A stretch of 64,000 bases of DNA from Caballeronia novacaledonica (GTDB lineage Bacteria; Pseudomonadota; Gammaproteobacteria; Burkholderiales; Burkholderiaceae). The stretch is from the NCBI RefSeq assembly GCF_900258035.1, contig NZ_OGTP01000026.1, positions 1-64,000 of the forward strand. Reading direction: 5' to 3'. The translations under genes were made by a program, and so were the position numbers. Below are positions 1 through 64,000 of this stretch, piece by piece. Each line of letters opens with the position of its first letter. Within the stretch, counting starts at the first letter, position 1. Under the pieces are notes generated by a model. It saw nothing but the letters and a program-made list of their open reading frames with translations. It ran no database searches and was not told where the DNA came from.

Positions 1-126
1 CATTACTCACAGGCTGAATTGAACGCAATTGCCAAGCGACTCAATGAAAGGCCGCGGCAGACCTTGGGCTTTATGACCCCAGCGGAGAAATTGGCCGAGA
101 CGTTGGGGGTTGCGTTGACCGGTTGA
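1..126 (+). CDS. IS30-family transposase, C-terminal end (5' part outside window)
   Basis: Open from the first base and stops at 124-126, giving about 41 residues. The sequence includes LNERPRQTLGF and TPAEKL, which match the end of the DDE integrase domain of IS30-type transposases. Such enzymes cut and join the ends of their insertion sequence. Only the tail is visible, so whether the gene is intact to the left cannot be said. The usual right terminal inverted repeat is not obvious: the dispersed repeat at 134 begins only 8 bases after the stop codon, which suggests an eroded end or an insertion beside the repeat. Confidence 0.75.
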   Translation, partial: HYSQAELNAIAKRLNERPRQTLGFMTPAEKLAETLGVALTG

Positions 127-133
127 ATCCGCC

Positions 134-240
134 GCTGCTTTCTTTGGTTACTTTCTTTGCAGCAGCAAAGAAAGTGACTGCCGCCCCGCACAGGGGCAAC
201 GCTTATAAACCAATAACAAACCGGGATCCGGCGAAAATCC
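134..240 (+). repeat. Dispersed structured intergenic repeat, copy 1
   Basis: About 107 bases that recur at 36275-36379 (inverted) and 36789-36894 (same orientation). It contains a perfect 10-bp stem CTTTCTTTGC with a 4-base loop (AGCA here), then a second small hairpin of CCCC and GGGG, and ends in GATCCGGCGAAAATCC. Copies differ mainly in loops and spacers. It lies directly downstream of the minus-strand cobC stop and could also act as a 3' hairpin for that operon. Translations of this element give the FFAAAKKVT peptide, which I treat as spurious. Confidence 0.85.
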
Positions 241-809
241 TAAGCATTCCACCGAACAAGAAACCACTTCCCACGCACGCGCCTGAACCAGGCAATGCCA
301 CCAAAATCGAGCGCCCATTGCAGCGCGCTCTCCCGCGCGATACCGAGAAGATGCCCAGCAAGAACCCGCACGACGCCCGCATGCGCGATGACATGCACGG
401 CTTCCCGATCGACGCACGTATCTTCGAACCACTTCAGCACGCGCTCCGCAAACTGCGCGAGACTTTCACCGCCGTGCGGACGCGCATGTTCGATATCGCC
501 GGCCCATGCATCGATAAGCGCGCGATCGATCGTGTCCCACGCGCGGCCTTCCCACTCGCCGAAGTGCATTTCCATGAGGCGCGCGTCGATATGCGCATCG
601 GCGGAAAAAACATGCGCCAGCGAAGCGCATCGCTGAAGCGGACTCGTGTGCCATCCATCGACGCATGCGGGCACGTTCAACGCTCGCATGCGCGCCGTCA
701 ACGCATCGGCGAGATCATGCACATCGTCGCGCAAGGGCACGTCGGTCTGGCCATAGCACACGCCCGCTTCGATGGCGACCGCCGGATGCCGAATCAGGAC
801 GAGATCCAT
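240..809 (-). CDS. cobC: Histidine phosphatase, probable alpha-ribazole phosphatase CobC
   Basis: 189 residues. The N-terminus MDLVLIRHP carries the phosphohistidine RH motif of the phosphoglycerate-mutase-like superfamily, and VIAHAGVVR near residue 150 supplies the second conserved His. CobC-type enzymes remove the 5' phosphate from alpha-ribazole phosphate or cobalamin phosphate in the last steps of nucleotide-loop assembly. The start at 809 gives the RH motif at the usual N-terminal position and overlaps the end of cobS by 16 bases, so it is probably translationally coupled. The assignment to CobC rather than a generic phosphatase rests mainly on its position after cobT and cobS. Confidence 0.8.
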   Translation of the reverse strand: MDLVLIRHPAVAIEAGVCYGQTDVPLRDDVHDLADALTARMRALNVPACVDGWHTSPLQRCASLAHVFSADAHIDARLMEMHFGEWEGRAWDTIDRALIDAWAGDIEHARPHGGESLAQFAERVLKWFEDTCVDREAVHVIAHAGVVRVLAGHLLGIARESALQWALDFGGIAWFRRVRGKWFLVRWNA

Positions 810-1552
810 GCGAGCCCGATGAGATAGATCGCGATTTCGAAGACTTGCTGCGCGAAGCCCAGGCAATCGCCCGTATAACCGCCGATGCGGCGCACGAAGT
901 ATCGGCCGATGAGAAAGCGCAACACGACCAGCGCGAGGATCGTGACGCACGCAAGTTTCCAGTCGATCACGAAGAGCCAAGGCACGCCGAACGCGAACGC
1001 CAGCGCGAACGACGCAACGCTCATGCGCTGCGCGACCGGTTTGGCCTTGCCTTCGGCGCGCACGTAATCGAGCGTGACGAGATAGCTGATCGCGAACGCG
1101 CGGCTCGCGGCGTGCGCGGCGATCATCGTCCACGCGACGCGCTGCGGCGGCAATGCAGCAAGCGTCTGCCACTTCAACGCGAGCGCGATCACCAGTGCAA
1201 TCGCGCCGAATGCGCCGATGCGCGAGTCGTGCATGATGCGCAACGCATCCTCGCGCGTGTACGCGCCGCCGAACGCATCGACGCAATCGACGAGTCCGTC
1301 TTCATGGAATGCGCCGGTCATGACGAGCGTCGCGGTCATCGAAAGCAGCACCGCGACGCCCGCCGGAAACACGCGCAGCGCGACGAGATAGACGAGCGCC
1401 GCGACGCCGCCGATCATCGCGCCGACGAGAGGAAAGTAACGCGCTGCCGCGTTCAGGTACTCGCGCTCGAAGCCGACCCAGCGCGGCACCGGCACGCGCG
1501 TGAAATAGCCGAGCGCCGTGAAAAAGTAGCGCAGTTCGTCGAGCGGACGCAT
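794..1552 (-). CDS. cobS: Adenosylcobinamide-GDP ribazoletransferase CobS
   Basis: 252-residue polytopic inner-membrane protein. It joins adenosylcobinamide-GDP to alpha-ribazole (or its phosphate) to form cobalamin (phosphate). The diagnostic acidic motif GAFHEDGLVDCVDAFGG lies near residue 80, followed by HDSRIGAFG. Several hydrophobic helices follow, for example around FALAFAFGVPWLFVI. The ATG at 1552 shares one base with the cobT stop (TGATG), indicating translational coupling. Length matches the family (about 250). It is part of the btuB-led, riboswitch-controlled operon. Confidence 0.93.
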   Translation of the reverse strand: MRPLDELRYFFTALGYFTRVPVPRWVGFEREYLNAAARYFPLVGAMIGGVAALVYLVALRVFPAGVAVLLSMTATLVMTGAFHEDGLVDCVDAFGGAYTREDALRIMHDSRIGAFGAIALVIALALKWQTLAALPPQRVAWTMIAAHAASRAFAISYLVTLDYVRAEGKAKPVAQRMSVASFALAFAFGVPWLFVIDWKLACVTILALVVLRFLIGRYFVRRIGGYTGDCLGFAQQVFEIAIYLIGLAWISS

Positions 1553-2604
1553 CAATCGGCTTTGTTCGACACGCCGGCCGACTCGAAGCTCGCCATCTCG
1601 TCGACGAACGCGACGGCCGCGCGCAGAATCGGCAATGCGAGCGCCGCGCCCGTGCCTTCGCCGAGCCGCAAATCGAGCTGCAACAGCGGCGCGGCACCAA
1701 AATGCGCGAGCATGCGCCGATGCCCCGCTTCGTTCGACGCATGCGCGAACACGCAGTAATCGAGCACCTCGGGCGCGAGCTTCGCGGCCACCAGCAACGC
1801 CGATGTCGCGATGAAGCCATCGACGAGAATCGTCATGCCTTCGCACGCGGCGGCGAGATACGCGCCCGCGATCATCGCGATTTCGAAGCCGCCGAAGGTC
1901 GCGAGCGTGTCGATCGCATCGCCTTCGTCGCGATGCAGCGCGAGCGCTTTCGACAAAACCTCGCGTTTATGCGCGAGGCCGCGATCGTCGAGACCCGTGC
2001 CGCGTCCGACACATTCGTCGATCGGCACATCGCACAGACGGCTCATCAGGCACGCCGCCGCCGACGTATTCGCGATGCCCATTTCGCCGAAGCCGATCAC
2101 GTTCGTGCCGAGCGACGCGTGATGCCGCACGCGCGCCGCGCCGCGCGCGATGCCTTCGAGCGCGGTTTCGCGGGACATCGCCGCTTCCTGCGCGAAGTTG
2201 CGCGTGCCAAGGCCGAGCGACAGGCGTTCGTAGCCGTGATCGATGGGAATCGGCGTCGCGACGCCCGCATCGACGACTTCGAGCGACATGCCGACCGAGC
2301 GCGACAGCGCGTTGATCGCCGCGCCTCCGCCCAGAAAATTCGCGACCATCTGCGCCGTCACTTCCTGCGGAAACGAACTCACGCCTTCCTTCGCGATGCC
2401 GTGATCGCCCGCGAAGACGATCATCGCCGGACGCTCGATGCGCGGCTTCGTCGTGCGCTGGATCAGGCCCATTTGCAGCGCGAGCGATTCGAGCCGCCCG
2501 AGACTGCCCGGCGGCTTCGTCTTCATGTCGATGATGCGGCGCAGTTCGGCTTCGAGCGCGCGGTCGAGTGCGCGGGGCAGCGGGATGTCGTTGAGCGAGG
2601 ACAT
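1552..2604 (-). CDS. cobT: Nicotinate-nucleotide--dimethylbenzimidazole phosphoribosyltransferase CobT
   Basis: 350 residues, cytoplasmic. It transfers phosphoribose from nicotinate mononucleotide to dimethylbenzimidazole, giving alpha-ribazole phosphate for the cobalamin lower ligand. Family marks include KPPGSLGRLE near the N-terminus, FAGDHG, the GEMGIANTS stretch, and LRLGEGTGAALA close to the C-terminus, which holds the catalytic Glu known in the Salmonella enzyme. An upstream in-frame start at 2649 exists, but the ATG at 2604 has AAGGAA in front of it and gives the normal family length. It follows btuD after a 10-base gap. Confidence 0.96.
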   Translation of the reverse strand: MSSLNDIPLPRALDRALEAELRRIIDMKTKPPGSLGRLESLALQMGLIQRTTKPRIERPAMIVFAGDHGIAKEGVSSFPQEVTAQMVANFLGGGAAINALSRSVGMSLEVVDAGVATPIPIDHGYERLSLGLGTRNFAQEAAMSRETALEGIARGAARVRHHASLGTNVIGFGEMGIANTSAAACLMSRLCDVPIDECVGRGTGLDDRGLAHKREVLSKALALHRDEGDAIDTLATFGGFEIAMIAGAYLAAACEGMTILVDGFIATSALLVAAKLAPEVLDYCVFAHASNEAGHRRMLAHFGAAPLLQLDLRLGEGTGAALALPILRAAVAFVDEMASFESAGVSNKAD

Positions 2605-2614
2605 CGAAATTCCT

Positions 2615-3391
2615 TCAAGGGCGATGAATGGAAGGCACGAGCGCTTCATGCTCGCCGTCGCGGATCAACGCGAGCGGATAGCCGAATGCCACGCTCGCGC
2701 GTTCGGGCGTGAGCACGTCGGCGACGAAGCCCGCGTGCGCACCGCCTTTGCCGTCGAGCAAAAGCGCGTGCGTCGCGAAACGGCGCGCGAGGTTCAGATC
2801 GTGGCACGAGAAGATTACGGTGCGCTTGTGTTCGCACGCGGCGTCGCGCAACGCATGCAGGCAATCGATCTGATGATGCAGGTCGAGATGCGACAATGGT
2901 TCATCGAGCAACAGGCATCGCACGTTCTGACACAGCACGGCGGCCAGCGCGACGCGCTGGCGTTCGCCGCCCGAAAGCGTCAGCACGTCGCGCGAAGCGA
3001 ACGACGCGAGGCCGAGCGTGTCCAGCGCGGCGCGCGCGGCGATGCGGTCGTCTTGGTTCTCCCAGCCCCAGCCGGTGAGATACGGAAAACGGTTGAGCAA
3101 AACGGTGTCGAGCACGGTCGCGCTGAAGGCGTCGTGCGTGGCTTGCGGCATCAGCGCGCGAACGCGCGCGAGGTCCGCCGCGCGCCATGATGCGAGTGCG
3201 CGGCCGTCGAGCGACACGCGGCCCGACGCGGGTTTCGCGAGACCGGCGAGCACGTTGATGAGCGTCGTCTTGCCCGCACCGTTCGGCCCGGCGACGCACC
3301 ACACTTCGCCCGCGCGAAACGTCTGCGTGAGACCGCCGATGAGCGTGCGCGCGCCCGCGCGAAGCGCGACGGCATCGAGATGCAGGGTCAT
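2615..3391 (-). CDS. btuD: Cobalamin ABC transporter ATPase BtuD
   Basis: 258 residues. ABC ATPase with Walker A GPNGAGKT (about residues 35-42), signature LSGGERQ (about 140) and Walker B LLLDEP followed by the D-loop SHLD. It should power vitamin B12 import through BtuC across the inner membrane. The ATG at 3391 overlaps the btuC stop by 4 bases (ATGA), which fixes the start and indicates coupling. Sequence alone also fits iron-siderophore FecE-type ATPases; the riboswitch, btuB and cobTSC context makes cobalamin the likely substrate. Confidence 0.9.
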   Translation of the reverse strand: MTLHLDAVALRAGARTLIGGLTQTFRAGEVWCVAGPNGAGKTTLINVLAGLAKPASGRVSLDGRALASWRAADLARVRALMPQATHDAFSATVLDTVLLNRFPYLTGWGWENQDDRIAARAALDTLGLASFASRDVLTLSGGERQRVALAAVLCQNVRCLLLDEPLSHLDLHHQIDCLHALRDAACEHKRTVIFSCHDLNLARRFATHALLLDGKGGAHAGFVADVLTPERASVAFGYPLALIRDGEHEALVPSIHRP

Positions 3392-4416
3392 CGCGGTCTC
3401 CGCAAGAGCATCCACAGGAACATCGGCACGCCGATCAATGCGGTGACGACGCCCACCGGCAATTGCGCGGGCGCGATCACGGTGCGCGCGGCGAGATCGG
3501 CGGCCATCACGGCGAGGCCGCCCGCGAGCGCGGCGGCGGGCACGAGCATGCGCTGATCGTTGCCGAACGCGAGACGCAGCAGATGCGGCACGACGAGCCC
3601 GACGAAGCCGATGGTCCCCGCCGTCGTCACCGCAGCCGCCGCCGCGATCGACGCAACGAGATACACGCGCAAACGCAAACGCTCGACCGGCACGCCGAGC
3701 GAACGCGCAGTGGCGTCGCCGCGCAAGAGCACGTTCAATTGCGGCGCGACAGGAACGATCGCTGCGAGCGCGACAGCGAGCGCGACCAGCGCGGGCCACG
3801 GCGCCGACGCGCCGTTGAGATCGCCCGTCAGCCAGAAAATCATGCCGCGCAGCCGGTTCTCGGGCGCGACGCTCAGGATCAGCGTAATCAGCGCGCCCCA
3901 TCCCGATGCGATCACGACGCCCGTCAGCAAGAGTCTCGGCGACGCATCCTGTCCGCTTTGCCAAAGATCCTTGCGCGCGAGTCCGAGCACGAAGACGATC
4001 GACGCGAACGCGCCCGCGCACGCCGCGATATCGACGCCCCACCACGGCAGCGATGCGAGCATCGCGGCAAGCGCGAACGTCGCCGCACCGCCGGACACGC
4101 CGAGCACGTACGGTTCCGCGAGCGGATTCTTCAGCAGCACTTGCAGCAGCGCGCCGGCCATCGCGAGCAGCGCGCCCGTTGCGAAGCCCGCGAGCGCGCG
4201 CGGCAGACGCAATGTGAGCACGATGTCGTCGGCGATATCGGGCGTCGCGGCATGCGCGTGAAAAAGCGCGCCGAGCGCACGCGATACCGGCAGCGCGACG
4301 CTGCCCAGCGCGAGCGACGCGACGAGCACGACGAACGTCGCGATGCCGAGCGCGATCCAGATCGCGGCGGCGCGGCTCGCGTTCATCGCGCGCGGACGCT
4401 CAACGGCGCGGCTCAC
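3388..4416 (-). CDS. btuC: Cobalamin ABC transporter permease BtuC (FecCD family)
   Basis: 342 residues, strongly hydrophobic with about ten predicted membrane segments. FecCD-family features include LRLPRALAGFATGALLAMAG in the N-terminal third and GFVGLVVPHLLR in the C-terminal third. It forms the inner-membrane channel for cobalamin with BtuD. The start at 4416 overlaps the btuB stop by 4 bases; a second Met at residue 11 is possible but less well supported. No periplasmic partner gene (btuF) is found in this operon or elsewhere in the window, so it must be encoded elsewhere or supplied by another binding protein. Confidence 0.9.
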   Translation of the reverse strand: MSRAVERPRAMNASRAAAIWIALGIATFVVLVASLALGSVALPVSRALGALFHAHAATPDIADDIVLTLRLPRALAGFATGALLAMAGALLQVLLKNPLAEPYVLGVSGGAATFALAAMLASLPWWGVDIAACAGAFASIVFVLGLARKDLWQSGQDASPRLLLTGVVIASGWGALITLILSVAPENRLRGMIFWLTGDLNGASAPWPALVALAVALAAIVPVAPQLNVLLRGDATARSLGVPVERLRLRVYLVASIAAAAAVTTAGTIGFVGLVVPHLLRLAFGNDQRMLVPAAALAGGLAVMAADLAARTVIAPAQLPVGVVTALIGVPMFLWMLLRRPR

Positions 4417-6257
4417 GACGGACGCCAGCCCAACGTGATGTACGCGCCGCGCCGTGGCGTGTTGTACGAGTACGCGAGTTCATAGTCCTTGTCGAACAGA
4501 TTGTCGATGCGCGCCGCGACGTACCACGACTTCGAGATGTCGTAGCGCGCCGACAGATTCACGACGCCGTAGCCCGCGAGCGTCGAATCGTAATCGTGGC
4601 GCTCGCCGCTCACGAGCCACTCGCCGCCCACACGCCAGCGCCCGATCGTGCGATGCGCCGTGAGCGTCGCGAAATGCCGTGCGCGCCGCGTCAGATCCTC
4701 GTGATTCGTCTCATCGACGGGATTCTGGAACGTGACGCCCGCGCGCACGTCCGTTGCGCCGACATGCCCCGCCCACGATCCCTCGATGCCCTGCACCTTC
4801 GCGCGCCCGACGTTCTGCGCGACATAGTAGAAACCGCCGTCGGACACATAGTCGATCAGGTTCGAATAGCGCGTCTGAAACAGTGTGACCCGCGCGACGC
4901 CGAGCGCGTTCGATGCGTACTGCAACGCCGCCTCGACCGAATGGCTGCGCTCCGGCTGGATCGACGGATTGCCGCTGAACGGATAGTAGAGATCGTCGAA
5001 GCTCGGCGCGCGAAACGACGCCGCATAGCTCGCGCTCGCCTTCCAGTGCGCTTCGAAGTTGTACGCGTAGCCCAGATAGTAGCTGTTCGCGCCGCCGAAA
5101 TCGGAATACTGATCGTGACGCAGATTCGCCTGCAATTCGCTCGCGCCGATATGCCCGACGTAGCCCGCGAACACCGAATTCACGTGACGATCCGGCGCGG
5201 CGAGCTGATCGGAATCGAGCGTCTGATCGAGATGCTCATAACCGAAGAGCAGCTTGTGCGCATCGGCGATCTTCACGTCGTTCTGCCACGTGTATTGACG
5301 ATTCTCCGAGTTGAAGCGGCTCGTATAGACGCCGTTCTGCTCGATGTTCGCGCGGTCCTGTCCCTGCGCGATCGTGAAGTGCGTTGTCCAGTTGCCGGTG
5401 ATTCTGCCGTTCGCGAACACGGACGCCGAGCGCACGCGGTCGTGCGATTCGTTGATGTCGGTCGGCAGGCCGTAGGCATCGTCGAAACTGCTGAGGCCGT
5501 TCGATTGCAGGAAGCGCACGCCCGCGTCCCATGTGTCGCTGAACCGGTGGCGCAGCGTCGCCGCGACGCTCTCGTTCAGATAGCCGTTCGCGTTCGGATT
5601 CGCGCCGGGCGCGATATTCGGATCGATCGACGAGAAGCCGTCGGTCTTCTCGCGCGAAACGTCGAGGCTGAAGGTCGTGCGGCCGTCCTTGTCGAGCGCG
5701 CCGTTCACGCCCGCCGATTGCCGCTGCGTGTGATAGCTGCCGTACTCGGCCTCGAAGTAAAAGCGCGGCGGATGCGGTTCGCCTTCCTTCGTGAAAATCT
5801 GCACGACGCCGCCGATCGCGTTCGAGCCATATAACGCCGATACATTGCCGTTCACGACTTCGACGCGCCCGATCTGATCGAGCATCAGTTGCGAGAGCTG
5901 CGCCGCGCCGAGCGACGCCGATTCGACGCGCACGCCATCGATCAGCACGAGCGATTGCGACGACGCCGCGCCGCGTATGTAGAGACCCGACGTCGCGCCC
6001 GGTCCGCCGTTGCGCGTGATCTGCACGCCGGGCGCGAGCGCGACGAGGCCGAGCGCGTCGTCGGCGTTGGCATCGGCGATATCTTGCTCGTCGAACACCG
6101 ATGTCTGCGGGATCGATGCGGCGAGCGGTTGCGGTGTGCGCGCCGCGGTGACGACGACAGGAGCAAGCGTTTGCGAGGGGTCGTCGGCGGCGTGCGCGGC
6201 GCCGGCGAGCGACAAGGCGATGACCGCGGCGACGAGCGCGGCCTGGGGCAAAACCAT
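4413..6257 (-). CDS. btuB: TonB-dependent vitamin B12 outer-membrane receptor BtuB
   Basis: 614 residues. A signal peptide ends around AGAAHA (about residue 23). A TonB-box-like stretch PVVVTA sits near residue 33, followed by a plug domain (GLYIRGAASSQS, then NGNVSALYGSNAIGGVVQIF) and a 22-strand-type barrel. It binds cobalamin at the outer membrane and imports it with TonB energy. The frame remains open far upstream, but that part translates the riboswitch; the ATG at 6257 immediately begins the signal peptide. It heads an operon whose expression should fall when adenosylcobalamin is abundant. Confidence 0.93.
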   Translation of the reverse strand: MVLPQAALVAAVIALSLAGAAHAADDPSQTLAPVVVTAARTPQPLAASIPQTSVFDEQDIADANADDALGLVALAPGVQITRNGGPGATSGLYIRGAASSQSLVLIDGVRVESASLGAAQLSQLMLDQIGRVEVVNGNVSALYGSNAIGGVVQIFTKEGEPHPPRFYFEAEYGSYHTQRQSAGVNGALDKDGRTTFSLDVSREKTDGFSSIDPNIAPGANPNANGYLNESVAATLRHRFSDTWDAGVRFLQSNGLSSFDDAYGLPTDINESHDRVRSASVFANGRITGNWTTHFTIAQGQDRANIEQNGVYTSRFNSENRQYTWQNDVKIADAHKLLFGYEHLDQTLDSDQLAAPDRHVNSVFAGYVGHIGASELQANLRHDQYSDFGGANSYYLGYAYNFEAHWKASASYAASFRAPSFDDLYYPFSGNPSIQPERSHSVEAALQYASNALGVARVTLFQTRYSNLIDYVSDGGFYYVAQNVGRAKVQGIEGSWAGHVGATDVRAGVTFQNPVDETNHEDLTRRARHFATLTAHRTIGRWRVGGEWLVSGERHDYDSTLAGYGVVNLSARYDISKSWYVAARIDNLFDKDYELAYSYNTPRRGAYITLGWRPS

Positions 6258-6349
6258 GAGTGAAGTGTCCGTTTCGCGTGAGCGCGACCCCGCTCCCCGC
6301 GAGGACGTTGCGCGACGAACGCACCGCGCAATGAGCGCCGATGCGTCGA

Positions 6350-6595
6350 ACTCTGGCCGGTATCCGGGCTGGCGACGAATCGTCTCGCCTTCCCGCGCAT
6401 CATGCGCAGTGGCGTCGACACGTTTCTTGCAGTCACGTCCGTGCGATGAAATTCGACACGTTCGCGCCGCGAAACGCGCATGAGACGACTTGCAACTTGC
6501 GTTGCGGTCGCTTACCGTTGCGGGGGCAGCACAGGTTGGCTCGTCCCGGTTCGTCCCGAGTCGGACTTCGGAGACTTCGCTCCCTGTTTCCCGTT
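6350..6595 (-). promoter_or_regulatory. Cobalamin (adenosylcobalamin) riboswitch upstream of btuB
   Basis: Reading the minus strand, the leader shows the conserved blocks of the cobalamin riboswitch in order: AACAGGGAG near its 5' end (about 6585), GTGCTGCCCCCGCAACGGTAA in the middle (about 6520), the B12-box core GCCACTG (about 6405-6411), GGGAAGG close behind, and a GCCAGCCCGGATACCGGCC-like 3' end (about 6353-6373). It ends about 90 bases before the btuB ATG, leaving room for an expression platform acting on transcription or on the ribosome-binding site. Boundaries are approximate. Confidence 0.93.
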
Positions 6596-6905
6596 TGATT
6601 GCATCCGCGAGAATCGCGTATGCGAGCACCAAAAGTGCGGCAAGTGTAGGAGCGCGGGTTGGGGCCGTCAAGAAAACGGCTCGGGCAGTTTGGCGCGGCG
6701 CATGACGAATCAAACGAGAATCGGCCGGCCTGTCCTCATGGGCGATCACCGTCGCTCGCGTTTTCTGCACACGAATGCATGACGACATGCGCTTGATTCG
6801 AAGGATTAAGCGCGAGATCGCATGTTGTTACGTCTCGAAACGAGACATTTATCGGAAGCTCCGTTGAACCGCGCTAAAATGCGAGGTCTTTAGAGGACGC
6901 AGCAC
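6596..6905. other. Divergent intergenic region between riboswitch and zapB-like gene
   Basis: About 310 bases with no supported gene. It must contain the promoter for the btuB leader on the minus strand and that for the zapB-like gene on the plus strand. A TAAAAT hexamer at about 6875 is a possible -10 for the latter, without a good -35. AGAGGACG just before the ATG at 6906 is a weak ribosome-binding site. I see no RNA gene or repeat here. Confidence 0.5.
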
Positions 6906-7274
6906 ATGCTCAACGAACTCGAATCACTGTCAGGAAATATCGGCCGGCTGATCCAGATCAGCGAGCGCCACAATCAGGCGCGTCAGGCGCTGCAGGAACA
7001 ACTCGAACAACTCCGCGCCGATTACGCGAACGTGCAGGCCGAACTCGAGCACGTGCGCGAAGAGCGTGACACGCTGCAATCCGAACGCGATTCACTGTCC
7101 GCGAAAATCGACGACGCGCAAGTGCGACTCAACGCGATTCTCGAAAAGCTGCCGCGCGCGAAGTCCGGGCAACATGCCGAGTCCGACAATCAACTCGATC
7201 TCCTCGAAGCCGATTCCCAGGAAGCACACGAAACGGAATTGCACGGCGAGCATCATCAAGGAGAGAAGGCATGA
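6906..7274 (+). CDS. Small coiled-coil protein, ZapB-like
   Basis: 122 residues. Almost entirely charged and helical, with heptad-like runs (RQALQEQLEQLRADYANVQ, then REERDTLQSERDSL), so a long coiled coil is very likely; the C-terminus is acidic and His-rich. It overlaps zapA by 4 bases, so the two are translated together. ZapB proteins are coiled-coil partners of ZapA at the FtsZ ring; that role is inferred from shape and neighbour, as coiled coils cannot be assigned confidently by eye. Confidence 0.75.
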   Translation: MLNELESLSGNIGRLIQISERHNQARQALQEQLEQLRADYANVQAELEHVREERDTLQSERDSLSAKIDDAQVRLNAILEKLPRAKSGQHAESDNQLDLLEADSQEAHETELHGEHHQGEKA

Positions 7275-7585
7275 CGACCACGCAGATCGAAGTTTCCATT
7301 CTCGGGCAGCCGTATCGCCTCGCGTGCTCGCCGGAAACGGAAGCCGCACTGCGCGAAGCGGTCGCGCGCGTCGACGCCGAAATGAACAAGGTGCGCAATG
7401 CAAGCAGCGTGCGCGGCACGGATCGCATCGCGGTAATGGCGGCGCTTTCGCTGGCGTCGGAATTGCTTAAGCTGCAGGACAGCGTGCGTCACGGCGAGGC
7501 CTTCCCCGCCGAGGAAATCCGCCGCACGATGCATTCGATGAACGACCAGCTCGGCGCCGTCATCGCGCAATACGAAGCGCAGTGA
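7271..7585 (+). CDS. zapA: Cell division protein ZapA
   Basis: 104 residues. The N-terminus TTQIEVSILGQPYRLACSPE followed by LREAVARVDAEMN is the usual ZapA globular domain, and the C-terminal half is a coiled coil. ZapA binds FtsZ and promotes bundling of Z-ring filaments in the cytoplasm at midcell. It sits in a two-gene operon with the coiled-coil protein upstream and is followed by 6S RNA, the same order as in many gamma- and betaproteobacteria. Confidence 0.93.
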   Translation: MTTTQIEVSILGQPYRLACSPETEAALREAVARVDAEMNKVRNASSVRGTDRIAVMAALSLASELLKLQDSVRHGEAFPAEEIRRTMHSMNDQLGAVIAQYEAQ

Positions 7586-7692
7586 GTCGTCAGCGCGCCG
7601 AGTCAATCAGCGCGCAATGTCGATCGAAAAAAGAAACCGCCGAATCGTGGCGAAGAGGCTGCACAAGGCAAACGATTGGTGTAGAGTGACGG

Positions 7693-7871
7693 TTCCCTGC
7701 CTGGTACGCCAAGGTCATATATTCCTTGAACCAATGCTACATTGGCACGGTTGCGGAACCTTGCAGCACGGGCGCGCGCGTCGCTAGTCCGATGTACCCG
7801 AAGTGTTGCTTACCGCGACCAATCTTGAACCCAGGTTCAGGATGCCGGCCTAGCGGCCGTGGCGGGGACCC
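7693..7871 (+). ncRNA. ssrS: 6S RNA (SsrS)
   Basis: The region after zapA has no open frame but matches 6S RNA in place and shape. TCCCTGCC at 7694-7701 can pair with GGCGGGGA at 7861-7868 to close the long hairpin. The 3' arm has CTTGAACCCAGGTTCA, similar to the E. coli 6S arm. A TAGAGT hexamer at 7682-7687 is a plausible -10 box, placing the start near 7693. 6S RNA mimics an open promoter and binds sigma-70 RNA polymerase in stationary phase. Ends are estimated to within a few bases. Confidence 0.87.
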
Positions 7872-7879
7872 CATTCAAG

Positions 7880-7909
7880 AAACGGCATCGGTTTGACCGA
7901 TGCCGTTTT
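7880..7909 (+). terminator. Intrinsic terminator after 6S RNA
   Basis: Perfect inverted repeat AAACGGCATCGG, loop TTTGA, CCGATGCCGTTTT, followed by a short T-rich stretch. It lies a few bases beyond the closing stem of 6S RNA and before the EVE gene. Confidence 0.8.
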
Positions 7910-7943
7910 CATTTGCATCGTCGAATCTGCATAGCGAACAATC

Positions 7944-8402
7944 ATGCGCTACTGGCTGATGAAGTCCGAACCGGACGAAGCGAGCATCGATCATCTCGCG
8001 CACGCGCCAAAGAAAACCCTGCCGTGGACGGGCGTGCGCAACTATCAGGCGCGCAACTTCATGCGCGATCAGATGCAGGTCGGCGACGGCGTGCTCTTCT
8101 ATCATTCGAGCTGTCCGGAGCCGGGCATCGCGGGCATCGCGAAAGTGTGCTCGACGGCGTATCCCGATCCCACGCAGTTCGATCCGAAGAGCGATTACTA
8201 CGATCCGAAATCCACGCAGGAGACGCCGCGCTGGATGCTCGTCGACGTCAAGTTCGTGAAGAAGACGCCGCTCGTTCCGCTCGCCGCATTGCGCGAGCAT
8301 GAAGCGCTCGCGGACATGCAGGTGCTCGCGCGCGGCAACCGGCTGTCGATCACGCCGGTGACCGAAGCGCAGTGGCGATATATTACCGAGCAACTCGTCT
8401 AA
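7944..8402 (+). CDS. EVE domain-containing protein
   Basis: 152 residues, a single EVE domain: MRYWLMKSEPDE at the start, WTGVRNYQARNFMRDQM near residue 30, and GVLFYHSSCPEPGIAGIAKV in the middle, the typical aromatic-cage fold of the PUA/YTH superfamily. EVE proteins are thought to recognise modified bases in nucleic acid; the exact role is unknown. It is a monocistronic gene directly after 6S RNA and its terminator. The ATG at 7944 has no strong Shine-Dalgarno motif, but the family start agrees. Confidence 0.9.
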   Translation: MRYWLMKSEPDEASIDHLAHAPKKTLPWTGVRNYQARNFMRDQMQVGDGVLFYHSSCPEPGIAGIAKVCSTAYPDPTQFDPKSDYYDPKSTQETPRWMLVDVKFVKKTPLVPLAALREHEALADMQVLARGNRLSITPVTEAQWRYITEQLV

Positions 8403-8478
8403 CGAGGAACTTACGACACGAAGGCCGCGCCTAAATCCCGTCGCGAATCACGCGATATCCCGCGTTCGGAGTCCTTCG

Positions 8479-9210
8479 ATGATCAACAAGAAAACCGCTG
8501 CCGCGCTCGCGCTTCTCGCGATGTCGGGCGCAGCGTTCACGCTCTCTCAAACGGCCGCCGCGCAAACGGTGATCGCCCAGCCGCAGCCTTCGGGCGTGCT
8601 GTCTCTTTCGGCGCAGGCGAGCGCGCAAGTGCCGCAGGATGTCGTCAACATCACGCTCTTCTACGAGCAGGAAGCGGCCGATCCTTCATCGCTCACGAGC
8701 ACGCTCAATCAGCGCGCCGAGGCTGCGCTGCGCGAAGCCAAGGGCGTCGACGGCGTCACCGCGAAGAGCGGCTCGTTCACCGTGTATCCGTCGACGGATC
8801 GCGACGGCAAGATTTCCGCGTGGCGCGGCCGCACGGAAGTCGTGCTCGAATCGCACGACTTCGCGGCGGCGTCGAAGCTCGCGGGCAAGATGAGCTCGTC
8901 GATGCAAGTGGGCAGCGTCTCGTTTTCGCTCTCGCCCGAGGCGCAGCGCGCGGCCGAGCAGAAGCTCGTCACGCAGGCCATCGATTCGTTCCGCAAGCAG
9001 GCGCAAACCGCCGCGCAAGGCTTCGGCTACAGCAATTTCACGATTCGGGAAGTGAACGTCGGGCACAGCGGCGTGCAGCCGCGTCCGGTCATGATGATGC
9101 AATCGCGTGCAATAAGCGGCGATGCGAAGATAGCCGCGCCCATCGCGATGGAAGCCGGCACGACGACGGTGACCGTCGACGTGTCGGGTTCGGTGCAGAT
9201 GGGGCGTTAA
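8479..9210 (+). CDS. SIMPL domain (DUF541) periplasmic protein
   Basis: 243 residues. A signal peptide (MINKKTAAALALLAMSGAAF, cleaved around residue 28) precedes a SIMPL/DUF541 domain: LSLSAQASAQVPQDVVNITL, then TLNQRAEAALREAK and YPSTDRDGKISAWRG. Proteins of this family are periplasmic or outer-membrane associated; their function is poorly defined, with some linked to oxidative stress (YggE). Its stop codon ends at 9210 and the convergent lgt stop begins at 9211, leaving no spacer. Confidence 0.88.
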   Translation: MINKKTAAALALLAMSGAAFTLSQTAAAQTVIAQPQPSGVLSLSAQASAQVPQDVVNITLFYEQEAADPSSLTSTLNQRAEAALREAKGVDGVTAKSGSFTVYPSTDRDGKISAWRGRTEVVLESHDFAAASKLAGKMSSSMQVGSVSFSLSPEAQRAAEQKLVTQAIDSFRKQAQTAAQGFGYSNFTIREVNVGHSGVQPRPVMMMQSRAISGDAKIAAPIAMEAGTTTVTVDVSGSVQMGR

Positions 9211-10113
9211 TTACGTTCTTGCAGGCTCGGGCGGCAGGCGCAGATTGCGCTTGTACGCCCAGATCATCATGATGACGCCCGCGACGATCATCGGCAGCGA
9301 GAGCCATTGGCCCATCGAGAGGCCGAGCGCGAGCAGGCCGAGATAATCGTCCGGCTCACGCGCGAATTCCACGGTGAAGCGCGCGAGTCCATAACCGATG
9401 AGGAACAGCGCGGAGATCGCGCCCACAGGCCGCTGCTTGCGCGAGAACGTCCAGATCACGACGAACAGCACGAGCCCTTCGAGCGCGATCTCGTACAACT
9501 GCGACGGATGACGCGGCAGCATGTGATAGCGCTGGAAAATTTCCGTGAGATGGTACTGCGCGTCGAGTTGCGGATTCTTCGCGAGCCAGACGGCGTCGTC
9601 GTTGGTCGAGCTCTGGAAGAGCATCGCCCACGGCGCGTTCGGATCGGTCACGCGGCCCCACAGTTCGCCGTTGATGAAGTTGCCGAGACGCCCCGCCGCG
9701 AGACCGAGCGGCACCATCGGCGCGACGAAATCCGTCACCTGCAGCCACGTGCGCTTGCGGTGATACGCGAACAGCACCATCGCGAGCGTCACGCCGAGAA
9801 AGCCGCCGTGAAACGACATCCCGCCTTCCCAGACCTTGAAGATATCGAGCGGATGCGTCGCGTAATAGCTCGCCTTGTAGAAGACCACGTAGCCGATGCG
9901 CCCGCCGAGAATCGTGCCGAGCACGCCGTAGAACAGCATGTCGTCGATGTCCTTCACGGTCCAGCCTTGCGCCGACACGTAAGGCAGGCGCAGCCGCAGC
10001 CGGCCGATGACGATGGCCGAGACGAACGCCACCAGATACATGAGGCCGTACCAGCGCACGGCGAGCGGTCCGAGATGAATCGCGACGGGATCGAAATTGG
10101 GATGTATGAGCAT
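9211..10113 (-). CDS. lgt: Prolipoprotein diacylglyceryl transferase Lgt
   Basis: 300 residues, seven predicted membrane helices. It adds diacylglycerol to the lipobox Cys of prelipoproteins in the inner membrane. The Lgt signature [15 protein letters not shown] is present in the middle, with HGG (about residue 105) and [10 protein letters not shown] upstream, and MSMGQWLS-type residues ([11 protein letters not shown]) near the C-terminus. It stands alone on the minus strand, convergent with the SIMPL gene and followed upstream by the LysR gene. Confidence 0.96.
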
Positions 10114-10149
10114 TCTGATGTGGGAGCTTGAGCGAACTACAAGGGCGAA

Positions 10150-11076
10150 TCATACAGAACCGGCGCTTTCGGCCCGCAACAGGACGATCTCGATGAAACC
10201 GGCGAGCACCGGACTCACTTCCGCCGCGCGCCATACGAGACCGGTTTCGACAAGCATTTCCGGCGCGTTCAGCGGGCGCAGCGGACGATACACCACGCCC
10301 GTGCGCCGCAAATGACGCAGCGATTGCGGCACGAGCGCGACGCCCATTCCGGCGGACACTAGGCTCACGATGGTCTGCATCTGAATGGCCTCCTGCCCGA
10401 TGCGCGGCGTGAGGCCGGCCGCGCCGTAGCAGCCCATGATGATGTCATACAAACCCGGCGCGAGACGCCTCGGAAAGACGACGAGCGGCGCGGCGGCGAG
10501 CGCGTGCAGATCGACGGGCGTGTCCTCGCCCGAATCCAGTTCTTCGGACTGTTTCTCCGACATCGCGATCATCAGCGGCTCGCGCGCGATCGGCACATAC
10601 TCGAGCGATGTCGCGTAACGCGGCGGAAGCGGCGGGATCACGAGACCGGCATCGATGCGTCCGGCGACGAGTTCCTCGATCTGCACGTCGCTCGTCGCTT
10701 CGGTCAGTTGCAGCCGCACGCCCGGATAGCGCGCGCCGAAATCGCGCAACAGCGCCGGCAGGAGACCGTAATCGGCGGTGGAGACGAACGCGAGCGACAG
10801 CACGCCCGCCTCGCCGCGCGCGAGCGATTGCGCGAGCGGACGCAGCGCATCGGCGGATGCGAGCAGGCGGCGTACTTCCGGCAGCAGATCCTTGCCGACG
10901 GGCGTCAGTTCGACGGTCCGTTTCGTGCGCACGAAGAGCGCGACGCCGAGCGCGTCTTCCAGCGCGCGGATCGCCTGCGAGAGCGGCGGCTGCGTCATCG
11001 CGAGACGCGCGGCGGCGCGGCCGAAGTGCATCTCCTCGGCGACCGTCACGAAATAGCGCAACAGGCGTAAGTCCAT
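10150..11076 (-). CDS. LysR-family transcriptional regulator divergent from ilvD
   Basis: 308 residues. N-terminal winged helix-turn-helix (LRYFVTVAEEMHFGRAAARL, then QPPLSQAIRALE) and a C-terminal periplasmic-binding-protein-like effector domain. The frame extends far upstream, but the ATG at 11076 gives the exact LysR N-terminus. It is transcribed away from ilvD with 108 bases between starts, the classic LysR layout, so it probably regulates ilvD and/or itself. The effector is not predictable from sequence; it resembles BenM/CatR-like regulators in its N-terminus but sits beside a branched-chain amino-acid gene. Confidence 0.9.
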   Translation of the reverse strand: MDLRLLRYFVTVAEEMHFGRAAARLAMTQPPLSQAIRALEDALGVALFVRTKRTVELTPVGKDLLPEVRRLLASADALRPLAQSLARGEAGVLSLAFVSTADYGLLPALLRDFGARYPGVRLQLTEATSDVQIEELVAGRIDAGLVIPPLPPRYATSLEYVPIAREPLMIAMSEKQSEELDSGEDTPVDLHALAAAPLVVFPRRLAPGLYDIIMGCYGAAGLTPRIGQEAIQMQTIVSLVSAGMGVALVPQSLRHLRRTGVVYRPLRPLNAPEMLVETGLVWRAAEVSPVLAGFIEIVLLRAESAGSV

Positions 11077-11085
11077 CGATATGTT

Positions 11086-11113
11086 TTGCGACCTAATAAG
11101 CCTTGAATAATAT
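11086..11113 (+). promoter_or_regulatory. Candidate ilvD promoter
   Basis: TTGCGA at 11086-11091, a 16-base spacer and TAATAT at 11108-11113, in an AT-rich stretch between the divergent LysR gene and ilvD. Two of the six -35 bases and one of the six -10 bases deviate from consensus. A LysR-type site would be expected to overlap this stretch. Called by eye only. Confidence 0.4.
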
Positions 11114-11184
11114 ATTGGACAGAGACATCGACGAAGTTGCATTCTCTCCGGACTAGACCAAAAAGTCCCCATCAGGAGCCCATC

Positions 11185-12858
11185 ATGGCCTTCAATCGCC
11201 GCTCGAAGCACATCACCCAGGGCGTCGCGCGCTCGCCCAATCGTTCGATGTATTACGCGCTCGGCTACAAGGAAGCAGACTTCGACAAGCCGATGATCGG
11301 CGTCGCGAACGGGCACTCGACCATCACGCCGTGCAACGCGGGCCTGCAGCGCCTCGCGGATGCCGCCGTCGAATCGATCAGGAAATCCGACGCGAACCCG
11401 CAGATTTTCGGCACGCCGACGATCTCCGACGGCATGTCGATGGGCACGGAAGGCATGAAGTACTCGCTCGTGTCGCGCGAGGTGATCGCGGACTGCGTCG
11501 AGACCGCCGTGCAGGGCCAGTGGATGGACGGCGTCGTCGTGATCGGCGGCTGCGACAAGAACATGCCGGGCGGCATGATCGGCATGGCGCGCATGAACGT
11601 GCCGTCGATCTACGTGTACGGCGGCACGATCCGCCCCGGCAACTGGAAGGGCAAGGACTTGACGATCGTGTCGTCGTTCGAGGCGGTCGGCGAATTCACG
11701 GCGGGCCGCATGTCGGAAGAGGATTTCAAGGGCGTCGAAAAGAACGCGTGCCCGACGACCGGCTCGTGCGGCGGCATGTACACGGCGAACACGATGAGTT
11801 CGTCGTTCGAGGCGCTCGGCATGTCGCTGATGTATTCGTCGACGATGGCGAATCCGGATCAGGAAAAGGTCGACTCCGCCGCGGAATCGGCGCGCGTGCT
11901 CGTCGAGGCGGTGAAGAAGGATTTGAAGCCGCGCGACATCATCACCAAGAAGTCGATCGAAAACGCGGTCGCGCTCATCATGGCGACGGGCGGCTCGACC
12001 AACGCCGTGCTGCACTATCTGGCGATCGCGCACGCAGCGGAAGTCGAATGGAGCATCGACGACTTCGAGCGCATGCGCAAGAAAGTGCCCGTCATCTGCG
12101 ATCTGAAGCCGTCGGGACAGTACGTTGCCACCGATTTGCACAAGGCCGGCGGCATCCCGCAAGTGCTGAAGATTCTGCTCGACGCGGGCCTTCTTCATGG
12201 CGACTGCATGACGATCACCGGGCGCACCATCGCGGAAGAACTGAAGGACGTGCCGGGCAAGCCGCGCGCGGATCAGAAGGTGATCTTTCCGATCGAGCAG
12301 GCGCTCTACAAGGAAGGGCATCTGGCGATCCTGCGCGGCAATCTCGCGGAGGACGGCGCGGTCGCGAAGATCACCGGCCTGAAGAATCCGGTCATCACCG
12401 GCCCCGCGCGCGTGTTCGACGACGAGCAAAGCGCGATGGACGCCATTCTCGCCGACAAGATCAAGGCCGGCGACATTCTCGTGCTGCGCTATCTCGGCCC
12501 GGTCGGCGGGCCGGGCATGCCGGAGATGCTCGCGCCGACATCGGCGATCATCGGCAAGGGGCTGGGAGAATCGGTCGGCTTCATCACCGACGGGCGCTTC
12601 TCGGGCGGCACGTGGGGCATGGTGGTCGGCCATGTCGCGCCGGAAGCGTACGCGGGCGGCACGATCGCGCTCGTGCAGGAAGGCGATTCGATCACCATCG
12701 ACGCTCACAAGCTGCTCCTGCAACTGAACGTGGACGATGCGGAACTCGCGCGCCGCCGCGCCGCGTGGAAACAGCCCGCGCCGAAGTACACGCGCGGCGT
12801 GCTGGCGAAGTTCGCGGCGCTTGCGCAGCCGGCGAACAAGGGCGCGGTGACGGGGTGA
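11185..12858 (+). CDS. ilvD: Dihydroxy-acid dehydratase IlvD
   Basis: 557 residues. Iron-sulfur dehydratase that converts 2,3-dihydroxy-isovalerate and its methyl homologue to the keto acids of valine and isoleucine synthesis. Cluster-ligand motifs are visible: TPCNAG (Cys 50), GGCDKNMPG and [13 protein letters not shown]. The C-terminal part has [10 protein letters not shown]. An upstream frame start at 11137 is less likely: AGGAG at 11174-11178 precedes the ATG at 11185, which also gives the typical length. Monocistronic, ended by a strong terminator. Confidence 0.97.
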
Positions 12859-12869
12859 CTTCGCGGTGA

Positions 12870-12897
12870 AAAAAGGGGCGCACATGCGCCCCTTTTG
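12870..12897. terminator. Terminator between ilvD and the DUF2486 gene (bidirectional)
   Basis: AAAAGGGGCGCA, loop and TGCGCCCCTTTT form a symmetrical hairpin with A-run and T-run flanks. It lies 12 bases after the ilvD stop and also downstream of the convergent minus-strand gene, so it can serve both. Confidence 0.85.
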
Positions 12898-12924
12898 CGT
12901 GCCTGTCCCTGCGCTACTACGCGC

Positions 12925-13266
12925 TCATTCGCCCCGCTGGCGACGCAACTCGTCCTCCACCGCGTCGCGCACCCACTCGCTCATCCGGCCTTCGAGCGCC
13001 ATCGCGACTTCGCGCGTGATCGCGGAAACAAGTTGCGTCGATTGCTCGCGCAGCACTTCGCGGCAGCGGTCTTCGATCAGCGCGCGGGCATCGCCCGTCA
13101 GGAAGCTCGTGAAGCGGCCGCGCAGCCGCTCGGCGATGCGCTCCGCGTCGTATTCGATCGCGGCTTCATCGTCGGACGGCGCGCGCGCGTATTCCGGCCT
13201 GCCGGGCACGACGACATCGGTCAGAACGGGGATGGACGAATCGAACGATTCGGGCTTGTCGGTCAT
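12925..13266 (-). CDS. DUF2486 family protein
   Basis: 113 residues, acidic N-terminus (TDKPESFDSSIPVLTDVV) and a helical, charged C-terminus. This matches the DUF2486 family found next to holC and pepA in Burkholderiaceae. Function is unknown; there is no signal peptide or membrane segment, so it is probably cytoplasmic. A longer frame starts at 13329, but the ATG at 13266 has AGGAG correctly spaced upstream. It is the last gene of the pepA-holC-DUF2486 run on the minus strand, 59 bases after holC. Confidence 0.82.
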   Translation of the reverse strand: MTDKPESFDSSIPVLTDVVVPGRPEYARAPSDDEAAIEYDAERIAERLRGRFTSFLTGDARALIEDRCREVLREQSTQLVSAITREVAMALEGRMSEWVRDAVEDELRRQRGE

Positions 13267-13325
13267 ATGGGTGGTCTCCTCTATTACTGCGAGCGTAGCG
13301 CGCGAAACCCGCGCCCTCTGTGCGC

Positions 13326-13742
13326 TCAACCGCCCTGATTGTGCGTCTCGATGACATACCCGCGATCGCGATAGAAGCGATATCGCTCGCGCCCCGCGGC
13401 GAGTTCATCGCCCTCGCTGCCGACGATCTCCACGAGCCGCTCGAAGCGCGCGAACTGCGCGGGCATCGGCGCGCCGAGATTCACGAGCACCCGATGATGC
13501 GGCGCGTCGTCCAGATCCGACGTGAGCACGACGGGCGTGTCGTTCGCGAGCGGACTCTTCGCCATGCAATGCGGCACGAATTCGAGCGGCTGGAAGGTCC
13601 ACAACTGCTCGTCGAAGGCGGCGAGGCGCTGCGGTTCGGCGAGCACGACGAGCGGCGTGCCGCTCAGATACGCCTTGCGCGCGAGGCGGCAGGCGTACGC
13701 GAGCGGATCGCCGACGTTCGTATGAAAATCGATGCGCGTCAT
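13326..13742 (-). CDS. holC: DNA polymerase III chi subunit HolC
   Basis: 138 residues. MTRIDFHTNVGDPLAYACRL at the start, then CRLARKAYLSG and PLEFVPHCMA, match HolC. Chi pairs with psi in the clamp-loader complex and contacts SSB during lagging-strand synthesis. It follows pepA by 7 bases on the same strand, the usual pepA-holC operon arrangement. Confidence 0.92.
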   Translation of the reverse strand: MTRIDFHTNVGDPLAYACRLARKAYLSGTPLVVLAEPQRLAAFDEQLWTFQPLEFVPHCMAKSPLANDTPVVLTSDLDDAPHHRVLVNLGAPMPAQFARFERLVEIVGSEGDELAAGRERYRFYRDRGYVIETHNQGG

Positions 13743-13749
13743 GCCTGCT

Positions 13750-15273
13750 TCAGGCGCCCGCGCGATCGATCAGGAACTGCGAGAGCAGCGGCACGGGACG
13801 GCCCGTCGCGCCCTTCGCGGCGCCGCTCTTCCACGCAGTTCCGGCGATGTCGAGGTGCGCCCACGGATAAGCCGTCGCGAAGCGCGACAGGAAGCACGCC
13901 GCCGTCACGCTGCCCGCCGGACGTCCGCCGATGTTCGCGACATCCGCGAAATTCGACTTGAGCTGATCCTGATATTCGTCGTCGAGAGGCAGGCGCCACG
14001 CCGGATCGACCGCCTCGCGCGATGCGTCGAGCAGTTCGCCCGCGAGCGCATCGTCCTTCGAGAAAAGACCCGTGTTGTGATGGCCCAGCGCGATGATGCA
14101 CGCGCCCGTCAACGTCGCGATATCGACCACGGCGGCGGGCTTGAAGCGCTCCGCATAGGTCAGCGCGTCGCACAGGATCAGGCGGCCTTCGGCGTCGGTG
14201 TTGAGGACTTCGATCGTCGTGCCGTTCATCGCGGTGATGATGTCGCCCGGCTTCACCGCGTTGCCCGCGGGCATGTTCTCGCAGGTCGGGATCACGCCGA
14301 TCACGTTGAGCTTCAGGCCCATTTCGGCGACGGCGCGCATCGTGCCGAACACGGAGCCCGCGCCGCACATGTCGTATTTCATCTCGTCCATTGCCTCGCC
14401 CGGCTTGATCGAGATGCCGCCCGAATCGAACGTGATGCCCTTGCCGACCAAAACGATGGGCGCGTTCTTGCCCTTCGCGGACGCGCCCGCGCCCTGGTAA
14501 TGCATGACGATGAACTGCGGCGGCTCGACCGAACCCTTCGCGACCGACAGGAACGAGCCCATGTTGAGCGCTTCGATCTGCTTCTGGCCGAGCACTTCGA
14601 CCTTCAGCTTGAAATCGCGGCCGAGCTTCTTCGCGGTCTGTCCGAGATAGCTCGGCGTGCAGACGTTGGGCGGCAGATTGCCGAGATCGCGCGTGAGGTC
14701 CATGCCGTTCGCGATCGCGACGCCCTGCTTCACCGCGGCCTTGGCGGCTTTCTCGTCGGCGGAATCGATGCTGAACACGATCTTCTTGAGCGAGCGCGCG
14801 CCGTCGTCGGGCTTGCTCTTCATCTGCGTGAACTTGTAGGTCAGTTCGCGCAGCGCGAGGATCGCGGCGCGCACGGCCCAGTCGCCGGTGCGTTCCTGGA
14901 TCGGCAATTGCGCGAGCGTGAAGGTCGCCTGGCCGATCTTCGAGCCGAGCACGACGCGCCATGCCGCGCGCGCGGCTTCGCCATAGGCTTTCTGGTTGAA
15001 GGCGTCCTGCTTGCCGAGACCGACCAGCAACACACGCGATGCGCCGATGCCGGTGACTTCGGGCACCATCAGGGTCGTGCCCGCGCGGCCGCTCATGTCG
15101 CCGGCTTTCACGACGCGCGAGATGAGGCCTTTGGTCGCAACGTCCATGTCGCGTGCGGCGCCCGTGAGCGTCTGTGCTTCGAAGATGCCGAGCACGATGA
15201 CATCCGACTTCCCGGTAAGGAAACCATTTGCCTCGCCTTTGCTCCAATCACAGGCTTTTATGCTAAAGTCCAT
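13750..15273 (-). CDS. pepA: Leucyl aminopeptidase PepA
   Basis: 507 residues. Family M17 zinc aminopeptidase that removes N-terminal residues from peptides in the cytoplasm; in E. coli PepA also binds DNA at cer and carAB. The M17 signature NTDAEGRL is near residue 355, and the metal site motif KGITFDSGG with the following KPG is near residue 280. Length agrees with family members (about 500). It is divergent from lptF across a 170-base region, the standard neighbour pair, and heads pepA-holC. Confidence 0.96.
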
Positions 15274-15443
15274 CGCGCTTATCCTCGGATAAAATCTAGG
15301 CTGAAGGATGAAAGCCGCAATTATCCGCTATTTTTTCCGCGGCGGTCACAGGCGGGCGGCGTGAGGGTAAGCGAATACCCTTCCCGTAAGCCACGAGATG
15401 CGTGCATGATTCCGCATCGCCGCCGGCTCCAAGCAAAAATTCA

Positions 15444-16535
15444 ATGATCTTCGAACGCTCCCTGCAGCGCGAACTCGCGTATACGGCCGGCGCCGTGTTC
15501 ATGGTGCTGCTCACGATCATGCTCACGACGATGATGATCCGCATCGTCGGCTTCGCGGCGCAAGGTCAGATCGACCCGAAAGACGTCGTCGTGCTGATCG
15601 GGCTCACTGTCATCGGCTATCTCGCGGTCATGCTGATCGTGACGCTGTTCGTCTCGATTCTCTTCGTGCTCACGCGCTGGTATCGCGACTCGGAAATGGT
15701 CGTGTGGCTCGCGTCGGGCGTCAGTCAGACGCAGCTCATCAAGCCGATCGCCGTGTTCTCCACGCCGATCATCATCCTCATCATGTTCTTCGCGTTCGTC
15801 GGCTGGCCGTGGTCGAACCAGCAGAGCAAGCTCATCAAGCAGCGCTTTCAGCAGCGCGATGAAGTGTCGCTGCTCGCGCCGGGACAGTTCCGCGAATCGC
15901 CGTCGAGCCACCGCGTGTTCTTCATCGAGAAGATGTCGCCGGATCAGGGGCACGTCGAGAACGTGTTCGTCACGAGCACCGAAGGCGGCAAGGTCAACGT
16001 GATCGTCTCGAAGAACGGTCATACCGAAACGCGTCCCGACGGCGACCGCTTCATCGTGCTCGACAACGGCCGCCGCTACGACGGCGAGCCCGGCCAGCCG
16101 AGCTTCCGCATCATGGAGTTCGAGCGCTACGGTGTGAAGATCATGAGTCACCAGTTCGTGAATACGCCGACCACGACGGGCATTTCCACGCCCGATCTGC
16201 TCGCCAGTCCGACCAACGAAAATCTCGCCGAATTCGCGTGGCGCGCGGGTCTGCCGCTCATCGCCATCAATCTGATGTTGCTCGCCATTCCACTTTCGTA
16301 TCAGAACCCGCGCCGCAGCCGCACGATCAATCTCGTGATGGCCGTGCTGATCTACCTCACGTATTCGAACCTGCTGAACGTCGTGCAGTCGTGGATCGAA
16401 CAGGGCAAGCTGTCGTTCGGCGTGGGCATCGTCGGGCTGCACATCGCCGTCGGGGCGCTCGTCGCGTTCATCTTCTGGCTGCGGATTCGCAACCGGCCGC
16501 TCTTCAAGTTCCCCTCGTTGTCGAAGGGGGCCTGA
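15444..16535 (+). CDS. lptF: LPS export permease LptF
   Basis: 363 residues of the YjgP/YjgQ family. Three membrane helices near the N-terminus (residues about 12-110), a central periplasmic beta-jellyroll domain and three C-terminal helices. With LptG and the LptB ATPase it extracts lipopolysaccharide from the inner membrane. A track start upstream at 15402 is less likely; the ATG at 15444 begins MIFERSLQREL, the conserved first helix. It is followed by lptG after 4 bases, and the two form an operon. Confidence 0.95.
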   Translation: MIFERSLQRELAYTAGAVFMVLLTIMLTTMMIRIVGFAAQGQIDPKDVVVLIGLTVIGYLAVMLIVTLFVSILFVLTRWYRDSEMVVWLASGVSQTQLIKPIAVFSTPIIILIMFFAFVGWPWSNQQSKLIKQRFQQRDEVSLLAPGQFRESPSSHRVFFIEKMSPDQGHVENVFVTSTEGGKVNVIVSKNGHTETRPDGDRFIVLDNGRRYDGEPGQPSFRIMEFERYGVKIMSHQFVNTPTTTGISTPDLLASPTNENLAEFAWRAGLPLIAINLMLLAIPLSYQNPRRSRTINLVMAVLIYLTYSNLLNVVQSWIEQGKLSFGVGIVGLHIAVGALVAFIFWLRIRNRPLFKFPSLSKGA

Positions 16536-16539
16536 CGCG

Positions 16540-17688
16540 ATGCGCATCTACGAACGATACTTCGCGCGCCAGATCTATCTCGCGTTCATCTTCATCCTGT
16601 TCGCGTTCTCGGGCCTGTTCTTCTTCTTCGACCTGATCAACGAGCTGAACACGGTCGGGCACGGCAACTACAGGTTCACGCTCGCGGTGCTGCGCGTCGG
16701 GCTGCAAACGCCTTCGCGCTTCTACGAGATCATTCCCGTCGCCGCGCTCATTTCGGCCATCTACGTGTTCGCGCAGATGGCGGCGGCTTCGGAGTTCACG
16801 ATCTTCCGCGTGTCGGGGCTCTCGACCGGCGCCGCGCTGCGCTCGCTCCTGAAGATCGGCGTTCCGCTCGTGCTCATCACGTATCTCATCGGCGAAGTGA
16901 TCGGGCCGTACACGGACCAGTTGTCCGAGCGCGTGCGGCTGGAGGCGCTCGGGTCGTCGGTGTCGTCGAACTTTCAGTCGGGCGTGTGGGTGAAGGACAC
17001 GTTGACGGCGAAGGAGAACGGCGAGCAGGTCACGCGCTTCGTCAACGTCGGCACGCTGAATCCCGACACGACGATCGCCAACGTGCGCATCTACGAATTC
17101 GACTCGAAGTTTCGCCTGACGAACGTGCGCATCGCGAAGAGCGGCGTGTTCCAGCCGCCGGGTCACTGGAAACTCACGGGCGTGACGGACACGCAACTGA
17201 ACGACGCGCCGCCGCAAGCGGCCAATCCCGGCGACACGCTGAACCCCGTCTATCGCGCGACGCAGACCACGCTGCCGGAATATTCGCTGCGCTCGGAACT
17301 GACGCCGCAGATTCTCTCGGTGCTGCTGGTGTCGCCGGATCGCATGTCGATGTTCAATCTGTTCCGCTATATCCAGCATCTGACGGAAAATCATCAGGAC
17401 ACGCAGCGGTATCAGATCGCGTTCTGGCGCAAGATTCTTTATCCGTTCGCAGTGTTCGTGATGCTGATCCTTTCGCTGCCGTTCGCGTATCTGCATACGC
17501 GCGCGGGCGTGGTCGGCATGAAGGTGTTCGGCGGCATCATGATCGGGATGAGCTTTCAGCTCTTCAATACGCTGTTCTCGCATATCGGCAATCTGAACAC
17601 GTGGCCCGCGCCGATCACCGCGGCGGCGCCCGCCCTCGCCTATCTCGCGATCGGGCTGGTGGGCCTGAAGTGGGTCGAGCGGCACTGA
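16540..17688 (+). CDS. lptG: LPS export permease LptG
   Basis: 382 residues, same fold as LptF: MRIYERYFARQIYLAF begins the first helix, the central part is a periplasmic domain, and LPFAYLHTRAGVVGMKVFGG leads into the last helices. It forms a heterodimer with LptF in the LptB2FG transporter. It starts 4 bases after lptF, so expression is linked. The downstream chelatase gene follows after 22 bases and may be cotranscribed. Confidence 0.95.
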   Translation: MRIYERYFARQIYLAFIFILFAFSGLFFFFDLINELNTVGHGNYRFTLAVLRVGLQTPSRFYEIIPVAALISAIYVFAQMAAASEFTIFRVSGLSTGAALRSLLKIGVPLVLITYLIGEVIGPYTDQLSERVRLEALGSSVSSNFQSGVWVKDTLTAKENGEQVTRFVNVGTLNPDTTIANVRIYEFDSKFRLTNVRIAKSGVFQPPGHWKLTGVTDTQLNDAPPQAANPGDTLNPVYRATQTTLPEYSLRSELTPQILSVLLVSPDRMSMFNLFRYIQHLTENHQDTQRYQIAFWRKILYPFAVFVMLILSLPFAYLHTRAGVVGMKVFGGIMIGMSFQLFNTLFSHIGNLNTWPAPITAAAPALAYLAIGLVGLKWVERH

Positions 17689-17710
17689 CGTTTCTTCCGG
17701 GGAGCGCGCG

Positions 17711-18082
17711 ATGAAGACGCACGGCATCATCCTGTTCGGTCACGGCGCGCGCGATCCGCGCTGGGCCGAGCCGTTCGAGCGGCTTGCCGCGAAGCTGCGC
17801 GGCGCGCGCGGCGGACCGGTTTCGCTGGCGTTTCTGGAGTTGATGTCGCCGGATTTGCCCACGGCGGTTGCCCAGCTCGCCGCCGACGGCTGCGATGCGA
17901 TTACCGTCGTGCCCGTATTCTTCGGGCAAGGCGGGCATGTGCGGCGCGATCTGCCCGAGGTCGTCGAGAAGTGCCGGGCGGCAAATCCGGATGTCGTCAT
18001 TTCCTGCGCGACGGCCGTCGGAGAGGACGATGCGGTGCTGGATGCGGTGGCCGAGTATTGTTTGCGGCAGGTGAGCCGATAG
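17711..18082 (+). CDS. Short sirohydrochlorin chelatase (CbiX/SirB type)
   Basis: 123 residues, a single CbiX domain (the short CbiX form). FGHGARDPRW places one metal-binding His at residue 11, and FFGQGGHVRRDLPE places the second at 76. These enzymes insert iron (SirB, for siroheme) or cobalt (CbiX, for cobalamin) into sirohydrochlorin; sequence does not separate the two. Short forms are homodimers. GGGGAGC ahead of the ATG acts as ribosome-binding site. With cobA and cysI in the operon 1 kb away, siroheme formation is the more likely job. Confidence 0.88.
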   Translation: MKTHGIILFGHGARDPRWAEPFERLAAKLRGARGGPVSLAFLELMSPDLPTAVAQLAADGCDAITVVPVFFGQGGHVRRDLPEVVEKCRAANPDVVISCATAVGEDDAVLDAVAEYCLRQVSR

Positions 18083-18128
18083 CTCATCGCTGGCCGTTCG
18101 GCCGAATGGCACCACGCGACTCGAACGC

Positions 18129-18158
18129 ATATACTTGGATATACATTCCCGTATATCC
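18129..18158. promoter_or_regulatory. Probable autoregulatory operator of the toxin-antitoxin pair
   Basis: A perfect 8-bp inverted repeat GGATATAC (18137-18144), 6-base spacer, GTATATCC (18151-18158) lies 13 bases before the antitoxin ATG. A third copy of the half-site, ATATAC at 18129-18134, is a direct repeat 10 bases (one helical turn) upstream of the second. AbrB-type antitoxins usually bind such sites alone or with toxin. No clear ribosome-binding site lies between the operator and the ATG. Confidence 0.7.
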
Positions 18159-18171
18159 GGTCGAGTACCGC

Positions 18172-18417
18172 ATGAACCTGCTCATCTCCAAATGGGGCAA
18201 TAGCCTCGCAGTACGCATCCCCGCCGACTATCTGCGGCACACGGGCCTTTCCGAGGGCGACCAGGTGCAGGCCAGCCTCACGGCAGACGGCGGAATCTGC
18301 CTCCGTGCCGCCAAATGGGACCGTCGAGCGTTTGCGGAAGAATTGGCCGAAACGCGCGACGCCATGCCGATGACCGATTCCGTTATCGATGAACTCCGCA
18401 GGGGCGCGCGCTACTGA
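18172..18417 (+). CDS. AbrB/MazE-family antitoxin
   Basis: 81 residues. The N-terminal swapped-hairpin AbrB domain is recognised from ISKWGNSLAVRIP (residues 5-17) and GLSEGDQVQASL. The C-terminal tail, from about residue 50, is charged (KWDRRAFAEELAETRD) and would wrap around the toxin. It should neutralise the PIN protein and repress the operon. The stop codon shares one base with the toxin ATG. A longer frame begins at 17971 inside the chelatase gene, but the AbrB domain starts at 18172. Confidence 0.88.
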   Translation: MNLLISKWGNSLAVRIPADYLRHTGLSEGDQVQASLTADGGICLRAAKWDRRAFAEELAETRDAMPMTDSVIDELRRGARY

Positions 18418-18845
18418 TGATTTACGTCGATACGAGCGTACTGGTCGCGTTGTGCGTTCGCGAACGCATGACCGCCGCCGTTTCGCTCTGGTACGCATCC
18501 GTCAAGGACGAACTAATTTCCGGAGTGTGGTGCGTCACCGAGTTTGCCAGTGCGCTCGGCATCAAGCGGCGAAGCGGACAGATGACCGAAGCGCAATCTG
18601 ATTTCGCGTGGCGCAGCTTCGAACGAATGTGCGGAAACGATCTGCAACTCGCGCCGATCGAACCGCCGGTGTTCCATCAAGCGGCCATGCTCACACTCGA
18701 CGCATCAACCGGACTGCGTGCGGGAGACGCGCTTCATCTCGCGACGGCACTGGACCGCAAGGCCAGGACGATCGCGACGCTCGATGTCGTCCTGGCGGCC
18801 AATTCAAGAAAGAGGAAGATCAGGCTCGTCGACTTTAAAGTCTGA
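18417..18845 (+). CDS. PIN-domain ribonuclease toxin (VapC-like)
   Basis: 142 residues, a single PIN domain. Metal-binding acidic residues expected for the fold are seen at D5 (YVDTSVLV), E42 (TEFASAL), D104 (RAGDALHLA) and D123 (TLDVV). VapC-type enzymes cut tRNA or rRNA when freed from antitoxin. Start overlaps the antitoxin stop by one base (TGATG). The pair sits alone between the lptG/chelatase genes and the convergent cys operon, which suggests acquisition as a unit. Confidence 0.88.
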   Translation: MIYVDTSVLVALCVRERMTAAVSLWYASVKDELISGVWCVTEFASALGIKRRSGQMTEAQSDFAWRSFERMCGNDLQLAPIEPPVFHQAAMLTLDASTGLRAGDALHLATALDRKARTIATLDVVLAANSRKRKIRLVDFKV

Positions 18846-18915
18846 GATATTTCAGCAAGCACCCACACCGCCCAAAGGCTTTGCGGAATGCAAAAAACTG
18901 AATCACCGTTGCCTT

Positions 18916-18957
18916 AAAAACGATAAAGCGCACCGTCTCCGATGCGCTCTTCGCTTT
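18916..18957 (-). terminator. Probable terminator of the cys operon (minus strand)
   Basis: Read on the minus strand: AGCGCA, loop, TGCGCT followed by TTATCGTTTTT. The T-rich tail lies on the minus strand, 19 bases after the cobA stop. The stem is short (6 bp), so the call is moderate. Confidence 0.55.
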
Positions 18958-18975
18958 TCCCCGGTCGAACCGGCG

Positions 18976-19731
18976 TCACGCCGCCGCCTGCATCCCCTTG
19001 AGATGCACCTTCGGTTTCACGGCCGCCCGTTCGCGAAACGCCTCGCCGATCATCAGCAAACTCGGCTGCGACGCGTCCAGCCATTCCTGCGCCTCGCCCA
19101 GCGCCATGCGCGCGAGCGTCAACGTCAACGTGCGCTCACGCGGCGTGCTGCACGCTTCGACGATCGCCACCGGCGTCGAGCCCGGACGGCCCGCATCGAT
19201 AAGCTGTTGCGCGATATCCGGCGCGCTGTCGCGGCCCATGTAGAACACGAGCGAATCCGCCTGTGCCTGCTCGCGGATTTCGTCGCTGTCTGCGGCGCGC
19301 GAATGAGTCGCCAGTGCAACGCTGCGCGCCACGCCGCGCAAGGTCAGCGAGCGCTTGAGCGTCGCGGCGCTCGCGAGCGCCGCCGTGATGCCCGGCACCA
19401 CTTCGAACTCGATGCCCGCCGCTTCGAGCGCGCGCATTTCCTCGTCGGCGCGGCCGAAGAGCATCGGATCGCCGCCCTTCAGACGCACGACGACGCCATG
19501 CTCCAGCGCCGCATCGACAATCTGCTTGTTGATGAAGTGCTGAGCCGTCGAACGCTGTCCGCAGCGCTTGCCGACGGCGATCTTCTTCGCGTTCGGCGCG
19601 TAGTCGAGCATCGCCGGCTCGACGAGCGCGTCGTGCAGAACGACATCCGCCTGTTCGAGCAAACGCATGCCGCGCACGGTGATGAGATCCGCCGCGCCCG
19701 GCCCCGCTCCGATCAGATAGACCTTACCCAT
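18976..19731 (-). CDS. cobA: Uroporphyrinogen-III C-methyltransferase (SUMT), CobA/CysG C-terminal type
   Basis: 251 residues. SAM-dependent enzyme that methylates uroporphyrinogen III at C2 and C7 to precorrin-2, the branch point to siroheme and cobalamin. Motifs: VYLIGAGPGAADLITVRG at the start, VRLKGGDPMLFGRADEE, and VVPGITAALA. It lacks the N-terminal precorrin-2 dehydrogenase/chelatase domain of CysG, so those steps are encoded elsewhere (one candidate is the chelatase at 17711). A longer frame exists upstream, but the ATG at 19731 gives the family N-terminus. Last gene of the sulfate-reduction operon, 17 bases after cysN, where it supplies the CysI cofactor. Confidence 0.93.
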   Translation of the reverse strand: MGKVYLIGAGPGAADLITVRGMRLLEQADVVLHDALVEPAMLDYAPNAKKIAVGKRCGQRSTAQHFINKQIVDAALEHGVVVRLKGGDPMLFGRADEEMRALEAAGIEFEVVPGITAALASAATLKRSLTLRGVARSVALATHSRAADSDEIREQAQADSLVFYMGRDSAPDIAQQLIDAGRPGSTPVAIVEACSTPRERTLTLTLARMALGEAQEWLDASQPSLLMIGEAFRERAAVKPKVHLKGMQAAA

Positions 19732-19748
19732 ACGCTTGTCCGTCGATA

Positions 19749-21062
19749 TTAGCCAGCAACCGCACGAATCATACCGGCCGCGACCGTGTGATGCGTCGCC
19801 TCGTCGATCAACACGAACGCGCCGGTGCCCTGATGCGTATCGTACTCGTCCGCGACGATCGGCTTTTGCAACGTGAGCGCCACGCGGCCGATATCGTTCA
19901 TCGCGAGCGTGGTGCGATCGACCGAATGCGACAGCGTATGCACATCCAGCACCTGCTTCACCGCGCCGATGCGCGCGAACACCGTGTTGGTCGTCTGCTT
20001 CAGCAGATACTTGCGCTGCGGCGAGAGCGGCTCTTCGTCGAACCAGCAGAGGTCCGCTTCGAGCTTCTTCGCCGGCTCGACCTTCTGGGACGCCGGCACG
20101 AAGGTATCGCCGCGCGACACGTCTACATCTTCCGTCAGGCGAATCGTCACCGTCTGGCCCGCGAACGCGCGATCCACCGGCGCCACGCCGCCCGGCACCG
20201 GCGCGATGATCTCGGCGACGGTCGCTTCGCGATGAGCCGGCAGCACGACGATCGCATCGCCGACGCGCACTTCGCCCGCCTCGACGCGGCCCATGTAGCC
20301 GCGGAAGTCGTCGGCCTGCGAACCGTCCTGACGCGCGACCCACTGCACCGGGAAGCGCAGCGCCTGATCGTTCGGCTGCGCGACCGGCAGCGATTCGAGC
20401 AGATCGAGCAGCGGCTCGCCCGCGTACCACGGCATGCGCTCGCTCGCCGTCACGATGTTGTCGCCCTTCAGCGCCGACACCGGCACGAAGCGCACGTTCG
20501 ACAGACCGAGTTGCTGCGCGAGCGTGACATACGCATCGCGGATCTCGTTGAAACGCGCTTCGCTGTAATCGACCAGATCCATCTTGTTGATCGCGACGAT
20601 CGCGTGCTGCAAACCGAGCAGCTTGACGATCGCGCTGTGGCGCTTCGTCTGCGGCAGCAGTTGCGCGACGCCGTTCTCGAAGGTGACGCGCGTCGCGTCG
20701 ACGAGAATGATCGCGGCATGCGCCGTCGATGCGCCCGTCACCATGTTGCGCGTGTACTGCTCGTGGCCCGGCGTGTCGGCGATGATGAACTTGCGCTTGG
20801 CGGTCGCGAAATAGCGATACGCGACGTCGATCGTGATGCCTTGTTCGCGCTCGGCTTCGAGGCCGTCGGTCAGCAGCGACAGATCGATTTCATCGCCGAC
20901 GGTGCGCTTGTTCTTGGCGCGCGAAATCGCGGACAACTGATCCGACAGCACCGCCTTGCTGTCGTACAGCAGACGGCCGATCAGCGTGCTCTTGCCGTCG
21001 TCGACGCTGCCCGCCGTGATGAAGCGCAACACGCCCAGGTCTTCAGCTTGATAGATGCTCAT
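19749..21062 (-). CDS. cysN: Sulfate adenylyltransferase large subunit CysN
   Basis: 437 residues. EF-Tu-like GTPase that couples GTP hydrolysis to APS formation by CysD. P-loop GSVDDGKST near residue 18, DTPGHEQYTRNM near 95 and NKMD near 150 are all present, followed by two beta-barrel domains. There is no C-terminal APS kinase domain (CysC), which fits the direct APS reductase encoded by cysH. It lies 25 bases after cysD. Confidence 0.95.
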   Translation of the reverse strand: MSIYQAEDLGVLRFITAGSVDDGKSTLIGRLLYDSKAVLSDQLSAISRAKNKRTVGDEIDLSLLTDGLEAEREQGITIDVAYRYFATAKRKFIIADTPGHEQYTRNMVTGASTAHAAIILVDATRVTFENGVAQLLPQTKRHSAIVKLLGLQHAIVAINKMDLVDYSEARFNEIRDAYVTLAQQLGLSNVRFVPVSALKGDNIVTASERMPWYAGEPLLDLLESLPVAQPNDQALRFPVQWVARQDGSQADDFRGYMGRVEAGEVRVGDAIVVLPAHREATVAEIIAPVPGGVAPVDRAFAGQTVTIRLTEDVDVSRGDTFVPASQKVEPAKKLEADLCWFDEEPLSPQRKYLLKQTTNTVFARIGAVKQVLDVHTLSHSVDRTTLAMNDIGRVALTLQKPIVADEYDTHQGTGAFVLIDEATHHTVAAGMIRAVAG

Positions 21063-21087
21063 GATTCGTGGATTCCGTAGGCGTTGC

Positions 21088-22050
21088 TTAGAAATAACCT
21101 TGCTTCTTGCGCTGTTCCATCGCGGCTTCGGATGCCTGATCGTCCATGCGCGTCGCGCCGCGTTCCGTGATTTCCGTCACGGCCGTTTCCGCGATGATCT
21201 TCTCGACGTCGTCGGCGTCGCTCGCGACCGGGCACGTGCAGCTAATGTCGCCGACCGTGCGGAAGCGCACCTGCGCGAGCTCGGCGGTCTCGCCCTCGCG
21301 CACCGGCGTCAGCGGCGTCACCGGCACGAGCAGGCCGTTGCGGCGCACGATCTCGCGCTCGTGCGCGTAGTAGATCGGCGGCAGTTCGAGCTTCTCGCGA
21401 GCGATGTATTGCCACACGTCGAGCTCGGTCCAGTTCGAGATCGGGAACACGCGCAGATGCTCGCCGTTGTGCAGACGCGCGTTGTAGATGCTCCACAGTT
21501 CCGGGCGCTGCGCCTTCGGATCCCACTGGCCGAATTCGTCGCGGAACGAGAAGATGCGCTCCTTCGCGCGCGCCTTCTCTTCGTCGCGGCGCGCACCGCC
21601 GATCATCGCCGTGTAGCCGTATTCCTCGATGGTTTCGAGCAGCGTCACCGCTTGCGCGGCGTTGCGCGAATCCGTTTCGCGGCGCAGGCGCACGGTGCCT
21701 TTTCTGATCGAATCTTCCACATGACCGACGACGAGTTCCGCGCCGATTTCCGCGGCGCGGGCGTCACGGAAGTCGATCACTTCCTGAAAGTTGTGGCCCG
21801 TGTCGATGTGAACCAGCGGAAACGGCAGCGTCGTCTTGCGATTGCCGCCGAGGCCGAACGCCTTCAACGCGAGCGCCAGCACGACGACCGAATCCTTGCC
21901 GCCCGAAAACAGCAGCGCGGGCTTGCTGCATTCCGCGACGAGTTCGCGAATGATGTGAATCGACTCGGCTTCGAGCCAGTCCAGGTGATCCATGCGGGTC
22001 GCCTTGTTGGCGATCGGTGCGGTGACGGTTGAGTCGAGCGTCGTGCTCAT
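21088..22050 (-). CDS. cysD: Sulfate adenylyltransferase small subunit CysD
   Basis: 320 residues. PP-loop ATP pyrophosphatase fold with LLFSGGKDSVV near residue 50; it makes adenylyl sulfate (APS) from ATP and sulfate together with CysN. The C-terminal part has GDISCTCPV and RGATRMDD typical of the family. The frame extends upstream to 22299, but the ATG at 22050 is preceded by AAAAGGAT and gives normal length. A 70-base spacer separates it from cysH. Confidence 0.94.
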   Translation of the reverse strand: MSTTLDSTVTAPIANKATRMDHLDWLEAESIHIIRELVAECSKPALLFSGGKDSVVVLALALKAFGLGGNRKTTLPFPLVHIDTGHNFQEVIDFRDARAAEIGAELVVGHVEDSIRKGTVRLRRETDSRNAAQAVTLLETIEEYGYTAMIGGARRDEEKARAKERIFSFRDEFGQWDPKAQRPELWSIYNARLHNGEHLRVFPISNWTELDVWQYIAREKLELPPIYYAHEREIVRRNGLLVPVTPLTPVREGETAELAQVRFRTVGDISCTCPVASDADDVEKIIAETAVTEITERGATRMDDQASEAAMEQRKKQGYF

Positions 22051-22120
22051 GTTCGTCGATCCTTTTCTTGGCGATCTTTCGTCGAAGACCGCGTTCAGTG
22101 ACTGGGTTTGCAGCGGCGTC

Positions 22121-22852
22121 TTACGCACCTTGAATCGCCGAGCTCGGAGCTTCTTCGACGATCTTGATGTTCGTGATGTGCAGGCCGCATTCCTTCGTAT
22201 CGCGCGATTCCCACCACCAGCGGCCCGCCCGGCTGTCTTCGCCGGGGCGCACGGCGCGCGTGCACGGCTCGCAGCCGATGCTCGGATAGCCGCGCGCATG
22301 CAGCGGATTCACCGGGACATCGAAGGCTTTCAGGTAATCCCACACATCGGTTTCGGTCCAGTCCGCGAGCGGATTGAACTTCGCGATGCCGCGCGGCGCG
22401 TCGTGCTCTTCCTCGTGCAGCTCGGCGCGCGTCACCGACTGCTCGCGACGCTGGCCCGTCACCCACGCGGACACGTCCGACAGCGCGCGATCGAGCGGCT
22501 CGACCTTGCGGATATGGCAGCAGCGCTTGCGCAAATCGATGCTTTCGTAGAACGCGTTCAGGCCGTGATCGCGCACGTATTCATCGACGGCGTCCTGCTG
22601 CGGATGAAACTGCTCGATGTCATAGCCGTAGCGTGCCTTCACGGTGTCGAGCATGCCGAGCGTTTCCGCGTGCAGACGGCCCGTGTTCAGCGAAAAGATG
22701 CCGATCGCAACGGCGCGCGAAAGAATCGCGTGCGTGAGCACCATGTCTTCGGCGGCGAGGCTGCTGGCTAGCTTGACGCGCGAGTGGCGCGCCGCGATCG
22801 AATCGAGCAGCGCATCCAGGCGTTCAATCTTGGCTTGCAATTCCGGGTTCAT
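22121..22852 (-). CDS. cysH: Adenylyl-sulfate (APS) reductase, CysH type
   Basis: 243 residues. PP-loop N-terminal domain and catalytic C-terminal KECGLH. The two Cys pairs KRCCHIRK and GCEPCTRA are the [4Fe-4S] ligands that mark APS reductases rather than PAPS reductases. It therefore reduces APS directly to sulfite with thioredoxin, consistent with the absence of a CysC kinase. It lies 3 bases after the DUF934 gene in the operon. Confidence 0.94.
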   Translation of the reverse strand: MNPELQAKIERLDALLDSIAARHSRVKLASSLAAEDMVLTHAILSRAVAIGIFSLNTGRLHAETLGMLDTVKARYGYDIEQFHPQQDAVDEYVRDHGLNAFYESIDLRKRCCHIRKVEPLDRALSDVSAWVTGQRREQSVTRAELHEEEHDAPRGIAKFNPLADWTETDVWDYLKAFDVPVNPLHARGYPSIGCEPCTRAVRPGEDSRAGRWWWESRDTKECGLHITNIKIVEEAPSSAIQGA

Positions 22853-22855
22853 GCC

Positions 22856-23395
22856 TCAGGCTCCGAGCGCTGCGACGAGCGCCGCGCGGCGGCGGAACAG
22901 CGGTTCGAGGTTGTCGGTCGCGCCCTGATACAGCTCGGTGAACTCGTTGAACGCGTTCAGCGCGTCGTTGATGTCCTTGTCCGCGCGCACGGCGAACGCA
23001 TCGAAGCCGCAACGCGAATGGAACAGCACCTGATCGCGCAGCACGTCGCCGATGGCGCGCAGTTCGCCCGTCCATTGATAGCGCTCGCGCAGCAGGCGGC
23101 CGATGGAGAAGCCGCGGCCATCGCGAAACACCGGGAAGTCGACCGCGATCACGCAAAGCTGGCCGAAGTCCGGCGCGAGGTCGGCGGGTTCGTCGTCCGG
23201 CGCGAGCCACACGCCGATGTCTTCCTTCGCGCGCGTGGCGACGATCGCGGACTTGTGGTCCTTCCACAACGCGAACGGCACGATGATTTTGCCGGCGGGC
23301 AACGCATCGACGGCGGGCAGCGCGCCGTCTTCGGCGGCACGCACGACGATGAAATCGTCTTCGACGACAGCGCGGTTCTTGATGATCAACGTCAT
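22856..23395 (-). CDS. DUF934 family protein, sulfite-reduction operon
   Basis: 179 residues. Matches the DUF934 family (PF06073), which is regularly found between cysI and cysH in beta- and gammaproteobacteria. Visible features are RDGRGFSIGRLLRERYQW, then GDVLRDQVLFHSRCGFDAF. No membrane segment or signal peptide; cytoplasmic. Biochemical role unknown; the context suggests electron transfer to, or assembly of, the sulfite reductase. The ATG at 23395 has AAGGA ahead of it, better than the TTG 6 bases upstream. Confidence 0.88.
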   Translation of the reverse strand: MTLIIKNRAVVEDDFIVVRAAEDGALPAVDALPAGKIIVPFALWKDHKSAIVATRAKEDIGVWLAPDDEPADLAPDFGQLCVIAVDFPVFRDGRGFSIGRLLRERYQWTGELRAIGDVLRDQVLFHSRCGFDAFAVRADKDINDALNAFNEFTELYQGATDNLEPLFRRRAALVAALGA

Positions 23396-23405
23396 GTGCA
23401 AATCC

Positions 23406-25082
23406 TTAAGCGTGAGCCTGGCGCGATGCGTACACGCGCTCCTTGAACGGCGTCATGCCGATACGGCCGAACGTGTCGATGAAGCGCTCGCCTTCGATGC
23501 GGTTGCCGACGAAGGTGTCGATCACTTGCGCGATCACGTCGGGCATCTCTTCGGCCGAGAACGACGGGCCGATCACCTTGCCGAGATGCGCGCCGGTCGC
23601 GCCCGAGCTTTGTTCGCCGCCGAGCGTCACCTGATACCACTCCGAGCCGTCCTTATCGACGCCCAGAATGCCGATGTTGCCGACGTGGTGATGACCGCAC
23701 GCGTTGATGCAGCCCGAAATGTTCAGCGACAGGTCGCCGAGATCGTGAACGTAGTCGAGATCGTTGAAACGGTCTTGAATGGCGAGCGCGATCGGGATCG
23801 ACTTCGCGTTCGCGAGCGAGCAGAAGTCGCCGCCCGGGCACGCGATGATGTCCGTCAGAAGGCCGATGTTCGCGGTCGCGAAACCGAGCGCCTTCGCGCG
23901 TTCCCACACGGTGAACAGATCGCGCTTCTTCACGTTCGCGAGAATCAGGTTCTGCTCGTGCGACACGCGGATTTCGCCGAACGAGAACGCTTCGGCGAGT
24001 GCGGCGACGTCGTCCATCTGCTTGTCGGTGGCGTCGCCCGGCGCGATATGCCGCTGCTTGAGCGACAAAGTCACCGACGCGTAGCCCGGCACCTTGTGCG
24101 GACGCACGTTACGCTCGACCCAGCGCGAGAACGGCTTGTTCTCGATCAGATGCGTTTCATACGACGCGTCCGTGTCCGCGAGCTTTTCGTAGACCGGCGG
24201 CGCGAAGAACTTCGAGACGCGATCGACTTCTTCCTGCGTGATCGTCGACGGGCCGTCCTTCAGATGCTGCCACTCTTCCTCGACCTGCTTGCTGAACTTC
24301 TCCGGCGACAGCGCCTTCACGAGAATCTTGATGCGCGCCTTGTACATGTTGTCGCGGCGGCCGTAGCGGTTGTACACGCGCAGCACGGCTTCGCAGTACG
24401 TGATCAGGTGTTGCCACGGCAGATCGCGCTTGATGATCGCGCCGACGATCGGCGTGCGGCCGAGACCGCCGCCCGCGAGGATGTCCATCACGACTTCGCC
24501 CTGCGCGTTCTTCTTCAGATACACGCCGAGATCGTGGACCTGCACGGCCGCGCGGTCTTCCGCCGAGCCGTTCACGGCGATCTTGAACTTGCGCGGCAGC
24601 CACGCGAATTCCGGATGGAACGTCGACCACTGACGCATGATCTCCGCCCACGGACGCGGATCGACCTGCTCGTCGGGCGCGACGCCCGCGAATTGATCGG
24701 CGGTGATGTTGCGGATGCAGTTCCCCGAAGTCTGGATCGCGTGCATCTGCACGGAAGCCAGCTTGCGCAGGATTTCCGGCGTCTCTTCGAGTTCGACCCA
24801 GTTGAACTGGATGTTCGTGCGCGTCGAAAAGTGCCCGTAGCCGCGGTCGTGCTCGCGCGCGATGGTGGCGAGCATGCGGAGCTGGTCGCTGCGCAGGTTG
24901 CCGTACGGAATCGCGATGCGGTGCATGTACGCGTGACGCTGCATGTACAGGCCGTTTTGCAGACGCAGCGGACGAAACTCTTCTTCGCTCAACTCGCCCG
25001 ACAGACGGCGGCGGACCTGGTCGGCGTACTGCGCGACACGTTCGTCGACGATGCGTTGGTCGATCTGATCGTATTGGTACAT
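23406..25082 (-). CDS. cysI: Sulfite/nitrite reductase hemoprotein CysI
   Basis: 558 residues. Siroheme and [4Fe-4S] enzyme that reduces sulfite to sulfide by six electrons. Two ferredoxin-like half-domains and two siroheme domains can be traced; cluster ligands are in ACPGGDFCSLANAK and ISGCINACGHHH near residues 410-460, with HFSTRTNIQFNW and TSGNCIRNI upstream. It is the first gene of the minus-strand operon and diverges from cysB. The ATG at 25082 is chosen over an upstream TTG. No flavoprotein CysJ is present, so it likely takes electrons from ferredoxin or a small partner. Confidence 0.93.
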   Translation of the reverse strand: MYQYDQIDQRIVDERVAQYADQVRRRLSGELSEEEFRPLRLQNGLYMQRHAYMHRIAIPYGNLRSDQLRMLATIAREHDRGYGHFSTRTNIQFNWVELEETPEILRKLASVQMHAIQTSGNCIRNITADQFAGVAPDEQVDPRPWAEIMRQWSTFHPEFAWLPRKFKIAVNGSAEDRAAVQVHDLGVYLKKNAQGEVVMDILAGGGLGRTPIVGAIIKRDLPWQHLITYCEAVLRVYNRYGRRDNMYKARIKILVKALSPEKFSKQVEEEWQHLKDGPSTITQEEVDRVSKFFAPPVYEKLADTDASYETHLIENKPFSRWVERNVRPHKVPGYASVTLSLKQRHIAPGDATDKQMDDVAALAEAFSFGEIRVSHEQNLILANVKKRDLFTVWERAKALGFATANIGLLTDIIACPGGDFCSLANAKSIPIALAIQDRFNDLDYVHDLGDLSLNISGCINACGHHHVGNIGILGVDKDGSEWYQVTLGGEQSSGATGAHLGKVIGPSFSAEEMPDVIAQVIDTFVGNRIEGERFIDTFGRIGMTPFKERVYASRQAHA

Positions 25083-25306
25083 TCGGGGCCCCAAGTTCTT
25101 TTAAAGGCGCGGCGTCTCAGGTTACGTCGCGCGTCTCATCCATCGAATATCCATTGAGTCCGTGTCGCGAGCGTCGTTCAGACGGAACGCTCATTTGCTT
25201 ATGACGGATAGAGATATGGATATTGGAAAAATTGGACTGATAGTAAAGAACCTGCTATATATTGCAAACGACTGAAAAATTACTTTGATATGCGGCTGGG
25301 TTATAA
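25083..25306. promoter_or_regulatory. Divergent control region of cysI and cysB
   Basis: 224 bases between the starts of cysI (minus) and cysB (plus), markedly AT-rich from about 25190 onward compared with the genome. This is where CysB would bind to activate the cys operon in response to O-acetylserine or APS. I do not see an unambiguous pair of -10 and -35 boxes, so no individual sites are called. Confidence 0.5.
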
Positions 25307-26248
25307 ATGAATCTGCATCAGTTCCGCTTCGTGCGCGAGGCCGTCCGGCAGAACTTCAACCTGACGGAAGCCGCGAAGGCGCTGTATACATCGCAGCCGG
25401 GCGTCTCGAAGGCGATCATCGAGCTGGAAGACGAACTCGGCGTCGAAATCTTCACGCGGCACGGCAAGCGCGTGAGATCGCTGACGGAGCCGGGGCGCAT
25501 CATTCTGGCGTCGGTCGAGAAAATATTGCAGGAAGTGGAAAGCCTGAAGCGCGTCGGCAAGGATTACGCGGCGCAGGATCAGGGCAATCTCGTCATCGCC
25601 GCCACGCACACGCAGGCGCGCTATTCGTTGCCGGCGGCGATCGCCGAGTTCAAGAAGCGCTTCCCGAAGGTTCACCTTTCGATTCTGCAAGGCAGCCCGA
25701 CGCAGGTTGCCGAGATGGTGATTCACGATCAGGCGGATATCGCCATCGCGACCGAAGCGATCGGCAACTATAAGGAACTGGTGTCGCTGCCCTGCTTCCA
25801 GTGGCAGCACCTCGCCGTCGTGCTGCCGGATCATCCGCTGCTCGAACGCAAGACGCTCACGCTCGACGATCTCGCGCAATATCCGATCATCACCTACGAG
25901 GCTTCGTTCGCCGGGCGCACGAAGATCAATCAGGCGTTCGCCCGGCGCAACCTGACGCCGGATGTCGTGCTCGAGGCCATCGACGCGGACGTGATCAAGA
26001 CTTACGTCGAACTGGGGCTCGGCGTCGGGATTCTCGCGGATATCGCGTTCAATCCGGAGCGCGACAAACATCTGCGCGCCATGCCGGTCGGCCATCTGTT
26101 CGGCACGAACGTCACGCGACTCGCGCTGAAACAGGGCGCGTATTTGCGCAGCTATGTGTATACGCTCGTCGAGTTGCTGTCGCCCTCGCTGAACCGCAAG
26201 CTGATCGAACAGGCGCTTTCCGGCGAACACGAGAGTTACGAGCTCTGA
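25307..26248 (+). CDS. cysB: CysB-family LysR transcriptional regulator
   Basis: 313 residues. Winged helix at the N-terminus (NFNLTEAAKALYTSQPGVSKAI reads as the helix-turn-helix) and CysB-type effector domain (THTQARYSLP, ITYEASFAGRTKINQAF). In the CysB family, Thr and Ser/Gln residues near THTQ and the TYEASF segment bind sulfate, thiosulfate or O-acetylserine. It faces the sulfate assimilation operon, so it is its probable activator. A sulfonate regulator (SsuR) is the closest alternative, but gene position favours CysB. Confidence 0.93.
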   Translation: MNLHQFRFVREAVRQNFNLTEAAKALYTSQPGVSKAIIELEDELGVEIFTRHGKRVRSLTEPGRIILASVEKILQEVESLKRVGKDYAAQDQGNLVIAATHTQARYSLPAAIAEFKKRFPKVHLSILQGSPTQVAEMVIHDQADIAIATEAIGNYKELVSLPCFQWQHLAVVLPDHPLLERKTLTLDDLAQYPIITYEASFAGRTKINQAFARRNLTPDVVLEAIDADVIKTYVELGLGVGILADIAFNPERDKHLRAMPVGHLFGTNVTRLALKQGAYLRSYVYTLVELLSPSLNRKLIEQALSGEHESYEL

Positions 26249-26304
26249 ACAAAATGGCGGCGCTCGCTGCCTGAAAAAAATTCCCTCTCTTGGAGACCTT
26301 TCCG

Positions 26305-27465
26305 ATGACGCTGTCGAAGTTCACGCGCCGGCTCGCCGCCGGCGTCGCCTTGTCCGTAATCGCGGCGGCCGCGCACGCGCAACTGAAGGTCGGCATCGAC
26401 CTGTCGAGCACCGGCCCCGCCGCCGCGATCGGCATCACGAGCAAGAACGCGATGCTCATGTGGCCGAAGACCATCGCCGGGCAGAGCGCGGAGTACATCA
26501 TTCTCGACGACGGCTCGGACCCCGGCGCGGCCGTGCGCAACATCCGCAAGCTCATCAGCGAGGACCATGTCGACGTGATCGTCGGGCCGAACATCACGCC
26601 GGCCGCGCTTGCCGCGCTCGATCCCGTCGCCGAATCCGAAACGCCGATGATCACGCTGATCGGCTCGGCTTCGGTCGTGGAGCCGCAGGAAGGCAAGAAG
26701 GTGTGGGCGTTCAAGATGGCGCAGACCGATCGCGCGATGGCCGACGTGATGACGCGCTACATGGCCAATCACGGCGTGAAGACGGTCGGTTTCATCGGTT
26801 TCGCCGACAGCTACGGCGATAGCTGGCTCAACGAGTTCACCAAGTTCGCCGATCTGCGTCATATCAGGATTGTCGCGAGCGAGCGCTTCAACCGGACCGA
26901 TGCGAGCGTCACCGGCCAGATTCTCAAGCTGATGGCCGCGAAGCCGGACGCGGTGCTGATCGCGGGCGCGGGCACGCCGACGGTGCTGCCGCAACGCACG
27001 CTCGTCGAGCGCGGCTACAAGGGCGCGATCTATCAGACGCACGGCATCGCGACGCCCGAGTTCATCAAGCTCGGCGGCAAGGACGTCGAAGGCACGCTGT
27101 TCCCGACGCAGCCGGTGGTCGTCGCCCGGACGCTGCCGGCGGATCATCCGTCGAAAAAGGCGGCGCTCGCGTTCGTGAACGCCTACGAGGACAAGTACGG
27201 CAAGGGCTCGGTCACGCAATTCGCCGGCGATGCGGCGGGCGTCTATCCACGTCTGCAGGATGCGGTGACGCGTGCGCTCAAGGCGGGCAAGCCGGGCACG
27301 AAAGAGTTTCGCGTGGCGCTGCGCTCGGAACTGGAGCACGCGCATGAGCTCGTCGTGCCGAACGGCGTCGTGAATACGAGCGCGACGGATCACGTCGGAC
27401 TGGATCAGCGCGCGAGCGTGATGGGCGTGATCAGGAACGGCGCGTTCACGTATCTTTCCCAGTAA
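26305..27465 (+). CDS. ABC transporter substrate-binding protein, branched-chain amino-acid type
   Basis: 386 residues. Signal peptide about residues 1-27 (FTRRLAAGVALSVIAAAAHA), then a Leu/Ile/Val-type periplasmic-binding fold (LKVGIDLSSTGPAAAIG, then DDGSDPGAAVRNIRKLI). It would capture a substrate in the periplasm; the ligand cannot be assigned and may be an aromatic or branched acid. GGAG at 26292 supports the ATG at 26305. No permease or ATPase genes flank it, so it is an orphan that must use a transporter elsewhere. Confidence 0.88.
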   Translation: MTLSKFTRRLAAGVALSVIAAAAHAQLKVGIDLSSTGPAAAIGITSKNAMLMWPKTIAGQSAEYIILDDGSDPGAAVRNIRKLISEDHVDVIVGPNITPAALAALDPVAESETPMITLIGSASVVEPQEGKKVWAFKMAQTDRAMADVMTRYMANHGVKTVGFIGFADSYGDSWLNEFTKFADLRHIRIVASERFNRTDASVTGQILKLMAAKPDAVLIAGAGTPTVLPQRTLVERGYKGAIYQTHGIATPEFIKLGGKDVEGTLFPTQPVVVARTLPADHPSKKAALAFVNAYEDKYGKGSVTQFAGDAAGVYPRLQDAVTRALKAGKPGTKEFRVALRSELEHAHELVVPNGVVNTSATDHVGLDQRASVMGVIRNGAFTYLSQ

Positions 27466-27487
27466 TTGTCGAGGCTGCCGTTGCTGC

Positions 27488-27516
27488 TTGCCGGCGGCGG
27501 CGTTTTCGGTCATAAT
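27488..27516 (+). promoter_or_regulatory. Promoter of tRNA-Leu
   Basis: TTGCCG at 27488-27493, a 17-base spacer, and CATAAT at 27511-27516, followed by a GC-rich CGCCG discriminator, a feature of stringently controlled stable-RNA promoters. It would start transcription near 27523, about 47 bases before the tRNA. Confidence 0.55.
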
Positions 27517-27569
27517 CGCCGACTCGATTAGTTCGTTGCCGCGGTTTATTCCGGTGCGAGCCGATTCAG

Positions 27570-27655
27570 GCCCAGGTGGTGAAATTGGTAGACGCAGGGG
27601 ACTCAAAATCCCCCGCCGCAAGGCGTGCCGGTTCGATTCCGGCCCTGGGCACCAG
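27570..27655 (+). tRNA. tRNA-Leu (anticodon CAA)
   Basis: 86 bases including an encoded CCA. The acceptor stem pairs GCCCAGG with CCTGGGC. The anticodon loop CTCAAAA between GGGGA and TCCCC stems gives anticodon CAA, reading UUG codons. The long variable arm (type II tRNA) is formed around CCGCAAGG, and GGTTCGATTCC is the T-arm. A promoter is visible upstream and a terminator downstream, so it is monocistronic. Confidence 0.97.
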
Positions 27656-27663
27656 AATTTTGC

Positions 27664-27693
27664 AAAAGCCGCTCCATCGTGAGCGGCTTTTTT
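27664..27693 (+). terminator. Terminator of tRNA-Leu
   Basis: AAAAGCCGCTC, loop, GAGCGGCTTTTTT: a strong stem with a run of T, 8 bases after the CCA end of the tRNA. Confidence 0.92.
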
Positions 27694-28066
27694 GCGTTTG
27701 GGGCGAGCGGATTCGGCGCTTTTTTGTACGCCCGGTCACGCAGCTCTACATTTCGCTCGCCCGGCGAAAACATGTAGTAGACCAAAACGCCGCGGCAACC
27801 TGCGCCTCTGTCGCCCGCGCAAACATTTGCGCGAAATATCGTCGGCATTTCTTCCCGCGTCCCGATTCGCGAATGTGCGCAATCGCGTAGACGCGTTTCA
27901 CCGCGCGCCGCAAAAATGGCTGCATCGGCATTCGGAAACCCGGTGCGTGGGGCATCACGGGGATGCTCGCTCGCGCAGCACCCGCATTTCGGGTTGCTTA
28001 GGACTATCTCGATGTCGTGACCCGCTCGCGCGATGCGTCGAGCCATAACTCGAAGAAGGGTACGAC
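27694..28066. other. Intergenic region without recognised gene
   Basis: 373 bases between the tRNA terminator and the zinc-ribbon gene. Open frames here are short, out of keeping with coding composition, or run into the tRNA. It must hold the promoter of the downstream gene; AAGGG at about 28056 is the likely ribosome-binding site. I see no repeat or RNA gene. Confidence 0.45.
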
Positions 28067-29758
28067 ATGAATCGACCTGAATACTCGCTGTCGCTCGACT
28101 CCGTCATCTGCAAGCGCTGCAACGCCGTCTCGCCAGCCGAGGAAGACACCTGCCCGTCCTGCGGCGCCGATCGTCAGGGCGCGATTTTCACGAGCCGCGC
28201 GGAACCGAGCGCGCCCGTGCCGGTGCCCGCGCAACTCGACATCCTCGATTGGGACGACAGCCACTGGCTGCAACGCTTCGTGCGCCGGAAGATGCTGACG
28301 TCGTATCCGAATTTCATCGAACCCGGCGAGGCGCAGGAGCAGCGGCGCAAGTCGGCACAGACGACCATCGCCGTGCTGATCGGCGGCGTAGTGGCGAGTA
28401 TCGCGGTCGGCGCGTATTTCTATGCGCGTCTGGACGACAACGCGCCGCCGGTGAGCGACGACCCGGGCATCAGCGTCGCCGGATCTGTTCGCGACCGCGC
28501 ATCCGCTGCGCCGGGCGCCGATGCTGCGCGGCATGCGTCGTTGATGCGGCCCAAAGTGGAATCGGCGAATGCGCAGGCCGTTGCGCCCGCATCGGCGACG
28601 GCGATCGCGAAGGCGAATCACGCGCGCGAAGAACACGTTGCCGCGCCGGTCGCACCGCGCGTCGAACCTCGCGTAGAGCCTCGCGTCGCCGCACCAGCGG
28701 CACACGTCGCGGCGAACTCGCCGTTGTCCAACGCCGCGTCATCGGTCAAACCGGCGACGCCGGCAACACCAACGGCACACGTCGCGGCGAATCCGCCGTC
28801 GTCCAACACCGCGTCATCGACCGCTATCGCCACGATGAGCGCTTCGGTCGCGGCCGCCGCGCCGTCGGTCAAACCCGCGACACCAACGGCACACGTCGCG
28901 GCGAACCCGCCGTCGTCCGACACCGCGTCATCGACCGCTATCGCCACGGCAAAGCCGACTGCCGCGCCGTCGATCAAACCGGCAACACCAACGGCACACG
29001 TCATGGCGAATCCGCCGTCGTCCAACACCGCGTCATCGACCGCCGTCACCACGGCAAAGCCGGCTGCCGCGCCGTCGATCAGACCGGCGACACTGCCAAC
29101 CGCATCGGCACAGCAACCGGAACCCCGTGTGAGCACGACGCTGGCCGCGGCCGCTCCGGTCGCGGCAAAGCCGTCGACACAGACGCCCGCGCCCGTCGCG
29201 ACGATCGCCTCCGTGGAAAAACCCGCCGCACATCCAGCGCCGCCGGCTCCGGAACCGCTTCCCCCGGCCGTGGCGCGAAGCATCGCGTCGATGCAACAAG
29301 CGCTCGCTGCCCGCGATCTGACGAGCGCGCGCCGTCACATGCGCGGCCTCTATGCGAGCGAGCCGCGCAGTCCGGAAATCCAGCAGCTCGCGGGCGAATT
29401 GTCGCGTCAGGAGCGTGCGCGCGACGGCGCAATGGCCACCGCCCGCGCCTGCGCCGCGAACATGGATCCGGCGTGCGCGCTGCGCAATGCGCGCCGCGCG
29501 GTGGCGCTCGACCCGCGCAACGGACAGACGCAGGCGACCCTGCGTCGTGCGCTCGCCGTGCAGAACGAGAGCAACACCGAATACTTCCGGCAAGCCAGCG
29601 GCATACCAAAGCCGATCGTCCCGACGATGACCTTCGACGGCCGCTGGACCGCCGGCTCGCGGCACCCCGCGATGTCGGGCGACGACGACGATTCGCGCTA
29701 CACGCTCTTCGGCCTCGGCGTGCCGGCGGTATCGAAAGGACGGGGCGACGCGCACTGA
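28067..29758 (+). CDS. Zinc-ribbon membrane-anchored protein with Ala/Pro-rich repeated linker and TPR-like C-terminus
   Basis: 563 residues; no named family recognised. An N-terminal zinc ribbon has paired Cys at 15/18 (CKRC) and 29/32 (CPSC). One membrane helix lies at about residues 99-120 (TIAVLIGGVVASIAVGAYFY), so the ribbon faces the cytoplasm and the rest is likely periplasmic. Residues about 205-345 are a low-complexity linker built from repeats of TAHVAANPPSSNTASST. Residues about 403-500 look like helical TPR-type pairs (ALAARDLTSARRHMRGLYAS, then ACALRNARRAVALDPRNG). This layout resembles scaffold proteins at the envelope, but I assign no function. It lies alone between tRNA-Leu and the TIGR03118 gene. 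Confidence 0.8.
   Translation: MNRPEYSLSLDSVICKRCNAVSPAEEDTCPSCGADRQGAIFTSRAEPSAPVPVPAQLDILDWDDSHWLQRFVRRKMLTSYPNFIEPGEAQEQRRKSAQTTIAVLIGGVVASIAVGAYFYARLDDNAPPVSDDPGISVAGSVRDRASAAPGADAARHASLMRPKVESANAQAVAPASATAIAKANHAREEHVAAPVAPRVEPRVEPRVAAPAAHVAANSPLSNAASSVKPATPATPTAHVAANPPSSNTASSTAIATMSASVAAAAPSVKPATPTAHVAANPPSSDTASSTAIATAKPTAAPSIKPATPTAHVMANPPSSNTASSTAVTTAKPAAAPSIRPATLPTASAQQPEPRVSTTLAAAAPVAAKPSTQTPAPVATIASVEKPAAHPAPPAPEPLPPAVARSIASMQQALAARDLTSARRHMRGLYASEPRSPEIQQLAGELSRQERARDGAMATARACAANMDPACALRNARRAVALDPRNGQTQATLRRALAVQNESNTEYFRQASGIPKPIVPTMTFDGRWTAGSRHPAMSGDDDDSRYTLFGLGVPAVSKGRGDAH
28687..29100 (+). repeat. In-frame tandem repeats inside the zinc-ribbon gene
   Basis: Three nearly identical units share ACACCAACGGCACACGTC, beginning at 28766, 28880 and 28985, with a degenerate earlier unit at about 28687. 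Spacings are 114 and 105 bases, both multiples of 3, so copy-number change would keep the frame. Units encode a Pro/Ala/Ser/Thr-rich segment ending in TASSTAIAT. Confidence 0.8.
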
Positions 29759-29866
29759 CACACATCGAAACAAACACCGGTTTGCGAACGGAATAAGCCA
29801 CGAGGCGCATCCGTTTAGAGGTGACGAACGAACTGACGGCGCACCGCTGCCGAAGGAGTCACCATC

Positions 29867-30961
29867 ATGCAAACCGGATTGTGGAGCCGCTTCGTCGTCT
29901 GCGCCGCGGCGCTCGTGACATTGACGGGCCTTGTATCGTGCGGCGGCTCGGACGACAACATGCCCGCGCCGACGCGCTTCAAGATGTCGATCGTCGTATC
30001 CGACGGCGCCGTGCCCGCGCCGCACACGGACCCGAACCTGAAGAACGGCTGGGGCGTCGCGTTCAATCCGAACGGCTTCGTGTGGGTCGCCAACAACGGC
30101 ACGCAGACGGCCACGCTCTACGACGGCAACGGCGTCGTTCAATCGCTCGTCGTCTCGATTCCCGCGACCGCGGCCGGTCCGGCCAATCCCACCGGAATCG
30201 TCTTCAACAAAGGACCGGATCTCACGCTCGCGCGCAACGGCAAGTCGGGCGTCGCCGCGTTCATCTTCGCGGGCGAAGGCGGCTCGATCACCGCGTGGGC
30301 GCCCGCCGTCGACATGACGCACGCGTTCACCGCCGTCGATTCGAGCGCGTCCGGCGCCATCTACAAGGGACTCGCGATCGCCACCACGGCGGCGGGCGGG
30401 CATCGCCTGTACGCGACCGACTTCCACAACAACAGAATCGACGTCTTCGACGGCACGTTCACGAAGATCGTCACGCCCGGCAGCTTCACGGACACGCAGA
30501 TTCCGGCAGGCTTCGCGCCCTTCGGCATTCAGGCGATCGGCTCGAAGATCTTCGTCACCTACGCGAAGCAGGACAGCGACGCCGAGGACGACGTGCCGGG
30601 CGCGGGCCAGGGCTTCGTCGACGTGTTCGACATCGACGGCAACCTGATGCAGCGCTTCGCGGCGAACGGCGCGCTGAATGCGCCGTGGGGCATTGCGCAG
30701 GCGCCCGGCAACTTCGGCACGTTCAGCAACGACATTCTCGTCGGCAATTTCGGCGACGGCACGATCAACGCGTTCGATCCGAATACCGGCGCGTTCGTCG
30801 GCCAATTGGCCAATACGGACGGCACGCCGCTCGTGCAGCGCGGCTTGTGGGGCATCGCGTTCGGCAACAACTTGAACGCGCAGCCCTCCAACACGCTCTT
30901 CTTCGCCGCCGGCCCGAACTTCGAAGCCGACGGCGCGTACGGCCGCATCGACATGCAATGA
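29867..30961 (+). CDS. TIGR03118 family lipoprotein
   Basis: 364 residues. The lipobox LVSC puts the lipidated Cys at residue 25, so the protein is likely anchored in a membrane facing the periplasm. The body is a beta-propeller-like sequence with repeats such as GWGVAFNPNGFVWVANNGT, APWGIAQAPGNFG and GLWGIAFGNNLNA, characteristic of the TIGR03118 family. Function is unknown. AGGAG precedes the ATG at 29867. A strong terminator follows, so it is a single-gene unit. Confidence 0.87.
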   Translation: MQTGLWSRFVVCAAALVTLTGLVSCGGSDDNMPAPTRFKMSIVVSDGAVPAPHTDPNLKNGWGVAFNPNGFVWVANNGTQTATLYDGNGVVQSLVVSIPATAAGPANPTGIVFNKGPDLTLARNGKSGVAAFIFAGEGGSITAWAPAVDMTHAFTAVDSSASGAIYKGLAIATTAAGGHRLYATDFHNNRIDVFDGTFTKIVTPGSFTDTQIPAGFAPFGIQAIGSKIFVTYAKQDSDAEDDVPGAGQGFVDVFDIDGNLMQRFAANGALNAPWGIAQAPGNFGTFSNDILVGNFGDGTINAFDPNTGAFVGQLANTDGTPLVQRGLWGIAFGNNLNAQPSNTLFFAAGPNFEADGAYGRIDMQ

Positions 30962-31036
30962 AGCGCGCAACGCGTTTCCCTGGGCGATGACGCCGGCCCC
31001 GGACGCCCCTTCGTCCGGATGCGCATCGCCACGCTC

Positions 31037-31069
31037 GGCGCCGCCCGCGGTTCGGGCGGCGCTCTTTTT
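31037..31069 (+). terminator. Terminator after the TIGR03118 gene
   Basis: Perfect 10-bp stem GCGCCGCCCG / CGGGCGGCGC with loop CGGTT and a run of T. It sits about 76 bases after the stop of the TIGR03118 gene and before rsuA. Confidence 0.9.
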
Positions 31070-31138
31070 GTCTGCGCGCCGCGCGCACGGACCGAAAGCG
31101 CCGCTTGCTAGAATGCGCGCTTCAACTCCGCTCATCCG

Positions 31139-31849
31139 ATGGACCTCGAAACCCTCCTCTTCTCCCAAGGCTTCGGGTCGCGCCGCCAGTGCCGCGGTAT
31201 CGTCGCCGAAGGCCGCGTGCGCATCGCGGGCGTCGTGCATGACGATCCGCGCGCCGATGTATCCGTCGCGGCCGGTCTCGAATTCGAAGTCGACGATCAT
31301 CTCTGGCCGTATCGCGAAAAGGCGTACATCGCGCTGAACAAACCGGCGGGCTACGAATGCTCGCGCGATCCGCAGCATCATCTGAGCGTGTTTCATCTGC
31401 TGCCGCCGCAGTTCGTCGAACGCGGCGTGCAGTCGGTCGGGCGGCTCGATCAGGACACCACCGGCCTGCTTCTTCTCTCCGACGACGGCGCGTTCGTTCA
31501 CGCGTTCACGTCGCCCAAACGGAAGGTGCCGAAGGTCTATCTCGCGACCGTGCGTCATCCGCTGGACGATCAACAGCTCGCGAAGCTGCGCGAAGGCGTG
31601 CTGCTGCACGGCGAGTCGAAGCCGAGCGCCGCGCTCGCGGCCGTTCGGCGCGACGACCATCTGCTCGAACTCACCGTGCTCGAAGGCAAATATCATCAGG
31701 TGAAACGCATGGTCGCGGCCGCCGGGAACCGCGTGGAGAAGCTGCATCGCGAGCGGGTCGGCGGTTTTGCCTTGCCCGGCACGCTTGCCGAAGGCGCATG
31801 GCGCTGGCTCGAAGAAACCGATCTCGCCGCGTTGCGCCGGGAGTCGTAG
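31139..31849 (+). CDS. rsuA: 16S rRNA pseudouridine synthase RsuA type
   Basis: 236 residues. N-terminal S4 RNA-binding domain (MDLETLLFSQGFGSRRQCRG) and a catalytic domain with VGRLDQDTTGLLLLSDDG, where the Asp is the catalytic residue of the RsuA/RluB/E/F group; GKYHQVKRM follows. RsuA modifies U516 of 16S rRNA; the Asp-containing VGRLD motif is shared with RluB, RluE and RluF, so the target is an inference from length and overall similarity. Confidence 0.88.
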   Translation: MDLETLLFSQGFGSRRQCRGIVAEGRVRIAGVVHDDPRADVSVAAGLEFEVDDHLWPYREKAYIALNKPAGYECSRDPQHHLSVFHLLPPQFVERGVQSVGRLDQDTTGLLLLSDDGAFVHAFTSPKRKVPKVYLATVRHPLDDQQLAKLREGVLLHGESKPSAALAAVRRDDHLLELTVLEGKYHQVKRMVAAAGNRVEKLHRERVGGFALPGTLAEGAWRWLEETDLAALRRES

Positions 31850-32014
31850 GCGCGGGCGCGCGGGCCGTCGCCGCCACCATCGACACATTCAGCATGCAAA
31901 TCGGTAGAAGCCCTCAGTGACGCCCGCTGCGGCGCAGCATGCCTTCCGCCCTCCGCACTCTTATACTGGTCTTACGGATACCAAAAATGACTATCAAAAA
32001 AGCAGGAGGGCATC

Positions 32015-32191
32015 ATGGTCTCCCATTCGGCCGTCGCGCTGATCGCGTTCGTCGCGCTGGGCGCTGTCCTCATCGGGGTGCTGGGCATCGTCATGCACGT
32101 GCGGCACAAGTATTCGCCGAATCTCATCGGCGCATTGATCGGCGCGCTGATGTGCTTCGTCCTGCTCGAAACGATTCCGGCGCTGATCTAG
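32015..32191 (+). CDS. Small hydrophobic protein with two membrane helices
   Basis: 58 residues, too short to show in many ORF scans. AGGAGGG at 32003-32009 gives a strong ribosome-binding site with ideal spacing. The product begins MVSHSAVALIAFVALGAVL and has two hydrophobic stretches (about residues 6-26 and 37-57) separated by a short basic turn MHVRHKYSP, so a helical hairpin in the inner membrane. I do not recognise a family. It ends tail-to-tail with the minus-strand gene at 32188, overlapping by 4 bases. A TATACT hexamer at 31962 may be its -10 box. Confidence 0.72.
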   Translation: MVSHSAVALIAFVALGAVLIGVLGIVMHVRHKYSPNLIGALIGALMCFVLLETIPALI

Positions 32192-33201
32192 CGCCGCGTG
32201 GCTGTGCGCAGAAAATCGTCGACGGTCGGATGGCGCAGCACGTAACGCAATTCGCGCTTCAGGCGCGCGTTGGCGATGCGCCGCGATTCGCGCATGAACG
32301 AAAGCGTGACCGGTTCGAGGCGCGCTTCGGCTTCGCGCCGCGAAATGCGCGGTGCGCGCGGCAAACCGTACGCATCGGCCACGCGGTCGAAGTAATCCGC
32401 CATGCGCAAGTCCGTGTCGTCTGACGCGTTGATGACGCGCTGCGCCCGTCCGCGCGCGAGGGCGCGCAGAAGAATCGCGGCGAGGTCGTCGGCGTGGATG
32501 TGATTCGTAAAGACGTCGTCGGATTCGATCAGCGCGGGCATGCCCTTTTCGATACGCGCAACCGGCAGGCGATTCGCCGCGTAAATGCCCGGAATCCGCG
32601 CGATCGACACGCGCCAGCCGCTTCGCGCCCCCGCCGCCCGCAATTGCCGCTCCGCCGACACGCGCCGCCGCGCGCGCTCGTTCTCCGGCCGCGCGGGACG
32701 CGTTTCGTCGATCCACGCGCCGGCGCAGTCGCCATAGACGCCGGTCGTGCTCGCGTAGACGAAGCGCGTGCCCGGTCCGGTCTGCCGCTTCGTGGCCGCG
32801 CGAAGGCCGTCGGGTACAATGAAAGATGTTTTTCCGGCGCGATCCGCATGCAGCCAGTGCGTCTTCGGGCCGCGTGCCACCGCGCGGCGCGGGCGGCGCA
32901 ACGCGGCGATCAGCGCGCGCGTTCGGCGATCCGAATCGCCGTCACGCTGCGGCGGCGCGAGATGCAGCACGTCGCGCGCGAGGCCCGCGAGCCTGCCGAG
33001 ACTGCGGCGCAGATCGAGGTCGCCGGAAATCGGCGTCGCGCCGGCTGCGCGCAACTCGCCCGCGCGCTCCGGATGATGCGTGAGCGCGATGACGCGAGGC
33101 GCGGCGGCCCGCGCACGCAGCAGCGGCAGCGCGCGCATGCCGACATCGCCGCACCCGACGATGAGCACACGCGCGCGGCGAAGGTTTCGAGTGGCGATCA
33201 T
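32188..33201 (-). CDS. NAD(P)-dependent SDR/epimerase-like protein
   Basis: 337 residues. A Rossmann nucleotide-binding N-terminus (VLIVGCGDVG, residues about 12-21) and an atypical-SDR catalytic Tyr region (YASTTGVYGDC, near 150) place it among NAD-dependent epimerase/dehydratase-like proteins of the YeeZ type. The substrate is unknown. It is divergent from the ferredoxin-reductase gene and overlaps the 58-residue gene at its 3' end. Very rich in Arg, in keeping with its local GC content. Confidence 0.82.
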   Translation of the reverse strand: MIATRNLRRARVLIVGCGDVGMRALPLLRARAAAPRVIALTHHPERAGELRAAGATPISGDLDLRRSLGRLAGLARDVLHLAPPQRDGDSDRRTRALIAALRRPRRAVARGPKTHWLHADRAGKTSFIVPDGLRAATKRQTGPGTRFVYASTTGVYGDCAGAWIDETRPARPENERARRRVSAERQLRAAGARSGWRVSIARIPGIYAANRLPVARIEKGMPALIESDDVFTNHIHADDLAAILLRALARGRAQRVINASDDTDLRMADYFDRVADAYGLPRAPRISRREAEARLEPVTLSFMRESRRIANARLKRELRYVLRHPTVDDFLRTATRR

Positions 33202-33287
33202 CCGGGCATTCTATCCGTCGCCCGAAACCGGCGTGCGGCGTCGAAAAAGACGAACGAGACAACTCTACACATCGCAGAAATCGATCT

Positions 33288-34319
33288 ATGGCTTTCAACG
33301 TAACGCTCCGGCAAAGCGGCCGGCAGTTTCAGGTAGAACCCGACGAACCCATTCTCACCGCCGCGCTGCGCCAGGGCATCGGCCTGCCGTACGGTTGCAA
33401 GAACGGCGCGTGCGGCTCCTGCAAGGGCGCCGTCGTGAGCGGTGAAGTCGAGCAGGCGCCGCATTCGTCGTCGGCATTGTCGAACGACGAAAAAACCCGC
33501 GGCCTGGCCCTCTTCTGCTGCGCGACCGCGCAGACCGACCTCGAAATCGACGTGCGCGAAGTCGCGGGCGTCGGCGACGTGCAGGTGAAAAAGCTGCCCT
33601 GCCGCGTGAATGCGCTCGACCGCAAGGCCGACGACGTCATCGAACTGAAGTTGCAACTGCCCGCCAACGAGCGTCTGCAGTATTACGCCGGCCAGTACAT
33701 CGAATTCATCCTGAAGGACGGCAAGCGCCGCAGCTATTCGATGGCGAGCCCGCCGCATCACGAAGGCCCGCTCGAACTGCATATCCGTCATATGCCGGGC
33801 GGCACGTTCACGGATCACGTGTTCGGCGCGATGAAGGAGCGCGACATCCTGCGCTTCGAAGGCCCGCTCGGCACGTTCTTCCTGCGCGACGAATCCGAGA
33901 AACCGATCGTGCTGCTCGCGTCGGGCACGGGTTTCGCGCCGATCAAGGCGATCATCGAGCATGCGGTGTTCAAGAACCTGAACCGGCCGATGACGCTCTA
34001 CTGGGGCGGCCGCCGCAAGAAAGATCTCTACATGATGGATCTCGCCGCGCAATGGGCGAAGGACATCCCGAACTTCACGTTCGTGCCGGTGCTCTCCGAG
34101 CCCGACGCGAACGACAACTGGACGGGCCGCACGGGCTTCGTTCATCGCGCTGTCATCGAAGATCTGCCAGACTTGAGCGGCTATCAGGTGTATGCGTGCG
34201 GCGCGCCCGTGATGGTGGAATCGGCGCAGCGCGATTTCACGCAGCATCATCGCCTGCCGGAGGACGAGTTCTATGCGGATTCGTTCACGAGCGCGGCGGA
34301 TCTGGCGCACCCCGTGTGA
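33288..34319 (+). CDS. 2Fe-2S ferredoxin / FNR-type reductase fusion (AscD-like)
   Basis: 343 residues. An N-terminal plant-type ferredoxin domain has Cys ligands at 37, 42, 45 (GCKNGACGSCKG) and 77 (FCCAT). It continues into an FAD domain (GKRRSYSMASPP near 143) and an NAD(P)H domain (LLASGTGFAPIKAI near 210; YACGAPVMV near 300). The family is often named CDP-6-deoxy-delta-3,4-glucoseen reductase, but also covers electron-transfer components of oxygenases. No sugar-nucleotide or oxygenase genes are nearby, so its redox partner is unknown and the sugar-related name is doubtful. Confidence 0.88.
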   Translation: MAFNVTLRQSGRQFQVEPDEPILTAALRQGIGLPYGCKNGACGSCKGAVVSGEVEQAPHSSSALSNDEKTRGLALFCCATAQTDLEIDVREVAGVGDVQVKKLPCRVNALDRKADDVIELKLQLPANERLQYYAGQYIEFILKDGKRRSYSMASPPHHEGPLELHIRHMPGGTFTDHVFGAMKERDILRFEGPLGTFFLRDESEKPIVLLASGTGFAPIKAIIEHAVFKNLNRPMTLYWGGRRKKDLYMMDLAAQWAKDIPNFTFVPVLSEPDANDNWTGRTGFVHRAVIEDLPDLSGYQVYACGAPVMVESAQRDFTQHHRLPEDEFYADSFTSAADLAHPV

Positions 34320-34363
34320 TGTTGCACGTAACCGGCGCGCGGACAAAAAATCCGCGTGCACGG

Positions 34364-34393
34364 TTTACAGGCAGCAACCGCTTAACGTATCCT
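34364..34393 (+). promoter_or_regulatory. Candidate promoter of a small RNA or leader
   Basis: TTTACA at 34364-34369 (one mismatch to TTGACA), an 18-base spacer and TATCCT at 34388-34393 (two mismatches to TATAAT). It lies in the gap between the ferredoxin-reductase gene and the aminotransferase gene, upstream of a strong terminator. Confidence 0.4.
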
Positions 34394-34399
34394 TCGCGA

Positions 34400-34546
34400 A
34401 TGATCAGAATCCTGAACGCACTTCGACGTCGCCGCTCGCCGCTTCCCTAGGGATGCCGCTGGCTCGTCATGCATTTGCGCTCACGGTTCGGTCTTGCCGA
34501 AACGTACGAAATGAAGCCACGGACATTCCGTGGCTTTTGTTTTTTT
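34400..34546 (+). ncRNA. Candidate small RNA or attenuator leader
   Basis: No coding frame is convincing, but a plausible promoter precedes and a strong intrinsic terminator (34513-34546) follows. The segment also has a stem TTCGG/CCGAA at 34487-34501. A free-standing RNA of about 150 bases is one reading; the other is a leader of the downstream aminotransferase mRNA, since the terminator ends 40 bases before that ATG. A simple extended 3' end of the upstream mRNA is a third possibility. Boundaries are estimates. Confidence 0.4.
34513..34546 (+). terminator. Intrinsic terminator upstream of the aminotransferase gene
   Basis: AAGCCACGG, loop ACATT, CCGTGGCTT followed by TTGTTTTTTT. One of the clearest terminators in the window. 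It stands just 39 bases ahead of the aminotransferase ATG, with no room for a normal promoter between them. Confidence 0.9.
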
Positions 34547-34585
34547 CGCACCACTTCCTCTTTTGCCTTCGTGGAGCCCGCTGTC

Positions 34586-35770
34586 ATGAATTTCAATGAG
34601 TACCCCGTTGATTCGCTGATGTACATCACGAACCGCCCCGAGATCGTGTTCACGCATGGCAAGGGTTCATGGCTCTACGACAACACGGGCAAGCGCTATC
34701 TCGACTTCATCCAGGGCTGGGCCGTCAACTCGCTCGGCCATTGCAACGAAGGCATGATCGAGGCGATGGAAAAGCAGGCGCGCACGCTGATCAATCCGTC
34801 ACCGGCGTTCTACAACGCGCCGATGGCGCAACTCGCCGATCTCCTCACCGCGAATAGCTGTTTCGACAAGGTGTTTTTCGCCAACAGCGGCGCCGAAGCG
34901 AACGAAGGCGCGATCAAGCTCGCGCGCAAGTGGGGCAGGAAGTTCAAGAACGGCGCGTTCGAGATCATCACGTTCGATCACAGCTTCCACGGCCGCACGA
35001 TCGCGACGATGTCCGCGAGCGGCAAGGCCGGCTGGGACACGATCTACGCGCCGCAGGTGCCGGGCTTTCCGAAGGCCGATCTGAACGATATCGCGTCGGT
35101 CGAGAAGCTCATCAACGAGAAGACCGTCGGCGTGATGCTGGAGCCGATCCAGGGCGAAGGCGGCGTGATTCCCGCGACGCGCGAGTTCATGCAGCAACTG
35201 CGCGAACTGACGAAGAAGCACAACATTTTGCTGATCGTCGATGAAGTGCAAAGCGGTTGCGGCCGCGCGGGGACGTTGTTCGCGTATGAACTGTCGGGCG
35301 TCGAGCCGGACATCATGACGCTCGGCAAGGGCATCGGCGGCGGCGTGCCGCTGGCGGCGCTGCTGTCGAAGGCCGATGTCGCGTGCTTCGATGCGGGCGA
35401 CCAGGGCGGCACCTACAACGGCAATCCGCTGATGACGGCGGTCGGTTACTCGGTGATTTCGCAACTCGTGGCGCCGGGCTTCCTCGAAGGCGTGCGCGAG
35501 ACGGGCGAGTATCTGAAGCAGGAATTGCTGAAGCTGTCGGACGAACGCGGCTTCAAGGGCGAACGCGGCGAAGGCCTCTTGCGCGCGCTGCTGCTCGACA
35601 GCGACAAGGGTCCGCAGATCGTCGAAAAGGCGCGGCTGATGCAACCCGACGGCTTGCTGCTCAACGCCGCGCGTCCGAACCTGCTGCGCTTCATGCCCGC
35701 GCTCAACGTGACGAAGGACGAGATCGACCAGATGATGACGATGCTGCGTTCGGTGCTCGATTCGCTGTGA
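34586..35770 (+). CDS. Class-III PLP aminotransferase, acetylornithine transaminase-like
   Basis: 394 residues. Class-III aminotransferase with [16 protein letters not shown] (phosphate-binding region), FDHSFHGRT, the Asp-containing [13 protein letters not shown], and the PLP-binding Lys 248 in TLGKGIGGG. It would transfer the delta-amino group of acetylornithine or a related omega-amine to 2-oxoglutarate. ArgD is the usual label for this locus, but GABA/ornithine aminotransferases have similar motifs, so substrate is not certain. GGAG at 34572 supports the ATG at 34586. It overlaps the next gene by 3 bases. Confidence 0.88.
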
Positions 35771-36189
35771 TCATCCGCACGTTCGATGCAGGCGATCGCG
35801 ATGCCGTGATCGCCCTGTGGCGCGATGTCTTTCCGGAGTACGCGGATGTATCGCGGCCGCAGCGCGATCCTTCGTTGTCGATCGAGAACAAGACGAAGAC
35901 GCAGCCGGAGTTGTTCTTCGTCGGCGCGCTCGACGGCAACGTGATCGGCACGGTGATGGCCGGTTATGACGGTCATCGCGGCTGGGTGTATTCGCTGGCC
36001 GTGACGCCGTCGCTTCGTGGACGCGGTTATGGCAGCGCGTTGATGATCCACGCGGAAACCGTGCTGACGAAGCTCGGCTGCCCGAAGGTGAATCTGCAGA
36101 TTCTGTCGGTGAAGACGGAGTTGCGCGGGTTTTATGAAAGGCTCGGGTATCGGATGGATGAAGTCGTGAGCCTCGGCAAGCGGCTTTGA
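35767..36189 (+). CDS. GNAT-family acetyltransferase
   Basis: 140 residues starting at GTG, which overlaps the aminotransferase stop (GTGA). The acetyl-CoA motif appears as [17 protein letters not shown] around residues 78-94, and the C-terminus has [11 protein letters not shown]. It resembles the YpeA-type group of small cytoplasmic acetyltransferases; the substrate is unknown. Coupled translation with the aminotransferase suggests a linked role, perhaps modifying an amino-group-bearing metabolite. Confidence 0.87.
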
Positions 36190-36274
36190 ACAGCGTTTCG
36201 ATTGAGTCGCCTCGTGGTTCTTCGTTTCTTGATCGATTCAACTTAGGGAGCGCCGGGTTCTTTTGGGTGGTTCG

Positions 36275-36894
36275 GAGTTCGCCGGATCCCGTTTTCTTTT
36301 TGGTTTATTGGCGTTGCCCCTGTGCGGGGCGGCAGTCACTTTCTTTGCTGCTGCAAAGAAAGTAACCAAAGAAAGCAGCTTTTCACCGCCCGCGGTCACA
36401 CGCACGTTGGCCATGCTTGCCAGCCGCAAGTGGCCCTCGCCTAAGTGTCGCCCTCAAAGGCCCAATCGGGCTTGGCTCGTACACGGTCCGACGAGCTAGA
36501 CGTTTTAGCGCGCTGGTTCAGCACGAAAGAGCATCGGCACAGCGCTTCGCGCTGCCGCTGGGTATGCGAGGGAAACCATCGAAGAAGAAGCGCACGCGAA
36601 CCCGATTGACCCATCGGCCGCGTAGCGGGTCGGAGCTATATGGTGCTGAACCAGTTTCTTGTGTGGTGCGACGTGTCAGACCGTGCGCGAGCCAAGCCCT
36701 TATCTGCTTGCGACGGCACTCGCTATCGCCGGGCCATTAGGCCAATCGCCTGTGCCGCGGCCGGTGTGAAGTGTTTAGGCTGGGGATAGCTGTTTCTTTG
36801 GTTACTTTCTTTGCAGCAGCAAAGAAAGTGACCCCCGCCCCGGGGAGGGGCAACGCTAATAGACCACCACGAAACCGGGATCCGGCGAAAATCC
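36275..36894. repeat. 620-bp imperfect palindrome: two inverted copies of the dispersed repeat
   Basis: The outer ~105 bases of each arm (36275-36379 and 36789-36894) are the repeat seen at 134-240, in opposite orientation. The arms also match further in: GGGCTTGGCTCG at 36468-36479 pairs with CGAGCCAAGCCC at 36688-36699, and CTGGTTCAGCAC at 36513-36524 pairs with GTGCTGAACCAG at 36643-36654. All these pairs share a centre at 36583-36584, so it is one large diverged inverted repeat. No credible protein is encoded. It fills most of the gap between the acetyltransferase gene and livF. Confidence 0.88.
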
Positions 36895-36897
36895 AGC

Positions 36898-36936
36898 GCG
36901 TGTCAGGCAATTCCGCAACAAAAATTCCTGACACGC
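36898..36936. terminator. Hairpin downstream of livF
   Basis: GCGTGTCAGG and CCTGACACGC form a 10-bp stem, extended by AATT/AATT past a single bulged C. It stands 35 bases after the livF stop on the minus strand. There is no T-run after it, so it may be a mRNA 3'-end stabiliser rather than a true intrinsic terminator. Confidence 0.5.
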
Positions 36937-36970
36937 TCCGGCGAGAACGCGCCTGTTCAAACAACCGCCC

Positions 36971-37693
36971 CTACTCGCCCAGATAAGCCGCCCGCACCTT
37001 CGGATCATCAAGCATGACCTTGGCGTCGCCGGACATCGTCACCGTGCCCGAATCCATCACATAGCCGCGATTCGCCGCCTGCAGCGCGAGCCGCGCGTTC
37101 TGCTCGACGAGCAGCACGGTCAGGCCTTCCTTAGAAATTTCCCGCACCACTTCGAAGATCTTCTCGACCATGATCGGCGAGAGACCCATCGACGGTTCGT
37201 CGAGCAACAGCAGCTTCGGACGCGACAGGAGCGCGCGCGCCATCGCGAGCATCTGCTGCTCGCCGCCCGACAGCGTGCCCGCATATTGCGACGCGCGTTC
37301 CTTCAGACGCGGAAAGAAGCCGAACATGCGCTCGGTGTCCTTCTGAATCTCGGCGGTATCGTTGCGCAGATACGCGCCCATCTGCATGTTCTCCAGAATC
37401 GACATGCGCGCGAAGATGCCGCGGCCTTCCGGCACCATCGCGAGGCCGCGCTTGAGCAGTTCGTGCGTCGGCACGCCCTTGATCGACTGGCCCATGTACT
37501 CGATATCGCCGCCCGAGTACGGCTTGAGACCGGTGATGGCCTTCATCGTCGTGGTCTTGCCCGCGCCGTTCGCGCCGATCAGCGTAACCAGTTCGCCCTG
37601 CCCGACTTCCAGATCGACACCCTTCACCGCCTGGATGCCGCCGTAGTTCACCTGCAGACCCTTGACCTTCAACATTGCGCTTGGCGTCGCCAT
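36971..37693 (-). CDS. livF: Branched-chain amino-acid ABC transporter ATPase LivF
   Basis: 240 residues. Walker A GANGAGKT (residues 40-47), signature LSGGEQQM (about 143) and Walker B LLLDEP followed by SMGLSP, characteristic of LivF. With LivG it drives leucine, isoleucine and valine import. The start at 37693 shares a base with the livG stop (TAATG); an upstream frame to 37807 is not used. Last gene of livK-H-M-G-F. Confidence 0.95.
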   Translation of the reverse strand: MATPSAMLKVKGLQVNYGGIQAVKGVDLEVGQGELVTLIGANGAGKTTTMKAITGLKPYSGGDIEYMGQSIKGVPTHELLKRGLAMVPEGRGIFARMSILENMQMGAYLRNDTAEIQKDTERMFGFFPRLKERASQYAGTLSGGEQQMLAMARALLSRPKLLLLDEPSMGLSPIMVEKIFEVVREISKEGLTVLLVEQNARLALQAANRGYVMDSGTVTMSGDAKVMLDDPKVRAAYLGE

Positions 37694-38469
37694 TAGTGCA
37701 CCCCCGCACCCAGATATGCCTCGATCACCTTCGGGTCCTTCTGCACGTCCTGCGGCAGACCTTCGGCGATCACCTTGCCGTAATCGAGCACCGTCATGCG
37801 GTTGCACAATCCCATCACGAGTTTCACGTCGTGTTCGATCAACAGAATCGTCTTGCCGTCCGAGCGGATCTTGTCGAGCAGACGCGTCAATTCGACCTTT
37901 TCCGTCGCGTTCATGCCGGCGGCGGGTTCGTCGAGCGCGAGCAGTTTCGGATCGGTCGCGAGCGCGCGCGCGATTTCCAGGCGCCGCTGGTGACCGTACG
38001 ACAGATTGCGCGACGTGTAATCCGCGTATTGCAGCACGCCGACGTATTCGAGCAGTTCCAGCGCGCGCTCCTTGATTTCGCGCTCTTCACGGCGCTCGGC
38101 GGGCGTCTGGAACACCGCGCCGATCAGCCCGTGCTTCGTGCGCACGTGACGGCCGACCATCACGTTTTCCAGCGCGGTCATGCCGCCGAACAGACGAATG
38201 TTCTGGAACGTGCGCGCAATGCCCGCCTTCGCCACCTGATACACCGCCGTCGGCGTATAGGCCTGACCGTCGAGCTTGAATTCGCCCGAATCCGGCGTGT
38301 AAAGACCGGTGATCACGTTGAAGAACGTCGTCTTGCCCGCGCCGTTCGGGCCGATCAGGCCGTAAATCGTGCCCTCTTCGATCTGGAGTCCCACATCCGA
38401 CAAAGCCTGCAAGCCGCCGAAGCGCTTGTTGACGCCCTTGACGGAAAGTCGTGTTTGCTTTTCGCTCAT
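37693..38469 (-). CDS. livG: Branched-chain amino-acid ABC transporter ATPase LivG
   Basis: 258 residues. Walker A GPNGAGKT (40-47), LSYGHQRRLEIARAL as the signature helix, LLALDEPAAGMN as Walker B and D-loop, and the long insert typical of LivG (QVAKAGIARTFQNIRLFGGMT). It pairs with LivF in the inner-membrane-bound ATPase. It lies 16 bases after livM. Confidence 0.95.
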   Translation of the reverse strand: MSEKQTRLSVKGVNKRFGGLQALSDVGLQIEEGTIYGLIGPNGAGKTTFFNVITGLYTPDSGEFKLDGQAYTPTAVYQVAKAGIARTFQNIRLFGGMTALENVMVGRHVRTKHGLIGAVFQTPAERREEREIKERALELLEYVGVLQYADYTSRNLSYGHQRRLEIARALATDPKLLALDEPAAGMNATEKVELTRLLDKIRSDGKTILLIEHDVKLVMGLCNRMTVLDYGKVIAEGLPQDVQKDPKVIEAYLGAGVH

Positions 38470-38485
38470 GTTCTGAATCTCCGCC

Positions 38486-39655
38486 TTATGCGCGCACCGG
38501 CTTCTTGCCGCTGCGCTTCGCGATCTTCGCGATCTTGTCTTCGTGTTTCGCGGCCGGCCACAGACCTTCCGAGCGATACAGCATGATCAGCACCATCGCC
38601 AGGCCGTACAGCAACTGACGGATGACTTCGGTATCGACGATCTGATGGCCGAAGATGGCGTTTTGCAGCGGACCCATCGTCGAGCGCAGGAATTCGGGGA
38701 ACACGGCGAGCAGCACCGCGCCGAGAATCACGCCCGGAATATGGCCCATGCCGCCGAGCACCACGCACGCCAGCACGACGATCGACTCCCAGAACGTGAA
38801 CGATTCCGGCGACACGAAGCCCTGGAACGCGCCGAACATCGCGCCCGACAGACCGCCGAACGACGCGCCCATCGCGAACGCGAGCAGCTTCACGTTACGG
38901 GTGTTGATGCCCATCGCCTTCGCGGCGATTTCGTCTTCGCGGATCGCGGCCCATGCGCGGCCGATGCGCGAATGCTGCAGACGCGTACACACCCAGATCA
39001 CGAACAGCGCGCACAGCACGAACAGGTAGTAGTACATGTACACGGACGGGAACTTCATGCCGAAGAACTCGTGCGTCTGCGACAGGTTGAAGCCCGCCAC
39101 CGTCACCGGATCGATGCCCGTGATGCCCTTCGGACCGTTGGTGATGTTCACCGGACGATCGAGGTTGTTCATGAAGATCCGGACGATTTCCCCGAAGCCC
39201 AAGGTCACGATCGCGAGATAGTCGCCGCGCAGACGCAGCGTCGGTGCGCCGAGCAGCACGCCGAAGGTCGCCGCGAGCGCCATCGCGATCGGCACGATGA
39301 TGAGGAACGGCACATGCAGTCCGCCGGGCGCGAGCTGCGCGATCCATTCGAACTGCGTGGTCAGTTGCGGCGACGACAGCAGCGCGGCGACGTAAGCGCC
39401 CACTGCATAGAACGCGATGTAGCCCAAATCGAGCAGGCCGGCGAAGCCGACCACGACGTTGAGGCCGAGCGCGAGCATCACGTAGAGCATCGCGAAGTCG
39501 AGCACCCGGACCCAGTAGTTGCCGCCTGCCGCACCGATGACCATCGGCGCGGCAATCACGAAGATCGCGGTGATGACGCCGACGACCAGCGTCTTCGTCA
39601 TGTTCTTCTCGGGGATGAGCGTCGTGGACGGCTCGATAGGTTGAATCGAAGTCAT
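38486..39655 (-). CDS. livM: Branched-chain amino-acid ABC transporter permease LivM
   Basis: 389 residues. Membrane permease of the LivM family: GLNVVVGFAGLLDLGYIAFYAVGAY and LGAPTLRLRGDYLAIVTLGFGEI in the first half, and GINTRNVKLLAFAMGASFGGLSGA in the second. About nine membrane helices. AGGAG upstream of the ATG at 39655 is well placed; the Met at residue 19 is an alternative. It has a cytoplasmic C-terminal basic tail (KRSGKKPVRA). Confidence 0.94.
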   Translation of the reverse strand: MTSIQPIEPSTTLIPEKNMTKTLVVGVITAIFVIAAPMVIGAAGGNYWVRVLDFAMLYVMLALGLNVVVGFAGLLDLGYIAFYAVGAYVAALLSSPQLTTQFEWIAQLAPGGLHVPFLIIVPIAMALAATFGVLLGAPTLRLRGDYLAIVTLGFGEIVRIFMNNLDRPVNITNGPKGITGIDPVTVAGFNLSQTHEFFGMKFPSVYMYYYLFVLCALFVIWVCTRLQHSRIGRAWAAIREDEIAAKAMGINTRNVKLLAFAMGASFGGLSGAMFGAFQGFVSPESFTFWESIVVLACVVLGGMGHIPGVILGAVLLAVFPEFLRSTMGPLQNAIFGHQIVDTEVIRQLLYGLAMVLIMLYRSEGLWPAAKHEDKIAKIAKRSGKKPVRA

Positions 39656-39679
39656 TTTTATGAGCTCCTCACACGGTCT

Positions 39680-40630
39680 TTAAGCGCGGTCCGCGACACG
39701 TTCGCCGAGCAGACCCGACGGACGGAACACGAGCACGATGATCAGCACGATGAAAGCGAACACGTCCTGGTAGTTGGAACCGAAGACGCCGCCCGTCAGG
39801 TTGCCGATATAACCGGCGCCCAACTGTTCGATGAGGCCGAGGAGCACGCCGCCGACCATCGCGCCGCCGAGGTTGCCGATACCGCCGAGCACCGCCGCCG
39901 TGAACGCTTTCAGGCCCGGAATGAAGCCCATGTAGAAGTGCGCGTTGCCGTATTCCGACGCGATCATCACGCCCGCCAAGGCAGCCAACGCCGAGCCGAT
40001 CATGAAGGTCGCAGAAATCACGAAGTTCGGGTTCACGCCCATGAGCGACGCGACGCCGGGGTTCTCGGCGATGGCGCGCATCGCGCGGCCGAGCTTGGTC
40101 TTGTGCACGAGAAGGAGCAGTCCGGCCATCACGAGGAACGCGACGACGATGATCACGATTTCCGTCATCGAGATCACGGCGCCCGGACGGGTTTCGTCGG
40201 CGGCGATCACGTTGATCGGATCGGTCGGCAGGAGCTGCGGGAACGCCAGCGGATTGCGGCCCCAGATCATCATCGCGATGGTCTGCAAGAGGATCGACAC
40301 GCCGATCGCGGTGATCAGCGGCGCGAGACGCGGCGCTTTGCGCAGCGGCCGGTACGCGACTTTTTCGATCGTGTAGCCGACGAGCGCGCAGACGACCGCG
40401 GCGATCACGAGCGCGATCGTCAGCATGATCGGCCCGGGCAAGCCCGGCGCGTGATTCTGCATGACGCCGATGGCCGAGAGCGCAACCATCGCGCCCACCA
40501 TCAGCACGTCGCCGTGCGCGAAGTTGATGATGCCGAGAATGCCGTACACCATCGTATAGCCCAGTGCGATGATGGCGTAGACGCTGCCAAGCACCAGACC
40601 GTTGAGGATCTGCTGGATGAAAATATCCAT
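39680..40630 (-). CDS. livH: Branched-chain amino-acid ABC transporter permease LivH
   Basis: 316 residues. LivH features: NGLVLGSVYAIIALGYTMVYG followed by NFAHGDVLMVGA near the N-terminus, and GGIGNLGGAMVGG toward the C-terminus. About eight membrane helices, partner of LivM. AAGGAG precedes the ATG at 40630. A 212-base gap with a small hairpin separates it from livK upstream. Confidence 0.94.
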   Translation of the reverse strand: MDIFIQQILNGLVLGSVYAIIALGYTMVYGILGIINFAHGDVLMVGAMVALSAIGVMQNHAPGLPGPIMLTIALVIAAVVCALVGYTIEKVAYRPLRKAPRLAPLITAIGVSILLQTIAMMIWGRNPLAFPQLLPTDPINVIAADETRPGAVISMTEIVIIVVAFLVMAGLLLLVHKTKLGRAMRAIAENPGVASLMGVNPNFVISATFMIGSALAALAGVMIASEYGNAHFYMGFIPGLKAFTAAVLGGIGNLGGAMVGGVLLGLIEQLGAGYIGNLTGGVFGSNYQDVFAFIVLIIVLVFRPSGLLGERVADRA

Positions 40631-40670
40631 TTAAAGCTCCTTAGCCCCGTGCGATTCGATATCGCCTTTA

Positions 40671-40691
40671 TCACCGGCCGATAAACCGGTG
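40671..40691. other. Hairpin between livK and livH
   Basis: CACCGG and CCGGTG separated by CCGATAAA in the spacer between livK and livH. Such hairpins commonly lower expression of permease genes relative to the abundant binding protein. There is no T-run to make it a full terminator. Confidence 0.4.
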
Positions 40692-40842
40692 TGAAGCGAA
40701 ATCTGAAGCGGCACTGCGCGTACTTTTAAAAAACCGGTAAGGGTTGAGCGCCGATCGTCCGCCCGCCGCCGGATGAGGCTGCAAGCGTTTCACGGACGGA
40801 TACGAAAACGGCGCCGCCGGATAGCTGGCACCGCCAGACTGC

Positions 40843-42069
40843 CTACTGCTTGACGACGTCGAGTACGTCCTTCTTCTTGTCCTTGAAGTCGTACAGCGTG
40901 ATGGTCCCCGCCTTCAGGTCGCCCTTGTCGTCGAATGCGATATGCCCCGTCAGACCGTTGTAGTCGGTCGTGGCAAGCGCAGCGAGGACTTTGGGCGCTT
41001 CGATGGAGTTCGCACGCTTCATTGCATCGACGATCACGTACATCGCGTCATACGTGAACGGCGCGTAAATCTGCACCGGCGCGTGGAAGCGCGCTTCGTA
41101 CTTCTTCTCGAAGTCCGCTCCCTTGTCCATCTTCGAAAGCGCGAGTCCCGCCTCCGAGCAGATGATGTTTTGCACGGCGTCGCCTGCGAGTTCGGCCACC
41201 TTGTCGGTGCAGACGCCGTCGCCCGCGAGGATCTTCGCCTTGATGCCGAGCGCCGCCGCTTCCTTCGCGAACGGGCCGCCCGTCACGTCCATGCCGCCGT
41301 ACATCACGACGTCCGGCTGGATGCGCCTGATCTTCGTGAGAATCGCCTTGTAGTTGCGGGCCTTCTCGGTGGTCGCTTCGCGCGCGGCGATCTTCACGCC
41401 GCCGGCCTGCACGGATTTAACGAACTCGTCGGCCAGTCCCCGGCCGTAGGCGGTTGCATCGTCCACCACGACGACCTTCTTCGCATGCAGCGTCTTCATC
41501 GCGTAGCCGGCCAGCACGGGGCCTTGCAGCGCGTCGGTCGCCACGACGCGAAACGTCGTCTTGTAACCTTGCTTCGTGTACTCGGGGTTCGTTGTCGACG
41601 GCGAAATCTGGGCGATGCCCGCGTCGCTGTAGATCTTCGACGCCGGGATCGACACGCCCGAATTCATGTGACCGATCACCGCGACCACGTGGTCGTCGAC
41701 CAGCTTCTGCGCGGCTTCGGTGCCGACGCGCGGATCGGCCGCATCGTCCTGACCGTCGAGCACGAGACGGATGGCATGTCCGTCGATCGTCAAACCCTGC
41801 GCGCTGATCTCCTCCAGTGCGAGGCGCGCGCCATTTTCATTGTCCTTGCCGAGGTGGGCCTGCAGGCCCGTCAGAGGCGCGACATGACCGATCTTCACGA
41901 CAGTCGCTTCGGCCGCCGGCACGGAGGCGGGCGTAAACGCAGCCGCCACTGCGGCGGAACTCGTCGCCGACGCTGCCGTGCTCGCTCCGCCCTCGTCCTT
42001 CTTGCCGCATGCGGTTGCCATTGCAACCGCAGCCGCGATGGACACGGCGTGAGCAAACTTGAATCGCAT
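40843..42069 (-). CDS. livK: Branched-chain amino-acid binding protein LivK/LivJ
   Basis: 408 residues. N-terminal signal sequence ending at AMATACGKK, a weak lipobox with Cys about 21; a Ser/Ala-rich linker follows, then the LIV-binding fold (VVKIGHVAPLTGLQAHLGKDNENGA is split around residue 60). It delivers leucine, isoleucine or valine to LivH-LivM. GGAG lies 9 bases before the ATG at 42069. It is the first gene of the liv operon and, by the spacer hairpin, probably the most highly expressed. Confidence 0.92.
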   Translation of the reverse strand: MRFKFAHAVSIAAAVAMATACGKKDEGGASTAASATSSAAVAAAFTPASVPAAEATVVKIGHVAPLTGLQAHLGKDNENGARLALEEISAQGLTIDGHAIRLVLDGQDDAADPRVGTEAAQKLVDDHVVAVIGHMNSGVSIPASKIYSDAGIAQISPSTTNPEYTKQGYKTTFRVVATDALQGPVLAGYAMKTLHAKKVVVVDDATAYGRGLADEFVKSVQAGGVKIAAREATTEKARNYKAILTKIRRIQPDVVMYGGMDVTGGPFAKEAAALGIKAKILAGDGVCTDKVAELAGDAVQNIICSEAGLALSKMDKGADFEKKYEARFHAPVQIYAPFTYDAMYVIVDAMKRANSIEAPKVLAALATTDYNGLTGHIAFDDKGDLKAGTITLYDFKDKKKDVLDVVKQ

Positions 42070-42454
42070 CAAATAGGTCTCCTGCGCCTCTAAAAACAGT
42101 CGTCGTGAACCCTTCTGGCCTCAAGACGCGCGCATTGTAACGCTAAATATGAGACGAGCAATATTCTTGCGTGGCGGGGTTTTCCAGCATTGCAACCACC
42201 ATTTTCCGGCGATTTTCCCGCAAAAGCGCAACCGGGTTGCGATTCGATTTTGTGCAGTAGTTGCACCATAACGAAAACAGGTTTAATCGGCCGGATTGCG
42301 AGGGTTACGTTTGCTTATCGGATTTACGGGGAAACCCTTAAGGAATTTAGAAGAAAATGCCCAACTCGACGCGCGCCCCAGAACGGTGCTCACGCTTGGT
42401 TCCGTCACTCGCGCCAAGGTTCCTTTCTTACTTCAGAGCCGCCTTTTCGCGGCG
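42070..42454. other. Intergenic region upstream of livK
   Basis: 385 bases without a supported gene. It must carry the livK promoter on the minus strand. A small palindrome GCAACCGGGTTGC at 42228-42240 and AT-rich stretches near 42135-42170 are the only visible signals. No RNA gene or repeat recognised. Confidence 0.45.
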
Positions 42455-42482
42455 AAAAAAAAGCGCCCGGAGGCGCTTTTTT
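42455..42482 (-). terminator. Terminator after ispH
   Basis: AAAAAAAAGCGCC, loop CGGA, GGCGCTTTTTT; on the minus strand the stem is followed by eight T. It lies 16 bases after the ispH stop. The other strand also has six T, so it may block read-through both ways. Confidence 0.88.
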
Positions 42483-42498
42483 GTACGGGCTTGCCGAT

Positions 42499-43461
42499 TT
42501 ACTGCGGCAGCGACAGCCCGCGCGGCAACGGAAACGAAATCGTCTCCTCGATGCCTTCGAGCGAACGCACGTTGCGCACGCCGAGTTCGCGCAGACGCGC
42601 GATCACGGCCTGAGCCAGCACTTCCGGCGCCGACGCGCCCGCCGTCACGCCGATGCGCTTCTTGCCCTCGACCCAGCGCGGATCGATCTGCGTCGGCGAA
42701 TCCACCATATATGAGGGAATGCCGCGCTTCTCGGCGACTTCGCGCAGGCGGCTCGAGTTCGAGCTGTTCGGGCTGCCGACGACGATCACGACATCGCATT
42801 GCGGCGCGAGAAACTTCACCGCGTCCTGGCGGTTCTGCGTCGCATAGCAGATGTCCTGCTTCTTCGGTTCCTTGATCTCGGGAAACTTGCTCTTGAGCGC
42901 GTCGATGATCGCGGAGGCATCGTCGACGGAGAGCGTCGTCTGCGTGACATAAGCAATGCGCCGCGGGTCGGGCAGATCGAGCTTCAAGACGTCCTCGATA
43001 TCCTCGACGAGATGCATGCCCTCGCCCGACTGGCCCATCGTGCCCTCGACTTCCGGATGACCCTTGTGGCCGATCATCACGATGTCGAAGCCTTCCTGAC
43101 GCATCTTCGCGACTTCGATGTGCACCTTCGTCACGAGCGGGCAGGTTGCGTCGAACACGCGCAGGCCGCGCGCCTCGGCTTCGCCGCGCACCGCTTTCGA
43201 GACGCCGTGCGCGCTGAAGATCAACGTCGCGCCTTCGGGCACGTCGGACAGTTCTTCGATGAAGATCGCGCCTTTCTTGCGCAAATCCGCGACGACATAG
43301 GCGTTGTGGACGATCTCGTGACGCACGTAAATAGGGGCGCCGAAGAGCTTGATCGCGCGCTCGACGATTTCGATGGCGCGATCGACGCCCGCGCAAAACC
43401 CGCGCGGCTGCGCGAGCAGGATTTCGACGTCGGTCTGAACTTCGTTGAGGCTTTCAATCAT
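42499..43461 (-). CDS. ispH: 4-Hydroxy-3-methylbut-2-enyl diphosphate reductase IspH
   Basis: 320 residues. [4Fe-4S] enzyme of the last step of the methylerythritol phosphate pathway, giving isopentenyl and dimethylallyl diphosphate. Cluster-binding Cys lie in [12 protein letters not shown] (residue about 22), DATCPLVTK (about 106) and CYATQNRQ (about 207), with the active-site [11 protein letters not shown]. The ATG at 43461 gives the family N-terminus; the longer frame to 44028 is a shadow. It starts 2 bases after fkpB. Confidence 0.96.
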
Positions 43462-43463
43462 GG

Positions 43464-43919
43464 TTACAGAATTCCGATGATTTTCACTTCGAAGACGAGC
43501 GCCTGGCCCGCGAGCGGGTGGTTGAAGTCGAACAGCGCCGCGGTCTCGCCGACTTCCTTCAGCACGCCCGCATAGCGCCCGCCGCCCGGTGCGTTGAATT
43601 CGACGAGATCGCCGGGAGAAAAATCCTCGCCGATCATGCTGTTTTCGCGCAGCGTCGCGAGCGACACCCACTGGATGAGCTCCGGATTGCGCGGCCCGAA
43701 GGCCTGATCGGGCGTTAGCTGAAAGGTCGAATGGTGGCCGACCTTCAAGCCCAGCAAAATCTCTTCCAACGGTTCCGCGAGCTGGCCTGCGCCGAGCAGG
43801 AGCGTCGCGGGCTTGTCCGCGAACGTGTTGACGATGTCGGCACCCTCGGAGAGCGCGAGCCGGTAGTGAAGCGTGACGTGCGAACCGGGTTTCACCTCGG
43901 AGATATCGATGATGCTCAT
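43464..43919 (-). CDS. fkpB: FKBP-type peptidyl-prolyl isomerase FkpB (SlpA type)
   Basis: 151 residues. SlpA-like FKBP with an inserted flap domain: [19 protein letters not shown] at the start, [15 protein letters not shown] at the end. It catalyses cis-trans isomerisation at proline in the cytoplasm. fkpB-ispH is a conserved pair; spacing is 2 bases. It diverges from radC, with 204 bases between starts. Confidence 0.92.
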
Positions 43920-44123
43920 GAGTATTGGATGTGGCCGTTCGTTTGAAGGCAGGGCGCGGGCCCGGCATGGGGCGGCTTTTCGGCGCGAGGCGGCGAAGCG
44001 CGCGGCGCCGGTGCGAACCGGACGCCAAAACCGCTATTGTAAGACAGAGTTGCGCCGCGACGCGTCACGCGGCCGTGTCCTGCGTGCGCTGGCCCGCGCG
44101 ACAAGACGTCCCGGAGGTCCGCG

Positions 44124-44870
44124 ATGAGCGCCGATCTGCGGCTCGTTACGCCGCCCGCCTCGCCCGACGAAAACATCGCTGCGATCGCGCCCTTCATGTC
44201 GATCCGCAAATGGGCGCGTGCCGACCGTCCGCGCGAGCGCCTGCTCGATACCGGCCCCGCGTCGTTGTCGGACGCGGAACTGTTCGCATTGTTCCTGCGC
44301 ACCGGTGTCTCTGGCGTGACAGCCGTCGATGTTGCGCGACAACTCCTGCGGCGCTTCGGATCGCTGCGCGGCGTGCTCGACGCGTCGGCTCCGGAGTTGC
44401 GCGAGCAACGTGGCATCGGGCCGGCGCGCGCGGCGACGCTGCTCGCCGTGTCCGAACTGTGCCGGCGCGCGCTGGCGGAGAAGGCGCGCGATCGCGAACT
44501 GCTGAACACGCCGGGCACCGTCGAGGATTATCTGCGGCTCTTGATCGGAACGCGGCCGTACGAGGTATTCATCTGCCTGTATCTCGACGCGCGCCATCAG
44601 TTGCTGCACGCCGAGGAGTCCGCGCGCGGCTCGCTCACGCGCGTCGCGGTGTATCCGCGTGAAATCGTTCGCCGTGCGCTCACGCTCAATGCGGCGGGGC
44701 TCATCGTCGCGCATAATCATCCGTCGGGCGGCGTCGATCCGAGCGCGAACGACCGGCGCCTGACCAAGACGCTGCAGGACGCCCTGACGCTCATCGACGT
44801 GCGGCTGCTCGATCACATCGTCGTGGCGGCGAACGAGGTGTTCTCGTTCGCGCGGCAAGGCTGGCTGTGA
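44124..44870 (+). CDS. radC: RadC family JAB1/MPN-domain protein
   Basis: 248 residues. N-terminal helix-hairpin-helix region ([17 protein letters not shown]) and a JAMM metal-binding motif [14 protein letters not shown] at about residues 197-210, with [22 protein letters not shown] before it. The metalloprotease-like domain suggests hydrolase activity; a proven role in DNA repair is lacking. GGAGG precedes the ATG. Located between fkpB and rpmB, as in many proteobacteria. Confidence 0.92.
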
Positions 44871-44890
44871 TCGAAAGGGCCATAAATGGT

Positions 44891-44920
44891 TTGATATTGC
44901 AGCGTTTTTCCTGTTACAAT
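44891..44920 (+). promoter_or_regulatory. Promoter of rpmB-rpmG
   Basis: TTGATA at 44891-44896, an 18-base spacer and TACAAT at 44915-44920; each hexamer has five of six consensus bases. This is the best sigma-70 promoter match I see in the window, and fits a highly expressed ribosomal-protein operon. Transcription would begin near 44927. Confidence 0.75.
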
Positions 44921-44926
44921 CCGCGT

Positions 44927-45114
44927 TTGCTTTTCTCAACCCACCTGTTCTGAGTACGGTGTACCGCAGGGTAAACTGGGCGCAGTCCTCATTGGCATAA
45001 CCGTGCTGCCAAGTCCCCGATCGGCAAATTGGGCGATAAGAGGCATCGAACTGAAAGCGGGTGCTTTCGTTTCGAGCGTTCGACTCAGACGTAACGTGTA
45101 TTAGGAGTGTCCTC
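44927..45114 (+). promoter_or_regulatory. Long 5' leader of rpmB-rpmG mRNA
   Basis: About 188 bases between the deduced start site and the rpmB ATG, with no coding frame of note. It contains hairpins, the clearest GAAAGC (45053-45058) and GCTTTC (45063-45068) with further pairing TCGA outside. AGGAG at about 45103 is the rpmB ribosome-binding site. Ribosomal-protein leaders often bind a product of the operon for feedback control; whether this one does is an inference. Confidence 0.5.
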
Positions 45115-45348
45115 ATGGCACGCGTATGCCAAGTAACTGGGAAAGGCCCGATGTCGGGCAACAACGTTTCCCACGCAAACAACAAGACCAAGCGTCGTTT
45201 CCTGCCGAACCTGCAGAACCGCCGTTTCTTCGTTGAAAGTGAAAATCGCTGGGTCCGTCTGCGCGTTTCGAACGCCGGCCTGCGCCTGATCGACAAGAAC
45301 GGTATTGACGCCGTGCTCGCAGATTTGCGCGCACGCGGTGAAATCTAA
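45115..45348 (+). CDS. rpmB: 50S ribosomal protein L28
   Basis: 77 residues, the normal L28 length. [20 protein letters not shown] and the [12 protein letters not shown] region are diagnostic. It lacks the paired Cys of zinc-binding L28, so it is the zinc-independent form. The frame is open upstream to 45061, but the ATG at 45115 preceded by AGGAG is correct. It is followed by rpmG after 11 bases. Confidence 0.97.
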
Positions 45349-45359
45349 GGAGCACGCAA

Positions 45360-45527
45360 ATGGCCAAGGGCGCACGCGACAAGATCAAGCTGGAATCGAC
45401 CGCAGGCACGGGTCACTTCTACACGACGACCAAGAACAAGCGCAACATGCCGGAAAAGATGGCGATCAAGAAGTTCGATCCCGTCGTCCGCAAGCACGTT
45501 GAGTACAAGGAAACCAAGATCAAGTAA
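45360..45527 (+). CDS. rpmG: 50S ribosomal protein L33
   Basis: 55 residues. [20 protein letters not shown] and [19 protein letters not shown] match L33. It has no Cys at all, so it is the zinc-independent form. AAGGAG is just upstream. Cotranscribed with rpmB as in most proteobacteria; it ends with a strong terminator. Confidence 0.97.
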
Positions 45528-45561
45528 CCCCTTGATTTCGAGATTCCTGAACGAAGACAGC

Positions 45562-45595
45562 AAAAAGCCCCGCAACTGCGGGGCTTTTTGTTTTT
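45562..45595 (+). terminator. Terminator of rpmB-rpmG
   Basis: AAAAAGCCCCGCA, loop ACT-like, TGCGGGGCTTTTT followed by GTTTTT. It lies 35 bases after the rpmG stop. Confidence 0.93.
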
Positions 45596-45712
45596 CGGCG
45601 CGATGTTCACACGCTTTACACACGATCGTGCGGGGGTTTTCGCTGTCACCGAATGTTCACGCGGGTTATGCTTGCCGGCTATCGACAAGAACATGGACGG
45701 AGAGCGGGCAGC

Positions 45713-47311
45713 ATGAATTTCGATGTAGCGATCGTAGGAAGCGGACTCGCGGGCCTGAGCGTCGCGCTGAATCTGGCTGAAACGCGACGTGTCGCGATCC
45801 TCGCGAAGCGCGCGGCGAGCGTCGGCGCGAGCGACTGGGCGCAGGGCGGCATCGCGGCTGTGCTGGATTCGGCCGACAGCGTCGACAATCACGTCGACGA
45901 TACGCTCGTGGCCGGCGGCGGCCTGTGCGACGAAGCCGCGACGCGCTTCATTGTCGAAAACGGGCGCGCGGCGATCGAATGGCTCATCGACGAAGGCGTG
46001 CCGTTCACCCGCGATGTCTCGGCCGAGCTCGGCTTCCATCTGACGCGGGAAGGCGGACATAGCCATCGCCGGATCATCCACGCGGCAGACGCGACCGGCC
46101 ACGCCGTCGTCACGACGCTCGCCGAACGCGTGCGCAACCATCCGAACATCACCGTTCTCGAAGATCACTACGCGATCGATCTGATCACGTCGGATCGGCT
46201 CGGGCTGCCCGGCCACCGCTGCCACGGACTCTACGCGCTCGATCTGAACACAGGCCGCACCGTGACCATTCAGGCGCCGCACACCGTCCTCGCGACGGGC
46301 GGCGCCGGCAAGGTTTATCTGTACACGACGAACCCCGACACCGCGACCGGCGACGGCATCGCGATGGCGTGGCGCGCGGGCTGCCGCGTCGCGAACATGG
46401 AGTTCATCCAGTTCCATCCGACGTGCCTTTTTCATCCCTACGCGAAGTCGTTCCTGATCTCCGAGGCGGTGCGCGGCGAAGGCGGCGTTCTGCGGCTGCC
46501 CGACGGCACGCGTTTCATGCCCGCGCACGACGAGCGCGCCGAACTCGCGCCGCGCGATATCGTCGCGCGGGCGATCGACTTCGAGATCAAGAAGCGCGGC
46601 ATCGACTGCGTGTATCTCGACATCAGCCACCAGCCGCGCGCGTTTCTCGAAGAACACTTTCCGACGATCCTCGCGCGCTGCCGCGAATTCGGCATCGATA
46701 TCTCGAAAGAGCCGATTCCGGTCGTTCCCGCCGCGCATTACACGTGCGGCGGCGTCGTCACCGATCTCGCGGGGCGCACGGATCGTCCGGGGCTATACGC
46801 GGTCGGCGAGACGTCGTACACGGGTCTGCACGGCGCGAACCGGCTCGCGAGCAATTCGCTGCTCGAATGCCTCGTGATCGGCCGCGCGGCGGCGCAGGCG
46901 ATCGAAGCGGACGGATTCTCGAACGGCTGTCACGCCGAATTGCCCGACTGGGACGAAAGCCGCGTGTCCGATCCGGACGAGGAAGTCGTCGTCGCGCACA
47001 ACTGGGATGAACTGCGGCGTCTGATGTGGAATTACGTGGGCATCGTGCGCACGGACAAGCGCCTCGCGCGCGCGCAGCATCGGCTCGCCCTGCTGCGCGA
47101 CGAGATCCACGAGTACTACGCGAACTTCAAGGTGAGCCGCGATCTGCTGGAGTTGCGCAATCTCGTGGATGTGGCGTCGTTGATCGTGGAAAGCGCGTGT
47201 TCGCGGCGCGAGAGCCGCGGCCTGCACTACAGCCGCGACTGGCCCGAAACTTTGCCGAAAGCGCTGCCGACGGTGCTGACGCCGCCCGCCGCGCGCCGTA
47301 CGAGTATTTAA
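45713..47311 (+). CDS. nadB: L-aspartate oxidase NadB
   Basis: 532 residues. FAD enzyme that oxidises aspartate to iminoaspartate, first step of NAD synthesis. FAD fingerprint GSGLAG (residues 9-14), [35 protein letters not shown] split across the capping domain, and [18 protein letters not shown]. The frame is open upstream to 45653, but the ATG at 45713 gives the dinucleotide fold at once. It converges with nadC; the two stop codons overlap by 4 bases. Confidence 0.95.
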
Positions 47312-48174
47312 AGCAGACGCATCGAGAAATCGGTCGCGCGCACATCTTTCGTGAGCGCGCCGATCGAGATGCGATCGACGCCGGTTTCCGCGATCGCGCG
47401 AACCGTGTCGAAGTTCACGCCGCCCGACACTTCGAGCAACGCGCGGCCCGCCGTCATGCGCACGGCGTCGCGCATCATGTCGAGCGTGAAGTTGTCGAGC
47501 AGGATCGATTCGGCCCGATGCGCCAGCGCCGTTTCGAGTTGCTCCAGCGTTTCCACTTCGATCTGAATCGGCACGCCCGCATGCAGTGCGAGCGCGGCAT
47601 CCATCGCCGCGCCGACGCCGCCGGCCGCCGCGATGTGGTTTTCCTTGATCAGCACGCCGTCGTAGAGCGCGAGGCGCTGGTTCGCGCCGCCGCCTACGCG
47701 CACCGCGTACTTCTGCGCGAGCCGCAGGCCCGGCAGCGTCTTGCGCGTATCGAGGATGCGCGCGCGCGTGCCTTCGATCGCCTCGACGTAGCGGCGCGTC
47801 GCAGTCGCGACGCCCGAGAGCAATTGCAGGAAATTGAGGCCGTTGCGCTCTGCCGTCAGCAGCGAGCGCGCGGGGCCGGTGAGCAGCACGACAGGCGCGT
47901 TCGCCGCCATGCGATCGCCTTCGCGATACTGCCATTCGACTTCGATCGACGAATCGACGCGGCGCATCACTTCGTCGAACCACGGCACGCCGCACAAGAC
48001 CGCTTCCTCCCGCACGATGATGCGCGCGGTGCGGCGTGCCTCGGCGGGCACGAGACGCCCGGTGACATCGCCGCTGCCGACATCTTCGTCGAGCGCGTCT
48101 TCGACATTGCGGGCGAGCGCGGCATCGAACGCCTGGCCGTATTGGGCGCGGACTTCTTCGAGCAATGACATCAT
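47308..48174 (-). CDS. nadC: Nicotinate-nucleotide pyrophosphorylase NadC
   Basis: 288 residues. Forms nicotinate mononucleotide from quinolinate and PRPP. Motifs: [12 protein letters not shown] near the N-terminus, TRKTLPGLR (about 145), [20 protein letters not shown] and [12 protein letters not shown]. The ATG at 48174 overlaps the nadA stop by 4 bases (ATGA), so the pair is coupled. A start at 48171 is equally readable. It ends convergently against nadB. Confidence 0.95.
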
Positions 48175-49298
48175 GCCGCCCCTACGTTCGTGAACAACGA
48201 CGCGTCTTTCGCCAGATCGCCGCTCGCCTGCACGCGCTTCTTGTGACGCGCGGCGAAGTCGAGCATGCGGTCGATCGGCACGCGCGCGCGCCGCCCGATG
48301 GCCGGATCGACGTGGATCTCGTTGTGACCGCGTTCCAGCACGTCGGCGAGATTTGCGAGGCCGTTCATCGCCATCCACGGACAATGCGCGCAGCTCTTGC
48401 AGGTTGCGCTGTTGCCGGCCGTCGGCGCTTCGATGAACGTCTTGCCCGGCGCGGCGAGCCGCATCTTGTGCAGGATGCCGAGATCCGTCGCGACGATGAA
48501 GCGCTGCGCGTCGAGCTTCACGGCGGCGTCGATCAGTTGCGTGGTCGAGCCGACGACATCCGCGAGCGCAACGACGCCTTCCGGCGATTCCGGATGCACG
48601 AGAATCTTCGCGTCGGGATATTGGTTGCGCAGCAGGTCGAGTTCGATGCCCTTGAACTCGTCGTGAACGAGACACGAGCCCTGCCACAACAGCATGTCCG
48701 CGCCGGTCTTCTTTTGGATGTAACCGCCGAGGTGACGGTCCGGCGCCCACAGGATTTTTTCGCCGCGCGCATGGAGATCGGCGACGATTTCGAGCCCGAT
48801 CGACGACGTCACCATCCAGTCCGCGCGCGCCTTCACGGCCGCGCTCGTGTTCGCATACACGACGACGGTGCGGTCCGGATGCGCGTCGCAGAAAGCGGAG
48901 AATTCGTCGGCGGGGCAGCCGAGATCGAGCGAACAGGTTGCGTCGAGATCGGGCATGAGCACGCGCTTGTCGGGGCTCAGAATCTTCGCGGTCTCGCCCA
49001 TGAAGCGCACGCCCGCGACGACCAGCGTTTTCGCCGCATGATCGCGGCCGAAACGCGCCATTTCCAGCGAATCGGCGACGCAGCCGCCGGTTTCGTCGGC
49101 GAGTTCCTGCAGTTCGGCGTCGACATAATAATGTGCGACCAGAACCGCCTCTTCCCGCCGCAGCAGCGCGCGGATGCGCTCTTTCAACTCGCGCCTCCGT
49201 TCGGCCGAAGGTGCGTCCGGCACCCGCGCCCACGCTGCACCCACTCCACACGTCAGGCCTTGCGGCCGGTCGTACTCGACGCTCCTGATCGCTTCCAT
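48171..49298 (-). CDS. nadA: Quinolinate synthase NadA
   Basis: 375 residues. [4Fe-4S] enzyme that condenses iminoaspartate with dihydroxyacetone phosphate to quinolinate. [16 protein letters not shown] and [11 protein letters not shown] near residue 80, [12 protein letters not shown], and [14 protein letters not shown] near the C-terminal part contain the Cys ligands. The ATG at 49298 has AGGAG upstream; the frame is open 30 bases further. First gene of nadA-nadC. Confidence 0.95.
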
Positions 49299-49354
49299 GT
49301 CTCCTGTCCCCGCTTGCAACTCAAGCAAAACGAAATGCGAAATCGGCCGCCAAA

Positions 49355-49383
49355 AAACAAAGACCCCGCCAGAGCGGGGTCTT
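49355..49383 (-). terminator. Terminator of the desaturase gene
   Basis: AAGACCCCGC, loop, GCGGGGTCTT; on the minus strand the stem is followed by TTGTTTTTTGG. It lies 34 bases after the desaturase stop and ahead of nadA. Confidence 0.85.
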
Positions 49384-49416
49384 GTGACGTTCTTAAATTT
49401 TAACGGATATCGCGCG

Positions 49417-50613
49417 TCAGGCGTAGCGGCGCAGACGCAGCGCGAAATCCTGCAGCGCCTTGATGCCGCTTTCTTCCGCGCGATGGCACCAGTCCTGCAA
49501 TTGCGTGACCAGTTGCTCGCGCGATGCGTTGGAGCGGTCCCACATCGCCGACAGATCCTTGCGCAATTCGATGAACGTGCGCAATTTCTGGTTATCCGAC
49601 GTCAGTTCCGGCAGTTGCTTGAGCTGCGGCTCGTTCAGGCCGTCCTCTTCCTTATGGAACCACGTGCGCGCGCCGCGCATCAGTTGATACTTCTCGCGTG
49701 CGCCGGCTTCCTTCAGCTTCGCCATTTCCTGCGCGTAGGCGCGCTTGAGCGCCTTGCCGTAACGCGCCATCACTTCGTAGCGGTTCGACAGCACGGCCTG
49801 CAACGTGTCCTGATCGACAACTGCCTTGCTCGCCGCGAGCTTCGGCGTCGGCGCGATTTTCTTCACCTTCGCGAGGCCGACCATGGACATCAGGCGGATA
49901 TACAGCCAGCCGATGTCGAACTCGTACCACTTGCTCGACAACTTCGCGGAGGTCGCGAACGTGTGGTGATTGTTATGCAGTTCTTCGCCGCCGATCAGAA
50001 TGCCGAGCGGGAAGATGTTCGTCGACGCATCCGCCGAGTTGAAGTTGCGATAACCCCAGAAGTGCGCGAGACCGTTGACGACGCCAGCCGCCCAGAACGG
50101 AATCCAGATCATCTGCACGGCCCACACCGACAGACCGACGATGCCGAACAGCGCCACGTCGATGACCATCATGACGCTGATGCCGAGAATCGGGTAGCGC
50201 GTGTAGACGTTGCGTTCCATCCAGTCGTTCGGCGTGCCGTGACTGAACTTGCGCATCGTTTCTTCGTTTTTCGCTTCCGAGCGATAAAGTTCCGCGCCTT
50301 CGAGCAGCACCTTCCAGATGCCGCGCGTCTGCGGGCTGTGCGGATCTTCTTCGGTTTCGCATTTCGCGTGGTGCTTGCGGTGAATCGCAGCCCACTGGCC
50401 GGTCAGCATGCCCGTGGTCATCCACAGCCAGAACCGGAAGAAGTGGCTCGCCACGGGATGCAGGTCCAGCGCGCGGTGCGCCTGGCAACGGTGCAGATAA
50501 ATCGTGACGCCGGCGATCGTGACGTGAGTCATCGCGAGCGTGAACAGCAGAATCTGCCACCAGGAAAAGTCGAGCAATCCGTTGGCGAGAAATTCGAGGG
50601 AAGAATTCAGCAA
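49417..50613 (-). CDS. Acyl-CoA/acyl-lipid desaturase
   Basis: 398 residues. Membrane-bound diiron fatty-acid desaturase: three His boxes HRCQAH (41-46), HRKHH (78-82) and HNNHH (213-217), with hydrophobic helices around them. It introduces a double bond (probably delta-9) into fatty acyl chains in the inner membrane. The start appears to be TTG at 50613, since the next ATG (residue 28) lies inside the first helix. The C-terminal 120 residues are an extra charged helical region found in the betaproteobacterial members. Confidence 0.9.
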
Positions 50614-50825
50614 GGCGGTTTACCTGTGTAGCTGTGAAATTCGGGAAAAATGGCCAGTCGAAACTGACTTCGAGCAACTTGTTGTGCACATGAAAGGATC
50701 ATGCGCAGGTTCGATCGCATTCTACTGCATGCGTTCCAAGTCTTTGTCCTAAAGGTAAAATTTTTTGAATCGTACCAAAACAAGGGAAAACTCACGCCCC
50801 GAATTGATGTTGATTCTCTAGCCAA

Positions 50826-50848
50826 ATCGAAGGATCGAGTCCTTCGAT
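50826..50848 (-). terminator. Hairpin after the MscS-type gene
   Basis: ATCGAAGGA and TCCTTCGAT with loop CTCGA, a perfect 9-bp stem 7 bases after the minus-strand stop at 50855. No T-run follows, so termination efficiency is uncertain. The remaining spacer up to the desaturase start (50614-50825) is AT-rich and shows no gene. Confidence 0.5.
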
Positions 50849-50854
50849 CAGCAA

Positions 50855-52216
50855 TCAGGCAACCGATGCGGCGCCCGCTTCGCCGTGATCGGCATTTAAT
50901 ACCGATTTGCCGTTCATCAGGCCGGCGTCGACAATCCTTATCTCGCGCTGGGCGTAGGGGATTTCAATACCATGCTCGCAGAATAACCGCCAAACCGCGC
51001 GGTTGACATGCGACTTTACGCCGCCCGTCCCTTTCGCGGCCTCCTCGATCCAGAAACTCAGTTCCAGATTGATGCCGTCCGCGCCGAAACTCGCGAGCAG
51101 CGCGGCGGGCGCCGGGTCCTGCAGCACGCGTTCCACGCCTTGCGTCGCTTCGACGAGCAATTGCATCGCGCGCTCGACGTCGCTGCGGTAACTCACCTGC
51201 ACCGCGATCCTCGCGTTGCCGCGCGTTAGAAACGACGAGTGGTTCTGCACGACATCGGTGATGAGTTTCTCGTTCGGAATCAGCGTTTCGATGCCGTCGA
51301 GCCCGCGCACGACCGTGTAACGCGTGCGAATCTGCGTGACCGTGCCCTGATTTCCGCTGACGTTGATCATGTCGCCGAGCCGCAACGAGCGGTCCAGCAG
51401 AATGATGAAGCCCGACACGTAGTTGCTCGCGATCTTTTGCAGGCCGAAGCCGAGCCCGACGCCGAGCGCGCCGCCGAACACGCCGAGCACCGTGATATCG
51501 ATGCCGACGATCGACAGGCTCACCAGAATCGCGGCGAGGATCATCAGCGCCCGGCCGACGCGCGCGAGCACCACTTTGAGATTCGCGTCGAGCGTGCGGG
51601 CGCGCATCAGGCGGTCGTCGAGCAGCGCGCCTGCCCACATCGCGACGATCAGCGTCACGCACACCCACAGCATGCCCGAGGCGAGCGAGAGCAGCGTCAT
51701 GTGCGCATTCGCGAAATTGAAGCGCACGCTCGCCATCCAGTGCACGACGTCGTCCTGAATGCCCATGACGGTGAGCACCATCGCGATCCAGACGATCACC
51801 GTCACGAGTTTCTCGAACAGATAAAGCAGCGCGTTCGCCTCGTGCTCCGCTTCCCCGTGGCTGAACACGCGCCGCGCGACATAAAACATCGTGTAGATGA
51901 CGGTGATGCCGCACAGCGGCACCAGCGACAGGCGCAGAAACGCCGTGTGGATGAACGGCGCCAGCATGACCTGCGCGATCGACACGAACACCGTGCCGAG
52001 CAACGGAAACAGCGCCTTATTGAGACTTTCCGCGCCGAAGCGCACGGCTTCGAAGCGCGACTGGCGGCGCGCGTCGAGCTTCTTGCGAAGCAGACGCGCG
52101 CACCACCAGGCCACCAGGAGCAGGCCGAGCAGAACCGCCACCTGCCAGATCACTTCCGGCTCGCCGAAATCGCGGGAAAGCCGCGCGGTGAGTTCGCTCA
52201 GGAAGTGGTTCTGCAT
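50855..52216 (-). CDS. MscS-family mechanosensitive channel
   Basis: 453 residues. Five or six N-terminal membrane helices, then the pore-lining region and beta domain of MscS: LGVFGGALGVGLGFGLQKIASNYVSGF near residue 250, LLDRSLRLGDMINV and RTRYTVVRGLDGIETLIPN. It would open under membrane tension to release solutes during osmotic downshift. It follows rsmB by 3 bases and is the third gene of purN-rsmB-mscS on the minus strand. Confidence 0.92.
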   Translation of the reverse strand: MQNHFLSELTARLSRDFGEPEVIWQVAVLLGLLLVAWWCARLLRKKLDARRQSRFEAVRFGAESLNKALFPLLGTVFVSIAQVMLAPFIHTAFLRLSLVPLCGITVIYTMFYVARRVFSHGEAEHEANALLYLFEKLVTVIVWIAMVLTVMGIQDDVVHWMASVRFNFANAHMTLLSLASGMLWVCVTLIVAMWAGALLDDRLMRARTLDANLKVVLARVGRALMILAAILVSLSIVGIDITVLGVFGGALGVGLGFGLQKIASNYVSGFIILLDRSLRLGDMINVSGNQGTVTQIRTRYTVVRGLDGIETLIPNEKLITDVVQNHSSFLTRGNARIAVQVSYRSDVERAMQLLVEATQGVERVLQDPAPAALLASFGADGINLELSFWIEEAAKGTGGVKSHVNRAVWRLFCEHGIEIPYAQREIRIVDAGLMNGKSVLNADHGEAGAASVA

Positions 52217-52219
52217 TGC

Positions 52220-53518
52220 TTACGCGGTTTCTTCAGCCGATTCCGGCGCTTTCGCTGCGTCGGGCACGCGCTCCAGCACGGCGGCGAAGAAGCCGTCCGT
52301 GCCGTGCTTGTGCGGCCAGAGCGACAGAAACTCGCCGGTGTCCAGATCGATGCGCTGCTCCGCGAGCACGTCGCGCGCGGGCACGACGCGGAAGTTCGGG
52401 TGCGCTTCGAGGAACTGCTTCACGACGCTTTCGTTTTCGGCTTCGAGCATCGAGCACGTCGCATAGACGAGACGGCCGCCGGTTTTCACGAGGCGCGCGG
52501 CGCTCGTCAGGATGGACAGTTGTTTCGGCGTGAGTTCCGCGACGGTCGCGGGCGACTGGCGCCACTTCAGATCGGGATTGCGACGCAAGGTGCCGAGGCC
52601 GGAGCACGGCGCATCGACCAGCACGCGATCGATCTTGCCCGCGAGCCGCTTGATCTTCGCGTCGTGTTCGCTGTCGATCAGCACCGGATTCACGTTCGAC
52701 AGGCCGCTGCGCGCAAGACGCGGCTTCAGCTTGGCGAGCCGGCGGTCGGACACGTCGAACGCGTAGAGACGGCCGGTCGAGCGCATCATCGCGCCGAGCG
52801 CGAGCGTCTTGCCGCCCGCGCCCGCGCAAAAGTCCACGATCATTTCGCCACGGCGCGGGGCCATCAGCGAGCAGAGCAACTGGCTGCCTTCGTCCTGCAC
52901 CTCGATCCAGCCTTCCTGGAACGGAGCGAGACGCGTCAGCGCAGGCTTCCCGTCCACGCGGACGCCGAACGGCGCGAACGGCATTTCGCCCGCGTCGATG
53001 CCGGCCTCGGTCAGCGCCTTCAACGCGACCTCACGCGTCGCCTTGATCGGGTTCACGCGCAAATCGAGCGGCGCGGGATAGTTCAGCGCGGCGGCGAGCT
53101 GCGCGAGCTCTTCGGGCGCGAAGCGCTTGCCCATCGCGTCGTAGATCCACTGCGGCAGGTTCGTGCGCACGCGCACCGGCAGGCTCGCCGGATCGATCTT
53201 CGAGACCTGCGCGAGCCATTTATACTCGTCCGCCGATACAAACGGCTTCAGCGCATTCAGCCCGGCGGTCTGCATCAGCCCGAGCAGCGCGAGACGGCGC
53301 GCCTGGTTGCCGCTGCCGCTCTCGGCGAGGTGAGAAAACTCCATCTTCCGGCGCAGCACGGCGAAGACGGCTTCGGCGATCACGCCACGCTCGCCGTGTC
53401 CGAGCTTCGGATGTGCGCGGAAGAAGCGGCTCGTCGCGGCGTCGGCGGGGCCGGCGAAGCGGAGTACGTCCGCGAGCAGCGTTTCGGTTTGTCCGATCAG
53501 AAATCCATGCAGCCTCAT
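52220..53518 (-). CDS. rsmB: 16S rRNA cytosine-C5 methyltransferase, RsmB family
   Basis: 432 residues. SAM-dependent m5C methyltransferase: VDFCAGAGGKTLALGAMM for SAM binding, DAPCSGLGTLRRNPDLKW and YATCSMLEAENE for the two active-site Cys. An N-terminal NusB-like helical domain is present. RsmB methylates C967 of 16S rRNA in E. coli; another RsmB/NSUN target cannot be excluded. The ATG at 53518 overlaps the purN stop by 4 bases. Confidence 0.9.
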   Translation of the reverse strand: MRLHGFLIGQTETLLADVLRFAGPADAATSRFFRAHPKLGHGERGVIAEAVFAVLRRKMEFSHLAESGSGNQARRLALLGLMQTAGLNALKPFVSADEYKWLAQVSKIDPASLPVRVRTNLPQWIYDAMGKRFAPEELAQLAAALNYPAPLDLRVNPIKATREVALKALTEAGIDAGEMPFAPFGVRVDGKPALTRLAPFQEGWIEVQDEGSQLLCSLMAPRRGEMIVDFCAGAGGKTLALGAMMRSTGRLYAFDVSDRRLAKLKPRLARSGLSNVNPVLIDSEHDAKIKRLAGKIDRVLVDAPCSGLGTLRRNPDLKWRQSPATVAELTPKQLSILTSAARLVKTGGRLVYATCSMLEAENESVVKQFLEAHPNFRVVPARDVLAEQRIDLDTGEFLSLWPHKHGTDGFFAAVLERVPDAAKAPESAEETA

Positions 53519-54165
53519 GCGCCCTCCCCGGCAATGTCGGCAAAGAGCCATTGCGGCTCAGACGGCGTGAGCGCGACGCGCTCCCCTTCGATTGAAAGAC
53601 GCCCTTCGATAAACCAGCGCACCGCGCGCGGATAGATGTCGTGCTCGACCTTCAGCACGCGCGTGGCGAGCGCCGCGGCATCGTCGCCAGCGACGACCGG
53701 CACCGCGGCCTGCGCGACGATCGGCCCGTGATCGAGCGTCGGCGTCACGAAATGCACGCTCGCGCCGTGCACGCGCACGCCGGCGTCGAGCGCCTGCTGA
53801 TGCGTGCGCAGGCCCGGAAAACACGGCAGCAGCGACGGATGAACGTTGAGCATGCGCCCCGCGTATTTCGCGACGAAGGCGTCCGTCAGCACGCGCATGA
53901 AGCCCGCCAGCACGACGAGATCCGGCTCGAAGCGATCGATTTCCTGCGCGAGCGCGGCATCGAACGAGTCGCGCTGATCGAACTGGCGATGATCCACCAC
54001 TTTGGTTTCGATGCCGTTCGCGGCCGCGAAGCCTAACCCGGCGGCGTCGGGCCGGTTGGAAATGACCGCGCGGATGCGGGCCGGCCAGCCTTCGCGCGCA
54101 CACGCACGCACGATGGCCTCCATGTTGCTCCCGCGTCCGGAGATCAGAATAACGATTTTTTTCAT
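53515..54165 (-). CDS. purN: Phosphoribosylglycinamide formyltransferase PurN
   Basis: 216 residues. It transfers a formyl group from 10-formyl-THF to GAR in purine synthesis. N-terminal ISGRGSNMEA (phosphate binding), NVHPSLLPCFPGLRTHQQAL with the catalytic His, and HGASVHFVTPTLDHGP with the catalytic Asp are all present. It is first in a coupled run with rsmB and the MscS gene, and divergent from ribF. Confidence 0.95.
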   Translation of the reverse strand: MKKIVILISGRGSNMEAIVRACAREGWPARIRAVISNRPDAAGLGFAAANGIETKVVDHRQFDQRDSFDAALAQEIDRFEPDLVVLAGFMRVLTDAFVAKYAGRMLNVHPSLLPCFPGLRTHQQALDAGVRVHGASVHFVTPTLDHGPIVAQAAVPVVAGDDAAALATRVLKVEHDIYPRAVRWFIEGRLSIEGERVALTPSEPQWLFADIAGEGA

Positions 54166-54264
54166 CCGCGGATTTTATCATTCGAAGGGGGCGAAAATCG
54201 TGCCAAACTGGGGCGCTCGGGTGCCGGGCCGGGCCGCGCACGCCCCTCCTCCCGTGCGAGCGTT

Positions 54265-54270
54265 TATAAT
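54265..54270 (+). promoter_or_regulatory. Candidate -10 box of ribF
   Basis: A perfect TATAAT at 54265-54270, 46 bases before the ribF GTG. The -35 region (about 54242-54247) shows no good match, so it would need an activator or work as a weak promoter. Confidence 0.35.
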
Positions 54271-54315
54271 CTAACGCTTTGCGGCATCAGCCCCTCCCAC
54301 CGACCATCGCCTATC

Positions 54316-55311
54316 GTGAGAGTCTTTCGCGGCCTCCCCAATGCCGAAAGCCGGGCGCCCTGCGCACTGACCATCGGCAATTTCGACGGTGTCCATCGCG
54401 GTCACCAGGCGCTGCTCGCGCACGTGCGGGCCGCCGCCGACGCGCGTGGCCTGCCGGTCTGCGTGATGACCTTCGAGCCGCATCCGCGCGAGTTCTTCAA
54501 TCCGGCGGGCGCGCCGCCGCGCATCGCAATGCTGCGCGACAAGCTCGAAGCGCTGCGCACCAACGGCGTCGATCGCGTGGTGGTCGAGCATTTCAACAAG
54601 ACGTTCGCGGGACAGTCGCCCGATACCTTCGTGAAGAATGTCATCGTCGATGGCCTGCACGCGCGCTGGGTGATGGTCGGCGACGACTTCTGCTACGGCG
54701 CAAAACGCGCGGGCAATTTCGAATCCCTGAAAGCCGCCGGCGAAAAATACGGCTTCGAAGTCGAGCAAATGGCCACCGTCGCGCATCCGAACGGCGCGCG
54801 CATTTCGTCTTCGTCGGTGCGGGCGTCGCTCGTCGCGGGCGATCTCGACGCGGCGCAAGTCGCGCTCGGGCGGCCGTACATCATCAGCGGGCACGTCGTG
54901 CACGGCGCGAAGCTCGGCCGCGATCTCGGCTTTCCCACGCTGAATCTGCCGATCGCGCACAAACGGCCGGCGCTCGCGGGCATTTTCGTCGTGCGCGTTC
55001 ACGGTCTCGCCAATGAGCCTTTGCCCGCGGTCGCGAGCCTCGGCCTGCGTCCGACCGTCGACGATTCCGGCCGCGTGCTGCTGGAAGTCTTCGTGCTCGA
55101 CTGGCACGGCGACGCGTACGGCAAGCTCGTGCGCGTCGAATTCCTGAAGAAGCTGCGCGACGAGGAGAAGTACGTCGACCTCGAAACGCTGTCCGCGGCG
55201 ATCGCGAAAGATGTCGACAACGCCCGCGCGTATTTCGGCCTTCCGCCCGCGAGCAACGCCGGCAGCCGCGCCACGGGCTTCGCCATTTCGGCGACCGACC
55301 GAATTAGGTGA
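54316..55311 (+). CDS. ribF: Bifunctional riboflavin kinase/FAD synthetase RibF
   Basis: 331 residues, starting at GTG. The N-terminal FAD synthetase domain has the nucleotidyl-transferase motif GNFDGVHRGH (residues 21-30) and SSSSVR near 155; the C-terminal riboflavin kinase domain has GRPYIISGHVVHGAKLGRDLGFPT near 185. It makes FMN and FAD in the cytoplasm. Followed by ileS after 92 bases, the conserved ribF-ileS-lspA order. Confidence 0.95.
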   Translation: MRVFRGLPNAESRAPCALTIGNFDGVHRGHQALLAHVRAAADARGLPVCVMTFEPHPREFFNPAGAPPRIAMLRDKLEALRTNGVDRVVVEHFNKTFAGQSPDTFVKNVIVDGLHARWVMVGDDFCYGAKRAGNFESLKAAGEKYGFEVEQMATVAHPNGARISSSSVRASLVAGDLDAAQVALGRPYIISGHVVHGAKLGRDLGFPTLNLPIAHKRPALAGIFVVRVHGLANEPLPAVASLGLRPTVDDSGRVLLEVFVLDWHGDAYGKLVRVEFLKKLRDEEKYVDLETLSAAIAKDVDNARAYFGLPPASNAGSRATGFAISATDRIR

Positions 55312-55403
55312 GCGCGCGGTGCGTTCTGCGCCGCCCGCTGCCCCGCCATCGACGTATCGCGCGCTGAATCAAGCGCCGTCTCACCGAATTCACCGAGTCA
55401 TTC

Positions 55404-58235
55404 ATGAGCGACAAGAAAGAGAAAGCCTCTTCGAAATATCCCGTCAACCTGCTCGACACGCCCTTCCCGATGCGCGGCGACTTGCCCAAGCGTGAGCCCG
55501 CATGGGTCAAGGAATGGCAGGACAACAAGATCTACGAGAAGATCCGCGCCGCCTCGAAGGGCCGCAAGAAGTTCATCCTGCACGACGGCCCGCCGTACGC
55601 GAACGGCGACATCCACCTGGGCCACGCGGTCAACAAGATCCTGAAGGACATGATCGTCAAGGCGCGCAATCTCGCGGGCTTCGACGCGGTCTACGTGCCG
55701 GGCTGGGATTGTCACGGCATGCCGATCGAAATCCAGATCGAAAAGCAGTTCGGCAAGTCGCTGCCCGCCGCCGAAGTGATGCAAAAGGCGCGCGCCTACG
55801 CGGGCGAGCAGATCGAGAAGCAGAAGGTCGGCTTCCGGCGTCTGGGCGTGCTCGGCGACTGGGACAATCCGTACAAGACGATGAACTTCGCCAACGAGGC
55901 GGGCGAAATCCGCGCGCTCGGCAAGATCATGGAAAAGGGCTACGTGTTCCGTGGCCTCAAGCCTGTGAACTGGTGCTTCGACTGCGGCTCCGCGCTCGCC
56001 GAGGCGGAAGTCGAATACAAGGACAAGACCGATCCGACGATCGACGTCCTGTTCGCCTTTGCCGAGCCGGAAAAGACCGCGCAGGCGTTCGGCTTGAACG
56101 CGCTGCCGAAGCAGGAAGGCGGCATCGTCATCTGGACGACGACGCCCTGGACCATTCCCGCCAACCAGGCGCTGAACGTGCATCCGGAGATCGTCTACGC
56201 GCTCGTCGATACGCCGCGCGGACTGCTGATTCTTGCTGAAGAGCGTGTCGAGTCGTGCATGCAGACGTACGGGCTCACCGGCGAAGTGATCGCGACCGCG
56301 CCCGGCGAGAAGCTCACGAACCTGCGCTTCCATCATCCGCTCGCGGCCGCGCATCCGGGCTACAAGCGCACGGCGCCCATCTATCTCGGCGACTACGTGA
56401 CGACCGAAAGCGGCACGGGCATCGTGCACTCGTCGCCGGCGTATGGCGTGGAAGACTTCGTGTCGTGCAAGGCGCACGGCATGGCGGATTCCGACATCAT
56501 CAATCCGGTGATGGGCGACGGCCATTACATCGAATCGCTGCCGCTCTTCGGCGGGCTGTCGATCTGGAAGGCGAATCCGCAGATCATCGAAGCGCTCGAT
56601 GCCGCCGGTTCGCTCCTGAAGAGCGAGAAGTACACGCACAGCTACATGCACTGCTGGCGCCACAAGTCGGCGATCATCTATCGCGCGACCTCGCAATGGT
56701 TCGCCGGCATGGATGTCACGCCGAAGGACGGCGGCCGCACGCTGCGCGAAACCGCGCTCGAAGGCGTCGAGAACACGGCGTTCTATCCGTCGTGGGGCAA
56801 GCAGCGTCTGTACAGCATGATCGCGAATCGCCCGGACTGGACGCTCTCGCGCCAGCGCCAATGGGGCGTGCCGATGGCGTTCTTCGTCCACAAGGAAACC
56901 GGCGAGCTGCATCCGCGCACGCTGGAATTGCTTGAGGAAGTGGCGAAGCGCGTGGAGGAAGGCGGCATCGAAATGTGGCAGAAGCTCGATCCGCGCGAAC
57001 TGATCGGCGACGACGCCAACATGTACGAAAAGAACCGCGACACGCTCGACGTGTGGTTCGACTCCGGCACGACGCACTGGCACGTGCTGCGCGGCTCGCA
57101 CAAGGATTCGCTGCAATTCCCGGCGGATCTGTATCTCGAAGGCTCGGATCAGCATCGCGGCTGGTTCCATTCGTCGCTGCTCACGGCGTCGATGCTCGAC
57201 GGCCGTCCGCCCTACGACGCGCTGCTCACGCACGGCTTCACCGTCGACGGCGAAGGCCGCAAGATGTCGAAGTCGCTCGGCAACGGCATCGATCCGCATG
57301 AGGTGTCCAATCGCCTCGGCGCGGAAATCATCCGTTTGTGGATCGCGTCGACGGATTATTCGGGCGAGCTCGCGATCTCTGAAGAAATTCTGAAGCGCGT
57401 GACGGAAACGTATCGCCGGATCCGCAACACGCTGCGCTTCCTGCTCGCGAACCTTTCGGACTTCGACTTCGAGAAGAACGCGCTGCCGGTTTCCGAATGG
57501 CTCGAAATCGATCGCTACGCCGTCGCGCTCACGCACAATCTTCAGGACGACGCGCTCTCGCACTACGAGAAGTACGAGTTCCATCCGGTCGTCGCGAAGA
57601 TCGCGACGTTCTGCTCGGAAGATCTCGGCGGCTTCTATCTCGACGTGCTGAAAGACCGTCTCTACACGACGAAGGCCGATTCCCGCGAGCGCCGCAGCGC
57701 GCAGACGGCGCTGTACCACATCGCGCATGGCCTGCTGCGTCTGGTCGCGCCGTATCTGTCGTTCACGGCGGAAGAAGCGTACAAGGTGCTCAAACCCGGT
57801 CAGGAAACGATCTTCACCGAGGTTTATGCTCAGTATCCGGAGATCGCGAACTCGGGCGAACTGCTCGACAAGTGGACGCTCATCCGCAGCGCGCGCAGCG
57901 ACGTGACGAAGGCGCTGGAAGAAGCGCGCACGGCGAATCAGATCGGTTCGTCGCTGCAAGCCGAAGTGCTGGTCCGCGCGAGCGGCGCGCGTTACGACGC
58001 ACTCGCAAGCCTCGGCGATGCACTGCGTTTCGTGCTCATCACGTCATCGGCGCAAGTGGAAAAAGTGGCGGGCGAAGCGGAAGAAGGCGTCGATGTCGCC
58101 GCGTCGAGCTACATGAAGTGCGAACGCTGCTGGCACTACTGCGCGGACGTCGGCTCGCACGCGGATCATCCGGGTCTGTGCGGCCGCTGCTTCTCCAATC
58201 TCTTCGGCGCCGGCGAAACGCGAGGCGCAGCATAA
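55404..58235 (+). CDS. ileS: Isoleucyl-tRNA synthetase IleS
   Basis: 943 residues. Class-I synthetase with the HIGH motif as HLGH (about residue 71), the KMSKS motif at about residue 619, the CP1 editing domain between them, and a C-terminal zinc ribbon CERCWHYC plus CGRCFSN. It charges tRNA-Ile. Bacterial-type length (about 940). It shares one base of its stop with the lspA start (TAATG). Confidence 0.97.
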
Positions 58236-58741
58236 TGGCTCGAACGATGGCGAAACAAACCTCCAGCAGTGGATCGCTTGCGCCGTGGCTCGGCGTCGCG
58301 CTGATCGTGATCCTGTTCGACCAGTTGACGAAGATCGCCGTGCAGCGCGTGTTCGCGTATGGCGATCCGCATGCGCTCACGCCTTTCTTCAACCTGCTGC
58401 TCGTCTACAACCGCGGCGCGGCGTTCAGCTTCCTCGCGATGGCCGGCGGCTGGCAGCGCTGGGCGTTCACGGCGCTGGGCGTCGTGGCGGCCGTCGTGAT
58501 CTGCTATCTGCTCAAGCGCCATTCGGGGCAGCGGCTCTTCTGCACGGCGCTCGCGCTCATCATGGGCGGCGCGATCGGCAACGTGATCGACCGGATCGCG
58601 TACGGCCATGTCATCGACTTTCTGGACTTTCACGTGAAGGCGTGGCACTGGCCGGCGTTCAATCTCGCCGACAGCGCGATCACCATCGGTGCAGTGCTGC
58701 TCGTGTTCGACGAATTGCGGCGCGTGCGCGGTTCGAAGTGA
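58235..58741 (+). CDS. lspA: Lipoprotein signal peptidase LspA
   Basis: 168 residues, four membrane helices. Aspartic protease that cuts diacylated prolipoproteins before the lipidated Cys. Catalytic Asp residues are in [15 protein letters not shown] and FNLADSAI, with NRGAAFSFL at the periplasmic face. It works after Lgt (9211-10113). Overlaps the ileS stop by one base. Confidence 0.96.
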
Positions 58742-58796
58742 TGTTTCCAGTGCGGCTCCCTTCACGGAGCCGCGCTTTCTTTGCGACGGAGGCAAG

Positions 58797-60005
58797 TTGG
58801 AACTCGCGGGCAAACATCTCGTTTTAGGGCTGACCGGCGGCATCGCCTGCTACAAGATCGCGGAACTCACGCGTTTGCTCATCAAGGCGGGCGCGACCGT
58901 GCAGATCGTGATGACCGAAGCGGCCACGCAGTTCATCACGCCCGTCACCATGCAGGCGCTGTCGGGCCGTCCCGTCTACACGTCTCAGTGGGATGCGCGC
59001 ATGCCGAACAACATGCCGCACATCGATCTTTCGCGCGAAGCGGACGCCATCGTCATCGCGCCCGCCTCCACCGACTTCATCGCCAAACTCGCGCACGGCA
59101 TGTGCGACGATCTGCTTTCGACGCTGTGCATCGCGCGCGATTGTCCGCTGCTCGTGGTTCCGGCCATGAATCGGCAGATGTGGCAGAACCCGGCGACGCA
59201 GCGCAACGTCGCGCAGCTTCGCGCGGACGGCGTCGAAGTGCTCGGACCGGATTCGGGTTCGCAGGCGTGCGGCGAAGTCGGCGACGGCCGCATGATCGAG
59301 CCGGAAGCCGCGTTCGAAGCCATTTGCGCCTTCTTTCAGCCGAAGATCCTGCGCGGCCGGCGCGTGCTCATCACGGCAGGGCCGACGTTCGAGCCGCTCG
59401 ATCCGGTGCGCGGCATCACCAATCGCTCGTCGGGCAAGATGGGCTTCGCGCTCGCGCGCGCGGCGGCGCAGGCGGGCGCGGACGTGCATCTCGTCGCCGG
59501 TCCCGTGTCGCTGCCGACGCCGTGGGGCGTGTATCGCGAGGACGTGCAGACCGCGCAGCAAATGCACGACGCCGTCATGGCCGCGACGCCCGACGCGGAC
59601 ATTTTCATCGCGGTGGCGGCGGTGGCGGACTGGCGCGTGGATCACGTCAGCGAGCAGAAGATCAAGAAGTCCGGCGATGCATTGCCGACATTCAACTTCG
59701 TCGAGAATCCCGACATTCTCGCGACGGTGGCGAAGCTGCCGAATCCGCCCTACTGCGTCGGTTTCGCGGCAGAAAGCGGCGATCTCGACGTGCACGGCGC
59801 GGAGAAACGCAAGCGCAAAGGCGTGCCGCTGCTGATCGGCAATATCGGGCAACTCACCTTCGGCCTCGACGACAACGAAGTCGTTCTCTTCGAAGAAAGC
59901 GGAGCGACGCCGCTGCCGCGCGCCGGAAAGCAGGAACTCGCGCGCACGCTGATCGCGGAAATCGCCAAGCGTGCGCCGCGCAATGGCGGTTCGCTGCTGT
60001 CATGA
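58797..60005 (+). CDS. coaBC: Phosphopantothenoylcysteine synthetase/decarboxylase CoaBC
   Basis: 402 residues. N-terminal flavin decarboxylase (CoaC): LVLGLTGGIACYKIAEL, PHIDL with the catalytic His, PAMNRQMWQNPA and SGSQACGEVGDGRM. C-terminal synthetase (CoaB): ITAGPTFEPLDPVRGITNRS split around residue 200, then KIKK. It makes 4'-phosphopantetheine for coenzyme A. The start is TTG at 58797, preceded by GGAGG with good spacing; no ATG in frame gives this N-terminus, and the upstream ATG at 58689 lies inside lspA. Confidence 0.93.
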   Translation: MELAGKHLVLGLTGGIACYKIAELTRLLIKAGATVQIVMTEAATQFITPVTMQALSGRPVYTSQWDARMPNNMPHIDLSREADAIVIAPASTDFIAKLAHGMCDDLLSTLCIARDCPLLVVPAMNRQMWQNPATQRNVAQLRADGVEVLGPDSGSQACGEVGDGRMIEPEAAFEAICAFFQPKILRGRRVLITAGPTFEPLDPVRGITNRSSGKMGFALARAAAQAGADVHLVAGPVSLPTPWGVYREDVQTAQQMHDAVMAATPDADIFIAVAAVADWRVDHVSEQKIKKSGDALPTFNFVENPDILATVAKLPNPPYCVGFAAESGDLDVHGAEKRKRKGVPLLIGNIGQLTFGLDDNEVVLFEESGATPLPRAGKQELARTLIAEIAKRAPRNGGSLLS

Positions 60006-61003
60006 CGAAACTTTCGGTACTCGACCAGACACCGGTCATCCACGGCCACAGCGTCGCCGACGCCATCGCCGCGACGCTCGATCTCGCGCAGCTCGCCGAC
60101 GATCTCGGCTATACGCGCTACTGGTGCGCGGAGCATCACGGCTTGCATGGCGTGTCGAATCCGTGTCCTGAAGTGATGCTCGCGCGCATCGGCAGTCTGA
60201 CGAAGCGCATCCGCATCGGTTCGGGCGGCGTGATGCTGCCGTATTACTCGCCGTTCAAGGTCGCCGAGCAATTCCTGATGCTCGAAGCGCTGTTTCCGAA
60301 TCGCGTGGATCTCGGCGTCGGTCGCGCGCCCGGCGGCGACATGCGCACGGCGCAGGCGGTCGCGGCGGGTTCGTACAATCGCGGCGATGTCTTCCCGCAG
60401 CAAGTCGCGGAACTGATCGCGCTGTTCAGCGGCAACGTGCCCGACGACTCGCTCGCCAAAGGCGTGCTGCTGCAACCGCAGATCGACACGCGCCCCGAAC
60501 TGTGGATGCTCGGCTCCAGCGACTTCGGCGGCCTGCTCGCCGCGCAGCTCGGCATCCGGTTTGCGTTCGCGCATTTCATCAACGCGCAATATGGTGATCG
60601 CGTGGCGGAGGCGTATCACGAACGTTTCACGCCGGGTCTCGAGGCGAAGCCGTATCTCGCCGCGGCGGTGTTCGTGATTTGCGCCGATACGGATCGCGAA
60701 GCCGAAGCGCTCGAACGCGCGGTCGACCTGCGCCGCGTGCAAATGGCGTACGGGCTCAACCAGCCGATTCCGTCGATCGCGCAGGGCAACGCGCAGGTTT
60801 ATGGCGAGCGCGAACTCGCGGTGATCGCGCATGAGAAAGCGCGCAGCATCATCGGCACCCCGGAACGCGTGACGGAGAAACTGCACGCGCTACAGGAACA
60901 ATTCAACGCCGACGAACTGATCGTGATAACGGTCTCCGGCAGCTACGCCGCACGCACGCGGTCCTATCAACTGTTGGCCGAAGCCTTCGAGCTCGGCCGC
61001 TGA
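60002..61003 (+). CDS. LLM-class flavin-dependent oxidoreductase
   Basis: 333 residues. Luciferase-like monooxygenase fold: [38 protein letters not shown] and [19 protein letters not shown] are typical of the MsnO8-like group. It would use reduced flavin to oxidise an unknown substrate. It overlaps the coaBC stop by 4 bases, so it is cotranslated, but no CoA-related role is known. Confidence 0.88.
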
Positions 61004-61014
61004 ACCATCGATCC

Positions 61015-61461
61015 ATGAAACTCGACGTCAAGATTCTCGACGCGCGCATGCGCGACTTCATGCCCGCCTATGCCACGCCCGGCAGCGCGGGCCTCGATCT
61101 GCGCGCGTGCCTCGACGCGCCGCTTGTCATCGAGCCGCATCAGACCGTGCTCGTGCCGACCGGACTCGCCATTCATCTCGCCGATCCCGGCTACGCCGCA
61201 CTGATCCTGCCGCGCTCGGGACTCGGCCACAAGCATGGCATCGTGCTCGGCAATCTCGTCGGGCTGATCGATTCGGATTATCAAGGTCAACTGATGGTCT
61301 CGACGTGGAATCGCGGCGACAGCGCGTTCACGCTCAACCCGATGGAGCGTCTCGCGCAGATGGTGATCGTGCCTGTCGTGCAGGCGCAGTTCAATATCGT
61401 CGATGACTTCGCGGCGAGCGAGCGCGGCGCGGGCGGCTTCGGCAGCACGGGCAAGCACTGA
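61015..61461 (+). CDS. dut: dUTP diphosphatase Dut
   Basis: 148 residues. Trimeric dUTPase; all five motifs are visible: [35 protein letters not shown] with the catalytic Asp, [10 protein letters not shown], and the C-terminal [10 protein letters not shown] that closes the active site. It hydrolyses dUTP to dUMP for thymidylate synthesis and protects DNA from uracil. Last gene of the ileS-led run, 11 bases after the oxidoreductase. Confidence 0.97.
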
Positions 61462-61476
61462 GCTTTCTCAGGTCGA

Positions 61477-61508
61477 AAAAAACGGCGCGGTCGAAACCGC
61501 GCCGTTTT
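61477..61508. terminator. Bidirectional terminator between dut and clpA
   Basis: AAAACGGCGCGG, loop TCGAAA, CCGCGCCGTTTT with A- and T-runs outside. It separates the convergent dut and clpA genes and can serve both. Confidence 0.92.
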
Positions 61509-61529
61509 CACTTCCAAAGACCCCTTCTA

Positions 61530-63833
61530 TCAATCCACTTCGATCGCTTCCGGATTCGGATTGCGCGGCGGCGTCGAGTTCTCGTCGAACGTGAGTTGCA
61601 CCTTGTCCTCGGCGTCGACATCCACGGTCACGCGGCCGCCGTTGAGCAACTTGCCGAACAGCAGTTCGTCGGCCAGCGCGCGACGGATCGTGTCCTGGAT
61701 CAGACGCTGCATCGGACGCGCGCCCATCAGCGGATCGAAACCGTGCTTCGCGAGATGCTTGCGCAGCGCGTCGGTGAAGACGGCATCGACCTTCTTCTCG
61801 TGCAACTGATCTTCCAGTTGCATGAGGAACTTGTCGACCACGCGCAGGATGATTTCCTCGTCCAGCGAGCGGAAGCTGATGATCGAGTCCAGACGGTTGC
61901 GGAACTCCGGCGTGAACATGCGCTTGATGTCGGCCATTTCGTCGCCCGACTCGCGCCGCGACGTGAAACCGATCACCGCCTTGCCCATTGCCTCGGCGCC
62001 CGCGTTCGTCGTCATGATGATGATGACGTTGCGGAAATCCGCCTTGCGGCCGTTGTTGTCCGTCAGCGTGCCGTGGTCCATGACCTGCAGCAGCACGTTG
62101 TAGATGTCCGGATGCGCCTTCTCGATTTCGTCGAGCAGCAGCACGCAATGCGGCTTCTTCGTGACGGCTTCGGTCAGCAAACCGCCCTGGTCGAAACCGA
62201 CATAACCCGGCGGCGCGCCGATCAGACGGCTGACCGCATGACGCTCCATGTATTCCGACATGTCGAAGCGCAGCAGTTCGATACCGAGCGTGAACGCCAG
62301 TTGCTTCGCCACTTCCGTCTTGCCGACGCCCGTCGGGCCGGAGAACAGGAACGCGCCGATCGGCTTGTCCGTTTTGCCGAGGCCCGCGCGCGCCATCTTG
62401 ATCGATGCCGACAGCGCATCAATGGCCGGATCCTGGCCGAACACGACAGCCTTCAGGTCGCGGTCGAGCGTCTGAAGCTTGCTGCGGTCGTCCTGCGACA
62501 CGCTCTGCGCCGGCACGCGCGCGATCTTCGAGATGATCTCTTCGATCTCGCTCTTGCCGATGGTCTTCTTCTGCTTCGACTTCGGCAGGATGCGTTGCGC
62601 CGCGCCCGCTTCGTCGATCACGTCGATGGCCTTGTCGGGCAAATGACGATCCGTGATGAAGCGCGCCGACAACTCGGCCGCCGCCGACAGCGCACCCGAC
62701 GAATACTTCACGCCGTGATGCTCCTCGAAGCGCGTCTTGAGGCCGCGCAAAATGGCCACGGTCTGCTCGACGGTCGGCTCGGTGACATCGACCTTCTGGA
62801 AACGGCGCGACAGCGCCGCGTCCTTCTCGAAGATGCCGCGATATTCCGTGAACGTGGTCGCGCCGATGCACTTCAACTGCCCCGACGACAACGCCGGCTT
62901 CAGCAGATTCGATGCATCCAGCGTGCCGCCCGAAGCCGCGCCCGCGCCGATCAGCGTATGAATTTCGTCGATGAACAGAATGGCGTGCGGACGCTCCTTC
63001 AATTCCTTGAGCACCGTCTTCAGGCGTTGCTCGAAATCGCCACGATATTTCGTGCCCGCGAGCAGCGCGCCCATGTCGAGCGAATACACCTGCGCGTCGG
63101 CCAGAATGTCCGGCACTTCGCCGCGCGTGATGCGCCACGCGAGGCCTTCGGCGATCGCGGTCTTGCCCACGCCGGCTTCACCCACGAGCAGCGGATTGTT
63201 CTTGCGGCGGCGGCACAGCACCTGCACCACGCGCTCGACTTCCAGTTCGCGACCGATCAGCGGATCGATCTTGCCGTCCTTCGCGAGCTGATTCAGATTC
63301 TGCGTGAACTGCGCAAGCGGCGTTTCCTTCTGCGCGGCGGCGTCTTCCGATTCCGGATTGGCTTCGCTGTTCGTCTTCGTGGCGTCGCCGCTGTTCGTCT
63401 TGGCGATTCCGTGCGAAATGAAATTCACGACATCCAGACGCGTCACGCCCTGCTGTTGCAGGTAGTACACCGCGTGCGAATCCTTCTCGCCGAAGATCGC
63501 CACCAGCACGTTCGCGCCGGTCACTTCCTTCTTGCCGTTCGAGGTCGATTGCACGTGCATGATCGCGCGCTGGATCACGCGCTGGAAACCAAGCGTCGGC
63601 TGAGTATCGACGTCGTCCGTGCCCGGCACGGTCGGCGTGTTGTCATGAATGAAATTGCGCAGGTTCTGACGCAAATCTTCAATGTTGGCTGCGCAGGCGC
63701 GCAACACTTCAGCCGCGGTCGGATTGTCCAACAGGGCAAGCAGCAGATGCTCGACCGTTATGAACTCGTGCCGCGCCTGACGTGCTTCCATAAACGCCAT
63801 GTGCAGACTGACTTCCAGTTCCTGGGCAATCAT
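61530..63833 (-). CDS. clpA: ATP-dependent Clp protease ATPase subunit ClpA
   Basis: 767 residues. N-terminal Clp repeats (residues about 1-140, [21 protein letters not shown] split), first AAA domain with GEAGVGKT (about 210) and second with GPTGVGKT (about 490), and Walker [10 protein letters not shown] in the second. It unfolds substrates and feeds them to ClpP. No M-domain insert, which separates it from ClpB. The ATG at 63833 overlaps the clpS stop by 4 bases; GAGGA lies inside the clpS end as ribosome-binding site. Confidence 0.96.
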
Positions 63834-64000
63834 GCTTCCTCCATCACGCACTGCAGCGGATGTCCCGCTTGCCGTGCATGGCTAACGACTTGCTCAACTT
63901 TGGTCGACGCAATATCTCGCGTGTAGACCCCACAAACTCCCCTGCCTTCGCGATGAACCTTCAGCATGATCTGCGTAGCGGTCTCACGATCTTTATTAAA
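63830..64000 (-). CDS. clpS: Clp protease adaptor ClpS, C-terminal end (5' part outside window)
   Basis: 56 residues visible, entering from the right edge of the window. [20 protein letters not shown] and the ending LQCVMEEA match the C-terminal half of ClpS, which binds N-degron substrates and delivers them to ClpA. The start codon lies beyond base 64000. Its stop overlaps the clpA ATG by 4 bases, the normal clpS-clpA arrangement. Confidence 0.93.

Follow-up and report, generated by a model that had tools for sequence, protein, structure and literature searches.

The window, 64,000 nucleotides of Caballeronia novacaledonica (contig NZ_OGTP01000026.1, positions 1 to 64,000), carries a palindromic element of about 620 bp between two convergent genes, identified from their encoded sequences as a probable GNAT gene (plus strand, stop at 36189) and a probable livF (minus strand, stop at 36971). 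The element spans about 36270..36894 on both strands and is a diverged inverted repeat with fuzzy edges, centred at about 36584. Its outer arms (36278-36374 and 36793-36889) are 97 nt long and 89% complementary. Further inward, a conserved block of the left arm at 36468..36492 (plus strand) is matched by 36675..36699 (minus strand) in the right arm (25 nt, 88%), and a second at 36513..36532 (plus) by 36635..36654 (minus; 20 nt, 85%).

The initial annotation had described this tract as one inverted repeat with a common centre, and the outer arms and both inner pairs bear that out; its placement of the tract also holds, but the boundaries it drew, 36275-36894, are sharper than the fuzzy edges allow. 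The inner matches, which it had taken to be real, do not arise by chance, since the interior alone gives an arm-arm similarity of z = 6.8 against shuffles, and their pairing becomes perfect in a consensus of 30 copies. Within the window, the 24-base core of the tips has only 3 matches, compared with 0.00 expected from shuffles. A protein-coding reading was rejected, in agreement with the initial annotation: the gene caller predicted no gene within any of 30 copies from the same genome. Between the element and livF lies a further short inverted repeat (GCGTGTCAGG..CCTGACACGC, 36893-36941), which may be a terminator remnant. Elsewhere the window contains Rfam matches to BcKCsr7 (Burkholderia sRNA 7; 34387-34540, plus strand, 87.5 bits), as well as 6S RNA (7691-7872, plus) and a cobalamin riboswitch (6338-6649, minus).

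Copies of the element and their sites

The host genome (6.78 Mb in 72 contigs) contains about 50 elements, dozens of which are nearly complete copies with 76-87% identity, and 126 core palindromes versus 0 for a reversed control pattern; at least 44 distinct complete elements could be extracted from its contig pieces. In the 30-copy consensus, both inner blocks pair perfectly over 26-27 bp and the whole is a near-perfect palindrome. The further copies that the initial annotation had predicted therefore exist, and together with the consensus they support its description of a dispersed, structured element built from two head-to-head copies. Across the genus, two arm types (type-6 and type-8) combine almost at random, so the element is best seen as two half-elements placed head to head. 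The same mixing explains why a search for arm-arm coevolution of the interior within the genome gave only a weak signal, which we set aside. In the window copy, the arm bases lying between conserved blocks belong to two different types.

The exact core occurs in 3 of 25 sampled genera of the family. Named contigs place it in many Caballeronia species, and the number of cores per Caballeronia genome ranges patchily from 0 to 141, which shows that the element is dispensable. In Paraburkholderia, the same tips enclose different interiors that are again inverted repeats; one P. caribensis copy has a predicted folding energy of -664 kcal/mol. At one locus of the host genome (L169, on contig C72, 10600-11850), tandem repeats of the tip's outer parts lie beside a full element and are mirrored on its two sides. 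Tip cores are also found at both ends of the contig from which the window is taken (window 151-174 and, beyond the window, contig positions 97575-97779), and several other contigs likewise end within these elements. The elements thus break the assembly and matter for genome finishing.

To characterize placement, we compared 89 complete elements with 200 control intergenic regions, with genes called by an in-house script. Only 1/89 elements lies between divergent genes versus 74/200 controls (P = 3e-13), and 29/89 lie between convergent genes versus 8/200 controls (P = 2e-10). The median distance from the element to the facing stop codon is 21 nt.

In most sister genomes, the GNAT-livF site is a gap of 45-87 bp without the element, typically with A and T runs on either side of a strong hairpin, i.e., an intrinsic terminator. 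One sister (L175) has the element at the same site with its interior inverted (identity 0.553 in direct orientation versus 0.894 when flipped), from which it follows that the window copy was inherited and that the interior has inverted, presumably when its tips recombined with each other. In a more distant clade, the same tips enclose a different interior, or the site is reduced to a collapsed hairpin scar. Presence, absence and scars are also seen at three further sites, one of which forms a tight operon junction where the element is missing. In the scars (at loci L239, L268, L269, L298, L309, L195 and L203), nothing but the outer arms is left, meeting at the GCCCC hairpin, where relatives hold the full element; the scars look like deletions between short GGGGC repeats. 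A target-site duplication, for which the initial annotation had suggested looking, was not recognisable at the four orthologous sites compared, where intergenic sequence is replaced with no clean insertion boundary. The comparison shows an element that sits beside stop codons, varies among sisters, can collapse to a scar and has an invertible interior.

Fold of the tips

A typical tip, read outward, has the order GCNGC - TTTCTTTG - GTTACTTTCTTT - GCNGC(N)GC - AAAGAAAGTGAC. Stem S2 pairs GTTACTTTCTTT with AAAGAAAGTGAC, and its foot varies by double changes (G-C/C-G, U-A/C-G, and U.G/U-A/C-G/G.U/A-U); the hairpin foot is seen in the compensatory forms GTTA/TGAC, GTGA/TTAC, CCTA/TAGG and CTTA/TGAG. 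A crossing stem, S1, links the upstream GCNGC to the loop, and its middle pair is U-A, C-G or G-C across genomes. A second hairpin contains an extra short crossing pairing, PK2, whose forms TGC/GCA, CCC/GGG and TCC/GGA covary.

In the window, the left tip reads outward on the minus strand (36316..36379), comprises a predicted pseudoknot (PK1) and a hairpin (H2/PK2), and is a row of the ungapped tip alignment A2. The 5' strand of S1, GCTGC (36375..36379), pairs with GCAGC in the loop (36350-36354); it is followed by the loop L1, TTTCTTTG (36367..36374), a putative third strand whose run lengths track the purine strand in asymmetric tips elsewhere, by S2 with its loop (36335..36366; 36355-36366 with 36335-36346), and by the second hairpin, GCCCC/GGGGC (36316..36334), in which PK2 joins TGC (36332-36334) to GCA (36323-36325). 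The right tip reads outward on the plus strand (36789..36832), with S1 formed by GCTG (36789-36792) and CAGC (36814-36817), L1 at 36793-36800 and S2 at 36801-36812 with 36821-36832; its second hairpin (36833..36851) has PK2 in the CCC/GGG form (36833-36835 with 36842-36844). The two tip hairpins noted in the initial annotation are present, at 36335-36366 and 36800-36833.

Among the 41 distinct ungapped tips of A2, 98.0% of the cells at paired positions are paired, whereas shuffles give 90.7% (0/500) and slid controls do not exceed 61%; double-changed cells number 64 versus 18.8 in shuffles, and 8 pairs have double changes. The shuffle tests are inflated by kinship among the sequences, which the slid control retains. 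In an order-wide set of 52 ungapped tips, 94.0% of cells are paired versus 82.8% after shuffling (0/500) and at most 58% after sliding, and covariation is 0.262 versus 0.080 (0/500). S1 takes many forms in this set (GCTGC/GCAGC, TCGCC/GGCGA, CCGCC/GGCGG, CGTGC/GCACG, GTGCCC/GGGCAC, TTCCCC/GGGGAA, TGTA/TACA and others) and is paired in just 81.9% of cells, in part because some rows are shifted by one base.

Both pseudoknot stems therefore covary above shuffled and slid controls when the copies are aligned, as the initial annotation had proposed to check, and the comparison shows that each tip, read outward, keeps a predicted H-type pseudoknot by compensatory changes in S1 and S2. We regard the existence of this fold as very probable. 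The initial annotation had recognised compensatory hairpin changes, but it understated the structure, which is a pseudoknot with a probable triple helix and belongs to one strand only. One could also suppose that the copies have decayed from a single perfect palindrome and that their structure is not under selection; the near-perfect palindrome of the consensus and the drift of the arms between conserved blocks would both fit. We find this barely credible, as double-sided changes within single tips far exceed both kinds of control and the fold is kept from one order to another and is present in one record from a different phylum.

L1 (UUUCUUU) is nearly invariant though it has no Watson-Crick partner in the model. 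It would probably occupy the deep groove of S2 and run in the same direction as AAAGAAA, as the third strand of a U·A-U/C·G-C Hoogsteen triplex, in which the C·G-C triple needs a protonated C. Telomerase RNA, the riboswitches SAM-II and preQ1-II and the ENE-type elements that confer 3' stability are familiar cases of a loop lying in a deep groove with U·A-U or C·G-C triples. Each of these is an individual functional RNA, whereas here the motif is the repeated, paired end of a dispersed intergenic element.

Where the runs are symmetric, a triplex is indistinguishable from a mere copy of the S2 strand, and we therefore used tips with asymmetric runs as the test. Of 20 distinct tips with asymmetric A runs, which are partly non-independent in that several come from one Paraburkholderia genome, 18 are in the exact triplex register and 0 in the copy register (0/20000 permutations); the run classes seen are 3/4, 4/3, 2/4 and 4/2. 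The search left L1 run lengths free, and the model behind some loci favours a pyrimidine L1. A copy in Pasteurella multocida has opposite asymmetries at its two ends, each in the triplex register. The run lengths thus show that L1 keeps the register that a parallel triple helix of U·A-U and C·G-C triples requires.

Run-length covariation cannot name the strand, because the same lengths would equally suit a purine strand in a pseudoknot of the complementary strand. The outward strand has 24 G·T cells versus 3 A·C cells, an excess that points to this strand; the Rfam families Bp1_684 and TwoAYGGAY are on this strand too, and we infer that the folded molecule is RNA from the outward strand. The same excess bears on a further reading, that the palindrome is a double-stranded binding site for a nucleoid or boundary protein and that the pairing mirrors the protein's two-fold symmetry. 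The symmetric AT-rich core and the extragenic siting would agree with such a site, but the G·T excess on one strand and the triplex register count against it, as do S1 and L1, which covary with their partners beyond the core symmetry; we consider it very improbable.

Relatives in other bacteria and in Rfam

A covariance model of the tip (E <= 1e-4, with at most 10 matches per genome scored) matched 98/399 sampled Burkholderiales genomes and 51/158 genera, and some of these tips form outward pairs 470-570 bp apart. A wider BLAST search with consensus tips found matches in Variovorax, Chitinibacter, P. multocida, Aeromonas caviae, Pseudoalteromonas and the Burkholderia cepacia complex, and in a record of the fusobacterium Ilyobacter polytropus, i.e., in another phylum; there were no tips in E. 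coli. P. multocida has a complete palindromic element, and single-tip loci occur in other genera. A phage origin was rejected, as no phage record matches; one IMG/VR contig has a tip.

Interiors are wholly different between genera, yet they are again inverted repeats. This would fit SINE-like copying through a hypothetical RNA intermediate, in which a reverse transcriptase would recognise the outward tip as a 3'-end fold and the palindrome would arise by fold-back copying; folded 3' ends act as priming signals elsewhere. We nevertheless rate this origin as improbable.

Two RNA families in Rfam overlap or adjoin the tips. Bp1_684 (RF02421), with the consensus AGAAAAGUGACC..GCCCC..GGGGC..CUAAUAGACC, fits the outer half of the tip together with the adjoining flank. 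It matches the outward strand at each end of the window element, below the gathering cut-off of 44 bits, at 36231..36345 (minus strand, left outward; 36.7 bits, E 2e-6) and 36822..36950 (plus strand, right outward; 33.7 bits, E 1.3e-5). The Rfam model starts within S2 and is without S1, L1, the pseudoknot and the second end. It derives from the Burkholderia candidate sRNA Bp1_Cand684_SIPHT, for which a possible trans-acting role was suggested and whose B. pseudomallei copy gave an RT-PCR signal (PMC3521395). TwoAYGGAY (RF01731), listed by Weinberg et al. 2010 (PMC2864571) as a probable RNA that is probably not cis-regulatory, is not matched anywhere in the window. In 5/5 Pseudoalteromonas and Aeromonas tips examined, it adjoins the outward tip on the 5' side and on the same strand, and in one locus it recurs in opposite-strand pairs; its model excludes the tip. 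By position and similarity, both families appear to be parts of such elements. A Pseudoalteromonas megaplasmid (L363, 389-2573) has tandem units of about 750 bp, each with TwoAYGGAY and a tip, among which the tip foot changes from GCATAC/GTATG to GCTTAC/GTAAG with pairing kept.

Possible function and spread

Dispersed bacterial palindromes are common and are usually described as simple hairpins. A triplex-pseudoknot tip kept by compensation in many genera would unite scattered orphan RNA annotations, would be a bacterial counterpart of stabilising triple helices and a concrete 3'-end element, and would offer a new angle on how such repeats spread. In our reading, the element belongs to a widespread family whose members are dispersed, non-coding and two-ended, have triplex-pseudoknot tips and would work as two-sided 3'-UTR modules. 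For this reading as a whole, we see the case as evenly balanced; its functional part, the two-sided 3'-UTR element, we put forward as the most likely mechanism, though as less probable than not. A transcript from the gene on either side would enter the element, traverse the palindrome and end in the far tip, where the triplex pseudoknot would block 3' exonucleases or halt the polymerase. At the window site, the element would do the job of the intrinsic terminator, and the need for an identical end on each strand would account for the palindrome. Copies would have arisen by past mobility through a hypothetical mobilising enzyme. A broader version is possible, though we lean against it: the elements would constitute an unrecognised bacterial RNA class, found across orders and in at least one other phylum, whose triple-helix pseudoknot ends define and protect the 3' ends of both flanking mRNAs and of which Bp1_684 and TwoAYGGAY are catalogued fragments.

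The initial annotation had instead suggested a REP-like or miniature transposable element. REP, BIME and REPIN sequences are built from 20-40-bp units with a GTAG or CGTC tag and are associated with RAYT transposases (PMC3733652, PMC3116915). Our elements resemble them as extragenic palindromic repeats, often 3' of genes and in inverted pairs. The core tip of our elements, a palindrome of 24-34 bp with 126 copies, mostly belongs to a much larger unit. The elements differ from REP sequences in being 620-bp palindromes with no tag and no adjacent RAYT, and REP units have no known pseudoknot. A conserved GTAG- or CGTC-type tetranucleotide is absent from the hairpin foot, whose bases vary by compensation, and the one Y1_Tnp gene of the host genome (on contig C45) has no tip in the surrounding 3.3 kb. 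Likeness to MITEs of insertion sequences extends to small size, lack of coding capacity, inverted repeats and multiple copies; sharp MITE-type ends are absent, as conservation fades outward over about 30 bases and tandem partial tips flank some copies. A REP-like or MITE identity thus finds no support. Type III antitoxin RNAs (ToxI-like pseudoknots) are tandem repeats beside an endoribonuclease toxin gene; the genes flanking the window element, GNAT and livF as read from the sequence, appear ordinary. In the open literature, we found neither the tip sequence in a matching context nor a matching case of pseudoknot-bearing repeats, and two REP surveys make no mention of these genera. Dispersed bacterial palindromes are a known kind, and ends resembling triple-helix pseudoknots are a new form, absent as such from Rfam.

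A rival reading is REPIN-like mobile DNA. Here the tips would fold as single-stranded DNA, a hypothetical single-strand transposase would cut and join the ends, and siting beside stop codons would reflect insertion tolerance. G·T pairs and pyrimidine triplexes form in DNA too. The head-to-head pairing of tips from opposite strands, a copy number that is high and patchy, and extragenic siting all fit, and spread is better accounted for than by the 3'-UTR model. However, the single Y1 transposase gene with no tip beside it, the compensating hairpin foot with no conserved tag, and the four compared sites with neither a clean boundary nor a target duplication argue against it, and we consider it unlikely.

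Besides the dispensability of the element, three points count against the two-sided 3'-UTR model. Some species have the element of site S30 within a tight operon, and a strong terminator in that position would cut off the following gene. The two tips of a read-through transcript are complementary and could pair together instead of knotting, and at single-tip loci the facing gene's transcript would carry the inward strand only. An intrinsic terminator inside the element was considered and rejected, with only terminator-like matches (5 versus 1.2 expected), and the element has no sigma-70-like promoter. Among tips from other genera, 21/27 are faced head-on, stop codon first, by the gene on their 3' side, as the 3'-UTR model expects for the paired form.
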